Below, one piece after another: positions 1-64,000 of a stretch of DNA of 64,000 nucleotides. Position 1 is the stretch's first letter. Every line of letters starts with the position of its first letter. Position numbers and translations under genes: made by a program. Source of the DNA: Actinopolyspora lacussalsi (lineage in GTDB: Bacteria > Actinomycetota > Actinomycetes > Mycobacteriales > Pseudonocardiaceae); contig JAURUC010000001.1 in NCBI GenBank assembly GCA_030803735.1, forward strand, positions 1,249,501-1,313,500, read 5' to 3'. Below the pieces are notes generated by a model. That model saw nothing but the letters and a program-made list of their open reading frames with translations, did not search any database and was not told the DNA's origin.

Positions 1-312
1 AGTCTGATCAGCACCTCGGTTCTCGGAGCACTCCCCGATCCGCACGCGGTGGAACCGGAGGTCCGGGAACACCTGGCCCGACTGTTCGGCAGCGGCACCC
101 GGGAGTGGCAGTGGCTGGCGACGTATCCGATTCCACGCGCGCTTCCCGCCATGCCCGCGCCACATCCGTTCCGGCGAAAGGTACGGCTGCGCGACGGGCT
201 GTACGTGTGCGGCGATCACCGCGACACCAGCTCGATCCAGGGTGCGCTCGTCTCGGGGCGACGCGCCGCCGAAGCGGTGTTGGCCGATCTGGACCGCGGC
301 GAGCATCCCTGA
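1..312 (+). CDS. FAD-dependent oxidoreductase, C-terminal fragment
   Basis: The reading frame is open from base 1 and ends at TGA 310-312, so only the last 103 residues are present. The tail contains LYVCGDHRDTSSIQGALVSG followed by RRAAEAVL. This is the usual final FAD-binding strand and helix of flavin amine oxidase/phytoene-desaturase-like enzymes, in which the GD acidic residue contacts the flavin ribityl chain and the next helix closes the Rossmann domain. The substrate cannot be told from this piece. It could also be described as a generic NAD(P)/FAD-dependent oxidoreductase. Confidence 0.75.
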   Translation, partial: SLISTSVLGALPDPHAVEPEVREHLARLFGSGTREWQWLATYPIPRALPAMPAPHPFRRKVRLRDGLYVCGDHRDTSSIQGALVSGRRAAEAVLADLDRGEHP

Positions 313-379
313 CTGGGGTTGTGCGGTCCGATTCGGAGCACCAGTGCCGAACCACCACCGGTGGGATCGGCACCCCGTA

Positions 380-690
380 GTGTCGACTTCCCACGAAATC
401 GCCGAGCGGGTGGGGTGGTACGCGGTCGGCACCGTCTGGGTGGGCGTCAATTTCTCGCGAAATTTCCCCCGCCCCGCGCCATACGTCGAGAAGCGACCAT
501 GCGAGTCGCAGCGCGCGTGTGCCCGGTGCGTGAGTCGGATGCATTGCAAGGCCGGGCCGCCTCGCCGCGTAGATCGCTACTCAAGAGCGGCCCAACACCG
601 CAAGGCGCCGACTCACGTGACGGCTACGCAACCACCACACCAGAGCGACCAGCCCAGCAACGCAGCGAGAGCCGTGCGGGAGGTTCCGCC
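380..690 (+). repeat. Dispersed non-coding repeat, copy 1
   Basis: The 416-bp gap 313-728 has no convincing gene. It holds two AATTTC-YCRC-GAAAT boxes (385-400 and 448-464) and ends in a 28-bp box at 663-690 beginning CAGCGAGAGCCGTGCGGGAG. The stretch before the box (about 600-690) closely matches the reverse complement of 54460-54560, and the end box recurs at 54460-54487 (minus) and 54814-54840 (plus). The function is unknown. The box resembles a dispersed intergenic element rather than an insertion sequence because no transposase is associated with it. Confidence 0.65.
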
Positions 691-728
691 AAGGGAGACC
701 GCAGAGCGGGCACCACCGGAAAGTTCAG

Positions 729-1079
729 CTACAACAGCACGGTGTAAACCATCCCTACCGCTCCGACCAGTACGGCCAGCAGCGCGACGCCCGCGGGCAG
801 CGCACCGTCCGCCAGCGGTTGCCGATGCTGCGGCAGGGCGCTGTCGGCACGGTAGCGGCGCACCGCCAACACTCCCACCAGCACCGCGACCGGCAGCAGC
901 GCCAGCACGCAGCCGAGCGCGACCAGCGGCCTGGTGTGGGCGATGAGCCTGGTCAGCACCAGTGAACCGACCGCGAAGGACAGTCCGGTGCGCAACCAGG
1001 CCAACGTGGTGCGTTCGATCTGCAACCCCGGATCGACCGGGGCGCGGGCTCGCTCGTCACCCGTGTGGTGGTCGGGCAC
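729..1079 (-). CDS. DUF202 family membrane protein
   Basis: 116 residues from a GTG start. The segment ERTTLAWLRTGLSFAVGSLV is the DUF202 signature, where a charged ERT..AWLRT motif precedes the first membrane helix. Three hydrophobic segments follow (about residues 31-48, 52-73 and 93-115). The start lies one base after the stop of the upstream DUF202 gene, so the two are probably translated together as a pair. Family members (YidH/YidG-like) are inner-membrane proteins with no established biochemical role. Confidence 0.85.
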   Translation of the reverse strand: MPDHHTGDERARAPVDPGLQIERTTLAWLRTGLSFAVGSLVLTRLIAHTRPLVALGCVLALLPVAVLVGVLAVRRYRADSALPQHRQPLADGALPAGVALLAVLVGAVGMVYTVLL

Positions 1080-1080
1080 G

Positions 1081-1473
1081 TCAGATCCCCACGATCACGA
1101 GCAGTACGGCGATCCCCACTCCCACGGCGGCGAGGCCGTAGCCGAGCACGGCCCCCATCCTGGGCGCGGGCAACGGTCTGCCGGTGCGCAGCGCCCGCTC
1201 GGTGGCAGCCCACCTGGTGAACGAGGCGGCGCTGACGAGCACCCCGCCCGCCAACAACAGCAGTGCCAGCCAGGTGACCAGTGGATTCTGGGACGACGAG
1301 GTGGCGGCGTTGACCGTCTCGATACCGACGCCGGCGGCCATCAGCGCCATCGCGGTGCGCAGCCACGCCAGAAAGGTCCGTTCGTTGGCGAGTGAGAACC
1401 GGGCGTCCGGCTCGTCCCCCTCGCCGTACACCCGGCTCGGCCAGCGCCTGGTTCCGTGGCTGGGCACTGACAT
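1081..1473 (-). CDS. DUF202/YidH family membrane protein
   Basis: 130 residues. The ATG at 1473 was chosen because GAAAGG lies about 10 bases upstream; the open frame continues further upstream but overlaps the next gene. It carries the DUF202 motif ANERTFLAWLRTAMALMAAG at residues 29-48 and three membrane helices. It is the upstream partner of the second DUF202 gene at 729-1079. The function of this family is unknown. Confidence 0.85.
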   Translation of the reverse strand: MSVPSHGTRRWPSRVYGEGDEPDARFSLANERTFLAWLRTAMALMAAGVGIETVNAATSSSQNPLVTWLALLLLAGGVLVSAASFTRWAATERALRTGRPLPAPRMGAVLGYGLAAVGVGIAVLLVIVGI

Positions 1474-1612
1474 GGCGCGTTCACTGCCACCTTTCGGACA
1501 ATCGGCTCCCGTCACCCACAGCACACCACAGGGTGAGGCTCCGCTGCCCACTCGGGTGCCGCGGGGCGGTTGCGAGGTCGGGCTTTCCGCTGGCGAATCC
1601 GCCGTCGGGTAA

Positions 1613-2935
1613 TCACAGCTCGATACCGGTCGGGTGCTGGCGGGCCGCGCGTTCCAGAGCCCGCATCGCGTCGCCCCCTTCCACGACGGCCTCGGACTCG
1701 GCGACGGCCCAACCGTAGATCCCGCGTGCCATCGTGGAACCGGCCTCGCGTTCCAGTTCCCGGAAGACCCGCATCCGCTGTCGATGGATCGCCGGGTCGT
1801 GGGGCGCAGCGTCACCCGCGAGCTGGGCCAGGTGGGCGGCCAACCGGGGTTGTTCGGCCGCGCCGAGTTCGCGGGCCCGCGTGACGAGCCGTTCGGCTCC
1901 ACCCGCCAGGGCGGCCAGTTCTGCGGCGAGCTCGGGACGCGGGGCAGGTTTGAGCCGGGACGGATCACCGTCCCACCAGCCGCCGTAGCGCTGCCAGAGA
2001 GCGTGGACCACGAATTCCGGTTCGTCGTAGATCGGCCGCAGATACGGTTTCCACAGCAGGTGTTCCGGTGGTGAGACCCGGTGCAGCACCTCGTCGAAGC
2101 ATGCGCCGGTGTTCATCAGTTCCAGCACCTGGTCGTGCAACGATTCCAGCAGCTCGGCCGTGTCGGTCAGCGCCTGCCTCACCCGCTGGTGCCCCTCGAT
2201 CGGCACGCCGTGCCCGGGAAGCAGCAACCGGGGTTCGAGCTCGGCCATCCACCGCAGCCCTTGTGCCCACTCGAGAGGGTGACGCTGCGGTTTCTGCGGA
2301 TTGCCCGCGTTGGGCGAGGCCCAGATGAACAGATCGCCGACGCACAGCACTTCCCGTTCCGGCAACCACGCGACGGTGTGATCGTCGGTCTCGCCGAGCA
2401 CGTGGTACAGCCGCATGTCGAGCTCACCGACGCGCAGCTCGGTGCTGTCCCGGTAGGTGACGTCGGGATAGCGGTAATCGGTGGGCCAGTTCAGCTCGGG
2501 GGCACGGAACTGCCTGCGGTTGACGACGGTGTTGTACCCGGCCGAGCGCCGGTAGCGGTGGAAACGGGCCGTGATCGCTTCGTGTGCGAGCACTGTGGGC
2601 GCCGGGTCACCGTTGTCGGCGGCTTCGCGCTCGAAAGGTTCCGTGCCGAAGACGTGGTCGACGTGGCCGTGCGAGTAGATCGCGGTGTGCAGCGGCAGTG
2701 ACCAGTACCGCCGGACGGCGGCGTGCAGCTCGGAGGCGGTGGTCCGGCTTCCGGTGTCGAACAGCACGATCCCCCGCTCGGTGGGGAACACGTAGACGTT
2801 GCCGAAACCGGGCCACATCCAAACACCGTCGGCCATCCGGTGCAGCTCCGCGGCGCGCTGCTCGCCGCCGAGGTGGTGCAGCGTGCTCGCCTCGCCGTTC
2901 CAGCAGCGCTCGGCGAATTCGTGAATCGAACTCAT
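1613..2935 (-). CDS. MBL-fold metallo-hydrolase with alkyl-sulfatase-type dimerisation region
   Basis: 440 residues from ATG 2935, preceded by GGGGAGGG six bases upstream. The N-terminal half is a metallo-beta-lactamase domain with the zinc motif SHGHVDHVFG (HxHxDH), a later GETDDHTVAW segment and LLPGHG. The C-terminal part contains YGGWWDGDPSRLKPAP and an alpha-helical region typical of the dimerisation domain of class III (SdsA1-like) alkylsulfatases. It lacks an obvious export signal and the SCP2-like domain of full alkylsulfatases, so the substrate (sulfate ester, lactone or other) is open. It is divergent from the TetR gene at 3040, which may control it. Confidence 0.8.
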   Translation of the reverse strand: MSSIHEFAERCWNGEASTLHHLGGEQRAAELHRMADGVWMWPGFGNVYVFPTERGIVLFDTGSRTTASELHAAVRRYWSLPLHTAIYSHGHVDHVFGTEPFEREAADNGDPAPTVLAHEAITARFHRYRRSAGYNTVVNRRQFRAPELNWPTDYRYPDVTYRDSTELRVGELDMRLYHVLGETDDHTVAWLPEREVLCVGDLFIWASPNAGNPQKPQRHPLEWAQGLRWMAELEPRLLLPGHGVPIEGHQRVRQALTDTAELLESLHDQVLELMNTGACFDEVLHRVSPPEHLLWKPYLRPIYDEPEFVVHALWQRYGGWWDGDPSRLKPAPRPELAAELAALAGGAERLVTRARELGAAEQPRLAAHLAQLAGDAAPHDPAIHRQRMRVFRELEREAGSTMARGIYGWAVAESEAVVEGGDAMRALERAARQHPTGIEL

Positions 2936-3039
2936 CGATCCCTCCCCGTCGTGTGCGCCACAATTTAAAGCACGTGTATTAAACGGGCAAGGTGTTGGCA
3001 CAATGAATCCGTTCGAACGAGCGAGCGCGGAGAGCCCGG

Positions 3040-3675
3040 ATGAGCAGTCCCACCAGCCAGGGCACCAGAGAACGGTTGATCGTCACCGCCGAGCGACTGT
3101 TCGCCGAACGCGGCATCAGCGAGGTCTCGCTGCGCGAGGTCGGCGTGGCCGCCGGGCAGCGCAACACCTCAGCGGCGCAGTACCACTTCGGCGACAAGGA
3201 GTCACTGGTCAACGCGATCCTCGACCACCGCATGAGCGGGATCAACGAGCACCGACTGCGGCTGCTGGCCGAGCAGCAGGACGAGGCGCGAACCGAGCTG
3301 CGCGACCTGCTGACGGCGTTCATCGTGCCGCTGGCGAGCAGCACCAACGAGACAGGCAGCCACTACGGACGTTTCCTGGCCCAGTACTTCAGCCAGCCCG
3401 CATCGCCCACGGGCTGGGACTGGGAGGTGGCCTCCAGCCTGCGCTCGGTGTGGACCGGGATACGGCACTGCCTCGAGGAACTACCGGAGGCGGTACTGGG
3501 CCGCCGGATGCGGATGCTGGTGCATCTCGTGCTGCACACCATCGCCGATCACGAGCGCACCGGCTCCCCGACCGATCCGCAGCACCCCGCGCACTGGACG
3601 ATCGATCTGATCGACGCCGCGCACGGCATGCTCACCGCACCGGTCACTCCCTCGGAGAGTTCGAGGGATCGTTGA
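3040..3675 (+). CDS. TetR family transcriptional regulator
   Basis: 211 residues. Residues 8-55 form the TetR helix-turn-helix (RERLIVTAERLFAERG, EVSLREVGVAAG, then YHFGDKESLVNAIL). The C-terminal ligand domain is not assignable to a known inducer. It is transcribed away from the MBL hydrolase at 1613-2935. The 104-bp gap is AT-rich around 2961-2985, a likely shared promoter/operator zone, though no perfect palindrome was found there. Confidence 0.9.
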   Translation: MSSPTSQGTRERLIVTAERLFAERGISEVSLREVGVAAGQRNTSAAQYHFGDKESLVNAILDHRMSGINEHRLRLLAEQQDEARTELRDLLTAFIVPLASSTNETGSHYGRFLAQYFSQPASPTGWDWEVASSLRSVWTGIRHCLEELPEAVLGRRMRMLVHLVLHTIADHERTGSPTDPQHPAHWTIDLIDAAHGMLTAPVTPSESSRDR

Positions 3676-3901
3676 GAATCGTCGCTCGAAGTTCCGATTC
3701 AGCCCCCGAGCCGAACGGGCAGCTCGCGATACCGGACGAGCAACGGCACCTGTTCCACCACCAGCTCGGCACGATCGACGTCCAGCGCCAGCCCGGGATC
3801 GCGCCGCGCGGTAGTCGACCGCCCCAGCGAAACGCGTGCGGAGCGGGTACCCGCCTCACTCCCACACCGGATACGAGTGAGGTCGGAGCGGCACATCCGA
3901 A

Positions 3902-3930
3902 TTGACTAGACAGACCTGTCTATATAAACT
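3902..3930 (+). promoter_or_regulatory. Promoter with a TetR-type palindromic operator
   Basis: The perfect inverted repeat TAGACAG-AC-CTGTCTA lies at 3907-3922. It sits between a -35-like TTGACT (3902-3907) and a -10-like TAAACT (3925-3930), which are 17 bp apart. An operator inside the promoter spacer implies repression. The layout is typical of TetR-family targets, and the nearby TetR at 3040-3675 is a candidate binder. It faces the small gene at 3971. The interval 3676-3900 holds no gene I can support. Confidence 0.7.
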
Positions 3931-3970
3931 ACTCGTGTCATCCGAGCAGGAACCACCGGAGGTCACAGCG

Positions 3971-4153
3971 ATGAACGAGCAGCGGCGCCACGAGCAGGCC
4001 AGGACCACCGCCTCCACCCGTGACACCGAGCAGGTCAACGCCCGGGAGATCGGGCACAACCCCGCACGGCGGCGCACGACCCGGCTCGCCAGGAAGTGCT
4101 TCGAAGCGAACCGACACCGGCAGGCGTGGCTGCTGGGTAGGGATCCGCACTGA
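3971..4153 (+). CDS. Small basic hypothetical protein
   Basis: 60 residues, very hydrophilic and rich in Arg, Gln and Thr, with no signal or membrane segment. The ATG at 3971 is preceded by GGAGG (3958-3962) at good spacing. A promoter with an internal palindrome lies 40-70 bp upstream, which supports a real, regulated gene. I do not recognise the family. Its C-terminus (RKCFEANRHRQAWLLGRDPH) is the most structured-looking part. Confidence 0.55.
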   Translation: MNEQRRHEQARTTASTRDTEQVNAREIGHNPARRRTTRLARKCFEANRHRQAWLLGRDPH

Positions 4154-4289
4154 ACCGAGAAACCGGGTGGAGATCTAGAATTCGGCACTTTCGACACGCC
4201 TGCCCCGATGGGACAGTCGAAAAACGGCGCCGCCCGGCATGAAACCACGCTGTTCCGGGTATCCGGGCCACAGCGGAAAGGAGGTCCGC

Positions 4290-4766
4290 ATGGACAGTGC
4301 CGATTCGGCGGACTCGAATCCGACAACGACAGCGGTGTTGGTGCTCGACCCGGAAGGACGGGGGGCGGGATGCCCTCCCGGCCCGTGGTCCGGACTCGCC
4401 GAGACCGTGCCGCTGCACTGGTTCCCGCTATCCACTGTGGACGACGGGTTGCTACAGGTACGTGCCCTGCTGGAACGGCAGTTCGATGCGGGGACACGGC
4501 TGCAACTGGTCGCGGCGAGCGGCGCGGCGGGAACGGCACTGCGCGCGGCGGCCCCGCACCCGAAGGCGGTCGCCGGAGTGCTGCTCGCCACCGACGAGAC
4601 GTTCGACGAGGTCGCACTGACCGAGGTGGTAGAACGCAACGGGACCACCGTGCGGGTGATGCGGGTGGATTCCGGCGAAGGCGGGGCGGGGAGGGTGCCG
4701 CTGCTCGCCCGGAGTGAAGTGGCAACCAGCCTGGTCGACGAGCTGCGGTACGAGGACGGCGATTAG
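4290..4766 (+). CDS. Hypothetical protein with weak alpha/beta-hydrolase resemblance
   Basis: 158 residues. ATG 4290 is preceded by AAAGGAGG at 4278-4284. The pattern LQLVAASGAAGTALRAAA followed by KAVAGVLLATDETFD recalls the strand-elbow-helix and following strand of alpha/beta hydrolases. The expected G-x-S-x-G reads A-A-S-G-A and no catalytic Asp/His pair is evident, so enzymatic activity is doubtful. No close family was recognised. The 152-bp gap after it contains nothing I can support. Confidence 0.5.
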   Translation: MDSADSADSNPTTTAVLVLDPEGRGAGCPPGPWSGLAETVPLHWFPLSTVDDGLLQVRALLERQFDAGTRLQLVAASGAAGTALRAAAPHPKAVAGVLLATDETFDEVALTEVVERNGTTVRVMRVDSGEGGAGRVPLLARSEVATSLVDELRYEDGD

Positions 4767-4918
4767 CACGCTGAACGTCGAGTCGCGAAGCACCTCGCCG
4801 ACCGCCGCCCGTCAACGGTGCCGCGCCGCCTGGCAGTTGGCGGTCGTCGGGAGGGCAGCGTGAGTGTCACGGTGGCGCCGGGTGCGTCGAGCGCGGCCCG
4901 GCACCACCGTGAACGCGT

Positions 4919-5794
4919 TCATCGAGCCGAGTCCGGAGCGGGCCACCAGTCCATCCTGGACACCGGAGTGGCCGGTGATCCCGTGACGCGGGGGACGACA
5001 TCGGTGACGGCGGCGAGCTCACCACCCGCGATGGCCTGGTACCAGGAGATCCAGGCCTCGATCTGCGTGCCGCTGACCCCGAGCTGCCAGCGTCGGGCGA
5101 AGGCCCGTTCCAGCGTTTCGGGCTCGTACCGGTAGGACTTGCCCGTGGACTCCGCGATCGCGCCCACCATCTCCGCCAGGGTCAGCGCCTGGGGGCCGGT
5201 GACGTCCAGGATCCGCCCGTCGTGCTCGGTGCTCTCGTCGAGGGCCACGGTGGTGATCACCTCGGCGATGTCGTCGTGGGTGACGAAGGCGGTCCGGCCG
5301 TCCCCACCGGGACCGCGCACGACGAGTTCGTCGTCGGCGAGCGCGGCGGGGGTCGTGGCGTAGAACCCGGACCGCAGGATCGTGTGCCGCACCCCGGCTC
5401 CTGCCAGGAACTGCTCGGTCAGCCAGTGGTCGCGGGCGTTGCGGTAGGTCGCCGTGGGGCCGGCGCCGATCAGCGACACGTACAGCACTCGGTCGACGCC
5501 GACGTCCATCGCGGCCCGTACGGCGCTGGCGTGCTCCTCCAGCCGTTTGCCGGTGGGGTGGGAGGAGATCAGCACCAGCGTCGAGGCTCCCCGCAGGGCA
5601 TCCCGCATGGCCGGGGTGTCGTCGTAGCTCGCCGGGCCACGGTGCCGCGCGCCCGGAAGTTCGGGAAGCCGCGTCGGATCACGGGAGAGGAGCAGCTGCG
5701 AGGCACCTCGGGCGGCGAGCCGTTTCGCGATGGTGCCGCCGAGCGCCCCGGTGGCACCGGTGACCGCGATCGTGGGGTTGTTCTGGTTCGACAT
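4919..5794 (-). CDS. NmrA-like NAD(P)H-binding reductase (atypical SDR)
   Basis: 291 residues. It begins with a Rossmann motif, IAVTGATGALGGTIAKRLA (residues 9-27, TGxTGxxG), followed by SRDPTRLPEL, where an Arg suggests NADPH preference. LYVSLIGAG and the HDDIAEVI segment are typical of the NmrA/QorB (quinone oxidoreductase 2-like) group of atypical SDRs, which lack the YxxxK catalytic pair. Such proteins are either NADPH:quinone reductases or redox sensors. It lies 128 bp downstream of the aldo/keto reductase on the same strand, so co-transcription is possible. Confidence 0.85.
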   Translation of the reverse strand: MSNQNNPTIAVTGATGALGGTIAKRLAARGASQLLLSRDPTRLPELPGARHRGPASYDDTPAMRDALRGASTLVLISSHPTGKRLEEHASAVRAAMDVGVDRVLYVSLIGAGPTATYRNARDHWLTEQFLAGAGVRHTILRSGFYATTPAALADDELVVRGPGGDGRTAFVTHDDIAEVITTVALDESTEHDGRILDVTGPQALTLAEMVGAIAESTGKSYRYEPETLERAFARRWQLGVSGTQIEAWISWYQAIAGGELAAVTDVVPRVTGSPATPVSRMDWWPAPDSAR

Positions 5795-5922
5795 GCCGGG
5801 CGGCTGTTCCCTTCGGCGAGATCGTGCGTACGCATGAGCGGAATCGGTTCGCTCGGTTGTGGTGGGGTGCCCGCGGAGGCGCGGACCGCGGGCACCCGCG
5901 TCGGAGACGGTCGTGGGCGGGC

Positions 5923-6933
5923 TCAGACGCCGTCCGGCAGCGGCGCGGCTGGGTCGACCAGCTCCTCGTCACGCAGCTGCCGCCAGAACTCGGCCGGGAC
6001 CGGGGTGCGCGAGAGCTCCAGGTTCTGGCTCACGCGTTCCGGACGCGACATGCCCGGGATCGTCGCCGCCACGGCGGGGTGCGCCAGCGGGAACCGCAGG
6101 GCAGCGGCCCGGATGTCGGTACCGTGCCGCTCGGCGATCTTTCGCAGCCGGTCGACGTCGTCGAGCACCCGCTGCGATGCCTCCTGGTACTCGAAGTGCT
6201 TCCCACCTGCCAGTACGCCCGAGTTGAACGGTCCGCCCACGACCAGCTCCACGTCGCGTTCGGCGCAGCGCGGTAGCAGCCGCTGCAACGCGTAGGAGTG
6301 GTCGAACAGGGTGTAGCGCCCCGCCAGCAGGAAGGCGTCCGGGGTGTGCTCGTCGAGCCCGAGGGTGAGCTCGCAGGGCTCCACGGTGTTGACACCGATG
6401 CCCCAGGCACCGACGACGCCCTGCTCGCGCAGGATGGTCAACGCGCGGAACGCTCCGGTGCGCGCGGCGGCGAAGGCGTCGAGCCAGTCGTCACCGTAGA
6501 AGTCCGGGGAGATGTCGTGCACCCAGGCGATGTCGATGCGGTCGGTGCCCAGCCGGTGCAGGCTCTGCTCGATCGAGCGCATGGTGCCGTCGTAGCCGTA
6601 GTCGTTGCGAACCTTGTTGGGGCGTCCGTGCGCGAAGATGCCGCCCTGTTCGTCCGGGTCGGCGGGCTGGTCCGTCTCGTACTCGATCACGCGGCCGACC
6701 TTGGTGCTGAGCACGTACTCGGAGCGTTCGTACCGCGACAGCACCTCGCCGAGCCGGATCTCGGACAGTCCGGCCCCGTAGATCGGGGCGGTGTCGTAGT
6801 AGCGGATGCCGTTGTCCCAGGCGGCCCGGATCGTGGCGGCCGCGTCCTCCTCCGGTACCGGGCGGAACATGTTGCCCACCGGGGCCGCGCCGAAACCGAG
6901 GGTCTCGCCGGACAACAACGATCGGATGCTCAC
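5923..6933 (-). CDS. Aldo/keto reductase, D-threo-aldose 1-dehydrogenase-like
   Basis: 336 residues. GTG 6933 was chosen because GAGGAG lies 6-7 bases upstream. It is a TIM-barrel AKR: LGFGAAPVGNMF, then DNGIRYYDTAPIYGAGLSE with the catalytic Asp and Tyr, STKVGR with the catalytic Lys, and WVHDI with the His position. The sequence around YGAGLSEIRLGEVL and RTGAFRALTILREQGVVGAW fits the subgroup annotated as L-fucose/D-threo-aldose dehydrogenase, which oxidises sugars at C1 with NAD(P). It is divergent from the LysR gene at 7054, which is a likely regulator. Confidence 0.85.
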   Translation of the reverse strand: MSIRSLLSGETLGFGAAPVGNMFRPVPEEDAAATIRAAWDNGIRYYDTAPIYGAGLSEIRLGEVLSRYERSEYVLSTKVGRVIEYETDQPADPDEQGGIFAHGRPNKVRNDYGYDGTMRSIEQSLHRLGTDRIDIAWVHDISPDFYGDDWLDAFAAARTGAFRALTILREQGVVGAWGIGVNTVEPCELTLGLDEHTPDAFLLAGRYTLFDHSYALQRLLPRCAERDVELVVGGPFNSGVLAGGKHFEYQEASQRVLDDVDRLRKIAERHGTDIRAAALRFPLAHPAVAATIPGMSRPERVSQNLELSRTPVPAEFWRQLRDEELVDPAAPLPDGV

Positions 6934-7053
6934 GTGTACTCCTCGTCGTGCGTGGTGCGGGCCGGTTTCCGGCCCCTCTCCCACGACGCTAGGCTCGGCT
7001 GTTACAGCTGTCCAAGACTCAATTGGCGAAGATTGATGCGGTGAGGGTCTGAC

Positions 7054-7953
7054 ATGGTGGAGCTACGTCAGCTGGAGTACTTCGTGGCCGTGGCCGAAAC
7101 GGAGCACGTGGGGCGGGCCGCCGAGCGGCTGCGTATCTCGCAGTCCCCGTTGAGCCGCCGGATCGCCGACCTGGAGAAGCGGCTGGGGCTGGTGCTGTTC
7201 GAGCGCAGCAAACAACGCGTCCGGCTCACCCCGGACGGCGAGGTGTTCCTGACCGAGGCGCGGGCGTTGCTGCGGCACGCCGAACGCGTCGAGTCGCTCG
7301 GGCAGCGACTCGGACGCGGCGAGACCGGCGGGTTGTGCCTGGGGTACGTGGAGCACGCCATCCACGCCGACGTGCTGCCCGGCGCGCTGCGTTCGTTGCG
7401 TCGGGAGCGGCCGGACGTGCACGTCTCGCTGTACAACCAGACCGGGCCCGAACAGCTGGAGGCGCTGCGCAGGCGGAGCCTGGACATCGCGCTGGTGGAC
7501 GCGCCGCCCGACGGGGACGATCCGGTGCTGGAATCCGAGCTGGTACTGGCGGATCCGCTGGTGCTCGCGATGCCCGCCGATCATCCGCTGGCGAACCGCG
7601 AGAGCGTCGAACCATCCGATCTGGACAATCAGCCCTGGATCGCCATCGGCCGCAAGGACGATGGCGAGGAGTTCCGGGAGTTCCTCGCCTCGTGCGCCAC
7701 GGACGGGTTCACCCCGAACATCCGCACGGTGGCGCCCGAGCCGCTGGCGGCGCTGGGGCTGGTGGGATCCGGGCTGGGCATGGCGCTGCTGCAGCGCAGC
7801 GTACTGCGCGGCACTCCCCCTGATGTGGCGCTGCGGGAGCTGCCCTGGTGCGATTCCTCGGTGCGGCTGTGGGCCGCCTGGCACCACATCGACCTGCGAC
7901 CGCTGGTGGCGGAGTTCCGAAAGGTGTTGCTGGACGGAGGCACGACGCCGTAG
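7054..7953 (+). CDS. LysR family transcriptional regulator
   Basis: 299 residues with an N-terminal winged helix-turn-helix (residues 3-60: LRQLEYFVAVAETEHVGRAA, LRISQSPLSRRIADLEKRLG) and a C-terminal periplasmic-binding-like effector domain. A GAGGG ribosome site precedes ATG 7054. It is divergent from the aldo/keto reductase. The 120-bp shared gap contains dyad-like sequence around 6990-7040 (CTGTTACAGCTG, then TCAATTGGCGAAGATTGA) where LysR sites are expected. Confidence 0.92.
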   Translation: MVELRQLEYFVAVAETEHVGRAAERLRISQSPLSRRIADLEKRLGLVLFERSKQRVRLTPDGEVFLTEARALLRHAERVESLGQRLGRGETGGLCLGYVEHAIHADVLPGALRSLRRERPDVHVSLYNQTGPEQLEALRRRSLDIALVDAPPDGDDPVLESELVLADPLVLAMPADHPLANRESVEPSDLDNQPWIAIGRKDDGEEFREFLASCATDGFTPNIRTVAPEPLAALGLVGSGLGMALLQRSVLRGTPPDVALRELPWCDSSVRLWAAWHHIDLRPLVAEFRKVLLDGGTTP

Positions 7954-7995
7954 CGCTGCCGGTTCGTCCGGTCGCAGCCGTTGGGAAGCCGGCTC

Positions 7996-9396
7996 TCACA
8001 GGAGATGGGACGGCACTCCGCGACAGACACGCACCCGCAGCTCGGCGATGAGGGCCGTGTGCTCGTCGCGACGTGGTGACCAGCGAAGCACCACTTCCTT
8101 GTTCCGTTCCGTTCGCCAGGGGCGGGTTTCGCTGTGCCACGTGCCGGTGGGGAGCACGGTGAGCAGGTTCTCCAGCACACGGTCGGGGTCGTCCTCGAAG
8201 GTGCGTATCGACAACCGCGCGCTGTGGTTCCCGTTGTCGAGGGCACGGGTTCCTTCGGGGTGGCCCTGAACATCCTCGTCGGAAACCCGTGAGAGGTCTT
8301 CATCGGCGCATCGCCAGAGCACGTCCTCGGCAATGGCACCGTCAGTACAGCGCACCTCGGCGTCGGCGACGAGCCAGACCCGGTTCCATTCGAAGAGATC
8401 TCGCAGTGCTTGGTGGAACTCGGCACGTTCCTCCTCTGCCCAGGAGTCCGGGTCGGGTTCGACGTCCGGCTCGTCCTCCTCGTCGTCTTCCTCGTCCTGC
8501 TCGTCCTCTGCCGCGAGCGCGAGCGGATCACCTCCGAGGCGAACGTGGACCCCCACCACCGCTCGCGGTTCCGCGAGATGGCTGTCCACCAAGGGGCGTG
8601 CTACGAAAGCGATCGGCTCATCGCCGCACTGCTCGACATTCACTTCTTCCGCATGAAGGCCGAGGGTTCGGGCTGCGGCCGTAGCGACGGTGCGCAGGGT
8701 ATGCGGCCGATCGTCGTTCGCGACTTCCGGCGCGGGGTACAGCAGTGCCGCGTGATAACCGTCCTCCGGTAGCTTGCCCGCGGGCAGCAGCTCGACGAAT
8801 GCCGCGTCGTGACGGCGGACCGGTTCCCGGACCAGGCCGATGGCGGTGCTCAGGTCCCCCGCAGGCAGCCACAGGTGCAGGCGGACCATCGCCTGTTCGG
8901 GATCGTCTCCGGAATGTTCGAAGGCTGTGTGAACGCGTCCTGCTTCCTCCGGCCGGGGAACGCAACGCGGGAGGTCGGCGGCATGGAACTCCTCGACGGC
9001 TCGCGGACCGAAACCTCCCGACATCGAGATGATCGTCACCCCCGAACTGGGCAGGAACCGATGCTCGATGAAGAGCAACGCGGACTGCACGCCGTCCTCG
9101 TCGTCCATGTGGTAGCGGTCGGCGGCGAAGTCGTACGTTTCGAGCACCGGATAGGCGGGAGCGAGCAGTGTCTCCTGTGGCGTGTGTCGTGGGTCCGGAG
9201 CCACGGCGGAGTACGCACGGGAGGCGTATCTCGGCCCGTGTTCGGGATTGTCCGGATCGTTCAGCTCCACCCGAAGCGCCGGAAACTCCACCGTTTCGGC
9301 CACCCTGCTCGACCTGTCGAGCGCGTCGACCAGCGAGTCGGCGTCGACGTCGAAGAGCAGCCGTGTAACCACGTCCTTCTCGTGAAAATAAACCAC
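7996..9396 (-). CDS. Hypothetical protein with long acidic linker
   Basis: About 466 residues if GTG 9396 is used. The frame stays open further upstream, but that part overlaps the small gene at 9477 and has no ribosome site. I do not recognise the family. A low-complexity acidic stretch (EDEQDEEDDEEDEPDVEPDP) near residues 310-330 separates two globular parts. The C-terminal part (RTFEDDPDRVLENLL, then EVVLRWSPRRDEH) looks like a compact alpha/beta domain. No signal peptide or membrane segment is visible. Its GC content is like the chromosome, unlike the toxin/immunity genes just upstream, so it probably marks the island edge. Confidence 0.6.
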   Translation of the reverse strand: MVYFHEKDVVTRLLFDVDADSLVDALDRSSRVAETVEFPALRVELNDPDNPEHGPRYASRAYSAVAPDPRHTPQETLLAPAYPVLETYDFAADRYHMDDEDGVQSALLFIEHRFLPSSGVTIISMSGGFGPRAVEEFHAADLPRCVPRPEEAGRVHTAFEHSGDDPEQAMVRLHLWLPAGDLSTAIGLVREPVRRHDAAFVELLPAGKLPEDGYHAALLYPAPEVANDDRPHTLRTVATAAARTLGLHAEEVNVEQCGDEPIAFVARPLVDSHLAEPRAVVGVHVRLGGDPLALAAEDEQDEEDDEEDEPDVEPDPDSWAEEERAEFHQALRDLFEWNRVWLVADAEVRCTDGAIAEDVLWRCADEDLSRVSDEDVQGHPEGTRALDNGNHSARLSIRTFEDDPDRVLENLLTVLPTGTWHSETRPWRTERNKEVVLRWSPRRDEHTALIAELRVRVCRGVPSHLL

Positions 9397-9476
9397 GACA
9401 CGAACACGACCACAGTCCCGGAACGCCCGGCAACCGATTTTGAAGGAGGTCGCCGGACGAAGGATTCCGCACTGGC

Positions 9477-9695
9477 TCAGTCGTGCTGAATGCTCGACTC
9501 CTCGAAATCGAGAACGCTCTCGCGAAACTTTTGCATCGCACTGTCGATCTTGGATACGAGCAAGGCGTCCTCCTTCGTAAAAAATCCCCAAAGCAAGAGC
9601 TTGCCGACCACATGACAAAAGTATTCAACTAACCCTATCCAGCGGAACATGCCGCAGAATACCAGCGCGAAGCCGACGAGACAGGCCAGCACCAT
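9477..9695 (-). CDS. Small membrane protein of the immunity array
   Basis: 72 residues, with one N-terminal hydrophobic stretch (MVLACLVGFALVFCGMF) and a second at residues 30-38, then a charged tail rich in Glu and Lys. The family is not recognised. The first codons lie in a 41-bp sequence repeated exactly at 15844-15884. There the same reading frame (MVLACLVGFAL) ends at a stop after 11 codons, so an identical gene was broken at the second locus. It lies among immunity genes downstream of an Rhs toxin, and an immunity or accessory role is inferred from context only. Confidence 0.55.
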   Translation of the reverse strand: MVLACLVGFALVFCGMFRWIGLVEYFCHVVGKLLLWGFFTKEDALLVSKIDSAMQKFRESVLDFEESSIQHD

Positions 9696-9703
9696 CACCC
9701 CAC
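9663..9703. repeat. 41-bp exact repeat shared with 15844-15884
   Basis: The sequence starting CAGCGCGAAGCCGACGAGAC is identical at 9663-9703 and 15844-15884. It covers the start of the small membrane protein gene. Similarity continues more weakly beyond it into the preceding gene end (about 9772-9800 and 15983-16013). This marks a duplicated two-gene segment. Confidence 0.8.
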
Positions 9704-9771
9704 AACCACGGAATCACCTCATATACCAAGCGCCCATCCCACCAATCCCTACACCAGAATCTCACAATTCA

Positions 9772-9870
9772 CTACATCTTGGCATCATCAGTCACCCGAT
9801 GAATCCATACCAAGAGAGAAAACCCCACAACACCTTCAAGCGGTAGACAGTATTTGATTTTGAGGGATCA
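9772..9870 (-). pseudogene. Remnant of an immunity-like gene (paralogue of 15983-16522)
   Basis: Read on the minus strand, about 9800-9846 encodes RLKVLWGFLSWYG, matching RLKVLREFLAWHG of the intact gene at 15983-16522. In a different frame 9772-9807 encodes WIHRVTDDAKM-stop, matching its C-terminus VHQVSEDANL-stop. The middle of roughly 100 codons is missing and the two halves are out of frame. The copy is therefore dead, but it preserves the same gene order as the intact locus. Confidence 0.65.
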
Positions 9871-9904
9871 TGAACGACGTAGTCGCCCCAGAAAGTCGCC
9901 GAAA

Positions 9905-10309
9905 TCAATTTCGGTATTCATCTGTGAGATACTTCAACGGTATGAGACGTCCCATCAAGTCGTCGATAAGACCATGCGCTTCATGACGCCGCAGCGGGCG
10001 CTGCCTGAGGTAGACATGCGGCAACAGATCCATCAAAGTCTGCACGTACACACCCTCGGTAATCTCAAAGATAACAAAGCATCTAAAACAGTCCCTGGGA
10101 TATCCTTCATGTATGGCAAACCTAGTGTAGATATTCAGTATGCTATTTCGATTTTCGTAGTACCAACACCTCTTCCTGACCCCGGACAACCCGTACTTTT
10201 CGATGTCGGAAAATATAACTTCCATATCCTCGACCGCAACAAAACGAATATTATTAGATCCTCGCAATCCACGAAAATTCCACCAGTACCGCTTCAACCT
10301 GGAATCCAT
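9905..10309 (-). CDS. Putative immunity protein, paralogue of the Rhs immunity gene at 17096-17500
   Basis: 134 residues from ATG 10309; an in-frame TTG lies three codons upstream. It aligns along its full length with the 17096-17500 protein: DMEVIFSDIEKYGLSG against NMEKIFSECEKYGISG, CFRCFVIFEITEGVYVQTLM against CFRCFVIFEVSEGEYIKTLM, and RPLRRHEAHGLIDDL against KSLRRHEVHGLLEHV. The paralogue directly follows an Rhs toxin, so this one is read as an orphan immunity protein for a related toxin. No toxin precedes it here. It is AT-rich compared with the chromosome. Confidence 0.7.
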   Translation of the reverse strand: MDSRLKRYWWNFRGLRGSNNIRFVAVEDMEVIFSDIEKYGLSGVRKRCWYYENRNSILNIYTRFAIHEGYPRDCFRCFVIFEITEGVYVQTLMDLLPHVYLRQRPLRRHEAHGLIDDLMGRLIPLKYLTDEYRN

Positions 10310-10545
10310 ATCAATCAACCACCCGGAATTATCGCACTATTGATCATCGCAACTGTGTTTACTGTGGTGTTCTCCGCAGCGAGAATTATGCCACAAAGCG
10401 TTGTTTCTTGGCTAGAGGCAGGAGACTTTGACAAGATATCGCTACTCGCGACTGTGATTGGACGGTGCCGACGGTTCGGACTACCTACGCGCACTGCCGT
10501 GAGCAACCGACCTCGCAGCGAAACCAGCAGGCCACTGACCCAATA

Positions 10546-10947
10546 TCACTCGCTCCGCCAGAAACTGGAGCGCCACCAGTATAGACGCGTACTATCCTCC
10601 GGCCATTCATCCTGCGTGTCATCCGAGGAGTCGAAGTTGTCGACCTCCGGATCAATAGGACGAAACCCCGATCCTTTCGAGGGTCCCTTCTTCGCGAACC
10701 ACTTGGAGAGACGCGAGCGTCCGGCATGAATATCCGTGCGGTACTCACTCTGCGCCTCGACAAGCGATTCACTGTTCGCTCCGCCGCTGTACCACGGCCA
10801 ACGGAGTTGGACCGGGTCGTCCTCCCAGGAGCATATCTGGCAGATGTCGTACGATCCCGGAGGGGAATCATGCACCAGGTAACCGCAGCAGGGACAGGGA
10901 TAGGCTCCCTCCCTGTACCTTCCATTTGATCGAAGCGTTTCGGACAT
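10546..10947 (-). CDS. CPCC family cysteine-rich protein
   Basis: 133 residues from ATG 10947, with no clear ribosome site. The core YPCPCCGYLVHDSPPGSYDI followed by CQICSWEDD is the CPCC cysteine-rich domain, with two CxxC-type pairs that probably bind zinc. The later GANSESLVEAQ is also typical of that family. CPCC proteins are often encoded as immunity or accessory proteins in polymorphic-toxin loci, which fits the position. The IS256-type element begins about 20 bp upstream of this start, so the original promoter, ribosome site or first codons may have been lost. The 236-bp gap to the next gene (10310-10545) has no supportable gene. Confidence 0.75.
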   Translation of the reverse strand: MSETLRSNGRYREGAYPCPCCGYLVHDSPPGSYDICQICSWEDDPVQLRWPWYSGGANSESLVEAQSEYRTDIHAGRSRLSKWFAKKGPSKGSGFRPIDPEVDNFDSSDDTQDEWPEDSTRLYWWRSSFWRSE

Positions 10948-10966
10948 TCGAAACAACGACACAAGA

Positions 10967-12378
10967 GGGGTCTGTCAGAGGAACAGTGTAACTGCGGTGC
11001 GGGTGGTTACTGATCGTTGGTAGGGATGATACGGCCTTCGAAGGCGATGGCGAACGCGTTCAGTGCGGGTTTCCAGCGGATCATCCACTTGCGGCGGCCG
11101 GTGCCGGTGGGGTCCAGCGACCGGATCGCCAGATACAAACACTTCAACGCGGCTTGCTCGGTGGGAAAGTGCCCCCGGGCCTTGACCGCCCGGCGCAGCC
11201 GGGCGTTGAGGCTTTCGATGGCGTTGGTGCTGTAGAGCACCCGGCGGATCTCGGGACTGTAGTCCAGGAACTGCACGAACTCTGACCAGCTGTTTTCCCA
11301 CAGCCGGATGATGGCTGGATAGCGCTGGCCCCACTTGTCGGCGAACTCGGTCAGCCGGTCCTTGGCGGCGGCTTCGGTGGCCGCTGTGTAGACCGGCCGT
11401 AGGTCCTTGGCCATGGCGTCCCAGTACCGGCGGCTGGCCAGCCGGAAGGTGTTACGGATCAGGTGGATCACACAGGTCTGCACGATAGCCAGTGGCCAGG
11501 TTTGTTCGATGGCCTGCGGCAGACCTTTGAGCCCGTCGCAGACGACGAAGCACACGTCTTCCACACCGCGGTTTTTGATCTCGGTGAGTACCTGCAGCCA
11601 GAACTTCGCGCCTTCACCACCAGCACCGATCCACAGCCCGAGGATGTCGCGTTCGCCGTCGACGGTGACTCCCACGGCGGTGTAGACGGGCCGGTTGGTG
11701 ACCTGCCCATCGCGGACCTTGACGACGAGGGCGTCGATGAAGACCACCGGGTAGATACGGTCAAGTGGCCGGTCCTGCCAAGCCGCCATCTCCTCGACGA
11801 CCCGGTCGGTGATCTTTGAGACCGTGTCTTTGGAGACCTCGGTGCCATAGACCTCGGCCAGGTGTGCGGAGATCTCGCCGGTCGTGAGTCCCTTGGCGGC
11901 CAGCGACAGCACCATCTCGTCAACCCCGTGCAGCTGGCGTTGGCGCTTGCGCACGGTCTTCGGTGCGAACGAGCCGTCCCGGTCGCGGGGCACGTCGAGC
12001 TCGACGGGGCCGACCTCGGTGGTCCCCGTCTTCGAACGAGTGCCATTGCGGGAGTTCTCACCGTTGCGGCCGGTCATCTCATGCTTGTCGTAGCCCAGAT
12101 GCTCGATCATCTCGACCTCGAGGCCGGCCTCCAGGACCTGTTTGGTCAGCTGCTGCAACAAGAGCCATCCGGGCCGACCAGGTCCACGCCGTCGTCAGCG
12201 GCCCGCTGGGCCAGCTGGCGCACCAACCCCGGATCCACAGACGCCGACGCGTCCGCCGGCTGCTTCGGCTCCTGCGACTGCTCTTCGGTTGTACTCATCT
12301 GCGGTCCCTTCCTGACCCAGCCCCAGCGGGGCCAAGCCTTCCAGGCACCGCAGTTACACCGTTAGGTCGACACTCCCC
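10967..12378. mobile_element. IS256-family insertion sequence
   Basis: The element is about 1.4 kb. A perfect 15-bp inverted repeat, GTGTAACTGCGGTGC, occurs at 10986-11000 and as its complement at 12345-12359, with weaker matches further out. The hexamer ACAAGA flanks both sides (10961-10966 and 12379-12384) as a possible partial target duplication, although 8-9 bp is usual for this family. The right end abuts another element at 12383. Confidence 0.75.
11007..12298 (-). pseudogene. IS256-family (mutator) transposase, frameshifted
   Basis: From 12161 down to 11007 an uninterrupted 384-codon frame encodes a mutator-type DDE transposase: LEVEMIEHLGYDKHE near the start, VVFIDALVVKVRDGQV with the first Asp, VCFVVCDGLKGLPQAIE with the second, and STNAIESLNARLRRAVKARG with the Glu. 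The true N-terminus (MSTTEEQ, ATG 12298, preceded by GGAAGGG) is in another frame that stops just past the junction at about 12160. One base is missing, or two extra are present, in the stretch encoding the expected GPDG-LLQQL. The copy is likely inactive unless frameshifting occurs. Confidence 0.8.
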
Positions 12379-12382
12379 ACAA

Positions 12383-13274
12383 GAACCCTGAAGGTTATGC
12401 ACTGAACTGTTTACCAGGACTCTTGAAGTCGTCGGAGTCCTGTGATGATGTGGAGTACTCGTTGAAGATGAACGAGTGAGCGGCGGTATCGGTTGGCGAG
12501 GATGGTCCAGTTTTTCAGGTGGGCGATGGCGCGTTCGATCGGATAGCGTAGGAACGCTATTGTCGTGTTGGATTTTTCTCTGTCGGGGTCGAGTGTTCCG
12601 TTTTTCGGTTTTTTGGTGGGTTGGGTGATGGCGCTGCCCAGGTAGCCGAGATCGCCGATGGTGTTGGCATGGTTCAGCGTCTCGTGCAGTGACGAGTTCC
12701 GGAATACCGTGAGGTCATGGGTGGCGCCGGGAAAGATCTCCGAACACGTGAGAAGGTTCCCGTGGAGATCGGTGGTCAGCTGCAGGCGCACGCCGCAGCG
12801 TCGGTGTTTTCCCGAGTACAGTCTCTCCTGGTCACGACGGTTTCCTGTGGGGATGAGTACACCGTCGACGAGGGTGACTCGTCCGTGGAACTCCTCCAGT
12901 GGGGCGTGCATCTCGTCCAGGAGCTCGGCCAGGACGGGCTCGAACCGACGCAACACCCGCGAGATCGTCGACTGACTCGTGTTCCGGAACGCCGCCAGTT
13001 GTTTCTGGGTCAGATTTCCTCCGGTAGGACTCCAGTGTCACCACCAGAGCCATGAACACCGACAACGTGTTCCTCGGGTCCCACCGAATCACCTCACTGA
13101 TCCGCTCAGTCAACCAGCACAGCTGGTCCTCACTCAGCCCTGTGGTATCCGCGTAACGCAACGGTCTTTCCTTGGCATACTGCTTGTTCTTGGTCGAAAA
13201 GCATGATACCGGAAAGGCCGTTGCTTTTTATTTCCGTCCTCGTCTTCAACTCACCTGCATAACCTTCAACGTTC
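12383..13274. mobile_element. IS5-like insertion sequence
   Basis: The element is about 892 bp. The ends carry a 19-bp inverted repeat with 17 matches: GAACCCTGAAGGTTATGCA at 12383-12401 and, on the other strand, GAACGTTGAAGGTTATGCA at 13256-13274. The size and single small DDE transposase fit the IS5/IS1031-type groups. Its left end touches the right end of the IS256-type element, so one element inserted beside the other. Confidence 0.7.
12411..13161 (-). pseudogene. IS5-like DDE transposase, split by a frameshift
   Basis: The upstream part (13161 to about 13018, TTG start) encodes the helix-turn-helix half: LSEDQLCWLTERISEVIRWD, TLSVFMALVVTLESYRR. The rest (about 13018 to 12411) encodes the DDE half: LTQKQLAAFRNTSQSTISRV, then VTLVDGVLIPTG, GATHDLTVFR and AIAHLKNW. 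A one-base shift at GGAGGAAATCTG (near 13018) separates the two. Some IS5 relatives use -1 frameshifting, but no strong slippery heptamer is present, so a broken gene is more likely. Confidence 0.75.
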
Positions 13275-13362
13275 AGAGAAAAACAAGAAGCAACGGCCAT
13301 CCCTGGCTCTATGGAGCCCGACCAAAAATCCACACAACCACAGAAAAGCCGTTGCTTTTGCG
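13213..13362. repeat. Cluster of GCCGTTGCTTTT repeats
   Basis: GCCGTTGCTTTT occurs at about 13217-13228 and again at about 13348-13359, and its complement (AAGCAACGGC) at about 13288-13298. A further partial copy, GCAACGG, lies at about 13157. The set spans the end of the IS5-like element and the 150 bp outside it, and may be remnants of older insertion ends. No gene is supportable between 13275 and 13420. Confidence 0.45.
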
Positions 13363-13420
13363 TTACCACCGATAAAAACGTTCTATCTGCACAACTTTCG
13401 CTTTTGAATCCACCTCGTCG

Positions 13421-13864
13421 TTAACACGATTCATGGCTTTTTACAAAAATCCTCAAATCTTCTTTTTTCGTTTTCCATTCAGAAATTATTTCGCCTTCTT
13501 CGGTGGTGCTGCTATACTCCAAAAATTCTCCAGGTTTGCACGGGTTGAAAACATACTCTAGATTGTGAATAACAAACATTTGCTCTTGAATTATCACATT
13601 CTCGCAAAAATCGTAAAGAGCGTACCCCTGAAGAAAATTGGCACTTTCCGGAGGGGAAAATTTAGTGATCAATACTGCCACATCAGTATCCCCTCTGATG
13701 AGGCGCATTATCTCCCTAATCCAACTCTCTTCATAATCGCTTTTTGACCACCAACTTGTTTCACTTCGGAAATACTCATCCAAATCACCGGCCACTATGC
13801 GCCCCTTATAAACAGACTCCCCGAAAAAATCGTCTTTTTCGTTAGTAAGCTCGATATTAAACAT
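13421..13864 (-). CDS. CdiI-like immunity protein paired with the orphan Rhs toxin tip
   Basis: 147 residues. ATG 13864 follows GGGAAGTG, which lies in the last codons of the toxin frame, and the two frames nearly touch (toxin stop at 13866). Features such as DYEESWIREIMRLIRGDTDV, AVLITKFSPPESANF and GEIISEWKT resemble the immunity proteins of contact-dependent inhibition systems whose toxin is the Ntox21/NC101-type nuclease. The predicted role is to bind and block the toxin encoded just upstream. It is AT-rich and acidic, as is usual for immunity proteins of basic nucleases. The family assignment is from memory and not confirmed. Confidence 0.65.
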   Translation of the reverse strand: MFNIELTNEKDDFFGESVYKGRIVAGDLDEYFRSETSWWSKSDYEESWIREIMRLIRGDTDVAVLITKFSPPESANFLQGYALYDFCENVIIQEQMFVIHNLEYVFNPCKPGEFLEYSSTTEEGEIISEWKTKKEDLRIFVKSHESC

Positions 13865-13865
13865 A

Positions 13866-15794
13866 TCACTTCCCAATGTAGTTCATATCAGAATCGAAAG
13901 TTCCCAGCCGTTTGCCGCTTTTCGAGAACTTTTTCCGACCGTTGGTGACTTTGTGACCAGTTGTATCAGGAGTAATGTAAGCTTTTTGTTTTTTGCTCCA
14001 AAATCCGGGCTCTCCCATCGATTCAAAAGGAAGCTGGTTCGCGGGAACTCTTTGTTCGTAACCTAGATTAGCAGCACGCCCCTGGAGCCACTTACCTTTG
14101 GAAACCCCTTCAGGAACCTGAATTCCTTGATTTTTCTGACTACCGCCCTTTGAATTGCACCCCTTGTTGTGGACGAGGAGGTCGGTGTTTCCTGCGTTTA
14201 CATGGTAGGTGTGGATGCCGGCGATGGACAGGTTGTGCACCCGCTGGGTCTGGGTCCACTGGCGGGTGTCGGTGACCTCGACCAGCTCACCGTAGGGGGT
14301 GCGGAGCTCGTCACCTGTGTCGAGTTTCTCGGCGTCGACCCAGCGGCCCTGGTCGTCGCCCCAGAACGGGTGCTCGTCGGTGGCGATGACCACACCGGTC
14401 TCGTCCCCGGAGTTGCCGTCGGTGTCGACGGTGACCTCGACCAGATCCTTCTCACCCTGCCCGGTGATCGTGGCCACCACCCGCTTGGGCTCGGTCTCAC
14501 CGGTCACCGGATCGGTGGCCATCACCCGATCCCCGACATCGACCTCCTCGATCGGCTCATGCGACCCATCAGCCATCAACACCGCCGTGCCCGGTACGAA
14601 ACTGTTTCCCGGCACGCACCCGGACCCGGCCTTACGCCGCACCGGCGCGGCACGCGACGACTTCCACAAACCACTCGCCGCGTCCCAGCCATGCTTGCCG
14701 TACTTGGCAGCCATCGCCGCCTGCCCCGCACCAGGCACCATCGCCGCACACGAAAACGCGGCATCCACCGCCTTACCCTCGGCGGAATACCACGCACAAT
14801 TGGCGCCGTCGGCGACATTACCGACCACCGGAATCATCCCGGCACCGTCCAACAACCCGTGACCGACCTTCTTCAACGTCGGCAACCACGAATTGTTCTC
14901 CTCAGGCTTCCCCTTCGACGCGACCTTCCCCTTCACCCGAACCCTGGAAACACCACCAGAGCTACTCTGGGAACCACCGCCGCCAACGTAACGCTGATCC
15001 GAACCCTGACCAGCATAATTCGTCACGTGACTCACGACGGCGATGGCAGTTGTGACCATACCAATCGGATCGAATGGAGGCGGCATAAGGAAAAGCTTGC
15101 CGCTGGGATCGGAATAGGTGAGCGGGCTGTTGTTGCCGTAGGTGTAGCCGTGCATCTGCTGCGGATCCGTCAGATCCATCACCGGATCCACCGACAGGAA
15201 CCGCCCGATGCTCGGATCGTACTGCCGCGCACCCAGCGTGGTCAGCCCGACCGAGGAATCGATCGTGCCACCGACGAAACCCTTCTCACCCGGAAAATCA
15301 GCCGGATCACCACGCGACCCACCGAACGGCAAAAACCGCCGCCTCGTGGTCTCCAACGACCCGGCATCCACCGCCAACTTCGAAGTGCCCTGGTGATCCG
15401 ACGCCAACCAGGTCAACCCCGCACCGGACTCACGCACCGCCACAGTCCTGCCACCATGCGTGTAATACCGAGTCCCCGACAGCTCCCCGGACTCCGCATC
15501 CCACCGCAGCTGCTGACCGTCCAGGTACAACGTGGTCCCCGACGGAGACCGACGCAACAACCGCTTCCCATCCGCATCGTAGACGAACTCGGTGCTCTCG
15601 CCGTCCGGTGTGGAAACCCTGGTCAGATTCCCCCGAGCACTCCACTCCAGCGACTGATCACTCCCCGAAACCTTCCGAGAAGTCATGTTGCCGGCGGCGT
15701 CATAACCGAACTCACCACTCTTCGCCCCACCAGTGGACACCGAATTCAACGCATGACCCTGCGAACACCGCGAACCGGTAGTCCACCACGCCAA
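13866..15794 (-). pseudogene. Orphan Rhs tip: Rhs core, HINT pretoxin domain and Ntox21-like toxin
   Basis: An open frame of 642 codons without its own promoter, signal or N-terminal body. It begins in a scrambled junction (TTGSRCSQ joined to GHALNSV) and continues with an Rhs core nearly identical to the full gene (15104-15762), ending in GRFLSVDPVMDLTDP and YTYGNNSPLTYSDP. A pretoxin membrane-like segment (GMIPVVGNVADGANCAWYSA) comes next. A HINT autoprocessing domain starts at Cys in GCVPGNSFVPGTAVL and ends at LLVHNKGCN. The last 100 residues, with LPFESMGEPGFW, YITPDTTGHKVTNGRKKF and GTFDSDMNYIGK, resemble Ntox21-type tRNase toxins. It is silent as it stands but in frame with the full Rhs gene for recombination. 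Confidence 0.8.
15104..15762 (-). repeat. 659-bp Rhs-core direct repeat, copy 1 (orphan tip)
   Basis: Nearly identical to 18347-19005 at a constant offset of 3,243 bp, which is divisible by three. At least one substitution was noticed (CCGGCATCC against CCAGCATCC). The repeat covers the last YD repeats and the Rhs hallmark up to the DP-S/T-G boundary, exactly where Rhs tips diverge. It provides homology for tip exchange. Confidence 0.9.
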
Positions 15795-15843
15795 AGACTC
15801 TCGACAAAAAGCCTCACAACCACTCGTCGGCTCCGCGCTCTCA

Positions 15844-15884
15844 CAGCGCGAAGCCGACGAGACAGGCCAGCACCATCACCCCAC
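15844..15884. repeat. 41-bp exact repeat shared with 9663-9703
   Basis: This is the start of the small membrane protein gene (minus-strand frame MVLACLVGFAL, then stop), truncated here by the junction with the orphan Rhs fragment. The interval 15795-15982 otherwise contains no intact gene. Confidence 0.8.
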
Positions 15885-15982
15885 CATCATGGAAACCACC
15901 TCACCCACCAACCAAACTCAACCATCCCCACCATCAAACATGCCCCAGCACACCGTACCCGCACCAGATCCCGACACTCCCA

Positions 15983-16522
15983 CTACAGATTGGCATCCTC
16001 AGAAACCTGATGAACCGCTCTGATAAACTTATCAGACTTCACTGTCATATTATCTATGACACGATTTCCCTGTATTACAATTATGCCCTCTGGGTCAACG
16101 CTGTATTTTGGATCAGGAAAATTAAACCCCGCAACAACTTGCTTCTGGTAATTTGTATTTTTCTTTCCCCATGTGTGAAATTCCCAATATAGATTAGGAT
16201 TCCGCTCGATCATCACATCACCCAGGAACAAGCCCATGTCCAGCGCTACGGAGTACCATTCCGGAAGCAATCGGCCGGGAGAATCGGGGTCTTCCGAGAC
16301 ATGAGCAAGAAAGAAATCATTCAACCGCTGCACACCGGCATCATCGGACGACAGCTCAACACCATGCCACGCGAGAAACTCTCGCAACACCTTCAACCGT
16401 TCCGGCTTCTCGCTCATGATTTTTTTATACAGCCACCGCACATCACGCCGAGAAAGATCCCGAGGAGGACCTAAAACTTCCGGATCAAAAATACTGTAGC
16501 ATCTCCAATCAATAACATTCAT
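15983..16522 (-). CDS. Orphan immunity-like protein
   Basis: 179 residues from ATG 16522, with GGAG seven bases upstream; the frame can be extended to 16579 without a ribosome site. Recognisable blocks are NVIDWRCYSIFDPEVLGPP, QRLNDFFLAHVSEDPDSPG, WYSVALDMGLFLGDVMIERN and YWEFHTWGKK. This resembles an actinobacterial protein of unknown function commonly found beside Rhs toxins. No toxin directly precedes it, so an orphan immunity role is inferred from position. A decayed paralogue sits at 9772-9870. Confidence 0.65.
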   Translation of the reverse strand: MNVIDWRCYSIFDPEVLGPPRDLSRRDVRWLYKKIMSEKPERLKVLREFLAWHGVELSSDDAGVQRLNDFFLAHVSEDPDSPGRLLPEWYSVALDMGLFLGDVMIERNPNLYWEFHTWGKKNTNYQKQVVAGFNFPDPKYSVDPEGIIVIQGNRVIDNMTVKSDKFIRAVHQVSEDANL

Positions 16523-16936
16523 TCGTAACTCCACGGCGTGTCGGTTTCGTCTAACTTGACAAATAACGACTCTCTTCATCCTATTTTACAGACGCTCATG
16601 GAGACATCGGTCGCCATGTACCGTCCCGGTAGAATCCACACCGAAATGTCAAGTTAGCGGATTCTGACCTGGTGACGTATCAGGCATCTTTTCGCCACCT
16701 CACAACAGCACTCGAAAGTATAGGAAAACACACTGGATCGAGCCTCAGCCACCGAGACAAGGCAGGTTTCACGCTGCCGCTATGTCCCCCAGATGAACGG
16801 CCCCACCAAATCATAGTCTGGACTGGAAATACCCACTACAGCACAGCCAGATCACAATCACCTCCGTCACTATCGAGGAGCTCTCCAGAACGGAACGTCA
16901 TATCTCTCGCAGCGTCTATGTAGATAGGCATGTGTA

Positions 16937-16989
16937 GCGGCCCTCGCCTGATCCTCCATAACTTAATACAAGGATCAGCCAAGGGCCGC
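16937..16989. repeat. Long imperfect hairpin in an otherwise empty gap
   Basis: Two 19-base arms (16937-16955, GCGGCCCTCGCCTGATCCT; and 16971-16989) pair at 17 of 19 positions around a 15-base AT-rich loop. It lies 107 bp beyond the stop of the immunity gene at 17096 (minus strand). It could be a terminator without a clear U-tract, or the remnant ends of a mobile element. The rest of 16523-17095 has no gene I can support. Confidence 0.55.
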
Positions 16990-17095
16990 AGATAAACAAT
17001 CAACCAACAGCGGCAACAACATGAGTAGCAGATATACTACTCTTCAAAATTTATCGCCACCATAATAGAAATACACCTCCTCGATTTTTTGGGTA

Positions 17096-17500
17096 TCAAA
17101 ATTCCTGACTCCCCGAAAGGAGATCGAACGGCACAGCAAAATCTATCACATGTTCAAGGAGCCCATGAACCTCATGTCGGCGCAACGATTTCTGCTTAAA
17201 ATACCTATACGGCAAAAGATCCATCAACGTTTTGATGTATTCACCCTCCGACACTTCAAAAATTACGAAACACCTAAAACACGAAACCGGATGCCTCTCA
17301 TGCTTAGCAAACTTAATGTAAATATTCGATACGTTATTCTTGTTTTTTTTGTACCAATTTATTTTTTGATGCCCGGATATACCGTACTTTTCACATTCAG
17401 AGAAAATCTTTTCCATGTTCTCTATGTTGACATAACGAAAAACAGAAGAAGAGAGAAACCAACGAACTTTCCACCAGAAAACCTTTGACATATGTACCAT
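17096..17500 (-). CDS. Cognate immunity protein of the large Rhs toxin
   Basis: 134 residues. The ATG at 17500 lies four bases after the toxin stop (17505-17507), and its ribosome site (AAGGGGGA) is inside the toxin's last codons. This tight coupling is typical of toxin-immunity pairs. The sequence is AT-rich and Lys-rich with the core CFRCFVIFEVSEGEYIKTLM and SLRRHEVHGLLEHV, which is shared with the paralogue at 9905-10309. I do not recognise a named immunity family. The role is inferred from position and duplication. Confidence 0.75.
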   Translation of the reverse strand: MVHMSKVFWWKVRWFLSSSVFRYVNIENMEKIFSECEKYGISGHQKINWYKKNKNNVSNIYIKFAKHERHPVSCFRCFVIFEVSEGEYIKTLMDLLPYRYFKQKSLRRHEVHGLLEHVIDFAVPFDLLSGSQEF

Positions 17501-17504
17501 AAAA

Positions 17505-20500
17505 TCAATCCCCCTTGAAGTTTATCAACGGTATGGGGGTATCATAGCTGATGCTCGAGTTGGAGTCCTCGGCGCGCCTGATGAGCTCTTTCGCTCGATG
17601 ATTCCCGTTCAGAAGAGTTTTACCATCCGTGGTAACCCCAGGCTGTTCTCCCATCCCGCCTCGCGGTTTTCTGACAGCACGTAGAAGCTCTTCATCAGAG
17701 TAGTTCCCATATATCTCTTGCTCTCTTTTGAGATCATTCCCTTGCTTTAGGTTTTTTAGATCCCCTACCGCAGCATTATTATTAAGATAGCCACGACCGT
17801 TTTCGTTTTTCTTTTTGTTCTTTTTCGGTGATTTTTTCGTTGTGTTTTTGAGGCCTTTGGCGATGTCGTCGGAGGCGCGCATCCCCGTCTTAGCCGCTAT
17901 AACACCTACCCCTATCCCCAGCCCGATACCAGGTATCATGGCCCCACATGACAGGAGTGCGTCGGTGGTTTTGCCCTCTGCCCCGTACCAGATACAGTTC
18001 GCGCCGTCGGCAATGTTGCCGATTACCGGAATCAATCCCCCGTATTCCAGAGCACGGTGGGTCTGAGCTTTGAGTTCCTCGATCGAAATCGACGGCTTGG
18101 GGCCTGAGGGGAGTTTGGCGTTGTACGGGACAGGTCCCTGGTGTGTCTCGGACGGCGACGGGGAGGGATCAGGACGATTCGCGCCCCACGTATCCACCCG
18201 CGGCCGTGATGAGCCAGCTCCCGATGATGTCTGTGAACCCGAGCTCGGCCGGTGGGTTTTCCCGTTGTTACTGGTTGAGTTACCGGGGAACGGAGCAAGT
18301 ATGAGCTGGCCTTCCTCATCGGTGCCGATGACCGGTTGCAGCCCGGTGGGATCGGAATAGGTGAGCGGGCTGTTGTTGCCGTAGGTGTAGCCGTGCATCT
18401 GCTGCGGATCCGTCAGATCCATCACCGGATCCACCGACAGGAACCGCCCGATGCTCGGATCGTACTGCCGCGCACCCAGCGTGGTCAGCCCGACCGAGGA
18501 ATCGATCGTGCCACCGACGAAACCCTTCTCACCCGGAAAATCAGCCGGATCACCACGCGACCCACCGAACGGCAAAAACCGCCGCCTCGTGGTCTCCAAC
18601 GACCCAGCATCCACCGCCAACTTCGAAGTGCCCTGGTGATCCGACGCCAACCAGGTCAACCCCGCACCGGACTCACGCACCGCCACAGTCCTGCCACCAT
18701 GCGTGTAATACCGAGTCCCCGACAGCTCCCCGGACTCCGCATCCCACCGCAGCTGCTGACCGTCCAGGTACAACGTGGTCCCCGACGGAGACCGACGCAA
18801 CAACCGCTTCCCATCCGCATCGTAGACGAACTCGGTGCTCTCGCCGTCCGGTGTGGAAACCCTGGTCAGATTCCCCCGAGCACTCCACTCCAGCGACTGA
18901 TCACTCCCCGAAACCTTCCGAGAAGTCATGTTGCCGGCGGCGTCATAACCGAACTCACCACTCTTCGCCCCACCAGTGGACACCGAATTCAACGCATGAC
19001 CCTGCTCCTCGTACGAGTACTCGCGAACCGAGTCACCACCCGCGGAATGCCGCGTCTCCGTCAGACGATTACCGACCTCGTCATAGGTGTAGGAACGCCA
19101 GTACGGTGCCGCACCACCCAGATCCTCGGTCGCAGGATCCTGCGAGCACTGCGAACCCGTGGTCCACGCCTCGGTCAACCTACGCAGGTAGTCGTACCGG
19201 AAGCACTGCACATCAGGGGCACCACTGCGCGGCTGATCAGCGATCGAGGTGATGTTGCCCGCCGGATCGTAAGAGTAGGCCAAATCGGCCTGCATCGGTT
19301 CCGACACCTCGGCGTCCACGATCGTGCGCTCGGTGCGCCTGGTGTGTTCGTCGTAGTAGTACGACTGCCACACCCGATTGCCGATCTCGCCCATCTGCAC
19401 GCGGGCGAGCTCACCGTAGGAGGTGTACCGAGTATCGGAAACGTACTTGATCTCCTTGTTGGGTGAACCCCACGTAGTGGCCGGGTTCCCCAGGGAATCG
19501 TACGAATGTCCGATCGACTCCTTGTCCAGACCTCCGATCGAAGGAAATATCTTGTTCGCCAGCGAACCGTCTTCCTCGAATTCATACTTGGTCGTGTATG
19601 TCCCGGATAGTTTTCCTTCCGAGTCGGGAACCGTGACATTGATTCGTGTCGGTTTTTCCTGCGCGTTGTAAGCAACGATACGTCGCTTGTACGCGTTGCC
19701 GTCGATCCATCGAGTGGACGATGCCAGTTTGCCACTCCCGTAAAGAGCGGAATCGTAGTCCCACTCGGCAATCCTCTGCCCGTTCAGGGAGCCGGTATGA
19801 GTGGCCGTCTTACGTCCCAGCTCATCGTAAGAATAGGCGAGCGTCTTACCTCTCGCGTCCGTCTGGGACACCATCTGTCCCGCGGCGTCGTAGGAGTAGC
19901 TCGTGGTCCCGCGGTCGGGATCCTCGGCCTTGACCTTGCGCCCCCTCAGGTCGAAGGTGTAGCGCCACGTGTTTCCACCCGGATCGGTGACCGTTTCGAG
20001 CTGTCCCGCGTCCGTGTAGGTGTAGCTCGTCGAGTCGTATTCCCCGGTGGTAGTGGAATTCTTGTACTGCCGGAGCTCGACCTTGCGACCACGGGCATCG
20101 TTGATCGTGGTGGTGGGAACACCGCCATCCGGCGGTGTCACGTGAGTGCGGTCTCCGCCATAGCCGTACTCCGTGCGCCACTTCTCGACGCCACCAGCCA
20201 TGAAAATCTCGGCTACCTGACGTCCGGCCCCGTCGTACTCGATGCGGCTCATCGCGGGAACTTCACCCGCGCTGCTCGCCCGCCACAACTTCTTGTCCAC
20301 CGGGTTGTCGTTGAAGTACGGACGAGTGGCACGGTAGACGCGACCGTGCGAGTCGTAATGCTTCTCGGTAATAAGCCTGCCGCCACCGGAAGCCGGGCGC
20401 TGGATCTGCCGTGGACGCAACAACCCGTCGAGCAGCTTGTTGTAGCTGACGTAGTCACCGTCCGAATTCAACGTGCTGGTGGTGACCACCACCGGTTCTT

Positions 20501-23224
20501 CCTTGGCGATCCGGTACGAGTATTTCTGACTGGGGCTCTCGCTTTCGCCGCGATCACGGTTGGGCAGCCACACGTTGGTCCTACGACCCAACGCGTCGTA
20601 AGTGATCTCGGTGATTCGACCGTCCGGGCCGACTTCCTTGACCGGTGCTCCCAACAATGGGTGCAAGGTCGTAGTGGCCGTGTGTCCGGCCGGGTTTGTC
20701 ACAGAGGTTTCGGTCACCGGACCACCCAGCTTCGGGGTGTAACTGGTGGTCGTTTCGCGGCCCAGTGCATCCGTCGTGGTGAGCACACGTCCGTGTGCGT
20801 CAAAGGTCTTGGTCGCGACCGTGGTGTATTCGGGGGAACCGTTGTTGTACCGCTCCAGTTCCTCGACCTCGGTGACATTACCCGAGGTGGGCGCGTCACC
20901 GAAGTTTCCGCCGTCATAGCTGGTGCGGGTGTCCGACACCGCGTCCTGCGGCATCGAAGGCGTCTTCCCGCAGGCCACCGAGTTCGTCCACTTACGTTTC
21001 GGCAGGTTGAGCAACCAGCTGTCAGTGTTGCGCGCGTAGCTGGTGCGCTTGCACAGGTCGTCCTCCGGTTTGTCGACGTTGCCGAGATCGTTGACCCGCG
21101 TGACCAGCCCCTGCTTGTTGTAGCTGGTCTCGGTACGCGTGACACGCCTACCGCCACTGCTCAGCGGCGTGTACGTCGTCTCGGTCCCGGAATTGACCAT
21201 GTAGGATTCGAGGTCACCGTTCTTGGCGGTCGGTCCCTGCCACGTCGGTTCGGTGACGGTCTTGTTGACCACTGGTCCGCCCTCACCGTTGTAGGTGATC
21301 GTTTCGAAGGCGAAACCACGCAACCACTCATGGTCGGTGTAGCTGTTTCCTTCCGAATCGGTGACCCGGACACTACGCTCGCCGTTATTCGGCAACGCAT
21401 CGCCGTCCATCCCCTGGAAGAATCGCTTCTCGGTAAGCGTCACTGGTCCGTCATTGCCGCTACCGGTACGGATCCGGACCCGGCCGAAACCGCGGAACTC
21501 GTTCCAATTCCGGTCCTCTTCGGATGTCACCTCCGAACTGCTGTGTGCCCAGGCAGCACCACCCAGGTACTCGTACTTGGTGATGGAGCCCGTCGTGCTG
21601 CCGATGCGATCGTGCTCGGTGATCGATTCGACCACGTACTTGTGGAAGTAGTCGGTTCGCTCAGAGACATAAGGTGCGGACCAGGTGACCGGAAAACAAC
21701 GCAATGTGTTCGTCTCCGGCTTCTCCGGCATGTTCACGCCGGTCTCGCAATCCGGCTCGGCGTACTTGACCGAGAGCACCCCACCTGCTTCGGAGACGAT
21801 CGCGCTGATTCGATACCTGATCAGCGCGGCGTGACCGTCCTCGGCGTAAACCCGGTTGGGCTTCGGCACACCTTCGAACTCCACCTCCGGCAGGGCAGCG
21901 GAACCACCGACATGGCCGGTGTGCGTAATGCCGTCCAACCACAGCGCGGGTTGTTCACCATCGCCCGGATCGGGGAATTCGTGACGCAGACTCCATGAGT
22001 CCACAGCTGTGAAGCCGGAGTCGCCACGCACCTGTGTAGTGATCTTGGAAAGCCGCTTGGTGGACCAGAACGTCGGAGCGTTCTGCGTATCATCGCAGTT
22101 ACCGGTGCATTCCAAACGCCACGGAACGTCCGGCCAGTTCTCCTCGTGCTCACGATCGCATGTCGAACCGGGAACACAACGGTCGGCGACATCGAACAGG
22201 ATCCGCGCGGACGGCTGCTGTACGTGTTTCTCGTGAATACCGTACTCGATCTTCTTCAGCCAACCGTCCCGAACGTACTCCACGGACTCGCTGTTGTTGT
22301 TCAGCCCGTAATGATTGGTCGCGGTCTCGTAAGAGTAGTGGATCACGTTGCCGTTCGGATCCACCACTTTGTCCAGATTCCAACGGTATCCCTGCTTGCA
22401 GGAGGACTCCGCGAAGCTCGGACCGTGGCAGGGCTCGCCCGCGTCGTTCCCGAACACCGGCGCGGTCCAGGTCGACTTCGAATCGGGACGCGAACCGTAG
22501 AAGTACTGGGTACCGTCGACCTCGGTGACCTTCCAGTACTCCCCGTTGTTGTCGCTGTTGTTCGCACCGGTCAGCCGCTCTACACGCGACCCGTCATCAC
22601 TTTTCGGCCGCCACTCACCCGTTTCATCGTCCTTGATGAGTTTTGAGCCCGATCCTCCGAGGGACAGCGTGGCGTTGTCACTCTTCCAGCAGAAGTCACC
22701 GGGTTTGTCGTTTGAACCGTTGTCCAAGTCACTTACGCACGAGGCGTAACTTCGTTCGATGTAGCCCGGCCACAGGCTCCATCCGTCACCGATCCAGGAT
22801 GCCTGAGTGTTGGTCGCGCTGGTCAGTCCGTCCAGCGACCCCGAAGAATAGGACAACGCCAGCTCTGGTTTGAGCCCACCGGGAACGTCAGGAGCTTCGA
22901 TGGGATAGTTCCAGGTGAAGTTGCCGGTGTGGCCCGAGACGTCCCATGTGGCCGAGGGTTTGAGTGAGGTAGCGGTGTACTTCCCCGCTCCTTTCTCCTG
23001 GCCTCCCGAACCACCGGCCGGTTGGTCCCCCTGCAGAGCGTCTTTCGATGCCTCGTCCTCGGGGCGATCGCCATGTTCTGTTGGTCGACCTGAACCGAGG
23101 GCGTATCGGGCAACGGTTCAGAAGGGCCGTCGGCGGCACTGGCCTGTTGCGGTACTCCGACGGCTGCCAGCAGACCGGCCAGAAAGACCGGGGTCATTAT
23201 CATGGCAACGTGTTTTCGGAACAC
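17505..23224 (-). CDS. Secreted Rhs/YD-repeat polymorphic toxin (frameshifted near 23061)
   Basis: About 1,900 residues once a frameshift is corrected. The N-terminus (GTG 23224) gives a signal peptide: FRKHVAMIMTPVFLAGLLAA then VGVPQQASA. After QQNMAIAP the frame breaks at a GGGG run (plus strand 23061-23064); one extra base would read on as EDEASKDALQGDQPAGG into the 1,783-codon body. The body has a beta-rich N-terminal part, many YD repeats and the Rhs hallmark (GRFLSVDP, YTYGNNSPLTYSDP) at about 18350-18470. A hydrophobic pretoxin segment (GLIPVIGNIADGANCIWYGA) follows. The 90-residue tip has DGKTLLNGNHRAKELIRRA, reminiscent of ParB/sulfiredoxin-fold nucleases (weak). Immunity follows at 17500. 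Confidence 0.8.
18347..19005 (-). repeat. 659-bp Rhs-core direct repeat, copy 2 (full-length Rhs)
   Basis: Partner of 15104-15762 in the same orientation and frame. A crossover between the copies would delete 3,243 bp (the present tip, its immunity gene and the orphan gene at 15983) and fuse the HINT-Ntox21-like tip to the full Rhs body. Confidence 0.9.
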
Positions 23225-23337
23225 GGCTAATCCATCTCTCTTATCACGTGGTCGTGACGTCGATAAACGCACACTTTCCTCCCGGTGGGACGCGCGTTGT
23301 AACTCGAAAATTCAGGGCTGTATGAGTTTTCCTCGAT

Positions 23338-26300
23338 TCAGGAATTTCCGTAGGACGCGTAGAGCGATTCGATGCGGTCAGTGCTCAGCATGCCGGTGTA
23401 GAGTCGAACATCGTCGACCGATCCCGGCCAGAACTCGGTTTGAGCTCCGGCGTCCTTACCTCGTCCGATCTGCAGCCCACCGTCGCTCTGCCAGGTGTTG
23501 TGCAACGTTCCGTCATTGATACGACTGCCGTTGACGTACAGCCAGAGTTTGCCGGTAGTCGCATCGTAGACCCCGGTCAAGTGTGTCCAGCTGTTGATCT
23601 CGGCATCCAGCGTGGCTACAGCCGTCTCGGTAACCGGTGCTGACTCCGTATCCGATTCCGGCATCTCGAAGATCCAGGCACCCAACGGATGCTCGATGTC
23701 CGCAACGTGCCCCAACCGGAACTTGCTGGTCTGCTGCCCGTCGACGCTGACGGCGGTAACCTGTTCATCGTCCTTGCTGGACAGATACACCCATGCCGAG
23801 ACGGTGAAGCTCTCGTCGGTGCGCAGGTCCACGCCGGAGGTGGAGACGTAGTCGTCGGTGCCGTCCATGCTCACCGCGTTGCCCGAACGTCCGGAGGTGA
23901 ACGAGGCGTCGCCGTGCAGCGTCCCCGGCTGGTTGCCGACCGAGTCCGCGGCGTTGGTGCCTTCCGACTCGTTCAGCCGCAGGTTGTGCACCAGGTTCAG
24001 ATCACGTCCGGCCAGCAGCCGGATCTCCTCGGCGTAGAGCACCCTGCTGTAGGTGCGCACGTCGTCGATCGCGCCCGGCCAGAAATCGACCGACTCTCCG
24101 TTCCACTGTCCCCGCCCGATACCGAGGACACCGGTGGCGTTCCAGGTACTGGTGTGTGCCGCCGATCCCACCAGGGAACCGTTGACGTAGAGCCTGATCT
24201 CGCCAGTCGTGGCGTCGTACACGGCGGTCAGGTGGGTCCAGAGCCCCAGCTGGGCGGTTTCGGCCGAGATCAGCCGCGTGGGAGTGCCACCACCGTCGAC
24301 ATCCGAGCCGAACATGGAAAAGCCCCACTTGCCCTGCGGATTGACCTGCAGGTGGAAACCGCTCGTGCGGTCGCCGTCCTGCGAGAGCACCTCGTACCAG
24401 TCGCCGGTGTGGTCCAGTTTGGCCCAGGTCGAGACCGTGAAGCTCTGACTGGTGTCCACCGCGTTGGGGGTTTCGACGTAGTCGTCGGTGCCGTCGAGTT
24501 GGATCGCCTCGTCCCCGGGGTTGGGGTGGACTGTCTGGCCGCCCTGCCAACCGGGATCGCCGTGCACGGTGCCGTCCAGGCCGCGCCCGGAGTCGTCGGT
24601 GACGTCGCCGTCGAGCTTCCAGGAGCCGGAGCTGACGTTGTCCTGGCTGACGATGCCGCGGATCTCGTCGGGAGTGAGCGCACGGCTGTAGGTGCGCAGT
24701 TCGTCCACCGCGCCCGGCAGATAACCGCCCCACGAACCCGCGCTTCTGGCCCGGCCGACCTCGAACTGTCCGGCTTCCGGATGCCAGGCACCCTTGAACT
24801 GGGCCTTACCGGCGAGCTCACCGTTGACGAACAGCCGCAGCTGCCCGGCTCGCACGTCGTGGACACCGACCAGGTGGGTCCACACCCCGGTCCGCGGTGT
24901 TCTCGTCGAGGAGACGGTGGCGGTCTCCGGATCGGTGGCCTGCTCGGAGCCGCGCAACGTCCAGGTCCAGGAGTCCTGCCCACTGCCGGAGTAGCCCAGT
25001 TCGAAGGAGGCGTGCTGCTGCCCGTTCTGACTGGTCACGGTGACCGGCTCGGTGGTCTTCTCGTCCAGCCGGACCCAAGTGGCGACCGAGTAGGAGCCGT
25101 CGCTGCGCACCGAGGGCTCGGCGGTGGTGACGTGGTCGTCGGTGCCGTCCAGCCGCAGCGCGGAGCCCAACGCCCCTTCGGTGTAGCCCGGATCACCGTG
25201 CAACGTGGCGGGCTGACCACCGGGAACGATGTTGGGCACGGAACCGGCCTCACCGGTTTGCTCGAACTTCCAGTGCCCGGTGCGCACGTTGTCCAGATTC
25301 ACCAGCGAGCTGATCTCCGACTCGGCCAGCACCCGGTCGTAGGCACGCACCTCGTCGACGTCGCCCGCCCAGGGGTCGGTCGGGTTGCCGTTCCACTTGG
25401 ACCGGCCGATCGCGGTCGAACCACTGGTGGAGATGTCACCCCAGTAGGGTTCGGTGGCCGCCAGCGAACCGTTCACGTACAGCCGGATCTCCTCGGCCGA
25501 GGGTTCGTAGACACCCGCGATGTGGGTCCACTGCCCGGTCTTGGCGTCGACCTCGGAGGTCGCGAATGCCTTGTACGTACCGCCGTCGGTCTCGTCAGAA
25601 CCGCTGAGCACGAAGTGCCACTTGCCGTCCGCGCGGGTCTGCAGCATGAAACCGCTGACCACCTCACCGTCCTGCGACACCGCTGTGCGGCTCATGTCGC
25701 CGACCTCGTCGGCGCGCACCCAGGCCGAAACGGAGAAACCGGCGTCGGTGGGAACGGAATTCGGAGCTGTCAGATAGTCGGTGCTGCCGTCCAGGTGCAC
25801 CGCCGAGTCCACGGCACCGGGCGTCCAGGAGACCCCGTTGTGCGTGCTGCCGTCCCGGTCGCCGAGGAAGGCCGCGTCGGTGACGTCACCGTTGAGCGGC
25901 CAGTGCGCCACGGGGCCGTTGCCCGCTCGGACGTAGAAGTGGTGGGTGGTAACCGGGCTGCGGTTGCCCGCACGGTCCACGCTCTGCACGTACAGGTCCA
26001 CCGGCCCGTCCGTGGGAGGGGTGAGTGTGACCGTGGCGCTGCCGCCCAGCGAGTCCGGCGCCACCGTCTTGCTCGGCGGATCCTGGAATCCGTAGACGTA
26101 GTGGTCCACATCGCCGACCCCGGCGGCGTCGAAGGTGAATTCGGCGGGAACGTCCCTGCCGCCGTGCCAGTTGTTGTCGGCCGGATACACCGATGAGGAC
26201 ACGCCCGGAGCGCTGTCGGGAGCCACCCGGTCCACCACGAAGCTCGGACCGTTGGCGGTGGCGCCGTCCAGGGCACCGTCGTTGCCCCGCACGCTCCAGG

Positions 26301-28057
26301 ACACGGTTTTGCCGTGCAGTCCGCGCAGGTCCAACGGTGTGCTGAAGACGGAGTCACTGGCCAACCACTGTTCGCGGGTTTTGCTGCCGTCCGCCTGGAT
26401 GTCCCAGATCGCCCGGACCTGACCGCCGTCCGGATCGGTCAGTCTGGTTTTCAGCCGTGCCTCGTCACCACCGAGGTAGGTGGTGCCATCGCACAACTGA
26501 CACGGATCACTCCAGGGCTCCACCCACGTGTCGTGCGGCGGATCCGGCAGGCGGTTGTACTCGATGAACACCTTGGGGTACAGCCGGACCCCGTCCTGAG
26601 TCTTGACGTGGAAGCGTTTCCACGCGGCCGGATCGTTGGACGACTCGTCGGCGGCGGTGGCCTTCAGTCCCATCGTGACGTCGTTCCACCGCTCGTCGGC
26701 GGCCTGCTGCACCGCGCTGTGCGCGTTCATCCCCACCCAAGCGGGGCCACAGCTCTGCCCCGCTTTCGGTACCGTGCTCTTCGAGGCGAGCCTGCGTCCC
26801 CAGCCCGGCTGGTTGTTCCAGGTGGTACCCGGACCGATGGGGCCGGTCATCCACAACTCGACCGGCGGCACCTGGGCGGGATCACAGCTGTTCGAGTACT
26901 TCCAGGACTGATAGATCTGGAACTGGGCCTTGCTGATGCGAGCGCCTTTGATAGCTCTGGTGTCGAACCGGAACAGCGAACGATCCATGTAGGACGAACC
27001 CCAACCCGGTGCGTGACCGACACGCGCCACACCGGCGTATCGCTCGTCCTCGTCCCGTGGCGCGAGGTTCCAGTTGGCCTGGTTCGGGTGGGAGCGTCGC
27101 ACCAGGGTCCACGCCGATTCCTCGGGAGTGACGTAGCTGAAGGCCGGGTCGATGACGACGGGGTAATTCGTGTCCGTCGCGTCCAGCATTCCCTGATCCG
27201 GAACGAGGCTCACCTCGCCCGAACCGAGTTCCATTCCCACTCGCGACTGCTTGCGGGGGGGACCGCTGCTCCTTCGCGGTGGCGGAACTCGTGGAGCGCT
27301 TCGCGACGCCCGCGGTAGCGGACTCCCACATCATCGGGGTGGCCGTGGTGAGCACCGTGTCGCCGTTCCCGTCGACCGCCCGCACGTTGCCGGACTCGCC
27401 GGTCTCGACGGTGACGCCCTCGCCGCGCATGTCGAAACCGATCCGGTCCAATCGCGGATCCGCCGCGGCCTCACGCGTTTTGACCACGAGTTCGTGGGTA
27501 ATGCCTCGCGGCGTGGCACGAACCCGCAGGTCCACGCCCGAATACACCTCGGGATAGGTGGCGGTGCTTCCGGAGATCTCCGGTGTGGGCAGCTCGCCCT
27601 GCCAGTCCAGTTCCAGGGCCTTGTCCGCCGTGTCACCGACTCCCCCGAGCCGCACCAGCGGGCCGTCGCCACCCCCGGAGAACCGGACCTCGGCCGGTAC
27701 CGCGGTGGGGGCCACGGTGCCGTCGTTCCTCCGGACCAGTGTGGTGTCCAGGTCCGTCCACTCGCCGTCCCTGCGGACGCGTTGGGGCACCGTGGACTGT
27801 TCCATGGTGAACGAACCACCGGGGTTGGCGAACACCTGTGTGGTGGACGTGGTCAGACCGCTCACTTCGACCCGGGAATCCTGTCGGGCGGCGGCTCGCG
27901 ACGCGGCCGCCTCGGTCGCCGCGGCCTCGACCGGCTCGGCCGTGGCGGCGCGGGCGGTGGCGCCGACCGATTGGCTCAACGGAGACCCCAGTACCGCGAA
28001 CACCAGGAGAGTTACCCCCAGTGATCTGAACAGGCGTCCCTTGTGGGACGTGCGCAC
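23338..28057 (-). CDS. Secreted LamG-repeat protein of the Rhs locus (frameshifted at 27255-27261)
   Basis: About 1,570 residues after correction. GTG 28057 has GGAGGT six bases upstream. A signal peptide follows (RTSHKGRLFRSLGVTLLVFA, then VLGSPLSQSVGA). The first 270 codons form a beta-rich domain (FANPGGSFTMEQSTVPQRVR, YPEVYSGVDLRVRATPRG) and then hit a run of seven G on the plus strand. With six G the frame would join RSP to RKQSRVGMELGSGEVSLV. The remainder holds a DNRLRE-like domain (SYMDRSLFRFDTRAIKGARI), an Ig-like region and four LamG/concanavalin-like repeats, each with a WTHL or WTHI and LYVNGSL pattern. It sits 114 bp upstream of the Rhs gene and is probably co-transcribed. Such LamG proteins commonly accompany actinobacterial Rhs toxins as surface partners. 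Confidence 0.8.
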
Positions 28058-28474
28058 TCGATTACCTCCAACGTGCTGCTCCGCCTCGCCGGCGGCGGGC
28101 GGTTCAGGACAAACCAGCACAAAGCATCGAGGCGAACAGGAATGCGAACAATGCTCACTTTGCGCACGTGGGATTGGGACGTTCGGAAGAGCGAAAGCGA
28201 GCGATCGGCCGCTTTACAGGAGATCCATCTCACGAAGTCACCGCTTCGTGATCATGTGAAAATCCTTCCGTTACCGCCGAGACCAACGAGAGCGCGGCGT
28301 CGAGGTGGTCCGAAGTACGACCCCGGGAGACGGACAGTTCGCGGTTTCGCGCACTCCGGCATCGGATGGAACAACACGAGGTGTAATCACGATGTGAAGC
28401 GTGCCGAGAAAGCGAAGTTGTCAGCGGGCCGGCGCGCTCTGCGAGGCACGGCACCGCACGTAGGCTTGTTCGGC
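28058..28474. other. Intergenic region without a supportable gene
   Basis: A 417-bp gap between two divergently transcribed genes, which should carry both promoters. A small hairpin, CACGAAG-TCACCG-CTTCGTG, lies at 28231-28250. No convincing coding frame was seen. Confidence 0.5.
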
Positions 28475-28963
28475 ATGACCCAACAGCGCACGTCCCAGCC
28501 GGCGGTTCGGATCCAGCGCCGGTCCGCCCGGGCCATCCTGATCGACGACGAGGAACACCTGGTACTGCTGCGCCGCACGAAACCGGACATGGCGCCCTAC
28601 TGGACAACTCCCGGCGGCGGACTGGAGCACCGGGACGAGTCGCTGGAGGCGGCCATGCACCGCGAGATCGCCGAGGAGATGGGTGCCACCGCCACCGGCG
28701 CGAAACGCGTGTTCCTGAGCAGCACCGCCCGCTCCGGCGGCATCACCGTGCAGCACTTCTTCGTGGCACGACTGACCTCGATGGACGAATCCACCCGCCA
28801 CGGCCCGGAGTTCGACGACCCCACCCGTGGCGAGTACCGCGCGGAACGGTTCGACATGCGCGCCGAAACGCTGGCCACGCTCGACCTGCGCCCAGCACCG
28901 CTGCGCGAGTTCGTGCTGTCCAACCGCCTCGCCCTGCTCGCCGAGGCGCTCTACACGGACTGA
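28475..28963 (+). CDS. NUDIX hydrolase
   Basis: 162 residues from ATG 28475; the frame is open further upstream without similarity to the family. The Nudix box is complete at residues 48-70: GGLEHRDESLEAAMHREIAE then EMG, matching GX5EX7REUXEEXGU, so the metal-binding Glu residues are present. The enzyme hydrolyses a nucleoside diphosphate linked to another moiety, and the substrate is not predictable. It stands alone between the toxin island and the small membrane gene at 29045. Confidence 0.9.
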   Translation: MTQQRTSQPAVRIQRRSARAILIDDEEHLVLLRRTKPDMAPYWTTPGGGLEHRDESLEAAMHREIAEEMGATATGAKRVFLSSTARSGGITVQHFFVARLTSMDESTRHGPEFDDPTRGEYRAERFDMRAETLATLDLRPAPLREFVLSNRLALLAEALYTD

Positions 28964-29044
28964 GAAACCGACCTCCACCAAACGTTCCCGGTGCCCTGCG
29001 CGTTCCCGTCGTCGCGGCGATCGACCGACCACCGGGCCGGCCGG

Positions 29045-29221
29045 CTAGGAAGAAGTCAACGCGGACAGCGACGGCAGTGCCTCGAGGAAGGTCTTCACCG
29101 ACTCGGCCGCCTGTCGCAGCATTACCAAACCCTGTCGCACCGCCGAGGCGGCTTCGGCGGGTGATTCCTTGACCCACCACACCAGCAAAGCCACCGCCAG
29201 CAGCGAAAGCAGCCCCTTCAG
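29045..29221 (-). CDS. Small membrane protein, non-ATG start
   Basis: 58 residues with one membrane helix (LKGLLSLLAVALLVWWVKES) and an amphipathic Ala/Gln-rich tail (AASAVRQGLVMLRQAAESVK, TFLEALPSL). Similar short single-helix proteins are widespread in actinomycetes. No ATG or GTG lies before the helix in this frame, so CTG 29221 is the best available start, or the true start is obscured. Confidence rests on the coherent membrane protein composition only. Confidence 0.45.
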   Translation of the reverse strand: MKGLLSLLAVALLVWWVKESPAEAASAVRQGLVMLRQAAESVKTFLEALPSLSALTSS

Positions 29222-29380
29222 CGGAGTTCCCCCATCTCCCGACGAGCTCCTGACACGTCCAGTGTGCTCGCTCCGGGGCGACTCCGCCCGCTGAGCTTCG
29301 CATCTCCCCGCTGGGACCGCGTTTCACGTGGTGTGGTGTATCGGACGACACCGGATCGGGTGATACCGGAGACGGCGGCC

Positions 29381-30664
29381 TCACCGCTCGACGACTCCCG
29401 AACGAACGAGGCCGCTGCCGTGCAGCTCCAACGGTTCGGCGTAGTACTCCCTGGTAAAACGGCTCCAGTAGCGCGCGGTGGCCCGCAGCAGGTCGTCCCG
29501 CGGGTAGGCCCGCGTTCTGGCCTGCGAACCGTGGGTGTGAATGGAGGTGAGTTTGGCTTCCAGATCCGTCTCGCGCAGCCCGGCGAACCGGTTCGGCGCG
29601 AAATCCACCGTGGCGGAGGGCGACTGGTAGCAGGCGAACCGTTCCACGCCACGCGCCGCGGAGACAGTGGCCCGGTAGACGGCGCGGTGGTCCTGGTGGG
29701 TGTCGTTCTCGGAATGAACCAGCACGACATCGGGCCGGACTCGCCGCACCACGCGTTCGATCCGCCGTACCGTCTCGCCGTTGTCGAGGATGCCGCCGTC
29801 GGGCAGGTCCTCCAACATCAGAGTCGCGCCCAGCGAGTTGACCGCCTCGTGGGCCTCGGCGACCCGCTCGTCCGGATCGCCGCCGACCGCACCGTGTGAC
29901 ATGGTCAGCACGGTTACCTCCCAGCCCGCTTGCACGCGGCGGTGGATGGTCCCGCCCGCACCGATCTCGGCATCGTCGGGATGGGCGCCGACCACCAGCA
30001 TCCGGAACGGCTTCCGGTCCGCCCCGCTCTCCCCGGACTCCGCCCTGCCCTCCTCGCGATCCTGTTGGCGGTCCCGGAAGGCACGCAGCACCGTTTCGGC
30101 CAGTTCGGAGCCGGAGGCACGGCGGGTGACGATCTCGGAGGCTCGTCCGCGCGGCGCGGCCACCGCCGCGGTGGTCGAGACCTCATCGGTGGTGAGCACG
30201 AACGCCGTGCCGGGGAACTCGTGCCCGCAGGCGTTCAGGAACTCGGCGAGTCCACCCGGATCGGATTCCAGCTCCCGATCCCACAGCGCGACGTGCCAAC
30301 CGCTCTCGGCACGCGGGCGGGTTCGCAGCACGGTGCGGAATCTCTCGCGATCGTCGGTCTCGACGACCTCCAGCGCACCGTACTCGCGCAGCAGTTCGGC
30401 CGTGCGTCGCCGCAGCCCGACGTCGTGGTCGGCGACCACGACACGCAACCCGGCCAACGGGCTCTCGTCCCGGGACTCGGCAGCCGTCGCGGGGGGCTGC
30501 GAACCGTGCTCCGGCCCCAGAGTGAAGGTGATCTCGTTCGAACGTTCTGTTCCGGGGTCGGCGGCCTCGAAATCGTGCGCGTGCTCGCTCGGGGGGGCCT
30601 TCGACCCGGACGGACTTCCAGCCCGGCTGACGAGCGGACTCACCACCTTCTGGATACGGTCCAT
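29381..30664 (-). CDS. PIG-L/LmbE deacetylase fused to a receiver-like domain
   Basis: 427 residues from ATG 30664; no strong ribosome site, and the frame is open upstream. Residues about 70-195 resemble a response-regulator receiver domain: LRVVVADHDVGLRRRTAELL with acidic residues, VALWDRELE at the phospho-Asp position, and FVLTTDE at the Thr/Ser position. Residues about 215-427 are a PIG-L/LmbE domain: MLVVGAHPDDAEIGAGGTIH with the zinc-binding AHPDD, and HSENDTHQDHRAVYRA with the HxDH ligands. Such enzymes remove N-acetyl groups from GlcNAc-type substrates (as in mycothiol synthesis). Fusion to a receiver suggests phosphorylation control, but no kinase gene is adjacent. Confidence 0.8.
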   Translation of the reverse strand: MDRIQKVVSPLVSRAGSPSGSKAPPSEHAHDFEAADPGTERSNEITFTLGPEHGSQPPATAAESRDESPLAGLRVVVADHDVGLRRRTAELLREYGALEVVETDDRERFRTVLRTRPRAESGWHVALWDRELESDPGGLAEFLNACGHEFPGTAFVLTTDEVSTTAAVAAPRGRASEIVTRRASGSELAETVLRAFRDRQQDREEGRAESGESGADRKPFRMLVVGAHPDDAEIGAGGTIHRRVQAGWEVTVLTMSHGAVGGDPDERVAEAHEAVNSLGATLMLEDLPDGGILDNGETVRRIERVVRRVRPDVVLVHSENDTHQDHRAVYRATVSAARGVERFACYQSPSATVDFAPNRFAGLRETDLEAKLTSIHTHGSQARTRAYPRDDLLRATARYWSRFTREYYAEPLELHGSGLVRSGVVER

Positions 30665-30803
30665 CGGAGGTGGGTCGCTCGACGTTCCCGGAGTGCTGCA
30701 CCATCCGCCGAGTGTCACAGCGGCCCGGACGGGACGCACGACGAAAACGGCAGCGTACGGAGCCGGACGCGCCGTGGGATGATCGCCGCGCGCCGTAGCC
30801 CGC

Positions 30804-32054
30804 TCACCGAGCGTGCGCCGCGCGAACGGTCTCGGTGCGACGCCCGCCCTCGTCGAGGAAGCGCGCGACCGGCAACGTGGCGGCACCGACGGTGACCGCG
30901 TCGGGACCGAGCCTGCCCTCGGCCACCGAGACCCGGTCGGCGGGATAGCGCAGCGCGTAGCGGGCTACGCTGTCCTGCACCAGTTCCAGTCGGTGTCGGC
31001 CGAGCAGCAGTCCCGCCCAGCCACCGATGAGCACTCGGTTGGGCAGGAAGAGGTTCACCAGGGTCGCGATGCCCGCTCCGAGGTACTCCACTGCTTCCGA
31101 GAGCACGGTCGACGCCGCGGCATCCGAGATCGTGTTCCCGTCGCGGGAGGCCGCGGCCAGCAAGGCACCGAACGCGTGCTCGCCGTCCGCGTCGGGGCTG
31201 ATATCTCCCCCGGTGCGCCGCCAGCGACGCACCATCGCCTCGGCTCCGGTGTACGCCTCCAGGCAGCCGTGCCCGCCACACCGGCAGCGCCGTCCGCGCA
31301 CGCGCAGCGTGCTGTGACCCCACTCGCCGATCCCCGCCGAATTTCCGTCCGCGAACACCGAGACGCCGACACCCGAGCCGAGCAGCACCACCGCCACGTC
31401 ACGCTCACCGCGACCGTGGCCGAACCACATCTCGGCCTGCCCCAGGGTCTCGGCACCGTTGTCGACCAGGACCGGCACGTGTTCGGGCAGGTGCGCGGCG
31501 GAGCGAACCAGCCGCTCGACGGCCACCCCGACCCAGCCGATGGTCTGCCCGTGCACCAGGGCACCGTGAACTTCGTCCGAGGTCACGATGCCGGGAACGC
31601 CGACACCGACACCGAGCAACCACTCGGGGGAGACTCCCCCTTCGATCACCACCCGGTCGAACGCCTCTGCCAGCCGTGCGATCACGTGCTCGGGGTCGCG
31701 TCTGCCGACGTCGAGGGGTCGTTCCGCGCGGGCGATCTCGGTCAGGGCGACGTCGAACAACTCCACGCGGACCCGCGTCTCGCCGATGTCGATGCCCACC
31801 ACGCGTCCGCTCTCGTGGGAGACGCGCAGCAGTGTACGGGGACGTCCCCCGTCGGACTCGACCGAGCCCGCTTCCTCCAGGAGGCCGTCGGCCACCAGCT
31901 CACCGACCACATTGCTCACCGAACCGGGGCTGAGACCGGTGGCGGGCCCCAGTTGGTGCCGACTCAGCGGTCCGCCGAAGTACAGTCGGCGCAGCACCGC
32001 GGCACGATTGCCGCGCCGTAGATCGCGTACCGTCCGCCCGTACCGATCCCCCAT
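30804..32054 (-). CDS. ROK family transcriptional regulator (NagC/XylR type)
   Basis: 416 residues. ATG 32054 has GAAGGAG five bases upstream. Residues 12-75 form a winged helix-turn-helix (LRRGNRAAVLRRLYFGGPLS, LSPGSVSNVVGELVADGLLE). The rest is an ROK sugar-kinase-like domain with GIDIGETRVRVELFD, the ROK zinc motif CRCGGHGCLEAYTG and IGEWGHSTL. The protein is probably a sugar-responsive repressor. It lies 141 bp downstream of the GH3 beta-glucosidase on the same strand and is the natural candidate to bind the two AT-rich palindromes upstream of that gene. Confidence 0.9.
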   Translation of the reverse strand: MGDRYGRTVRDLRRGNRAAVLRRLYFGGPLSRHQLGPATGLSPGSVSNVVGELVADGLLEEAGSVESDGGRPRTLLRVSHESGRVVGIDIGETRVRVELFDVALTEIARAERPLDVGRRDPEHVIARLAEAFDRVVIEGGVSPEWLLGVGVGVPGIVTSDEVHGALVHGQTIGWVGVAVERLVRSAAHLPEHVPVLVDNGAETLGQAEMWFGHGRGERDVAVVLLGSGVGVSVFADGNSAGIGEWGHSTLRVRGRRCRCGGHGCLEAYTGAEAMVRRWRRTGGDISPDADGEHAFGALLAAASRDGNTISDAAASTVLSEAVEYLGAGIATLVNLFLPNRVLIGGWAGLLLGRHRLELVQDSVARYALRYPADRVSVAEGRLGPDAVTVGAATLPVARFLDEGGRRTETVRAAHAR

Positions 32055-32195
32055 GTCGCTCCTTCCGATACCGGCGGTCGCCGACCGGCAACCCGAGAGG
32101 CGAGCCTAGTAGTGTGCTTCGGTACGGCCCCTGTCACTCCGGCCCCTGTCACTCCGGTCCCCGTCCGGCCGGTCCCAGCCAGTCCGACTCCCCCG

Positions 32196-34304
32196 TCAGT
32201 CCGACTCCGGATCCCACCACAGTGTGGTGCGTACGTCACCGAGTCCCCGGCCGAGCATGATTCGCCCGCCGCGCAGAAAACGCCAGCTTCCGGACGAAAC
32301 CTCGCGCACCCGTTGTGCCCGGAGGTCGCACGGCACCCGGACACGGGTCCGCCGCCCCGCCTCGACGTGCACCCTGGTCCAGCCGATCAGCCGCACCGGT
32401 TCGGAGTTCGCCGCGGGCAGCAGATAGACCTGCACGGTCTCCGTACCGGCCCGAGGACCGGTGTTCGCGACGTCGACCGTGACGCTGCGCACCGCGTTGA
32501 GATCCCTGACCAGCGCTGGGGAGTCGTAGCGCCAGGTGGTGTAGCCGAGGCCGTGGCCGAACCAGAACAGCGGCTCCACGTCGGCGTGCCGGTACCAACC
32601 CCGGTAGCCGACCGCGGTGCCCTCCTCGTAGACCAGCGCCCCGTTGACCGGACAGGTCGACCAGGCGGGGCCGTCCCCGTCGCGTGCGGGGAAGGTGGTG
32701 ACCAGCCGTCCGGCGGGCTCGATCTCGCCGGTGAGCGCCGCCGCCACCGCCGCTCCGGCCTCCTGGCCGGGCAGTCCGGCCCACAGCACCGCGTCCACCA
32801 GATCCAGCCACGGCATCAGCACCGGCGTGGCCGCGTTGACCACGACGACGGTGCGCCGGGCCGCGGCGGCCACCGCGGCGACCATGGCGTCCTGCTGTCC
32901 GGGAAGCGCGAGGGTGGACTTGTCCTTGCCCTCGGTCTCCTGCTCCGAGGTCAACCCCACGACCACTACGGCAACGTCGACCTCACTCGCCGCCAGGGCC
33001 ACGCGTTCGGTGATCTCAGCGGTGGTCGCGGGAGCGGACCGGATCGCCTGCCCTGGGATGCCCCCGCTCGCCGGATCGCGCGCCGACTCCGACCGGCACG
33101 ACGGACCACTGCGCACGTCGACACCGTCGACCACCGAGACCCGGTCGCGTCCGAACGTCGCGACGAGACCGTCGGCGACGGAGACCACGTGTGGTGGGCG
33201 CACCCGGGACGTCGCACCTCCCTGCGCCACGGTGTCCACGGCGTGCCGACCGATGACGGCGAGGGACTCCGTACCGGAGAGCGGCAGCACAGCGGCCGGG
33301 TTGGTCAACACCGTCATGCCGCCCGCTGCCAGTGCGCGCAGCCGACGACGGGGTAACGGGGCGTCGGGTGCGGGTCGCGAGGCGCGTCGCAGCGTTCCGG
33401 AACGGCTTGTTGCGAAGCCCTCCGACTCACCATCGAGAGCACCGGTTCGTTCGGCCAGCCGCAGTACGCGTCGAAGGTGTTCGTCGATGGTGGATTCGGC
33501 CACGTCACCGGCACGCACCGCCGCGACCAAGCCCGCACCCCACGGCCCGTCCGGGACCGGCACGACCGGATCCAGCCCCGCGTCGGTGCCGGCCGCGATC
33601 GGACTCGCGGCGAACGGGTCGGAGACGACCGCACCGTCGTAGTGCCACTCCCCCTTGAGCAGTCGCTCGACGAGCTGGGGGTGTTCGGGGGCGCTGATCC
33701 CGTTGATCCTGTTGTGGGAGGTCAGTACGCTCCAGGGGGACGCGTCGTGCACGAGCATCTCGAACGGCAGCAGATACACCTCCCGCAGGGTCTTCTCATC
33801 GACCACGGAGTCCACTGTGGTGCGTTCGAACTCGGACTCGTTGGCCAGGAAGTGCTTCGGGCAGGCCGATACTCCCCTGCGCTGCAGGGCCCGCACGTAC
33901 TCTGTCGCCAGTGCACCGGTCAGCAGCGGATCCTCGCTGAAGCACTCGAAGACACGGCCCCCCAACGGGGTTCGGTGCAGATTGACCGAGGGTCCCAGCA
34001 GTACGTGCACACCCCGGGGGATGGCTTCCTCGGCCAGCAGCGCCCCGGCCTCACCCGCTACCGCGACGTCCCAGTGCTGGGCGAGCAGCGTGGGGTTGGG
34101 CAGCAGTGAGGCGGTCCCGCCGTCGGCGCGTTCCGTGTCGCGCAGCCCGCTCGGGCCACCCGAGAAGCGCAGTCGGGACAGCCCGATCGACGTGTTCTCC
34201 GGTAGACCGGATGAGTCCGAGCCGGTCAACAGGGCCACTTTGCTCGGCAGGTCCAGACAGGCGATCGTGGTCTCGACACGGGAGTCCAGCTCGGTGACGG
34301 TCAT
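32196..34304 (-). CDS. GH3 family beta-glucosidase
   Basis: 702 residues. ATG 34304 has GGAGAG seven bases upstream, and no signal peptide is present, so it is cytoplasmic. The order is N-terminal TIM-like domain (ACPKHFLANESEFER, substrate-binding Lys and His at 150-151), nucleophile Asp229 in DGAVVSDPF (most relatives read SDW here), then the alpha/beta sandwich domain (AVVVVGLTSEQETEGKDKST) and a C-terminal fibronectin-III-like domain (WFGHGLGYTTWRY onward). It hydrolyses terminal beta-linked glucose or xylose from imported oligosaccharides. Two palindromes upstream and the adjacent ROK gene imply sugar-controlled expression. Confidence 0.9.
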   Translation of the reverse strand: MTVTELDSRVETTIACLDLPSKVALLTGSDSSGLPENTSIGLSRLRFSGGPSGLRDTERADGGTASLLPNPTLLAQHWDVAVAGEAGALLAEEAIPRGVHVLLGPSVNLHRTPLGGRVFECFSEDPLLTGALATEYVRALQRRGVSACPKHFLANESEFERTTVDSVVDEKTLREVYLLPFEMLVHDASPWSVLTSHNRINGISAPEHPQLVERLLKGEWHYDGAVVSDPFAASPIAAGTDAGLDPVVPVPDGPWGAGLVAAVRAGDVAESTIDEHLRRVLRLAERTGALDGESEGFATSRSGTLRRASRPAPDAPLPRRRLRALAAGGMTVLTNPAAVLPLSGTESLAVIGRHAVDTVAQGGATSRVRPPHVVSVADGLVATFGRDRVSVVDGVDVRSGPSCRSESARDPASGGIPGQAIRSAPATTAEITERVALAASEVDVAVVVVGLTSEQETEGKDKSTLALPGQQDAMVAAVAAAARRTVVVVNAATPVLMPWLDLVDAVLWAGLPGQEAGAAVAAALTGEIEPAGRLVTTFPARDGDGPAWSTCPVNGALVYEEGTAVGYRGWYRHADVEPLFWFGHGLGYTTWRYDSPALVRDLNAVRSVTVDVANTGPRAGTETVQVYLLPAANSEPVRLIGWTRVHVEAGRRTRVRVPCDLRAQRVREVSSGSWRFLRGGRIMLGRGLGDVRTTLWWDPESD

Positions 34305-34325
34305 GTCGTTCTCTCCGCTCTACCA

Positions 34326-34346
34326 TTAATTCAATATCTAAATTAA
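34326..34346. promoter_or_regulatory. AT-rich 21-bp palindrome upstream of the GH3 gene
   Basis: TTAATT and AATTAA arms are separated by nine bases, 22 bp upstream of the GH3 start codon. It resembles the second palindrome at 34459-34481. The composition is far more AT-rich than the surroundings, typical of NagC/XylR-type ROK operators. Confidence 0.55.
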
Positions 34347-34458
34347 CGCGCGAATCGGGTGGACCGGGCGCACGGGAATCATCGAGCCGAGGAGCCGACG
34401 GCCGATGACATGCCCTGACCCCTTCGTGGGCGTGCGCGGCACGTCCACCGCGGAGCGA

Positions 34459-34481
34459 CTTAAATTACGCTATAATTTAAG
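34459..34481. promoter_or_regulatory. AT-rich palindrome between the GH3 and DUF7144 genes
   Basis: The perfect inverted repeat CTTAAATTA-CGCTA-TAATTTAAG. It contains a plus-strand TATAAT (34471-34476), so it may overlap a -10 element. Its core resembles the 34326-34346 palindrome in length and sequence, which suggests one regulator with two sites about 113-135 bp apart. Nothing else was recognised in 34347-34660. Confidence 0.6.
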
Positions 34482-34673
34482 GCTCGACGGAAGAGTGGTC
34501 AAGATCACCTGTGCGCGGCACGTCAGGCGCTACCCGACCGGGGGGACGGCGGGAATCGGCCCGGTCACGGAACGGGTGTCCAGCTACGCGGTGGGCACGC
34601 CGCTGCGCTGCGCGAACGTGCGAACCGGAGGACGCTGGTACCAGCCATCCCTTCGCACGGGAGGAGAGTTCAA

Positions 34674-35159
34674 ATGTCCACTCCGCAACCAGGACCACAG
34701 TCCACATCCGGTGCCGGGGAAGGTGCCGAACGCCGAGCACCCGAGGACCGGGGCAGCTGGGCGATGACGGCCGCCCAACCGATGCCCGGGATGTCCGGGT
34801 GGCTGGCCTTCGGGGGCTGGATGCTCGCGCTGGTCGGCGTCTTCAACGTCATCGCCGGTCTCACCGCGTTGTTGCAGCCCGGCTACTACGTGGTAACCGG
34901 TGGTGAGCTGCTGGTCTTCGGCTTCGGCGCCTGGGGCTGGATCTGGCTCGCGTTCGGCGCACTGCAGGTCGTGGCAGGCGCGGGTTGCCTGGCCGGTCAG
35001 ATGTGGGCACGGATGACCGGTATCGCTCTCGCCGGTTTGGCCGCGATCGCTCACCTGGCCTTCCTCGCCGCGTTCCCGTTCTGGGAACTGGTGTCGATCG
35101 GGCTGTGCGTGCTGGTGATCTACTCGCTGGTGGTCCCGCCCAGAAACGCCGTCGGCTGA
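34674..35159 (+). CDS. DUF7144-like membrane protein
   Basis: 161 residues. ATG 34674 has GGAGGAG at 34660-34666. A polar N-terminus of about 38 residues precedes four membrane helices (WLAFGGWMLALVGVFNVIAG, YYVVTGGELLVFGFGAWGWI, LAFGALQVVAGAGCLAGQMW and a final FWELVSIGLCVLVIYSLVV). This four-helix pattern with W-x-W-I turns matches a widespread actinobacterial membrane family of unknown function. It is divergent from GH3. Confidence 0.75.
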   Translation: MSTPQPGPQSTSGAGEGAERRAPEDRGSWAMTAAQPMPGMSGWLAFGGWMLALVGVFNVIAGLTALLQPGYYVVTGGELLVFGFGAWGWIWLAFGALQVVAGAGCLAGQMWARMTGIALAGLAAIAHLAFLAAFPFWELVSIGLCVLVIYSLVVPPRNAVG

Positions 35160-35235
35160 ACGTTCTCCGAAGAGCATCGCCTCACGGGCGACAGCACGAG
35201 CGCGGCAACCGGTACCGAAGCGTGGTTCCCGTCCC

Positions 35236-35634
35236 TCACACGAGTTCGCTCAACAGCTGTCGCACCCGGGCGTCGATGTCGTCGCGGATGGGGCGGATCT
35301 GCTCGGCGGTCTTGCCGGCGGGGTCGTCGAGCTGCCAGTCGAGGTAGCGCTTGCCCGGGAAGACCGGGCAGGCGTCCCCGCAGCCCATCGTGATGACCAC
35401 GTCGGAGGCGTCCACCGATTCGGTGGTCAGCTTCTTCGGGAACCGCTGGGAGACGTCGAGGCCGAGTTCCTCCATGACCTCGACGACGGCGGGATTGATC
35501 TCCTCGGCCGGTGTGGAACCGGCCGAACGGACGGCCACGGCGCCCCGGGCGTGGTGATCAAGCAGTGCGGCGGCCATCTGGGACCGTCCGGCGTTGTGCA
35601 CGCAGACGAACAGCACTTCGGGTGTGACGGACAC
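35236..35634 (-). CDS. arsC: Arsenate reductase, low-molecular-weight phosphatase type
   Basis: 132 residues. GTG 35634 has GAGGAG six bases upstream. The phosphatase loop CVHNAGR (Cys11 to Arg17, CX5R) is followed by Cys85 and Cys89 in MGCGDACPVFPGKRYLDW, which gives the three redox cysteines of thioredoxin- or mycoredoxin-coupled ArsC. It reduces arsenate to arsenite for export by the pump encoded just upstream in the operon (31-bp gap). Confidence 0.92.
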   Translation of the reverse strand: MSVTPEVLFVCVHNAGRSQMAAALLDHHARGAVAVRSAGSTPAEEINPAVVEVMEELGLDVSQRFPKKLTTESVDASDVVITMGCGDACPVFPGKRYLDWQLDDPAGKTAEQIRPIRDDIDARVRQLLSELV

Positions 35635-35665
35635 GGATCGCTCCTCGGATCGCGTTCGAGTGGGG

Positions 35666-36781
35666 TCAGCGCTGCTGGGAGACACCAGCGGCGACGGGTG
35701 GGGTGGTCGGATCGTCGCGGAACCAGCGGCGAGCGGCCAGGCTGACGTAGACCAACCCGACCAGCACCGGAACCTCGATGAGCGGGCCGACCACACCGGC
35801 CAGCGCCTGACCGCTGGTCACGCCGAAGGTGGCGATGGCCACAGCGATCGCCAGTTCGAAGTTGTTGCCCGCGGCGGTGAACGCCAGCGTGGTCGAGCGC
35901 TCGTACGACATCCGCAACCCCTTGCCGAGGACGAAGGTTCCCGCCCACATGACCACGAAGTAGACCAGCAGCGGCAGCGCGATGCGGGCCACGTCGAGGG
36001 GTTGGCTGGTTATCGCCCCGCCCTGCAGGGCGAACAGCACCACGATGGTGAACAGCAGGCCGTACGGGGCCAGCGGGCCGACCTTGTTCAGGAACGTCGC
36101 CTCGTACCAGACACGTCCCTTGGCGCGCTCGCCGAGACGCCGCGACAAGTAGCCCGCGACCAGCGGGATGCCGAGGAAGATCAGCACGGACTGGGCGATC
36201 TGCCAGGCCGAGACGTCCAGCCCTACCCGGGCCAGCCCCAGCCAGCCGGGCAGCACGCTCAGGTAGAACCAGCCGAGACCGGCGAAGGCGATCACCTGGA
36301 ACACCGAGTTCAGCGCCACCAGCACCGCGGCGGCCTCCCGGTCACCGCAGGCCAGGTCGTTCCAGATGATGACCATGGCGATGCAGCGCGCCAACCCGAC
36401 GATGATCAACCCGGTGCGGTACTCGGGCAGATCGGGCAGGAACGCCCAGGCCAACGTGAACATCACGGCCGGACCCACCAACCAGTTGACGACCAGCGAG
36501 CTGACCAGCAACCGCCGGTCGCCGGTGACGGTGTCCAACCGGTCGTAGCGCACCTTGGCCAGCACCGGATACATCATCACCAACAGCCCGACGAAGATCG
36601 GCAGTGAGACTCCGGAGACCACGTGCAGCGAGTTCAACGCCGTGTTCAACCCCGGCACGAACCGACCGGCAAGCAAGCCCGACAACATGGCGGCGCCGAT
36701 CCAGAGGGGCAGGAACCGGTCCATAACCGACAACCGCCGGGCCACGGTGGTCTCGGACGGTCGCTGGGCCGTGTCCGTCAC
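35666..36781 (-). CDS. acr3: ACR3 family arsenite efflux transporter
   Basis: 371 residues from GTG 36781, with ten hydrophobic helices. ACR3 hallmarks include FVGLLVMMYPVLAKVRYDRL near residue 65, GLARCIAMVIIWNDLACGD with the essential Cys, and FTAAGNNFELAIAVAIATFG. It extrudes arsenite using the proton-motive force. It lies between arsR (112 bp upstream) and arsC, forming a minimal resistance operon. Confidence 0.95.
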   Translation of the reverse strand: MTDTAQRPSETTVARRLSVMDRFLPLWIGAAMLSGLLAGRFVPGLNTALNSLHVVSGVSLPIFVGLLVMMYPVLAKVRYDRLDTVTGDRRLLVSSLVVNWLVGPAVMFTLAWAFLPDLPEYRTGLIIVGLARCIAMVIIWNDLACGDREAAAVLVALNSVFQVIAFAGLGWFYLSVLPGWLGLARVGLDVSAWQIAQSVLIFLGIPLVAGYLSRRLGERAKGRVWYEATFLNKVGPLAPYGLLFTIVVLFALQGGAITSQPLDVARIALPLLVYFVVMWAGTFVLGKGLRMSYERSTTLAFTAAGNNFELAIAVAIATFGVTSGQALAGVVGPLIEVPVLVGLVYVSLAARRWFRDDPTTPPVAAGVSQQR

Positions 36782-36892
36782 GGCGTCACCTCGCAGGTTT
36801 CCTGATCGTGGTCGTACTGGGAATCCGGCGGCCCGGCCCGCCGCGGTGCTCGCGGCGGAGCCTGCCGTCCGGGGGTGTCCGAGGTTCGGAGC

Positions 36893-37255
36893 TCAGGCCG
36901 ATGTGGACACGGTCGGAGCCGGACCGAGAACCGCCGACAGCTGTTGCAGGGTCTCCGGGAGCACCCGGTAGTAGACCCAGGTGCCTCGCCGCTCACCGGT
37001 GATGGCGCCGGCCTCGCGCAGCACCTTGAGGTGGTGCGAGATCGTCGGCCCGGACAGGTCGAACGCGCCGCTCAGGTCGCACACGCACGCCTCCCCACCC
37101 GCGTGGGCGGCGATCAACGACAGCAGCCGCAGCCGCACCGGATCGCCCAGCGCCTTGAACACCGCCGAGAGGTCCGCGGCCTGCTCGGCCGACAGCGGCT
37201 CCCCCGTCACCGGTGAACAGCACCAGCGCTCTTCACCCCGCTCCTGATTCGACAT
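36893..37255 (-). CDS. arsR: ArsR family arsenic-responsive repressor
   Basis: 120 residues. A winged helix-turn-helix spans residues 28-100 (FKALGDPVRLRLLSLIAAHA, SGPTISHHLKVLREAG). Cys57 and Cys59 in EACVCDL form the typical As(III)/Sb(III) site in the DNA-recognition region, and Cys12/Cys13 (WCCSP) may give the third ligand. It is divergent from arsI/cadI at 37341, and the shared gap holds two dyad sites, so it should repress both directions until arsenite binds. Confidence 0.93.
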   Translation of the reverse strand: MSNQERGEERWCCSPVTGEPLSAEQAADLSAVFKALGDPVRLRLLSLIAAHAGGEACVCDLSGAFDLSGPTISHHLKVLREAGAITGERRGTWVYYRVLPETLQQLSAVLGPAPTVSTSA

Positions 37256-37264
37256 GCTTCTACA

Positions 37265-37326
37265 TTGACAGATGTCTAACCAAGGCGCAAACTACGAGTC
37301 GTCCAACTGATTAGATAAATATCTAA
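37265..37326. promoter_or_regulatory. ArsR operator pair
   Basis: TTGACAGATGTCTAA (37265-37279, imperfect dyad) lies just upstream of arsR. The perfect dyad TTAGATA-AA-TATCTAA (37311-37326) lies just upstream of the divergent arsI/cadI gene. The shared TTAGA half-site suggests the same repressor binds both. Confidence 0.7.
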
Positions 37327-37340
37327 CCAATGGAGGGATC

Positions 37341-37781
37341 ATGTCCCGTGTTCAACTCGCCCTGCGTGTCGGCGACCTGCGGCGATCGATCGAGTTCTAC
37401 ACCAGGCTGCTCGGTACCGAGCCGGCCAAGCTGCGCCCCGGCTATGCCAACTTCGCCGTGACGGAGCCGCCGCTGAAGCTCGTGCTGCTGGAAGGCGAAG
37501 CGGAGCAGGACACCGTGCTGGACCACCTCGGTGTCGAGGTGGCCGACAGTGACACCGTTCACGACGCCACGCGGCGGCTGTCCGAACTCGGCCTGTTCAC
37601 CCGGGTCGAGGACGACACGACCTGCTGCTACGCCACCCAGGACAAGGTGTGGGTGCACGGCCCCGGTCGGGAACCCTGGGAGGTGTACACCGTCACCGAC
37701 GACTCCCCCGAGTCCGAGCACAGCGGCCCGAGTGGTGGCGGAACCGCCTGCTGCGGCACCACGGCGGAAGCCGCCGGGTGA
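37341..37781 (+). CDS. arsI: ArsI/CadI family glyoxalase-fold metalloprotein
   Basis: 146 residues with GGAGG just upstream of ATG 37341. It is a vicinal-oxygen-chelate fold: VQLALRVGDLRRSIEFYTRL at the start, HLGVEV with a metal-binding His, and TCCYATQDKVWVHGPGREPW with the vicinal cysteines and a ligand Glu in EPWEVY. These features define ArsI C-As lyases and the related CadI cadmium-induced proteins. A Cys-Cys pair also occurs at the C-terminus (TACCG). Location in the ars island favours the ArsI role of cleaving methylated or aromatic arsenicals. Confidence 0.85.
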   Translation: MSRVQLALRVGDLRRSIEFYTRLLGTEPAKLRPGYANFAVTEPPLKLVLLEGEAEQDTVLDHLGVEVADSDTVHDATRRLSELGLFTRVEDDTTCCYATQDKVWVHGPGREPWEVYTVTDDSPESEHSGPSGGGTACCGTTAEAAG

Positions 37782-37851
37782 CCGAAGTTTCCGTTCGCTC
37801 CCGAAGAGGTGCTCGGTCGGTGGGATGTTCCGATCGACACCCTTCGGTGGC

Positions 37852-37873
37852 GCCGATTTCTCGCGAAATCTCC
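37852..37873. repeat. Isolated GATTTC-TCGC-GAAATC box
   Basis: The same dyad box found inside the dispersed repeats at 385-464 and 54591-54660, here without the 28-bp end box. The rest of 37782-38052 contains nothing else I can support. Confidence 0.45.
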
Positions 37874-38052
37874 GGAAGCCGCACCACTCCCGGGCACAGC
37901 GACCACGACCAGCGCGGAAGAAGATCGCACCGATTTCCGGACTCGCCGGTGGAAGTGCTTGTTCGAGACCGCCGAACACATTTACCTGAAAGGGAGACGA
38001 ACGGCGGGATTGTCCCGAGTGACCGGTTGCTCGTACGGGCGGAGTCGGATGT

Positions 38053-39909
38053 ATGCCACGAAGTGTGGAGACGAGCGTGACAGGAGAGATCGCCACCGGG
38101 GACATCGTTGCCCACGGCGCTGCCAACGATGTGGCCCGTACCGGCGTCCCGACCACGCGCCACGACGAAGCGTCGGACCGGACCGGCACCACCGGAGTTC
38201 TCGACAGACGTTCTCCCGGACGCCTCCCCGGCCGGATCGACGTGTTGCCCGTCGCCGCCCATCAGCTGCCGCCGTCTTCCGGGCTCTTCGTGGGACGCAC
38301 ATCCGAGCTCAACCGCATGGAGGCATGGCATCGGGAGAACTCCGAACGCGCACTGCTCGTCGCGCTGACCGGGTCCGGCGGAATCGGGAAAACGACGCTG
38401 GCCTGCCACTGGCTGCGGCAGCACGAGCGGAGATTTCCGGACGGGCAGCTCTACGTCGACGCGGGAACCCGCTCCGCCGAACACCCCATCGCGGCCGCGG
38501 AACTGCTCGGGCGACTGCTGCGAGCACTGGGGGTGCCGCCCGAACGGGTTCCGCTGGAGATGGCCGAACGGCTGAGCTGGTACCGCTCGATCACCGCGGG
38601 GCGATCACTGTCGGTGCTGGTGGACAACGTCGTCTCGACCGCACAGGTAAGGCCGCTGCTTCCGGAATCGGCGACGAGCACGCTGCTGGTCACCAGCAGG
38701 AGTCGCCTGGTCGGTCTGACGATGGAGGGTGCCAGGTTCATGGAGCTGGCACCGCTGAACGCCGAGGACGTGGTGCACATACTCTCCCGCAAGCTCGGCC
38801 GCTCGCGGGTGTCACGCGAGATGGGCAACGCCCGGCTGCTGGCCAAACTGTGCGCGGGCTCCCCCCTGGCCGCCACTGAGATATCGGCGTGGCTGGCCGC
38901 CCGACCCCGCCGGTCACTGGCACACGCGGCCAACCTGGTGCGGGAACAGCGAAAGCGGATGACGACGCTCCCCCGGAGCGAGGACTTCGCGGCGCACAGC
39001 GTGGTCGACATCTGCTACCAGGGCCTGTCACCGCAGGCCGCCACGCTCTACCGCAGACTGGCACAGCACCCCCGGGGAGATCTCCCCGTCGCGCTGACCC
39101 ATCACCTCGCCGGGATCGAGGGCAGCGATTCCGAACGGGTATTGGCGGAGCTACGGGACGCCAGACTGTTGGGAGCCGGTGAACAACGGTACTGGTTCCA
39201 CGACCTCGTCCTCGCGCACGCACGGACGATGAGCCTCGGCGAGGACTCCCCGGCAGTCAGGCGCCGCACGTTGCACAGCGTCATCGACTGGTACATCGGT
39301 CGCGCCGTCGAAGCCGATCTGGTCATCACGCCTCGCCGCCCCAGGTTCGGCAGGCACTACCCGAGCCGGGCCAACGACTGGCCCGTCTGGGACAGTCCCG
39401 AGTCGGCGTTGGACTGGTTCGAGCGCGAACGCGGCAATCTGCGGGCGGTCATCATCGAAGCCCACCACAACCAGTGGGACGAACCGGTCTGGCAACTGTG
39501 CGAAGCGATGTGGGGGTTCTTCTTCCATCGCAAGCACTACCGGGACTGGATCGACTCGCACCGCCTCGGAATCGAGGCGGCGTCACGCCTGGGTCACCCG
39601 TTGGCCGAATCGCGACTCCGGTGCCAGCTCGCCTTCGCCTACCTGGACCTGGAACACTTCGACGAGGCCATGGACGTGTGCCTTCCGGCGCCCCGATTGC
39701 CCGAGGCTGGTTGGGACAGTGCGGAACTGTCCACGACACTGTCCGAACTCACCAGTGCGGCGAGACGAGGAAGCGGCCACGACGACGCGGGATCGAACAC
39801 ATCGGACGAACGACCCGGTGAGCGGAAAATCGTCCGAATCTCCTCCGCAGCGCTCTCACGTGCTCGCGCGCCACGAGCCGAAACGACCGGTAACCACCGC
39901 ATCGGATGA
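38053..39909 (+). CDS. STAND NTPase (NB-ARC type)
   Basis: 618 residues. After about 75 low-complexity residues comes an NB-ARC module: a switch-like PPSSGLFVGRTSELNRMEAW, Walker A GSGGIGKTTL (107-116), Walker B in RSLSVLVDNV, a sensor in STLLVTSRSR, a GSPLAATEIS helix and a winged-helix region. The C-terminal part is helical (WDSPESALDWFERERGNLRA), as in AfsR/SARP-type regulators, and ends in a short disordered tail, apparently with few or no TPR repeats. It has no DNA-binding SARP domain or recognisable effector. It could be a signalling ATPase or a cut-down AfsR-like regulator. Confidence 0.8.
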   Translation: MPRSVETSVTGEIATGDIVAHGAANDVARTGVPTTRHDEASDRTGTTGVLDRRSPGRLPGRIDVLPVAAHQLPPSSGLFVGRTSELNRMEAWHRENSERALLVALTGSGGIGKTTLACHWLRQHERRFPDGQLYVDAGTRSAEHPIAAAELLGRLLRALGVPPERVPLEMAERLSWYRSITAGRSLSVLVDNVVSTAQVRPLLPESATSTLLVTSRSRLVGLTMEGARFMELAPLNAEDVVHILSRKLGRSRVSREMGNARLLAKLCAGSPLAATEISAWLAARPRRSLAHAANLVREQRKRMTTLPRSEDFAAHSVVDICYQGLSPQAATLYRRLAQHPRGDLPVALTHHLAGIEGSDSERVLAELRDARLLGAGEQRYWFHDLVLAHARTMSLGEDSPAVRRRTLHSVIDWYIGRAVEADLVITPRRPRFGRHYPSRANDWPVWDSPESALDWFERERGNLRAVIIEAHHNQWDEPVWQLCEAMWGFFFHRKHYRDWIDSHRLGIEAASRLGHPLAESRLRCQLAFAYLDLEHFDEAMDVCLPAPRLPEAGWDSAELSTTLSELTSAARRGSGHDDAGSNTSDERPGERKIVRISSAALSRARAPRAETTGNHRIG

Positions 39910-40020
39910 GCGCCGCTCGGTAAGCCGACGGCCGCCCACCAACCGTCGCCACACCACTCGAGGCCACGGGCCGACGTGCGCGCCGAAAACGCACGTCAAA
40001 AAGCAAGATTCGTTCAGATA

Positions 40021-40080
40021 TTGACTGTTCGCGTAATCAGCTGCACCGTTTCCGTGATCCGCTGCACCGTCGATTACGCA
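40021..40080 (+). promoter_or_regulatory. Nested direct and inverted repeats upstream of the amylase gene
   Basis: Direct repeats ATCAGCTGCACCGT (40036-40049) and ATCCGCTGCACCGT (40057-40070) are 21 bp apart, two helical turns. They are bracketed by the inverted pair GCGTAATC (40031-40038) and GATTACGC (40072-40079). A TTGACT at 40021-40026 may be a -35 element. The spacing suggests a dimeric or tetrameric regulator, possibly a MalR-like LacI protein encoded elsewhere. Confidence 0.6.
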
Positions 40081-40147
40081 AATAATCAAGATCTTTTACG
40101 CGGCGACGGAAGCGACGAAACCCCGTTTCCGCCGCGCCGGAGGAATC

Positions 40148-41542
40148 ATGCTTCGAAAATACCTGGGAGTCGGGCTCGCGTTTGTGGCGAGTACCGCTCT
40201 GGCCGTCGCCGTGCCGACACAGGCCCGAGCCGACTTACCCGGCGACAAGGACGTCACAGCCGTACTGTTCGAGTGGAAGTACGATTCGGTGGCCGAGGAG
40301 TGCACGAACCGAATCGGCCCGGCCGGATACGGCGCCGTGCAGGTCTCCCCACCGCAGGAGCACATCCAGGGGTCACAGTGGTGGACCTCCTACCAACCCG
40401 TGAGCTACCGGATCGCCTCGCGACTGGGTGATCGCACCGCCTTCGCCGACATGATCGAGAGCTGCCACGCGGCCGGGGTGAAGGTCATCGCCGATGCGGT
40501 GATCAATCACATGTCCGCGGGTTCCGGCACCGGAACCGGCGGCTCGTCCTACGAGAAGTACAACTATCCCGGAATCTATTCCTACTACGATTTCGACAAC
40601 TGCACGTCCGCGATAAACCAATCGGACTACACCAACGACAAGTGGCGGGTGCAGAACTGCGAACTGCTCGATCTCTCCGATCTCGACACGGGTGAGGAAT
40701 ACGTGCGTGGTCGTATCGCCGCTTATCTCAACGATCTGCTGTCGCTGGGAGTGGACGGATTTCGGATCGACGCGGCCAAGCACATGGCCGCCGCGGATCT
40801 CGCCGACATCAAGTCCCGGCTGAGCGACCCGGACGTCTACTGGAAGCAGGAAGTGATCTACGGCTCCGGCGAGGTCGTCTCACCGACCGAATACACCGGA
40901 ACCGGCGACGTTCAGGAGTTCCGCTACGCCCGCGACCTCGAACGCGTGTTCAACGAGGAGAAGCTCGCGCACCTGAACGACTACGGCGAGAGCTGGGGCT
41001 ACATGGATTCCTCCCATGCGACGGTCTTCGTAGACAATCACGACACTGAACGCAACGGTGACACGCTCAACTACAAGGACGGCGCGAACTACACGCTGGC
41101 CAACGTCTTCATGCTGGCCTGGCCCTACGCGTCCCCCGACGTGCACTCCGGTTATGAGTTCAGCGACACCGACGCCGGGCCGCCCAACGGCGGGACGGTC
41201 AACGCGTGCTGGCAGGACGGCTGGAAGTGCCAGCACGCCTGGCCGGAGATCGAGTCGATGGTCGCCTTCCGCAACGCCACCGACGGCGCGGCGGTCACCG
41301 ACTGGTGGGACAACGGCGACGATGCCATCGCGTTCGGACGAGGCAGCAGTGGGTTCGTGGCCATCAACCACGAGGCCACTTCGCTGAGCCGGACCTTCCA
41401 GACCTCGTTGCCCGCGGGCGAGTACTGCGACGTGCAGCGTGACACGCCCGTCACGGTCGACTCCGCGGGACGGTTCACGGCAACCCTCGGGTCGAACACG
41501 GCGCTCGCGTTGCACGTGAACGCACGGACCTGCGGAAACTGA
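40148..41542 (+). CDS. Secreted alpha-amylase (GH13)
   Basis: 464 residues. The signal peptide (residues 1-28, [20 protein letters not shown] then ARA) predicts secretion. Catalytic residues are all visible: Asp208 in [10 protein letters not shown] (nucleophile), Glu235 in [10 protein letters not shown] (acid/base) and Asp299 in VDNHDTER (transition-state stabiliser). DAVINH (116-121) gives the conserved region I. A short C-terminal beta domain ends the protein, with no starch-binding domain. It matches the compact Streptomyces-type alpha-amylases in length and architecture and hydrolyses internal alpha-1,4 bonds of starch outside the cell. Confidence 0.93.
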
Positions 41543-41687
41543 TGGAGGTTTTCCTGCCGGACGGATCATGAATCCGGCTGACGAATCCCCTCGTCAATCG
41601 AGCGCGAGAGCGAAAACGAGTAGCCACGGCCGATGAGTCCGCCACGACGCGACCACTCTTCCGGTCGGTCATACCGCTTCGGTGAAG

Positions 41688-41731
41688 CCGGGGCTCACGA
41701 GCTGTCCGCGTGGACAGTGCGTGAGCCCCGG
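41688..41731 (+). terminator. Strong hairpin terminator after the amylase gene
   Basis: CCGGGGCTCACG and CTGTCC on the left pair with GGACAG and CGTGAGCCCCGG on the right, interrupted by one AG/TG mismatch, around a four-base loop. The stem is followed by TTCTT. It closes the amylase unit and precedes the sugar operon. The remainder of 41543-42024 holds only the LacI-type operator at 41961. Confidence 0.75.
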
Positions 41732-41960
41732 TTCTTGATTCCGTACCGAGCCCCACTCAACCGCTACGTCGAACGCATCTCACGCGGCGCGTAGCCACGA
41801 AGACGACCGATCGCGCCGAAGCCGGAGGAACGCTCAACGGGACGTTCTCGCCGCACCGCAGGCCAACTCCCGGAGTGACCACGGAGCCTGCGCCTCTCCT
41901 CGAAATCCGATCCTCCCCTTGTGGTCGGCGTTACAGCCGGGTTAATGTCTCGCAACACAA

Positions 41961-41972
41961 GAAAGCGCTTTC
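41961..41972. promoter_or_regulatory. LacI-type operator of the 42-51 kb operon
   Basis: The perfect palindrome GAAAGCGCTTTC lies 53 bp upstream of the first gene. It matches the sites at 52211-52230 and 52281-52294 beside the LacI gene at 51142, which suggests one repressor for all three. Confidence 0.75.
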
Positions 41973-42024
41973 CAACTTTCCGGTCGAGGTGACAGGGCCT
42001 CGACACACCTGAGAGGAGAAAGCC

Positions 42025-43149
42025 ACGTCCCCCGCCGACCACCGCTTACGGGCCGCGATCATCGGAACCGGCGCCGTCGCCGCACACCACTTGTCCGCCA
42101 TGTCCGAACACGACGACGTCGAACCCGTGGCAGCCGTCGACGTCGACCCCGAACGGCTGAACGCCTTCCGCCGTTCCGGCGAGTACGAGCTACGGGGCTA
42201 CACCGATGTCGACGAGATGCTCTCGGCCGAACGCCCCGACCTCGTCTCGGTCTGCACCCCACCCGCCTCACACGTGGAGCTCGTCACCAGTTCCCTACGC
42301 AACGGTGCCTGGGTGTGGTGCGAGAAACCACCCTGCCTGTCGCTGGCGGGCTACGAGGAGATGACCGCGGCGCAGGGAACCGACGGTCCCTACGTGTCCT
42401 TCGTCTTCCAGCAGCGATTCGGTTCGGGAGCGCGGCACGCCCGTGAACTGCTGGCGACGCGGGAGTTGGGCACTCCCCTCGTCGCGCACTGCCAGACCAC
42501 CTGGTACCGCGATTCCGAGTACTTCGCGGCCCCGTGGCGCGGCAAGTGGGAGACCGAGGGCGGCGGCCCGGCCATGGGCCACGGGATCCACCAGCTCGAC
42601 CTGCTACTGCATCTGCTCGGGCCGTGGACCGAAGTCCGTGCCATGACCGGACGGCTCTGGCACGAGGTGGACACCGAGGACGTATCGACCGCGCTGGTGC
42701 GGTTCGAGTCCGGGGCGATGGCCACCGTGGTCAACAGCTTGCTCTCCCCCGACGAGATGAGCAGGATCCGACTGGACTGCTCGGAAGCCACCGTCGAGCT
42801 CACCCACCTGTACGGCCACCGCAACGAGGACTGGCGCTACACCCCGGCACCGCACGTCACCGACGAGACGCGGATCGAACGCTGGCGCACCCCGGAGCAC
42901 GACGAGCCCAGCTCCCACGGCGCCATGCTGCGGGAGCTGGTCACGGCGATGCGCGAGGGCGGACGCCCACCCTGCGACGAACGGGACGGCCGCGGAATTC
43001 TGGAACTGGTCACCGCGCTGTACAAGTCCGCGGCCACCGGCCGGGAGGTGCACTCGGGAGAGATCGGCCCCGACGACCCGTTCCACACCGTGATCCACGG
43101 CGGATTCCCCGAGAAACTGACCGGTAACGGAGAGACGACGCGATCATGA
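42025..43149 (+). CDS. Gfo/Idh/MocA family oxidoreductase with apparent ACG start
   Basis: 374 residues. The Rossmann motif AAIIGTGAVAAHH lies upstream of every ATG, GTG or TTG candidate. The frame is closed by TGA at 42010-42012, and the only well-placed codon is ACG 42025, six bases after GAGGAG (42013-42018). The protein then follows the family: CTPPASHVEL, WCEKPPC (EKP motif with the catalytic Lys) and GGGPAMGHGIHQLDLLLHLL. It oxidises or reduces a sugar or sugar acid with NAD(P). It is the first gene of the operon and overlaps the next by ATGA. Confidence 0.85.
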   Translation, partial: TSPADHRLRAAIIGTGAVAAHHLSAMSEHDDVEPVAAVDVDPERLNAFRRSGEYELRGYTDVDEMLSAERPDLVSVCTPPASHVELVTSSLRNGAWVWCEKPPCLSLAGYEEMTAAQGTDGPYVSFVFQQRFGSGARHARELLATRELGTPLVAHCQTTWYRDSEYFAAPWRGKWETEGGGPAMGHGIHQLDLLLHLLGPWTEVRAMTGRLWHEVDTEDVSTALVRFESGAMATVVNSLLSPDEMSRIRLDCSEATVELTHLYGHRNEDWRYTPAPHVTDETRIERWRTPEHDEPSSHGAMLRELVTAMREGGRPPCDERDGRGILELVTALYKSAATGREVHSGEIGPDDPFHTVIHGGFPEKLTGNGETTRS

Positions 43150-44066
43150 GCCATCCGATCACCGTGACCCATCGGCACGGCGAGAACATCACGGTCGCCG
43201 CGGCGGGGACCGAGATCCTGAACTACGTGTACAAACCGGACCCGGTCGAGTACGAATCGCGGAAACCGTACGTGCACCCGCTGCGCACCCTCGCCGGAAG
43301 CACCGTCACCGGATACCGGCCGAACGACCATCGCTGGCACAAGGGGCTGCAACTGACGGCCAGCCACGTTTCGGGCCAGAACTTCTGGGGCGGGCACAGC
43401 TACGTCACCGGCGAGGGCTACCGGGAACTGCCGGAACGGATCGGCTCGATGCGCCACGACGAGTTCGAGTCCTTCGAGGTCGAGACCGACGAGCTGCGGT
43501 TCACCGAACGGTTGCACTGGCTGCACAACGACGGAACCCCCTGGGCACGAGAGCACCGCAGCATCAGGGTGCACTCCGTCGATCCGGAGCGGGGCAGCTG
43601 GGCACTCGACTGGTCCATCCGCCTGGTCAACGTGCGCGAGCAACCGCTGCGGTTCGGCAGCCCGACCACCGCCGGACGGGAAATGGCGGGCTACACCGGG
43701 CTGCACTGGCGCGGCCCGCGCGAGTTCACCGGCGGCGACGTGCTCGGTCCGGGTGGGATTTCCGGCGAGGCCGGGATGATGGGACGTCGGGCGCGTTGGC
43801 TGGGATTCGTCGGGGAGCACGACGAGGTCGACCGCTGTTCCACGGTGGTCTTCGAACACGCTCCGGCGAACGATCACGCCATTCACGAGTCCCACTGGTT
43901 CGTGCGCTCGGAACCCACCCCCGCCGTGGCGCTTTCCTGGGCCTTTTTCGAGGAGTTCGCACTCCCACCGGGGGAAGACTTCTCCTACACCTATCGAATC
44001 CTGCTGGCCGACGGAGCCAGGGATCACGAACAGATCGAACGAGAACTCGACGAACACTCCTGGTAG
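43146..44066 (+). CDS. PmoA-like protein (DUF6807)
   Basis: 306 residues, with its start codon overlapping the previous stop (ATGA). Key blocks are LNYVYKPDPVEYESRKPYVH, GYRPNDHRWHKGLQL with the conserved DHxWHKG, FTERLHWLHNDG, and FEHAPANDHAIHESHWFVRS. Members commonly sit next to Gfo/Idh/MocA dehydrogenases in carbohydrate operons. The fold is beta-rich, and a sugar-modifying or binding role is likely but unproven. The His-rich surface could bind metal. Confidence 0.75.
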   Translation: MSHPITVTHRHGENITVAAAGTEILNYVYKPDPVEYESRKPYVHPLRTLAGSTVTGYRPNDHRWHKGLQLTASHVSGQNFWGGHSYVTGEGYRELPERIGSMRHDEFESFEVETDELRFTERLHWLHNDGTPWAREHRSIRVHSVDPERGSWALDWSIRLVNVREQPLRFGSPTTAGREMAGYTGLHWRGPREFTGGDVLGPGGISGEAGMMGRRARWLGFVGEHDEVDRCSTVVFEHAPANDHAIHESHWFVRSEPTPAVALSWAFFEEFALPPGEDFSYTYRILLADGARDHEQIERELDEHSW

Positions 44067-44075
44067 GAGGTCGGC

Positions 44076-44819
44076 ATGACCGAGGACCGGCCGATACCGC
44101 TTCCCGGAGCGATCGGCATCTCCCATGTGGACTGCTACGACTGGCCCGCCTCGGACGGGCTCGGCGGCGGAAGTCCACACATGCACCTGGCCTGCACGGA
44201 GGCCTATGTGGTCATCGAAGGCAGCGGCGTGGTGCAGACCCTGAGTTCGGCGGGCTACCGCGAGGACGAGCTCACCGCCGGAGCGATCATGTGGTTCGAA
44301 CCGGGCACGGTACACCGCATGGTGGGTCACGAGCGGCTGCGCGTCACGGTGCTGATGCAGAACAGCGGGCTGCCGGAGGCGGGTGACGCGGTGTTCACCT
44401 TTCCACCGGAGATCATGGCCGATCGGGACGCCTACGCCGCGGCCGCGGCGTTGCCCGATGGCGCGAAAGCGGAACAGGCGGCCCGACGGCGCAGGGATCT
44501 GGCGGTGTCCGGCTACCTGCCGCTGCGGGACGCGCTGCACGCCGGGGATCCCGAGCCGTTGCGCGAGTTCCATCGCGCGGCCGCGGCACTGGTGAGTCCC
44601 CGGGTGGAACGTTGGAAAACGCTGTGGCGCGGCGGGGCGCTGGCCGCGGCCGAACGAACCGGCGCACGGCTGGAAGCGCTGGCCGCGGGTGACACGGACG
44701 AGCTAGCGAACTCGCGGGTGCGGCTGGCACATCCGTCCAGGCACGGCGGATACGGCATGTGCGGCAGACGCGACGAGTACGAGATTCCCGGCACGACCGT
44801 CGCGTACGGAGGCGAGTGA
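44076..44819 (+). CDS. Cupin-domain protein
   Basis: 247 residues. Residues 15-105 are a single cupin barrel: SPHMHLACTEAYVVIEGSGV supplies the first motif (HxH, then Glu) and GAIMWFEPGTVHRMVGHERL the second, with one His. The C-terminal half is helical and Ala/Arg-rich without recognised motifs. A GGAGG site precedes the ATG. It probably binds or isomerises a sugar derivative handled by the operon. The stop overlaps the start of the lipoprotein gene. Confidence 0.75.
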   Translation: MTEDRPIPLPGAIGISHVDCYDWPASDGLGGGSPHMHLACTEAYVVIEGSGVVQTLSSAGYREDELTAGAIMWFEPGTVHRMVGHERLRVTVLMQNSGLPEAGDAVFTFPPEIMADRDAYAAAAALPDGAKAEQAARRRRDLAVSGYLPLRDALHAGDPEPLREFHRAAAALVSPRVERWKTLWRGGALAAAERTGARLEALAAGDTDELANSRVRLAHPSRHGGYGMCGRRDEYEIPGTTVAYGGE

Positions 44820-46126
44820 TGCGGCAGCGAGCGACGAGAGCCCCGAAACCGACACCGGCCGGTAGAGTCCCCGTGCTGACGACGGCGGTACTGCTGTTGT
44901 GCGGCCTGCTCGCCGGGTGTGGCACGAGCGCCGACGGCGCGGCGGGCGGCAAGATCGAACTGCAGTTCAGCTGGTGGGGAAACGCCGACCGGGCCGAGGT
45001 CACCAACGAGGCCGTCGAGCTGTTCGAGCAGCGCAACCCCGACATCGAGGTACAGACCTCGTTCTCCAGCTACAACTCCTACATCCAGAAGCTGGCCACC
45101 CAGGCGGCCGGTGGCAACGCGCCCGACGTGATGCAGCTGGACTACCGTCAGATCAGCCAGTACGCCTCGGCGGGTCTGCTGCTCGACCTAGACGAGCAGT
45201 CCGCCATCAACACCGAGAACGTCACCTCGGCGATGCTGCGTACCGGCCAGTCGAGCGGCGAGCAGTACGCCATCCCGATGGGGCGGACCTCACAGGTGAT
45301 GGTCTACGACTCCGCCCGGTGGCAGCGGGCCGGAGTCGCGGAGCCGGAGTACGGCTGGACCTGGCAGGACTGGAGCCGCGCGATGCGCGAGCTGGGCGAG
45401 GCCACCGACAGGACCGGGGCCACCGATCCGGGGTGGAGCGAGGACTGGTTCGAGGTGTGGCTGCGCGGCCGCGACAAGAGCCTCTACACCGACAGCGGGA
45501 AGCTGAACTACGACGCGGCGGATCTCGCCCAGTTCTGGCGCACCACGAACGAGCTCAGCCAACAGGGCGCGGTCAGCCCGGCTCGCCAGACCACCCAGAT
45601 CGACGGTTCCGCGGCGAACATGCCGTTCGGGCGGGGCAACGCGCTGTCCGGGTTCACCTGGGACTCGGCGGTGGGCGGTTTCCAGGCCCTGATCGGCGAC
45701 AGCCTGCGGCTGGCTCCACTGCCGGTCGGGCCGGACGGCACACCGGGGCAGTACTTCAAGCCTTCCATGCTGATCGGCGCCTCGGCCAACAGCCCCCACC
45801 CGGAGGCGGCATCGAAGCTCGTCGACTTTCTGATCAACGATCCCCGGGCGGGCGAGATTCTGGGAGTGAGCCGGGGGCTGCCCGTCAACCGGACGATCCG
45901 CGAGGACATCACCCCCACGCTGAGCGGGCTGGACAAACGCATCGCCGAGTTCCAGGAAAGCCTGGACGGCGAACTGCTGGCACCGCCGAGCGCTCCCCCG
46001 CAAGGAGATCTGGCGCTGCAAACCGCCTTTCAGCGCGACTACGACCATGTCGGCTTCGAACTGCAGTCACCACGAAGAACGGCTGAGCAGTTCCTCACCA
46101 ACGCGAGATCGGAGCTGCAGCGATGA
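44819..46126 (+). CDS. ABC transporter sugar-binding lipoprotein
   Basis: 435 residues. ATG 44819 overlaps the cupin stop (TGATG). The N-terminus has positive charges and a lipobox (LLLCGLLAGC, with the lipidated Cys). The mature protein is a cluster-B/family-1 solute-binding protein: ELQFSWWGNADRAEVTNEAV, NPDIEVQTSFSSYNSYIQKL and APDVMQLDY. It delivers an oligosaccharide to the two permeases that follow with overlapping frames. Confidence 0.92.
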   Translation: MRQRATRAPKPTPAGRVPVLTTAVLLLCGLLAGCGTSADGAAGGKIELQFSWWGNADRAEVTNEAVELFEQRNPDIEVQTSFSSYNSYIQKLATQAAGGNAPDVMQLDYRQISQYASAGLLLDLDEQSAINTENVTSAMLRTGQSSGEQYAIPMGRTSQVMVYDSARWQRAGVAEPEYGWTWQDWSRAMRELGEATDRTGATDPGWSEDWFEVWLRGRDKSLYTDSGKLNYDAADLAQFWRTTNELSQQGAVSPARQTTQIDGSAANMPFGRGNALSGFTWDSAVGGFQALIGDSLRLAPLPVGPDGTPGQYFKPSMLIGASANSPHPEAASKLVDFLINDPRAGEILGVSRGLPVNRTIREDITPTLSGLDKRIAEFQESLDGELLAPPSAPPQGDLALQTAFQRDYDHVGFELQSPRRTAEQFLTNARSELQR

Positions 46127-47100
46127 ACGTCGAAGCACCTGATCAACAGGTGAGTCCACCGCGCGGGAGACCGGATTCCGAGTCCGCCGCCGCGGATTCC
46201 GCTACCCGGCGGAATCGTCCACGACGACGTGAGGGGGCCGCCTGGGTCTTTCTGTCACCGTGGCTGCTGGGAGCGGCGGTACTGACGCTGACCCCGATGC
46301 TGGTCTCGCTGTACCTGTCGTTCACCCAGTACGACCTGTTCACCGCCCCGGAGTGGGTGGGGCTGGACAACTACGTCCACATGTTCACCTCCGATCCCCG
46401 CTACTGGAGATCGGCGATGAACACGCTGATCTACGTGCTGGTGGCGGTACCGCTACAGCTGGCGGTGGCACTCGCCGTGGCGCTGGCGCTGAACTCCATC
46501 GGGCGCGGCAAGGGGTTCTACCGCTCGGCGTTCTACGCCCCCTCACTGCTGGGCGCGAGCATGAGTATCGCCCTGGTCTGGCGCGCGCTGTTCAACGACG
46601 GCGGCACGGTGGACGACCTGTTGTCGACGTTCGGGTTCGACATGGGCGGCTGGGTGAACCAACCGGGCTGGGCACTGCTGGTGGTCGCGCTGCTGACGAT
46701 CTGGCAGTTCGGCGCGCCGATGGTGATCTTTCTGGCCGGGCTGCAGCAGGTGCCTCATGAGCTGTACGAAGCGGCCGAGGTGGACGGCGCCGGACGGATG
46801 AGGCGGTTCCTGTCGGTCACGCTGCCGATGCTCTCACCGGTGCTGTTCTTCAACCTGGTGCTGCAGACCATCCAGGCGTTCCAGGTGTTCACCCCGGCGT
46901 TCACGGTCAGCGGCGGTCGCGGTGGTCCCGCCGACTCGACGCTGTTCTACACGCTCTACCTGTACGACCGCGGATTCACCGCCTCGCACATGGGCTACGC
47001 CTCGGCGATGGCCTGGGTGCTGCTCGTGGTCATCGGCATCGTGACCGCGCTGCTGTTCCGCAGTGCGCGCTCCTGGGTCTTCTACAACGATAAGGGGTGA
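46123..47100 (+). CDS. ABC sugar permease, MalF/UgpA type
   Basis: 325 residues with six membrane helices after a charged 40-residue N-terminus. The coupling motif ELYEAAEVDGAGRMRRFLSV (EAA loop with Gly) is complete. The start overlaps the binding-protein stop (ATGA). It forms the channel together with the next permease. Confidence 0.93.
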   Translation: MNVEAPDQQVSPPRGRPDSESAAADSATRRNRPRRREGAAWVFLSPWLLGAAVLTLTPMLVSLYLSFTQYDLFTAPEWVGLDNYVHMFTSDPRYWRSAMNTLIYVLVAVPLQLAVALAVALALNSIGRGKGFYRSAFYAPSLLGASMSIALVWRALFNDGGTVDDLLSTFGFDMGGWVNQPGWALLVVALLTIWQFGAPMVIFLAGLQQVPHELYEAAEVDGAGRMRRFLSVTLPMLSPVLFFNLVLQTIQAFQVFTPAFTVSGGRGGPADSTLFYTLYLYDRGFTASHMGYASAMAWVLLVVIGIVTALLFRSARSWVFYNDKG

Positions 47101-47102
47101 CG

Positions 47103-47969
47103 ATGGTAGCCGTCCGAGAATCCTTACCGGGGCGCCGCATCGATTGGGCCCGGATCGGGCTGCACGTCGGGTGTCTGGCCGCGTTGCTGGTCATGCTCTA
47201 CCCACTGGCGTGGCTGATCGCGACCTCGTTCAAACCGGCCGACGAGGTGATCTCGAGCCTGCGGCTGCTGCCGAGCAGGCTGGCGATGAACAACTACACC
47301 ACCGCGCTGGAAGGCGTCGGCGGGGTGAGTGTGCTGCGGTTGATCGGAAACTCGCTGATCATCTCCACCGGGGCGGTGCTGGGCAACGTGATCAGCTGCT
47401 CACTCGCCGCGTACGCCTTCGCCCGACTGCGCTTCACACTTCGGGGACCGCTGTTCGCGCTGATGCTGGCCACGATCATGCTGCCGCAGCACGCGGTGCT
47501 GATCCCGCAGTACATCGTGTTCAACCAGCTGGGGATGGTCAACACCTTCTGGCCGCTGGTGCTGCCGAAGTTCCTGGCCACCGACGCGTTCTTCGTGTTC
47601 CTGACCGTGCAGTTCATGCGCGGCATTCCCAAGGAGCTCGACGAGGCGGCCACACTCGACGGATGTGGGCCGTTCCGAACCTTCTTCCGGATCATCCTGC
47701 CGCTGAGCAGGCCGGCCCTGATCACCACCGCGATCTTCACCTTCATCTGGACCTGGAACGACTTCTTCCTGCAACTGATCTATCTGTTCGAGCCGGAGAA
47801 GTTCACGATCACGCTGGCGCTGCGTTCCTTCGTGGACACCTCCAGCCAGTCCGCCTACGGTCCGATGTTCGCCATGTCGGTGATCGCGCTGCTTCCCATC
47901 GTGCTGTTCTTCATGGCCTTCCAGCGATTCCTGGTGGAGGGCATGGCCAGCTCCGGAGTGAAGGGGTGA
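47103..47969 (+). CDS. ABC sugar permease, MalG/UgpE type
   Basis: 288 residues. ATG 47103 was preferred over GTG 47097 because AAGGGG lies five bases upstream. It has six helices and the EAA loop KELDEAATLDGCGPFRTFFR. It partners with the permease at 46123. Confidence 0.93.
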   Translation: MVAVRESLPGRRIDWARIGLHVGCLAALLVMLYPLAWLIATSFKPADEVISSLRLLPSRLAMNNYTTALEGVGGVSVLRLIGNSLIISTGAVLGNVISCSLAAYAFARLRFTLRGPLFALMLATIMLPQHAVLIPQYIVFNQLGMVNTFWPLVLPKFLATDAFFVFLTVQFMRGIPKELDEAATLDGCGPFRTFFRIILPLSRPALITTAIFTFIWTWNDFFLQLIYLFEPEKFTITLALRSFVDTSSQSAYGPMFAMSVIALLPIVLFFMAFQRFLVEGMASSGVKG

Positions 47970-47976
47970 ATACCGG

Positions 47977-48588
47977 ATGACAGCCACCGACGCCGCTGGA
48001 CAGCGCGGCCCGTTCGGCGCGGGGTTCGAACTGTTCGCCGACATGCTCGGCATCGGCGTGGCCACCACGTTGGCCTCGCTGCCGGTGATCACCGCTCCCG
48101 CGGCGGTGTCCACCGGCTGCGGGCAATTGCGAGCGCGTTCCGAGGGACGCCGCACTCCCGACGGACTCGGCTACTTCCGCACGTTGGCACGACGGCTGGG
48201 GAGCGCACGTGGTCCCGCCGACCTGATGGCGGGGCTGGTGATGACACTGCTCGGCGGAATACTGATCATCGACCTGCTACTGATACGCGGAACCCAAGGG
48301 ATTCCCGGAACCGGAATCGTCACGGTGACACTCACACTGCTGGTGGCGACACTCGCGGCCGTCTGTCTGCGGGCGGTCGCGCTGCCCGAGTCCGAGCACG
48401 GCTGGTTGGCGGCCCTGCGGAGCTCCGCACGGGCGAGCGTGCTGGATCCGCTGGGCAGCGTACTGCTGCTAGCTGCCGTGGCGGTGGCAGCACTGTGCGT
48501 GTGGATGATGCCCGTGCTCGTCGTGCTGATACTCGGGCCGCTGATCCTGGCCGCCACGGCGATCCAGGCGCGTGCTTCCTCCCCCTGA
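47977..48588 (+). CDS. DUF624/YesL-like membrane protein
   Basis: 203 residues with five hydrophobic segments. The N-terminal pattern FELFADMLGIGVATTLASLP then VITAPAAVSTG resembles YesL-type (DUF624) proteins, which accompany pectin- and sugar-uptake operons (yesL lies in the B. subtilis rhamnogalacturonan cluster). The biochemical role is unknown. It is placed directly after the permeases, eight bases apart. Confidence 0.65.
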   Translation: MTATDAAGQRGPFGAGFELFADMLGIGVATTLASLPVITAPAAVSTGCGQLRARSEGRRTPDGLGYFRTLARRLGSARGPADLMAGLVMTLLGGILIIDLLLIRGTQGIPGTGIVTVTLTLLVATLAAVCLRAVALPESEHGWLAALRSSARASVLDPLGSVLLLAAVAVAALCVWMMPVLVVLILGPLILAATAIQARASSP

Positions 48589-48662
48589 CCCCGTCGATAC
48601 CCCCGCGCGAGGTCGTGGGAACCCCGAACACTCTCCGTTCCAGACAAGCAGAGGAAGAATCC

Positions 48663-49814
48663 ATGTCGCGGAAAACACTGCGCATCGCACTCAACGGCGT
48701 CACCGGCCGCATGGGGTACCGCCAGCACCTGTTGCGTTCCATCCTGGAACTGCGTGACCAGGGTGGTCTCGAGGTCGCCGACGGCGAGCGGGTGATGCTG
48801 GAACCGGTCCTGGTGGGCCGCAACTCCGCCAAACTCGCCGAGATGGCCCAACAACACTCGATCGACGAGTGGAGCACCGAGCTCGACACCGTGTTGTCCG
48901 ACGACTCGGTGGACATCTACTTCGACTCCCAGATCACTTCGGCCAGGGAACGGGGAATCCGGGCAGCCGTCGCGGCGGGCAAACACGTCTACTCCGAAAA
49001 ACCGGTCGCCGAGACCTCGGCCGGCGCCATGGAACTGGCCAGGCTCGCCGAACAAGCCGGGATCCGACACGGCGTGGTGCACGACAAGCTGTTCCTGCCC
49101 GGGCTGTTGAAGCTGCGCAGGCTGCTCGACGGGGGTTTCTTCGGGCAGGTGCTGTCGGTACGCGGCGAATTCGGATACTGGGTCTTCGAGGGCGACTGGC
49201 AGAGCTCGCAGCGGCCGAGCTGGAACTACCGCAGCGAGGACGGCGGCGGGATCGTCTCGGACATGTTCTGTCACTGGCACTACGTGCTGGAGAACCTGTT
49301 CGGACGCGTGGAGTCGGTGACGGCCAGGGCGACCACGCACATCCCCCGTCGTTGGGACGAGCAGGGCAACGCCTACGAGGCCACCGCCGACGACTCCGCC
49401 TACGGGATCTTCGAACTCGCCGACGGCGTGATCGCACAGATCAACTCCTCGTGGGCGGTACGGGTCAACCGCGACGAACTGGTGGAGTTCCAGGTCGACG
49501 GTACCGAGGGAAGTGCCGTGGCCGGGCTGCGCGGCTGCCGGGTGCAGCACCGGTCGATGACGCCGAAACCGGTCTGGAACCCCGATATACCCAGCGGCGA
49601 ACGTTTCCGCGAGCAGTGGTCGCCGGTTCCGGACAACGAGGAGTTCGGCAACGGTTTCAAGGCCCAGTGGGAACGGTTCCTGCACGACGTACTCCGGGAC
49701 AGGGCCCACCCGTACGACTTCTTCGCGGGTGCGCGCGGCATCCAGCTCGCCGAAGCGGGGCTGCGTTCCTCCAGCACCGGACAACGGGTCCAGCTGGAAA
49801 ACCTCGAACAGTGA
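48663..49814 (+). CDS. Gfo/Idh/MocA family oxidoreductase
   Basis: 383 residues. ATG 48663 follows GAGGAAG. It opens with LRIALNGVTGRMGYRQHLLR (an altered Rossmann GxxGxxG), then KHVYSEKPVAETSA with the EKP Lys, and GGGIVSDMFCHWHYVLENLF. The second dehydrogenase of the operon implies an oxidation-reduction (keto-sugar) route for the imported sugar. The substrate is unknown. Confidence 0.88.
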   Translation: MSRKTLRIALNGVTGRMGYRQHLLRSILELRDQGGLEVADGERVMLEPVLVGRNSAKLAEMAQQHSIDEWSTELDTVLSDDSVDIYFDSQITSARERGIRAAVAAGKHVYSEKPVAETSAGAMELARLAEQAGIRHGVVHDKLFLPGLLKLRRLLDGGFFGQVLSVRGEFGYWVFEGDWQSSQRPSWNYRSEDGGGIVSDMFCHWHYVLENLFGRVESVTARATTHIPRRWDEQGNAYEATADDSAYGIFELADGVIAQINSSWAVRVNRDELVEFQVDGTEGSAVAGLRGCRVQHRSMTPKPVWNPDIPSGERFREQWSPVPDNEEFGNGFKAQWERFLHDVLRDRAHPYDFFAGARGIQLAEAGLRSSSTGQRVQLENLEQ

Positions 49815-49851
49815 CGTCGAACAACCGCGAAACACCCCGAAAGGACGATCG

Positions 49852-50940
49852 ATGTCGCGAGTGACCTATCACGACGCCGCACGTGTGTTCGCCGGTAACT
49901 CCCCTGTCCGCGCGGTCGACAACCTACGGCTGACCGTCGACGACGGCGAGTTCCTGGTGCTGGTCGGACCGTCCGGATCCGGCAAGTCCACCGCGCTGCG
50001 CATGCTGGCGGGACTGGAGGAGATCGACGAGGGCAGCGTGCACATCGGTGATACCGACGTGACCTCGATGCCGCCCAAGTCCCGCGACATCGCGATGGTC
50101 TTTCAGTCCTACGCGCTCTATCCGCACATGACCGTGGCCGAGAACATGGGGTTCGCGCTGAAGCTGCGCCGGATACCCAAGCAGGACGTGCGGCAGCGAG
50201 TGACGGAGGCGGCCGAGCTGTTGGACCTGACCGAGTACCTGGACCGCAAGCCCAGAGCGCTGTCCGGTGGGCAACGGCAACGTGTCGCCATGGGCAGGGC
50301 CATCGTGCGGGAACCCTCGGTGTTCCTGATGGACGAGCCGCTGTCGAACCTGGACGCCAAACTGCGGGTGGAGACCCGGGCGAACATCGCCGCGCTGCAG
50401 CGCAGACTCGGCACGACCACCATCTACGTCACCCACGATCAGACCGAGGCCATGACGATGGGACATCGTGTGGCGGTGCTGGCGGACGGGGTGCTGCAAC
50501 AGTGTGACACTCCCAGGGAGCTCTACGAACGCCCTGCCAACGCCTTCGTGGCGGGCTTCATCGGCTCACCCGCGATGAACCTGGAGACCGTGCCGCTGAC
50601 AACCGGCGGTGCCCGACTGGACGAGGTGACCCTGCCGATCCCCCGCGCGGCGATGGACTCCCTGGGAGGCGGCTCCGAGGTCACCGTCGGAATCAGGCCC
50701 GAATCACTGCGGCTGGTCGCCGACGAACAGCCTGACGGCCTCGCACTGCACGTGGAACTCGTCGAGGAGCTGGGGGCCGACTGCCTGATTCACGGCCGGA
50801 CCGCCGTGGACGGCAAACGGCTGATCGTACGTGCCGACGGGCGCAGGCCACCGGCGCTGGGCGACACGGTGCACGTGGTGGTGCGCGACCCCGAGGAGAT
50901 CCACCTGTTCGACGCGGAAAGCGGCAACCGACCGGAGTGA
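49852..50940 (+). CDS. Carbohydrate ABC transporter ATPase, MsmK/UgpC type
   Basis: 362 residues. ATG 49852 follows AAGGA. Walker A GPSGSGKST, Q-loop FQSYALYPHMTVAENMG, signature LSGGQRQRVAMGRA, Walker B VFLMDEPLSNLDAKLR and the switch His in YVTHDQTEAMTMG are all present. A C-terminal OB-fold (TOBE) regulatory region contains VGIRPESLRL. It energises the permeases at 46123-47969. It is the last gene of the operon, before the terminator at 50971. Confidence 0.93.
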   Translation: MSRVTYHDAARVFAGNSPVRAVDNLRLTVDDGEFLVLVGPSGSGKSTALRMLAGLEEIDEGSVHIGDTDVTSMPPKSRDIAMVFQSYALYPHMTVAENMGFALKLRRIPKQDVRQRVTEAAELLDLTEYLDRKPRALSGGQRQRVAMGRAIVREPSVFLMDEPLSNLDAKLRVETRANIAALQRRLGTTTIYVTHDQTEAMTMGHRVAVLADGVLQQCDTPRELYERPANAFVAGFIGSPAMNLETVPLTTGGARLDEVTLPIPRAAMDSLGGGSEVTVGIRPESLRLVADEQPDGLALHVELVEELGADCLIHGRTAVDGKRLIVRADGRRPPALGDTVHVVVRDPEEIHLFDAESGNRPE

Positions 50941-50970
50941 ATCCGGCGCTCCGCGAACGTGACACACACG

Positions 50971-51003
50971 GGCCGGTGACCGCATGTCCTTCGGTCACCG
51001 GCC
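50971..51003. terminator. Bidirectional terminator between convergent units
   Basis: The perfect 12-bp stem GGCCGGTGACCG / CGGTCACCGGCC has a nine-base loop. It lies between the ABC operon (plus) and the LacI gene (minus), which converge here. Confidence 0.75.
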
Positions 51004-51141
51004 TCCACTCCCGTGATCGGCGGTTCCGGTCGTCCTGGCCCCGGGGCCGGGTGACTGGCCGTTCCGGCGTTGTAGCAGCCGGACGGCACCACCATTTCCG
51101 GGCAACGACACACCGGAATGCCCGTAGTCCACGCCCAGGAC

Positions 51142-52173
51142 TCAACTCACCGGCGGAGTGCTGGCGCGCACCACCACCTCACCGCTGAACCGGCGGGTGC
51201 GGGAACGTTCGGCGGGCTCGTCGAGCAGGAAGCCCAGCGCCTCCTCACCGAGACGTTCCAGCGGGATCCGCACCGTCGTCAACGACGGCCACACGTCCCG
51301 CAGACTGGCGATGTCGTCGAATCCCGCCACTGCCAGCTCGTCCGGCAACCGGACTCCCCGATCGCGAAACGCCGACAGGGCTCCCACCGCCATGACGTCG
51401 TTGACCGCGAACACGCACTCGGGAGCGCGGTCGCGTTCGAGCAGTTCCGAGGCCGCCTCGTAACCACCGTCGCGCGTGAACTCACCGTTGATCACATCCC
51501 TGTCCGCCACCTCGATGCCGTGCTGACGCAGCCCTTCCCGGAAACCCGCCAGCCGATCGCGAGCCGTGAGCAGATCGGCGGGTCCGGCGAGAACGGCGAA
51601 CTTTCGGTAGCCCAGATTCACGAGTTCCTCCGCCAACGCGCGGGCCCCGCTCCGGTTCTCGACGATCACGGTGTCGGCGGGCAGTATGTGCTGTCCGATG
51701 GCCGCGGCCCGCCCGCCAGCGGCGGTGTAGGCGTCCAGCTCGGCCCGCAACGCCTCCAGCTGCTCCTCGTTGGTGGTGCGACTGCCCACCAGGACGACGC
51801 CGCGCGCCTGTTGACTGCGCAGTGAGGCGACGTACTCGGCCTCGCGCTCGAAACGGCGCTCCGTACTGGCCAGGGTAATGATCAGGCCGTGCGGCTCCGC
51901 GTGCCGAACGACGCTGGCGGCGATGGTGGAAAAGTACGGATCGGAGATGTCCGGCACCACCAGACCGACCACATCGGTGCCACCCCGCGCCATGGCCTGC
52001 GCGGGGGCGCTGGGCGAATAGTCCAGGTTCGCGGCTGCCTGCCGGACTCGCTCCCGCAGGTCCGCGCCGACGCTGCGCGTACTGCCGTTGAGAACTCGCG
52101 ACGCGGTGGCCAGTGAAACCCCGGCCTGGCGCGCGACGTCGACCAGGTTCACCTTGCCGGAACCACGCGGCAT
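51142..52173 (-). CDS. LacI family repressor of the 42-55 kb sugar genes
   Basis: 343 residues. ATG 52173 follows GGGAGGA. The N-terminal helix-turn-helix reads VNLVDVARQAGVSLATASRV, with the hinge AQAMARG. The ligand domain is periplasmic-binding-like (VVGLVVPDISDPYFSTIAAS, VAVAGFDD). Two matching operators lie in its own promoter region shared with the divergent DUF993 gene, and one lies upstream of 42025, so it probably represses both operons and itself. Confidence 0.9.
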   Translation of the reverse strand: MPRGSGKVNLVDVARQAGVSLATASRVLNGSTRSVGADLRERVRQAAANLDYSPSAPAQAMARGGTDVVGLVVPDISDPYFSTIAASVVRHAEPHGLIITLASTERRFEREAEYVASLRSQQARGVVLVGSRTTNEEQLEALRAELDAYTAAGGRAAAIGQHILPADTVIVENRSGARALAEELVNLGYRKFAVLAGPADLLTARDRLAGFREGLRQHGIEVADRDVINGEFTRDGGYEAASELLERDRAPECVFAVNDVMAVGALSAFRDRGVRLPDELAVAGFDDIASLRDVWPSLTTVRIPLERLGEEALGFLLDEPAERSRTRRFSGEVVVRASTPPVS

Positions 52174-52210
52174 CCGTCCTCCCTCACCCTCGGGTGATCC
52201 GATGCTACCC

Positions 52211-52294
52211 GCTGGAAAGCTCTTTCCAGCACGCTCCCCGGAGATTTCTTGCGTTCCCGGGAGGTTGGTCCTAAGCTTTCGGAAAACGCTTTCC
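52211..52294. promoter_or_regulatory. Two LacI-type operators between lacI and the DUF993 gene
   Basis: GCTGGAAAG-CT-CTTTCCAGC (52211-52230) is a perfect dyad 38 bp from the repressor start. GGAAAACGCTTTCC (52281-52294) is an imperfect match to the 41961 site. Both share the GGAAA...TTTCC frame. The rest of the 259-bp gap shows no gene. Confidence 0.75.
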
Positions 52295-52432
52295 TTTACC
52301 TGAAGCACGCCTCCCAGTCCTGTCGGCGGCCGGTATGACCCCTTCGGCGCGGCCAGCTACCGAAGCCAGCACCGGCCACCGCGAACAGAGCGCATCCCGA
52401 CAACCCGACCAGAAAACTTCGACGAGGTCTCC

Positions 52433-53596
52433 GTGTCGCGCACTATCCAACTGCCCCGCTCGGACGGTTCGCTCTACAGTCACCACCTGCACGAGCCGGT
52501 CAACCGATCCCTTCCGACGGAACCGCCCACCAGTCGCATCGCCTACGCCGCCGCCCACGTCGTAGCCGATCCGTTCGGGGAGAACACCCCCGGTTCGGCG
52601 GCCGAGATCGACTGGGACAGCACACTGGCCTTCCGCGGACACCTGTGGGAGTGCGGCCTCGGGGTCGCCGAGGGCATGGACACCGCCCAGCGCGGCATGG
52701 GCCTGGACTGGGATGCGACTCGTGAGCTGATCCGCCGCAGTGGTGAGGAAGCGGCCCGCGTCGGTGGACGCATCGCCGCCGGAGTGGGCACCGATCACCT
52801 GTCACCCCAGGTCACCGATCTCGACGAGCTGATCGAGGGATACCGCGAACAACTCGACGTCACGCAGCGGGCCGGAGCACGCGTGATCCTGATGGCCAGC
52901 AGGCAACTGGCCGCGGCCGCGACAGGCCCCGCAGACTACCGAAAGGTCTACGACAAGCTGCTGGCCGAGGTGGAGCAACCCGCGATCCTGCACTGGCTGG
53001 GCCCGGCGTTCGACCCGGCGCTGACGGGATACTGGGGCTCGAACGACATCGACGAAGCGGCGGACTCCCTGCTGGAGATCCTGCACGCGCATCCGGAGCG
53101 CATCGACGGGGTGAAAGTGTCGCTGCTGGACGCCGAGCACGAGATACGGTTGCGGGAGCGGCTGCCCGAAGGGGTCCGGCTCTACACCGGCGACGACTTC
53201 AACTACCCGAGGCTGATCAAGGGGGAGGCGGGCAGCCACAGCGACGCGCTGCTCGGCGTGTTCGCGGCCATCGCTCCCGCCGCCGCGGCGGCGCTGCACG
53301 CCCTGGACGAGGGGGACGAGGTGAGGTTCGACGAGATCCTCTCCCCCACCGTCCCACTGGCGCGGCAGTTGTTCGCCCAGCCGACCTACTACTACAAGAC
53401 CGGCATCGCCTTCCTCGCGTGGTTGCGCGGTCAGCAGCCCGGTTTCGGCATGGTCGGCGGGTTGCAGAGCGGACGGAGCATCGTGCACCTCGCGGAGGTC
53501 TTCCGTCTCGCGGACGTGGCGGGCACGTTGCCGGACCCCGATCGGGCCGCCGACCGCATGCGCGGCCTGCTCGAGATCGCAGGGGTGGCACGATGA
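52433..53596 (+). CDS. DUF993 dihydrodipicolinate-synthase-like protein
   Basis: 387 residues from GTG 52433, with GAGG about eight bases upstream. It is a TIM-barrel aldolase-like protein: GRIAAGVGTDHLSPQVTD, ARVILMASRQLAA, ILHWLGPAFDPALTGYWGSN, and GVKVSLLDAEHEIRL, whose Lys is at the Schiff-base position. FGMVGGLQSGRSIVHLAEVF closes the barrel. Members are annotated as dihydrodipicolinate synthase family, but the context is sugar catabolism, so a keto-acid aldolase role is more likely. It overlaps the next gene by ATGA. Confidence 0.8.
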   Translation: MSRTIQLPRSDGSLYSHHLHEPVNRSLPTEPPTSRIAYAAAHVVADPFGENTPGSAAEIDWDSTLAFRGHLWECGLGVAEGMDTAQRGMGLDWDATRELIRRSGEEAARVGGRIAAGVGTDHLSPQVTDLDELIEGYREQLDVTQRAGARVILMASRQLAAAATGPADYRKVYDKLLAEVEQPAILHWLGPAFDPALTGYWGSNDIDEAADSLLEILHAHPERIDGVKVSLLDAEHEIRLRERLPEGVRLYTGDDFNYPRLIKGEAGSHSDALLGVFAAIAPAAAAALHALDEGDEVRFDEILSPTVPLARQLFAQPTYYYKTGIAFLAWLRGQQPGFGMVGGLQSGRSIVHLAEVFRLADVAGTLPDPDRAADRMRGLLEIAGVAR

Positions 53597-54420
53597 CCGA
53601 CGGCGGTATCGCACGGCTGTCGTTGAACCAGAAGACCCTGAACCGGTACTCGTTACCGGCAGCCGTCGCGGAATGCGTCCGGACCGGAATCCCGGCTATG
53701 GGGCTGTGGCGCGAACCGGTGCAGGAGTACGGGGTCACCGAGTCCGCGGAGCTGATGCGCTCGAACGGGCTCCGGGTCTCCTCACTGTGCCGAGGTGGTT
53801 TCCTGACCACCGACTCGCCCGAGGCCCGCGCGGAAGCACTGCGGGACAACCGGCTCGCGATCGACGAGGCCGCCGAACTCGGCGCCCCCTGCCTCGTCCT
53901 CGTGGTCGGGGGCCTGCCGGACGGCTCCAAGGATCTGGTCGGAGCGCGTCAACGGGTGGTCGACACGCTGGCCGAGCTCGCCCCCTACGCCGAACGACGG
54001 GGAGTACGGCTGGCGCTGGAAGCGTTGCACCCCATGTACTGCGCGGACCGTGCGGTGCTGTCCACACTCGAACAGGCACTGGACATCGCCGATCCCTTTC
54101 CCGAGAACCAGGTCGGCGTGGTGGTCGACACCTTCCACGTGTGGTGGGATCCGAAGCTGTTCGAGCAGATCGAACGAGCCGGTTCGCGCATCGCGTCCTT
54201 CCAGGTGTGCGACTGGCTGACCCCACTACCGGCGGACGTGCTGCTCGGCAGGGGGATGATGGGCGACGGCCACATCGACTTTCCGCCGATCCGGGAAGCC
54301 GTCCGGAGAGCGGGCTACACCGGCGACACCGAGGTCGAGATCTTCAACGACGAAGTCTGGGCCACGCCCGCCGACGAGGTGGTGGATACCATGATCGAGC
54401 GTTACCTCCACCTGGTCTGA
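53593..54420 (+). CDS. Sugar phosphate isomerase/epimerase (xylose-isomerase-like TIM barrel)
   Basis: 275 residues, with the start overlapping the DUF993 stop. AP-endonuclease-2-like barrel features are PCLVLVVGGLPDGSKDLVGA, RLALEALHPMYCADRA with the metal-binding Glu, VGVVVDTFHVWWDPKL with Asp and His ligands, and GDTEVEIFNDEVWATP with a final Glu. It probably isomerises or epimerises a keto sugar acid that the adjacent aldolase-like protein cleaves. Confidence 0.85.
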   Translation: MTDGGIARLSLNQKTLNRYSLPAAVAECVRTGIPAMGLWREPVQEYGVTESAELMRSNGLRVSSLCRGGFLTTDSPEARAEALRDNRLAIDEAAELGAPCLVLVVGGLPDGSKDLVGARQRVVDTLAELAPYAERRGVRLALEALHPMYCADRAVLSTLEQALDIADPFPENQVGVVVDTFHVWWDPKLFEQIERAGSRIASFQVCDWLTPLPADVLLGRGMMGDGHIDFPPIREAVRRAGYTGDTEVEIFNDEVWATPADEVVDTMIERYLHLV

Positions 54421-54456
54421 GACAGCTGCTCCGGGGTCGGTTGTCGAGGTTGCTCG

Positions 54457-54845
54457 GGTGGCGGAACCTCTCGCACGGCTCTCGCTGTGTTGTTGGGCCG
54501 TTCGCTCTGGCGGGGTGGTCGGGTAGCCGGTGCGTGAGGCGGCGCCTCGCCGCTTTCATGGCCGCTTTCCGTCGCGTGGTGCTGGGGTGCCAATTTCGCG
54601 AGAAATTGACGCCCTCTGAGCAGCGGTGTGGCCCCGGCTCCGTCAATTTCCCACGAAATCGCCGGGCCACTTCGACGCAGTGCCGAACTCCCATCACTCC
54701 CGCAGGCCGCACTCCGACCACCCTCGCAATCGGCACCGCCGCGGGTTCTCCCGTGCGGCTCTCGCGAGGAAGGCCCGACGTGGCGTAGTGGCTACTCGAT
54801 GTCGGGGCTCCCGCAGCGAGAGCCGTGCGAGAGGTTCCGCTCAGA
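54457..54845. repeat. Dispersed non-coding repeat, copies 2 and 3 in opposite orientation
   Basis: The 476-bp gap 54421-54896 contains no gene. Its ends carry the 28-bp box in inverted orientation (54460-54487 minus, 54814-54840 plus), matching the box at 663-690. The dyad boxes CAATTTCGCGAGAAATTG (54591-54608) and CAATTTCCCACGAAATC (54644-54660) lie between. The whole is a head-to-head pair of the element at 380-690 and could fold into a long stem. It separates the isomerase gene from the glycerate kinase gene. Confidence 0.65.
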
Positions 54846-54896
54846 CAACCATCCAAGCAAATAGGGACAGCACTTTCTCGGGGACAGGAGAATTGG

Positions 54897-55907
54897 ATGC
54901 GGGTACTGGCGGCTCCGGACAAGTTCCGCGGCTCGGTGAGCGCGGCCGAAGTGGCAGCCGCCATCGCGGAGGCCGCGAGGTCCTGCGGTTCGGAGTGCGT
55001 CGAGCTGCCGCTGGCGGACGGCGGCGAGGGCACGCTCGACGCGTTCGGCGGGGCCAACCGGTGGACCGAGGTGTCCGACCCGTCGGGCGAACGGGTCGAG
55101 GCGGGCTGGCGGCTCGATGCCGACGGGCGAGCCGTGGTGGAGATGGCCCGTGCCTCCGGCCTGGCGTTGGTCGGCGGCGCAGCGGGAAACGACCCCGAGA
55201 AAGCGAGCACGCGAGGCACGGGAGAGCTGATTGCCGCCGCCCTGCGGGAGGGTGCGGAGCGAGTACTGGTCGGCATGGGCGGTTCGGCGACCACCGACGG
55301 CGGTTCGGGGGCCGTCGCCGAGCTGGCGGAGTTCGCACCGCTGGACGGGTCGAACGGAAACCCCGAAGTACTGGTCTGCTGCGATGTGGAGACCGTGTTC
55401 TCGGACGCGGCGCGGATCTTCGGGCCGCAGAAAGGCGTCCGGCCGGAACTGATCGAGCACCTGACCGACAGGCTGCGCGAGATCGCCACCGAGTACCGAC
55501 GTCGATTCGGAGTGGACGTCTCGAGGATTCCGGGCGGCGGCGCGGCCGGTGGACTGGCGGGTGGTCTCGCCGCGCTGGGAGCGCGCCCGGTGTCCGGTTT
55601 CGACACGATCGCGACGGAGCTGGGGCTACGGGCCGCGCTGGGGACAGCGGACCTGGTGATAACCGGCGAGGGCAAGCTCGATCTCGGTTCGTTCGACGGC
55701 AAAGTGGTCGGCGGTGTCGCGCGCGAGGCGCGACGACACGATGTGGCGGTGCTGGCTGTGGTCGGAACCGCCGGCGCCGAGGCCGCGGCCCGGATCGCCA
55801 CGCGCGACATCACCGCGGAGTTCGGAAGTGCTCGTGCCTGGCACGAGACGACCGAGTGCGTGCGGCGATGTGTGATCGACCGGTTGGGCCCCACCGCGAA
55901 GAGCTGA
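54897..55907 (+). CDS. Glycerate 2-kinase
   Basis: 336 residues. ATG 54897 has CAGGAG about nine bases upstream. Class-II glycerate kinase motifs are VLAAPDKFRGSVSAAEVAAA, LPLADGGEGTLDAFGG, VLVGMGGSATTDGGSG, and RIPGGGAAGGLAGGLAALGA, then ADLVITGEGKLDLGSFDGK. It phosphorylates glycerate to 2-phosphoglycerate, feeding glycolysis. Following the aldolase-like and isomerase genes, it suggests that glycerate or tartronate semialdehyde is a product of the regulon 1 pathway. Confidence 0.92.
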   Translation: MRVLAAPDKFRGSVSAAEVAAAIAEAARSCGSECVELPLADGGEGTLDAFGGANRWTEVSDPSGERVEAGWRLDADGRAVVEMARASGLALVGGAAGNDPEKASTRGTGELIAAALREGAERVLVGMGGSATTDGGSGAVAELAEFAPLDGSNGNPEVLVCCDVETVFSDAARIFGPQKGVRPELIEHLTDRLREIATEYRRRFGVDVSRIPGGGAAGGLAGGLAALGARPVSGFDTIATELGLRAALGTADLVITGEGKLDLGSFDGKVVGGVAREARRHDVAVLAVVGTAGAEAAARIATRDITAEFGSARAWHETTECVRRCVIDRLGPTAKS

Positions 55908-55980
55908 CGCGAAGAACCGTCCGGGAGAGCTCACGGCGGAACTCGCTCGCCCGGTCGGTAACCGGCCACGGCGACGGGTT

Positions 55981-56038
55981 CCGCCGTGGATTCTCGGTAC
56001 GCGGTGGGACGGCACCGGCACCGTCCCACCCACGGCGG
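55981..56038. terminator. Nested hairpin terminator between convergent genes
   Basis: The inner stem GTGGGACGG / CCGTCCCAC (56004-56012 and 56021-56029) is enclosed by the outer arms CCGCCGTG (55981-55988) and CACGGCGG (56031-56038). It lies between glycerate kinase (plus) and the lyase gene (minus). Confidence 0.65.
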
Positions 56039-56050
56039 CCGAGGAGCGAA

Positions 56051-58795
56051 TCAGGGCGCCTCGTCCGGGGCGATCGCCAACAGTGAGATGATCGCCAGCC
56101 CGCGTTGGGCGGCGTCGTTGGTGGCGCAGGTGGCGAAGTCGCCGGACTGGTTGTGCGAGCGGCCGGTGGGGATCTCGTCCACCGGTGAGGCCACCGCAGC
56201 ACCGTCCACCCTGACCGCTTCGGGCCAGGGCTGCCCGTTGGGATCGGAAGTGAAGCGCTGCCAGCCGCGACGACGCAGCCACGGCTCGTCCAGCTGTTCG
56301 CCCGCCCAAGCGGTCACCCGCGAGTAGATCGTCTTGAACACACCGGGATCGAAGTCGAACCCGAACCTGTCGATCTTCTCCTCGGCGGGAGCCTGCACGT
56401 AACGGGCGAAGTCGAGCAGGGTCCGCCGGAACTCGGGAACGTCGACGAGGTCGAGCGTCTCCCACAGGATCTGTTCCCCGCAGAAGGCCATCGACAGGTT
56501 GTAACTGCTCTGGTAATCCCCCTTGTCGAGGTTGGTCAGGTGTGCCGTCTCCGGATCGAACCCGACGGCCCCACCCGCCTCACCGGTGAACAGCCCGGCG
56601 GGAAAGCCCGCGATGTCCCGCATACCGGTGACGATCCGGTCCCGCCAACGGGTCTCGCCGGTGCGTTCCCATTCGGTCAGCCAGTTGCTGACCAGCGCGT
56701 ACCAGTCCGGGCCGATGCGTAACCGGGTCGGCACCCGGTCCTGCGAGGACAGCACGTTACGCAGCGGCGGGACCCGCACCATGGTCTCGTCCGCCCGCAG
56801 CGAGGAACGCATCAGTTCTCCCAGCAGCTCGTCGGCGGTGAGGTAGTAGCAGAACCGCTTGGTGAACGACTCGGACACCCGTGCCTCCTTGGCACCGTCG
56901 CCCCAGTGCGAGACGTTGTGCCGTGAGCCCAACCCGGCGAACCGGCCGATATGGTGCGTGTCGACCTCGCTGATGTGCTTGGTCATCGCCCGGGCCAGTC
57001 GGAAGGCGTTGGGATCGCCGGAACGCAGGAAGGCGTACCACAGCATCGCGTCGGTGCCGAGCTCGCCGTTGTCCCAGGCGTAACCACCCACGTCGTAGCG
57101 CCATTCGTGCCGGTCCGCGTCGTAGGTGTGCATCACGTCGCCGTGGTCCCAGAAGCCGTACCACTGGCGTTGGTCGACCTGTCCCGCGTAGAAAGCGACG
57201 TCGCGTTCGAGGGAGTCCTCCAGCGCGGACTTCGCACTGCTGCCGCGGTCGGGCAGACTCCACCGGCCGAACACACCGGCACGGTGGTAGCGCTCCGGAC
57301 GGGCGATCAGCTGCGGCGGCGAGTCCACCACTTCGGACAGCTGGACGATCCGTTCCCGCGAGGGAGTGGATTCCAGTGCCCACAACCGCATCTCGGTGGA
57401 ACGCGCGATCCCCTCCGGGGTGCTGAATCCCTCCTGTACATCCTCGTAGGCCAGTCCCAGCCCGTGTGCCTCGGTGTCGTAGTGCCGCAGGTCCATGGCC
57501 TCGCCGTGCGGCGAGTAGGACCACAGCGTCACGGTAGCCGTGTCCCCCGCGGCACCGCGCACGTCGAGCGAACGTGGAAAACGCCGCCAGAAGTCGTGCA
57601 TCCCCACCCCGAGCCCGCCCGAAACGCCGCCAACGTAACCGAACCCCGAGGCTCGACCTCCCCTACCGGCGTTCTTGAGCCAGCTCGACTCCGCGGAGGT
57701 GCGTTTCCACACCTCGAAGTGCTCGGAGGAGCTCTGGAACAACGCGAAGTCGTTCCACAGCGCCAGATCCCGGTAGCCCTCCCGAACCTCCCGGGACCAC
57801 TCGGCCGGTGGCGGCGTGGCGTCGCCCGCGTGCTGCGCGTGGCGCACCGCCTCGCCGGGATCGCGCCGCAACCCGGTGAGCACCCGCACGGGCTCACCCC
57901 ACACTCCGCCCGAGGTGGTGCCGAACCGGATGTGCCGGTTGTGCGCGTCGTCGGCCATCGGAACGCCGAGCCGCAGTCCCATACCGCGGACGAAGACGTG
58001 CTGACTGTCGGCGTCCCAGTAGAAGTTGTGCACCAGGCTCAGCGACTCGTCGCCTGCCGCGAGATACACCCGCATGGTCCAGGGCAGCATCTTCCGACCT
58101 CCCGCGCCACGGTTGCGACCGTGGTCGCGCCGGTAGCGCCCGGAAAGCCTGACCACCGCGCGCACCGGACCGCGCTGCTCGACCTCGGCGTTTTCGACCA
58201 CCCCGGACCACTCGGTCCGCCGTGGTTCGGCGTGTTCCCCGTCCGGGCGGTCCTGCACCAGCAGCGCCAGCCGACCGTTCTCGGCGGTGATCCGGTCACC
58301 GCGTCCGATCGACCGGATCACGTGGGCTCCGTGTCTGCCCAGCCCGATCTCGACCGTGCCGTTGCTCAGCCGGATCTCGTCGCGGTGCTCGGACACGCTC
58401 ACCGCGTTGTCCGGCGCGGCCGGTTCTCCCGGCTTCAACCGGTATCCCTCGGCGGCAGCGTTCGCGGCGGCGGTGTGCCCACTCCACTTGAGCGTGCCGT
58501 CGGGCCAGTAGGCCAACGGCCAGGACTGCACCGGGACGGGATCGCCGTCGGCCGTGGTCAGGGCGAACGAGGTTTTCGCCGACATCTCGCCGCGGGACCA
58601 CGGCACACCCCAGGTCGTGTTGACCGGGGCACCGGGTGCCTTGCCGAGCCAGTGCAGCTCGGTCGGTTGGTCGGAGTCCGAACCACCGGATGGCGTAGCG
58701 GCGGCCTCGGAACCACGGACGAACAACGGGGTCGCGGCGGTTACTCCCGCCCCGGCCAGAAATCCACGACGCGCGAACTCGGAACTCGCTGACAC
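56051..58795 (-). CDS. Tat-exported exo-rhamnogalacturonan-lyase-like protein
   Basis: 914 residues. GTG 58795 has GGAGG seven bases upstream. The N-terminus carries a twin-arginine signal (SEFARRGFLAGAGVTAATPL). The mature protein begins TELHWLGKAPGAPVNTTWGV then PWSRGEM, and continues with SWPLAYWPDGTLKWSGHTAA, as in the PcRGLX/YetA-like family (PL26-type exo-rhamnogalacturonan lyases). A central (alpha/alpha) barrel-like region has HRAGVFGRWSLPDRG, WYGFWDHGDVMHTYD and YDVGGYAWDNGELGTDAMLW. It likely releases sugars from rhamnogalacturonan I outside the cell. It is divergent from the adjacent LacI-controlled rhamnose genes. The family assignment comes from recognised sequence pattern. Confidence 0.8.
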   Translation of the reverse strand: MSASSEFARRGFLAGAGVTAATPLFVRGSEAAATPSGGSDSDQPTELHWLGKAPGAPVNTTWGVPWSRGEMSAKTSFALTTADGDPVPVQSWPLAYWPDGTLKWSGHTAAANAAAEGYRLKPGEPAAPDNAVSVSEHRDEIRLSNGTVEIGLGRHGAHVIRSIGRGDRITAENGRLALLVQDRPDGEHAEPRRTEWSGVVENAEVEQRGPVRAVVRLSGRYRRDHGRNRGAGGRKMLPWTMRVYLAAGDESLSLVHNFYWDADSQHVFVRGMGLRLGVPMADDAHNRHIRFGTTSGGVWGEPVRVLTGLRRDPGEAVRHAQHAGDATPPPAEWSREVREGYRDLALWNDFALFQSSSEHFEVWKRTSAESSWLKNAGRGGRASGFGYVGGVSGGLGVGMHDFWRRFPRSLDVRGAAGDTATVTLWSYSPHGEAMDLRHYDTEAHGLGLAYEDVQEGFSTPEGIARSTEMRLWALESTPSRERIVQLSEVVDSPPQLIARPERYHRAGVFGRWSLPDRGSSAKSALEDSLERDVAFYAGQVDQRQWYGFWDHGDVMHTYDADRHEWRYDVGGYAWDNGELGTDAMLWYAFLRSGDPNAFRLARAMTKHISEVDTHHIGRFAGLGSRHNVSHWGDGAKEARVSESFTKRFCYYLTADELLGELMRSSLRADETMVRVPPLRNVLSSQDRVPTRLRIGPDWYALVSNWLTEWERTGETRWRDRIVTGMRDIAGFPAGLFTGEAGGAVGFDPETAHLTNLDKGDYQSSYNLSMAFCGEQILWETLDLVDVPEFRRTLLDFARYVQAPAEEKIDRFGFDFDPGVFKTIYSRVTAWAGEQLDEPWLRRRGWQRFTSDPNGQPWPEAVRVDGAAVASPVDEIPTGRSHNQSGDFATCATNDAAQRGLAIISLLAIAPDEAP

Positions 58796-58888
58796 GAACA
58801 ACCTCCGAACGAGGGTCTCGGAACCGTCGCTGAACGCGAAGAACGGGTGTGGCGCCAACCCTTGGAATCCCGGGTGGGTCACCCCGGA

Positions 58889-58972
58889 TCAGTCGAGATG
58901 GAAGGTCTTTTCCAGTACGCCCATCGCCTGATCCGGATCGGCACCGCCGGTGTCCACGAAGAACTCCGCCAT
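58889..58972 (-). CDS. Possible 27-residue leader peptide upstream of the lyase gene
   Basis: MAEFFVDTGGADPDQAMGVL then EKTFHLD. ATG 58972 has GGAGAG at ideal spacing, and the frame ends 93 bp upstream of the lyase start, downstream of the 59051 operator. It may be a real small protein, an upstream leader, or the broken start of a lost gene. I do not recognise it. Confidence 0.35.
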   Translation of the reverse strand: MAEFFVDTGGADPDQAMGVLEKTFHLD

Positions 58973-59050
58973 ACTCTCCGATCTCGTTTCCCGCACGTGT
59001 CGAACGGTGCCGCGCGGAACAGGCCGCGGCGGTTTCCTGAACCCGAGTTG

Positions 59051-59064
59051 ATGAAACGTTTTAT
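59051..59064. promoter_or_regulatory. LacI-type operator upstream of the lyase gene
   Basis: ATGAAACGTTTTAT differs at two positions from the perfect site GTGAAACGTTTCAC-type core at 60356. It is followed by AT-rich sequence (TTATAAAG). It probably binds the repressor at 59265. The remaining bases of 58973-59264 show no gene. Confidence 0.65.
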
Positions 59065-59264
59065 AAAGCGAGACCGTAGAGCCGAAGTGTGGTCCAGTCA
59101 ACAGCCGGGAAACGCTCCGGCGACGCGGCCGAATCACGGCACCAACCCCGCGACGACGGGACAGTGCGGCTCAACCGGGGAATGGACGATCTTTGAACAT
59201 CGCGAGCAGGCGGGAGCGAGCCCGAGCGGACACATGACGTGAACGCGCCCGGGACCGCCCACCA

Positions 59265-60311
59265 CTACCGTCGCGGCAGAGTGGAACGCCGGACGATGAG
59301 CTCGGGGGAATAGATGACACTCTCGTGCTCGTGCGCGGGGTCGCCCTCGGTCTCCCCCAGCAACAGCTCGGCGGCGGTGGACCCCATCCGCTCGGCGGGC
59401 TGACGCACCGAGGTCAGTGGAACGGCGGCGGCCGCCGCGAACTCGATGTCGTCGTAACCGACCAGGGCGACGTCCTCGGGCACCCGCACGCCCGCGTCGA
59501 ACATCGCCTGCAACAACCCGAGCGCCAGCAGATCGTTGGCGCAGAAGACCGCGGTGGGACGCGGTCGCAGCCCCAGCAGTCTCGCCCCGGCGTCCCGGCC
59601 GGAGGCGACGTCGAGTTTGGCCGTTTCCAGCACCGTCAGACTCTCCGGCCCCAGGCCGCCCGCCTCGATCGCACGTCGGGCCCCCACGAGCCGGTCGGTG
59701 CACTGCGCCAGGTTCGGAGGGCCGCTGATGTAGGCCACCCGCTCGTGGCCGTTCTCGACGAGGTGACGCACGGCCAGCTCTCCCCCGGCGACGTCGTCGA
59801 CCGAGACCGAGCAGGCGTCGTCGCTGTCGACCACCCGGTCGACGAACACGTAGGGAATCCCGTGGCGCCGGAAGGCCAGCAGGTTCGCCCCGGTGGTGTC
59901 GGCGGGGGTCACCAGCACACCACGCACCCGCTGCTCGGCGAACATCGACAGGTAGAGCGACTCGGCCTCCGAGTCCTGGGCACTGTGGCACATCATGACG
60001 CCGAGTCCGTGCTCACGCGCGGCGCGCTCCGCGCCGCGGGACATCGCGACGAAGAACGGGTTGCCGATGTCGAGCACCAGCAGCGCGACCATGCGGCTGT
60101 CGCCCGAACGCAGTTGGCGAGCCGACTCGCTGCGCACGTAACCGAGTTCGTCGATGACCGCACGGACCCGTGACCGGGTGTCCGCCGATACCCGGTCAGG
60201 ACGGTTGAGTGCGTTGGAGACGGTCCCGATGGAGACGCCCGCCCGGTGGGCGACGTCCTTGATGCTGACCTCTCCGGTGGTTTTGCGGTTGCTCCCGCCG
60301 GTCGACACCAC
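59265..60311 (-). CDS. LacI family repressor of the rhamnose/lyase genes
   Basis: 348 residues from GTG 60311; a second GTG at 60308 is better spaced from GGGAGGT. The helix-turn-helix reads VSIKDVAHRAGVSIGTVSNA, and the hinge and ligand domain (MVALLVLDIGNPFFVAMSRG, VALVGYDDIEFAAAA) are standard. The perfect palindrome GTGAAACGTTTCAC lies 45 bp from its start and a variant lies upstream of the lyase gene, so it probably represses itself, the lyase and the divergent rhamnose genes in response to rhamnose or a rhamnosyl sugar. Confidence 0.9.
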   Translation of the reverse strand: MVSTGGSNRKTTGEVSIKDVAHRAGVSIGTVSNALNRPDRVSADTRSRVRAVIDELGYVRSESARQLRSGDSRMVALLVLDIGNPFFVAMSRGAERAAREHGLGVMMCHSAQDSEAESLYLSMFAEQRVRGVLVTPADTTGANLLAFRRHGIPYVFVDRVVDSDDACSVSVDDVAGGELAVRHLVENGHERVAYISGPPNLAQCTDRLVGARRAIEAGGLGPESLTVLETAKLDVASGRDAGARLLGLRPRPTAVFCANDLLALGLLQAMFDAGVRVPEDVALVGYDDIEFAAAAAVPLTSVRQPAERMGSTAAELLLGETEGDPAHEHESVIYSPELIVRRSTLPRR

Positions 60312-60355
60312 ACCTCCCTTGACTCGGATGTCCCCCCATCTTATCCTTCGCCTGA

Positions 60356-60369
60356 GTGAAACGTTTCAC
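60356..60369. promoter_or_regulatory. LacI-type operator between lacI and the rhamnose genes
   Basis: A perfect 14-bp palindrome, GTGAAACGTTTCAC. It lies in the 396-bp gap between divergent genes. The rest of the gap (60370-60707) contains no gene I can support. Confidence 0.75.
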
Positions 60370-60707
60370 GGCTGTCGCCCACGAACTCGACACTGGCGGA
60401 ACGGCCCCCCTCCTCCCCACCGCTCAACCATCGGAGCAACCAGCGATGCCGGACGAGAACGCCGTCAAGGCGGCCTTGAAGCACCAGCGAATCGAGGCCC
60501 CTTCCCGGGTCCACGGGCACCAGGAGAAACCGGCAGTCGAACGACGGAGTAAGCGACAAGCGGGTTGGGGCGCGTGATCGGAGTCTTCCGCTCGCCCCCG
60601 GCGAGATGCCCTGTCGGCGGGGACTCCCACCACCTCCCGCAGCGGGCTCCCGACACCGAGCAAGCACACCAGTTGAGTCACTCACCAAGCACGAAAGGGC
60701 CGATTCG

Positions 60708-62756
60708 TTGAACGAGCAGCCATCCGAGAACGTGACCGACGAACTGCTGAACCGGTCCCACCGGCTCGGTGCGGATCCGCGCAACACCAACTACGCGGGC
60801 GGCAACACCTCGGCCAAGGGCACCGGTCGGGACCCGGTCACCGCCGCACCGGAACGGTTGATGTGGGTCAAGGGGTCCGGCGGTGACCTGGGCACGCTGT
60901 CCGGGGCCGGTCTGGCCGTGTTGCGGCTGGAACGGATGCGCGCGCTGACCGAGGTGTATCCGGGTGTGGAGCGCGAGGACGAGATGGTCGCGGCCCTGGA
61001 CCACTGCCTGTACGGCAAGGGCGGCGCGGCGCCCTCGATCGACACCGCCATGCACGGGCTCGTCGAGGCCGAACACGTCGACCACCTGCACCCCGACGCG
61101 GGGATCGCACTCGCCACGGCGGCCGACGGTCCGAAACTGACCGAGGAGTGCTTCGGCGACAAGGTCGTGTGGGTTCCCTGGCGACGCCCGGGATTCCAAC
61201 TCGGACTGGACATCGCCGAGGTCCGGAACCGGCACCCGCGGGCGGTCGGAGTGATCCTCGGTGGACACGGCATCACCGCCTGGGGCGAGACGAGTGAGGA
61301 GTGCGAACGGAACTCGCTGTGGCTCATCCGCACCGCGGAGGAGTTCCTCGCCGAGCGGGGAGATCCCGAACCGTTCGGACCCCCGGTCCCGGCCAACGAG
61401 GCACTGCCCGAGACCGAGCGGCACGCACGGGCCGCCGCACTCGCACCGGTGATCCGGGGACTGGTCTCCACCGACAACACGCAGGTCGGCCACTACGACG
61501 ACCGACGGGAAGTACTGGACTTCCTGGCACGGGAGAAACACCCCCAGCTGGCCGACCTCGGCACCTCGTGCCCCGACCACTTCCTGCGCACCAAGGTGCG
61601 CCCGCTGGTGCTGGACCTGCCACCCACCGCACCGCTGGAGGACGTGGTCGAACGGCTGCGGCAGCTGCATACCTCCTACCGGCAGCGCTACAGCGAGTAC
61701 TACCACCGCCACGCCGACACCGACTCGCCGGCCATGCGGGGAGCCGATCCGGCGATCGTGCTGGTGCCGGGCGTGGGCATGTTCTCCTTCGGCAAGGACA
61801 AGCAGACCGCCCGGGTCGCCGGTGAGTTCTACGTCAACGCGATCAACGTGATGCGCGGCGCGGAGGCGGTGTCGCGGTACCAGCCGATCGAGGAATCCGA
61901 GAAGTTCCGCATCGAGTACTGGGCGCTGGAGGAGGCCAAGCTCGCCCGCATGCCCGCCCCGAAACCGCTGGCGGGTCGCGTCGCGCTGGTCACCGGCGGT
62001 GGCTCGGGCATCGGCAGGGCAACCGCTCGCCGACTCAACGCCGAGGGTGCCTGCGTGGTGTTGGCCGACCGGGACACCGAATCGGCCGAGGAACTGGCCA
62101 CCGAACTCGGCGGCCCGGACAAGGCCGTGGCGGTCGGCGTCGATGTCACCGACGAGTCCGAGGTCGGCGAGCTGTTCGCGGTGGCGGCCCGATCCTTCGG
62201 CGGGGTGGATCTGGTGGTCAACAACGCCGGGATGTCCATCTCCAAACCGCTGCTGGAAACCACCGTGGCGGACTGGGACCTCCAGCACGACGTGATGGCG
62301 CGGGGCTCGTTCCTGGTGTCCCGGGAAGCCGCACGCGGCATGACGGCGGCGGGGCAGGGCGGTGACATCGTCTACATCGCCAGCAAGAACTCCGTGTTCG
62401 CCGGGCAGAACAACGTGGCCTACGGAGCCACCAAGGCCGACCAGGCGCACCAGGTGCGACTGCTGGCCGCCGAGCTGGGTGAACACGGGATCCGGGTCAA
62501 CGGCGTGAACCCGGACGGCGTGGTGCGTGGTTCGGGAATCTTCGCCGGTGGCTGGGGCGCGCAGCGAGCGGCCCACTACGGGGTGAAGGAAACCGAGCTC
62601 GGCGAGTTCTACGCCCAGCGCACGCTGCTCAAGCGGGAGGTACTGCCCGAGCACGTGGCCGCGGCGGTGTTCGCGCTCGTCGGCGGCGACCTGAACAACA
62701 CGACGGGAATGCACGTTCCGGTCGACAGTGGAGTGCCCGCCGCTTTCCTGCGGTGA
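60708..62756 (+). CDS. rhaE: Bifunctional rhamnulose-1-phosphate aldolase / short-chain dehydrogenase
   Basis: 682 residues from TTG 60708, with AAAGGG upstream. Residues 1 to about 420 are a class-II aldolase (RhaD-like) domain: GGNTSAKGTGRDPV, VEHVDHLHPDAG with the zinc-binding His pair, and GHGITAWGE. Residues about 430-682 are an SDR domain: VALVTGGGSGIGRATARRLN (TGxxxGIG) and VAYGATKADQAHQVRLLAAE (YxxxK). The aldolase yields dihydroxyacetone phosphate and L-lactaldehyde, and the dehydrogenase oxidises lactaldehyde to lactate. It lies directly before rhamnulokinase. Confidence 0.9.
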   Translation: MNEQPSENVTDELLNRSHRLGADPRNTNYAGGNTSAKGTGRDPVTAAPERLMWVKGSGGDLGTLSGAGLAVLRLERMRALTEVYPGVEREDEMVAALDHCLYGKGGAAPSIDTAMHGLVEAEHVDHLHPDAGIALATAADGPKLTEECFGDKVVWVPWRRPGFQLGLDIAEVRNRHPRAVGVILGGHGITAWGETSEECERNSLWLIRTAEEFLAERGDPEPFGPPVPANEALPETERHARAAALAPVIRGLVSTDNTQVGHYDDRREVLDFLAREKHPQLADLGTSCPDHFLRTKVRPLVLDLPPTAPLEDVVERLRQLHTSYRQRYSEYYHRHADTDSPAMRGADPAIVLVPGVGMFSFGKDKQTARVAGEFYVNAINVMRGAEAVSRYQPIEESEKFRIEYWALEEAKLARMPAPKPLAGRVALVTGGGSGIGRATARRLNAEGACVVLADRDTESAEELATELGGPDKAVAVGVDVTDESEVGELFAVAARSFGGVDLVVNNAGMSISKPLLETTVADWDLQHDVMARGSFLVSREAARGMTAAGQGGDIVYIASKNSVFAGQNNVAYGATKADQAHQVRLLAAELGEHGIRVNGVNPDGVVRGSGIFAGGWGAQRAAHYGVKETELGEFYAQRTLLKREVLPEHVAAAVFALVGGDLNNTTGMHVPVDSGVPAAFLR

Positions 62757-62861
62757 CGGCGCTCCTTCCGGTGCGAGCACCGTGTCACGCACCCCCGCTC
62801 TGCCCGACCACCCGGACCGTCCCGTCGGTCACCCGTCGACACCTTTGGGAACGAGATCGCG

Positions 62862-64000
62862 ATGACGAGCAACGAGTTCAACTGCGCCGCTGTCGACCTG
62901 GGAGCCTCCAGCGGCCGTGTGGTGCTGGGCAGGGTGGGCAGCGACCTGCTGGAACTGACCGAACTGCACCGGTTCGGGAACAGTCCCTCCCGGGACGACT
63001 CCGGCTGGCGCTGGGACATCGGCACGATCCACCGCGAGGTGCTGGCGGGGCTGCGCCGCGCCGCCGAGCACTCCCCCAGTTCGATCGGCATCGACAGCTG
63101 GGCAGTGGACTACGGGCTGTTGGACCGGAACGGCACCCTGCTGGCCGATCCACGGCACCATCGCGATCCCCGCAACTCGGGAATGATCGAACGGGTCCGG
63201 GAACGGGTCGACGACGCCGAGCTCTACGGCATCACGGGGCTGCAGCAGCTTCCCATCAACACGCTGTACCAACTCGTCGCCTCCCTGGAGGACGACGAGC
63301 TGGATTCGGCGGAAACCCTGCTGCTCATCCCCGATCTGCTGACCTACTGGCTCACCGGTGAGATCGGTGCGGAGATCACCAACGCCTCCACCACCCAGCT
63401 GTTCGACGTCCGCGGCGAGGACTGGGCGTACGAGCTCGCACGGCGGCTGGGGATTCCGAGTCACGTGCTCCCGCCGCTGCGCTCTCCGGGGGAGTTCGCC
63501 GGAACGCCGCGGGCCGCGGCCAGCGCTCACACCGGGCTCTCCCCGTCGGTACGGGTGACATCCGTCGCCTCGCACGACACGGCCTCGGCGGTGGTGGCCG
63601 TGCCGGCGACCGATCGGCGATTCGCCTACATCTCGTGCGGCACGTGGTCCCTGGTGGGGCTGGAGCTGGACTCACCCGTGCTGACCGAACGCTCCCGCGC
63701 GGCGAACGTGACCAACGAACGCGGCGTCGACGGCACCACTCGCTACCTGCGCAACACGATGGGACTGTGGCTGTTGCAGGAGTGCCTGCGCTGCTGGCGG
63801 GAACGCGGACTGCGCGCGGATCTCGACGAACTGCTCGAGGGCGCTGCCCGCCAACCGGCGTTCCGCAGCGTGCTCGACACCGACGATCCGGCGTTCATCG
63901 CGCCGCAGGACATGCCCACCACCATCGGCGCGGCCTGCGCCGCGGCCGGTGAGCCGGTCCCGGAAAGCCCCGAGGCCACGGTTCGGTGTGTGCTGGAAAG
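62862..64000 (+). CDS. rhaB: Rhamnulokinase, cut by the window end
   Basis: ATG 62862; 379 codons are present and the frame is still open at base 64000, out of about 480 expected. The FGGY kinase N-terminus CAAVDLGASSGRVVLGRVGS carries the ATP-binding loop. SSIGIDSWAVDYGLLDRNGT, LLIPDLLTYWLTG, ITNASTTQLFD and YISCGTWSLVGLELDSPV are typical of RhaB. It phosphorylates L-rhamnulose to the substrate of the aldolase upstream. No rhamnose isomerase gene is seen in the window; it may follow beyond the end. Confidence 0.92.
   Translation, partial: MTSNEFNCAAVDLGASSGRVVLGRVGSDLLELTELHRFGNSPSRDDSGWRWDIGTIHREVLAGLRRAAEHSPSSIGIDSWAVDYGLLDRNGTLLADPRHHRDPRNSGMIERVRERVDDAELYGITGLQQLPINTLYQLVASLEDDELDSAETLLLIPDLLTYWLTGEIGAEITNASTTQLFDVRGEDWAYELARRLGIPSHVLPPLRSPGEFAGTPRAAASAHTGLSPSVRVTSVASHDTASAVVAVPATDRRFAYISCGTWSLVGLELDSPVLTERSRAANVTNERGVDGTTRYLRNTMGLWLLQECLRCWRERGLRADLDELLEGAARQPAFRSVLDTDDPAFIAPQDMPTTIGAACAAAGEPVPESPEATVRCVLE

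Follow-up and report, generated by a model that had tools for sequence, protein, structure and literature searches.

The Rhs locus of the salt-loving actinomycete Actinopolyspora lacussalsi described here lies in a 64,000-nucleotide stretch of DNA (the window), and all of its features are on the minus strand. The main gene (17505..22856) encodes an Rhs body, an Rhs core and a first C-terminal tip, together 1,783 aa when counted from the first standard start codon of the frame. It matches RHS_repeat, YD_repeat_2x, SpvB and Rhs_assc_core, the composition of a long YD/RHS-repeat protein with an Rhs core. A signal-peptide segment is present, but it is encoded by an ORF (22823..23272, GTG at 23224) that is out of frame with the body ORF in this assembly. 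A preliminary description of the locus had read one expressed and secreted gene up to 23224. The stretch is not one open frame, and the terms expressed and secreted are unsupported as stated, given the displaced signal peptide. The database protein for the main gene (1,843 aa) also starts behind the signal peptide. In Actinopolyspora erythraea (G003), the equivalent stretch including the signal peptide is a single open frame of 1,940 aa, and an intact version of the gene is present in a relative.

The main gene ends in tip 1, a predicted ParB-like domain of putative toxin function (17505..17858). Directly behind it is imm1 (17096..17500), the putative tip 1 immunity gene, which has paralogs and no Pfam match. 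When relatives of tip 1 were sought among length-limited candidates in a large protein set, only its own protein was returned. Elsewhere in the family, domains like the tip 1 toxin occur within open reading frames that span 7,102 to 20,151 aa (L154, L155, L157 and L159). Next comes a gene of a hypothetical-protein family (15983..16579), with a PF19794 match in two of 38 relatives and a broken homolog in A. erythraea.

A second tip follows in a cassette that lacks a body. Its ORF (13866..15794, 642 aa) is free of internal stops and contains the end of a core, a linker, a PT-HINT domain (14166..14576; E 4.7e-20) and an Ntox21-like toxin domain (13872..14018). The toxin match in Pfam is below the cut-off (E 4.8e-4), and the match to chain 4ntq_A has an E value of 1.8e-18. 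The adjacent imm2 (13421..13864) is a CdiI-type immunity gene (CdiI_N, E 2.2e-19; 4ntq_B, E 6.9e-12). Silent toxin and immunity protein thus match both chains of one solved complex, 4NTQ, and stand side by side as homologs of the Ntox21/CdiA-CT ECL pair. Anatomically, the cassette is a headless tip downstream of the main gene that retains core homology and is accompanied by an immunity gene of its own. The ECL residues D203, D205, H207 and K214 correspond to D, T, H and K in the 4ntq_A alignment, so that the full set of four is not retained. However, the position of D205 is Asp in two and Thr in one of three other Ntox21-labelled tips, which indicates that this Asp is not invariant across the family and makes the Thr a caution only. 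The idea that the silent toxin is dead for want of a catalytic residue was rejected on the same ground. The Thr at one of the four listed positions, even as a caution, leaves the earlier label "ready-to-use" unsupported as stated.

The two tips are joined to the same core sequence. Pairwise comparison of the main-gene copy (18347..19005) with the silent-cassette copy (15104..15762) finds one mismatch in 659 bp (658 of 659 bases identical), and the flanking base differs at both ends. The copies have the same orientation, an offset of 3,243 bp and a common minus-strand reading frame, which bears out the near-identical in-frame repeat of the preliminary description. They are the sole two matches at E <= 0.001 in a search of the 5,028,440-base single-contig genome, and chance is therefore excluded. 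The script used for relatives reports the window's own core match as 663 bases at 99.7%. A looser resemblance extends beyond the repeat: the 11 codons AWWTTGSRCSQ before the silent copy resemble AWTTGSQCSQ of the main gene, where nearly 50 codons, missing from the silent copy, separate this motif from the repeat. DPxG-type motifs mark the tip junctions (DPTGL and DPSGK). The geometry of the proposed rearrangement holds as well, in that a single crossover would take out tip 1 together with imm1 and the 15983 gene, and would join HINT-Ntox21 to the body.

Programmed, reversible phase variation by a dedicated recombinase acting at the repeat has nothing in its favour except how long and how nearly identical the copies are. 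Direct copies would yield a deletion rather than a reversible flip, no inverted repeats of at least 40 bp (14-bp seed) were found in 10000-27000, and the only recombinase-type matches among ten scanned ORFs of the neighbourhood are IS transposases. Such a system is extremely improbable here.

Whether the cassette is silent at all bears on a different alternative, in which an internal promoter drives it as a stand-alone toxin-antitoxin pair, the repeat being incidental. The database gene model of the cassette (P0006, 624 aa) begins inside the core, and internal expression has been reported for main and orphan rhs tips of Salmonella (PMC7043789). Against this, a stable, terminator-like hairpin of 17 pairs (15823..15861) lies just before the cassette. 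The hairpin is absent from the terminator-scan list and is identified by its folding z-score (-4.7 for a 106-nt stretch). Promoter and terminator scans found sites no more numerous than in shuffles, and the promoter scan, which covers some promoter types and not others, gave four sites where 4.6 are expected. We regard independent expression as very unlikely.

Comparison within the genus addresses the history of the tips. Among ten Actinopolyspora genomes, own genome (G000) included, the body query has matches of at least 69% identity in four (own, G003, G002 and G006), the remaining matches being short and 30-49% identical. The A. erythraea body is 94% identical, and its gene ends in a different tip, with Colicin_D (1.7e-18) and Colicin_immun (4.2e-8) matches; its linker is 65% identical to tip 1 over 197 aa. 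This variable tip on a conserved body indicates, at the level of sequence comparison, that this body has exchanged its tip in the past. In Actinopolyspora biskrensis (G002) and Actinopolyspora mortivallis (G006), the linker and HINT match the silent ones at 72% and 71% identity, and the two species have a third toxin end in common, with related immunity genes. Tips on this body family are thus exchanged between species. Compared with the A. erythraea protein, about 422 (G002) and 1,123 (G006) residues are missing from the N-terminus, and G004 retains a core fragment. As candidates for the predicted fusion, with the same tip on an intact body, the G002 and G006 genes were rejected, since they are headless and carry a different toxin end. 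The predicted fusion product was not found, and this Ntox21 domain occurs in none of the other nine genus genomes. Across the family, the Ntox21 domain occurs in four of 390 genomes, own included, and is broken by stops in two of the other three.

The genome of the same species (G005) was considered as a closer test and set aside: it has no repeat match and, at the syntenic site, nothing resembling the body gene, so that neither tip is shown. At that site (L145), where the Rhs body is absent, small immunity-like genes form an island: DUF4265 and CPCC genes and a homolog of the immunity gene of G002 and G006, together with another LamG protein.

Divergence from A. erythraea gives a scale for the age of the repeat. 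Between G000 and G003, 91 of 659 sites differ in the repeat and 266 of 3,834 in the rest of the compared body, with synonymous distances of 0.44 and 0.26, respectively. The copies differ from each other by one base, far less than this divergence from G003, which implies that they were duplicated or homogenised recently. An imported tract with a boundary at 19005 is not claimed, as the best divergence change point is near 21.19 kb and there is no step at the repeat edge. The silent linker and HINT have dN/dS values of 0.35 to G002 and 0.29 to G006, not above the 0.39 between these two relatives, and thus display no visible decay.

The surroundings of the cassette contain further immunity-like genes. 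Downstream of it come, in order, an IS5-like transposase fragment (12411..12956) and an IS256-type transposase (11007..12161), both identified by domain scan, an orphan CPCC-family gene of putative immunity function (10546..10962; PF14206, E 5.7e-23) and an orphan imm1 paralog (9905..10318; 51% identity over 124 aa). The paralog is outside the interval that a crossover would delete. Homologs of the CPCC gene, the imm1 paralog or both are at the same site in G001, G003, G005 and G007, and none is found in the examined stretch of G009. In G001, G005 and G007, the Rhs body match is absent at the site of the orphan immunity genes. Pairwise dN/dS is 0.14-0.25 for the CPCC gene (ten pairs from five genomes) and 0.21-0.31 for the imm1 paralog (three pairs from three genomes); values of 0.14-0.31 indicate that both genes have been kept. 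In L138, too, there is a CPCC relative about 1.3 kb past the core. Upstream of the Rhs gene, the LamG gene (23338-28120) occupies two frames, one of them a LamG-repeat protein (23338..27240) split from its N-terminal part, where G003 has one frame of 1,593 aa.

These features invite a reading as a decaying locus. On this view the main gene is a pseudogene and the LamG gene is broken, and the cassette is left over from a recent duplication next to insertion sequences, persisting by chance or solely because of its immunity gene. Two adjacent genes, Rhs and LamG, are out of frame compared with G003, IS256 and IS5-like transposases lie downstream, the homologs in G002, G006 and G004 are headless or fragmentary, and stops interrupt two of the three other Ntox21 copies in the family. 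However, both long ORFs are otherwise open, and the dN/dS of the silent linker and HINT does not exceed that between relatives. Moreover, the frame breaks may be sequencing errors; single-base gaps relative to G005 in the common flanks are few (none in 3,614 bases and one in 4,036), which neither proves nor excludes such errors. Decay is an unlikely account of the locus as a whole, though one that retains some weight.

To see how common the arrangement is, the best 80 of 139 confirmed core relatives in the genome collection examined can be considered. A second same-strand core lies downstream in six of the 80 (L072, L084, L099, L109, L115 and L119; 69-80% DNA identity), a count that may be too low, as at least 8.9 kb of downstream sequence is available for 63 of them. 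Only L084 has its second core as near as a cassette would be (2 kb), over 203 bases at 76%; this partial core copy in Streptomonospora nanhaiensis (11713-11913) is a possible older orphan cassette. Upstream core copies occur in L071 and L074 and an opposite-strand copy in L083. The A. lacussalsi genome itself has a second polymorphic-toxin locus (L165, C1:2286000-2300000), in which a HINT-tipped main gene is followed by a headless HINT cassette. Main gene and cassette there have the same toxin end and immunity gene, with a 1,394-bp direct repeat at 96.4%. The locus also contains a CPCC gene, and a further small gene is present as tandem paralogs.

We conclude that the locus is probably an instance of the known Rhs orphan-cassette arrangement, in an actinomycete and inside an island of orphan immunity genes. 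The second tip and its immunity gene are best read as displaced and kept behind an Rhs gene that has exchanged its C-terminal tip, an account we favour over the others with some confidence. It is supported by the repeat and its common frame, by toxin ends that are unrelated to each other and both have a gene in the immunity position behind them, and by the different toxins on near-identical sibling bodies. The second locus of the same build in this genome and the orphan immunity genes kept at the site in siblings add to this support. It is weakened by the broken frames, the Thr residue, the absence of the fusion in the genus, the lack of a divergence step and the lack of the repeat in G005.

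Homologous recombination between the core copies could swap tips. The displaced tip has kept 219 core codons that nearly match those of the main gene. In the proposed mechanism, the repeat may have been made, or recently homogenised, by a crossover or by gene conversion within the core. Another crossover of RecA type would then remove 3,243 bp and place the HINT-Ntox21 tip on the body. Tip loading is probably rare because imm1 would be lost with the deletion, and until then the cassette may act as a store of immunity and could supply a new tip. The tip switch of the preliminary description thus stands in its anatomy, an in-frame repeat and a silent tip with its immunity gene, whereas neither a deletion junction nor switching was seen. 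A more ambitious proposal is that the switch is alive, with the 3,243-bp deletion occurring at low frequency and the imm1 paralog at 9905-10318 protecting switched cells from unswitched siblings. A crossover in the repeat would leave this paralog in place, and its cross-protection is hypothetical. If true, the proposal would answer the objection that the deletion costs the old immunity, but we consider it quite improbable.

The arrangement itself is already known from Salmonella. Salmonella Typhimurium LT2 has main and orphan rhs genes with 522 bp of homology at 95%, and Southern blot, qPCR and sequencing back their fusion by recombination, for which an earlier duplication of the locus was proposed as the route (PMC3967940). 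Recombination there loads the orphan tip, the type of event that a crossover between the copies described here would be. The expression of Salmonella main and orphan tips from within the genes has in turn been argued to prevent recombination in the wild type (PMC7043789). Like LT2, the A. lacussalsi locus has a main gene, a downstream orphan tip with its immunity gene and a long in-frame core homology. Unlike LT2, it belongs to an actinomycete, involves a signal-peptide Rhs protein and has a broken body frame in this assembly; a fusion has been seen in LT2 and none here.

Other known systems resemble the locus in part. Orphan cdiA-CT/cdiI and rhs-CT/rhsI modules of enterobacteria, for which loss of the main immunity gene is named as a cost, are likewise displaced modules behind a main gene, without start signals and with retained upstream homology of varying length; their carriers are mostly Gram-negative two-partner or T6SS-type, and their arrays reach up to eleven modules, compared with one here (PMC3150448). 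The silent toxin and its immunity protein are homologous to CdiA-CT/CdiI of Enterobacter cloacae, the pair in PDB 4NTQ (PMC9086364), although the carrier is an Rhs core with HINT instead of CdiA and the position of D205 is Thr. Polymorphic toxin cassettes have been described in general terms as replacing a tip in one recombination and leaving strings of old immunity genes, in a treatment whose available text does not mention Actinopolyspora (PMC3482391). Literature searches found nothing on Actinopolyspora with Rhs and, judged by titles on orphan Rhs toxin and immunity genes in Streptomyces, nothing on such an arrangement. The locus extends the orphan-tip arrangement, for which recombination has been demonstrated in Salmonella, to a Gram-positive actinomycete, whose repeat is both longer and closer than that of LT2 (659 bp at 99.8% versus 522 bp at 95%). 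Through it, the loading of a tip and the price of giving up an old immunity gene become testable in an environmental organism.
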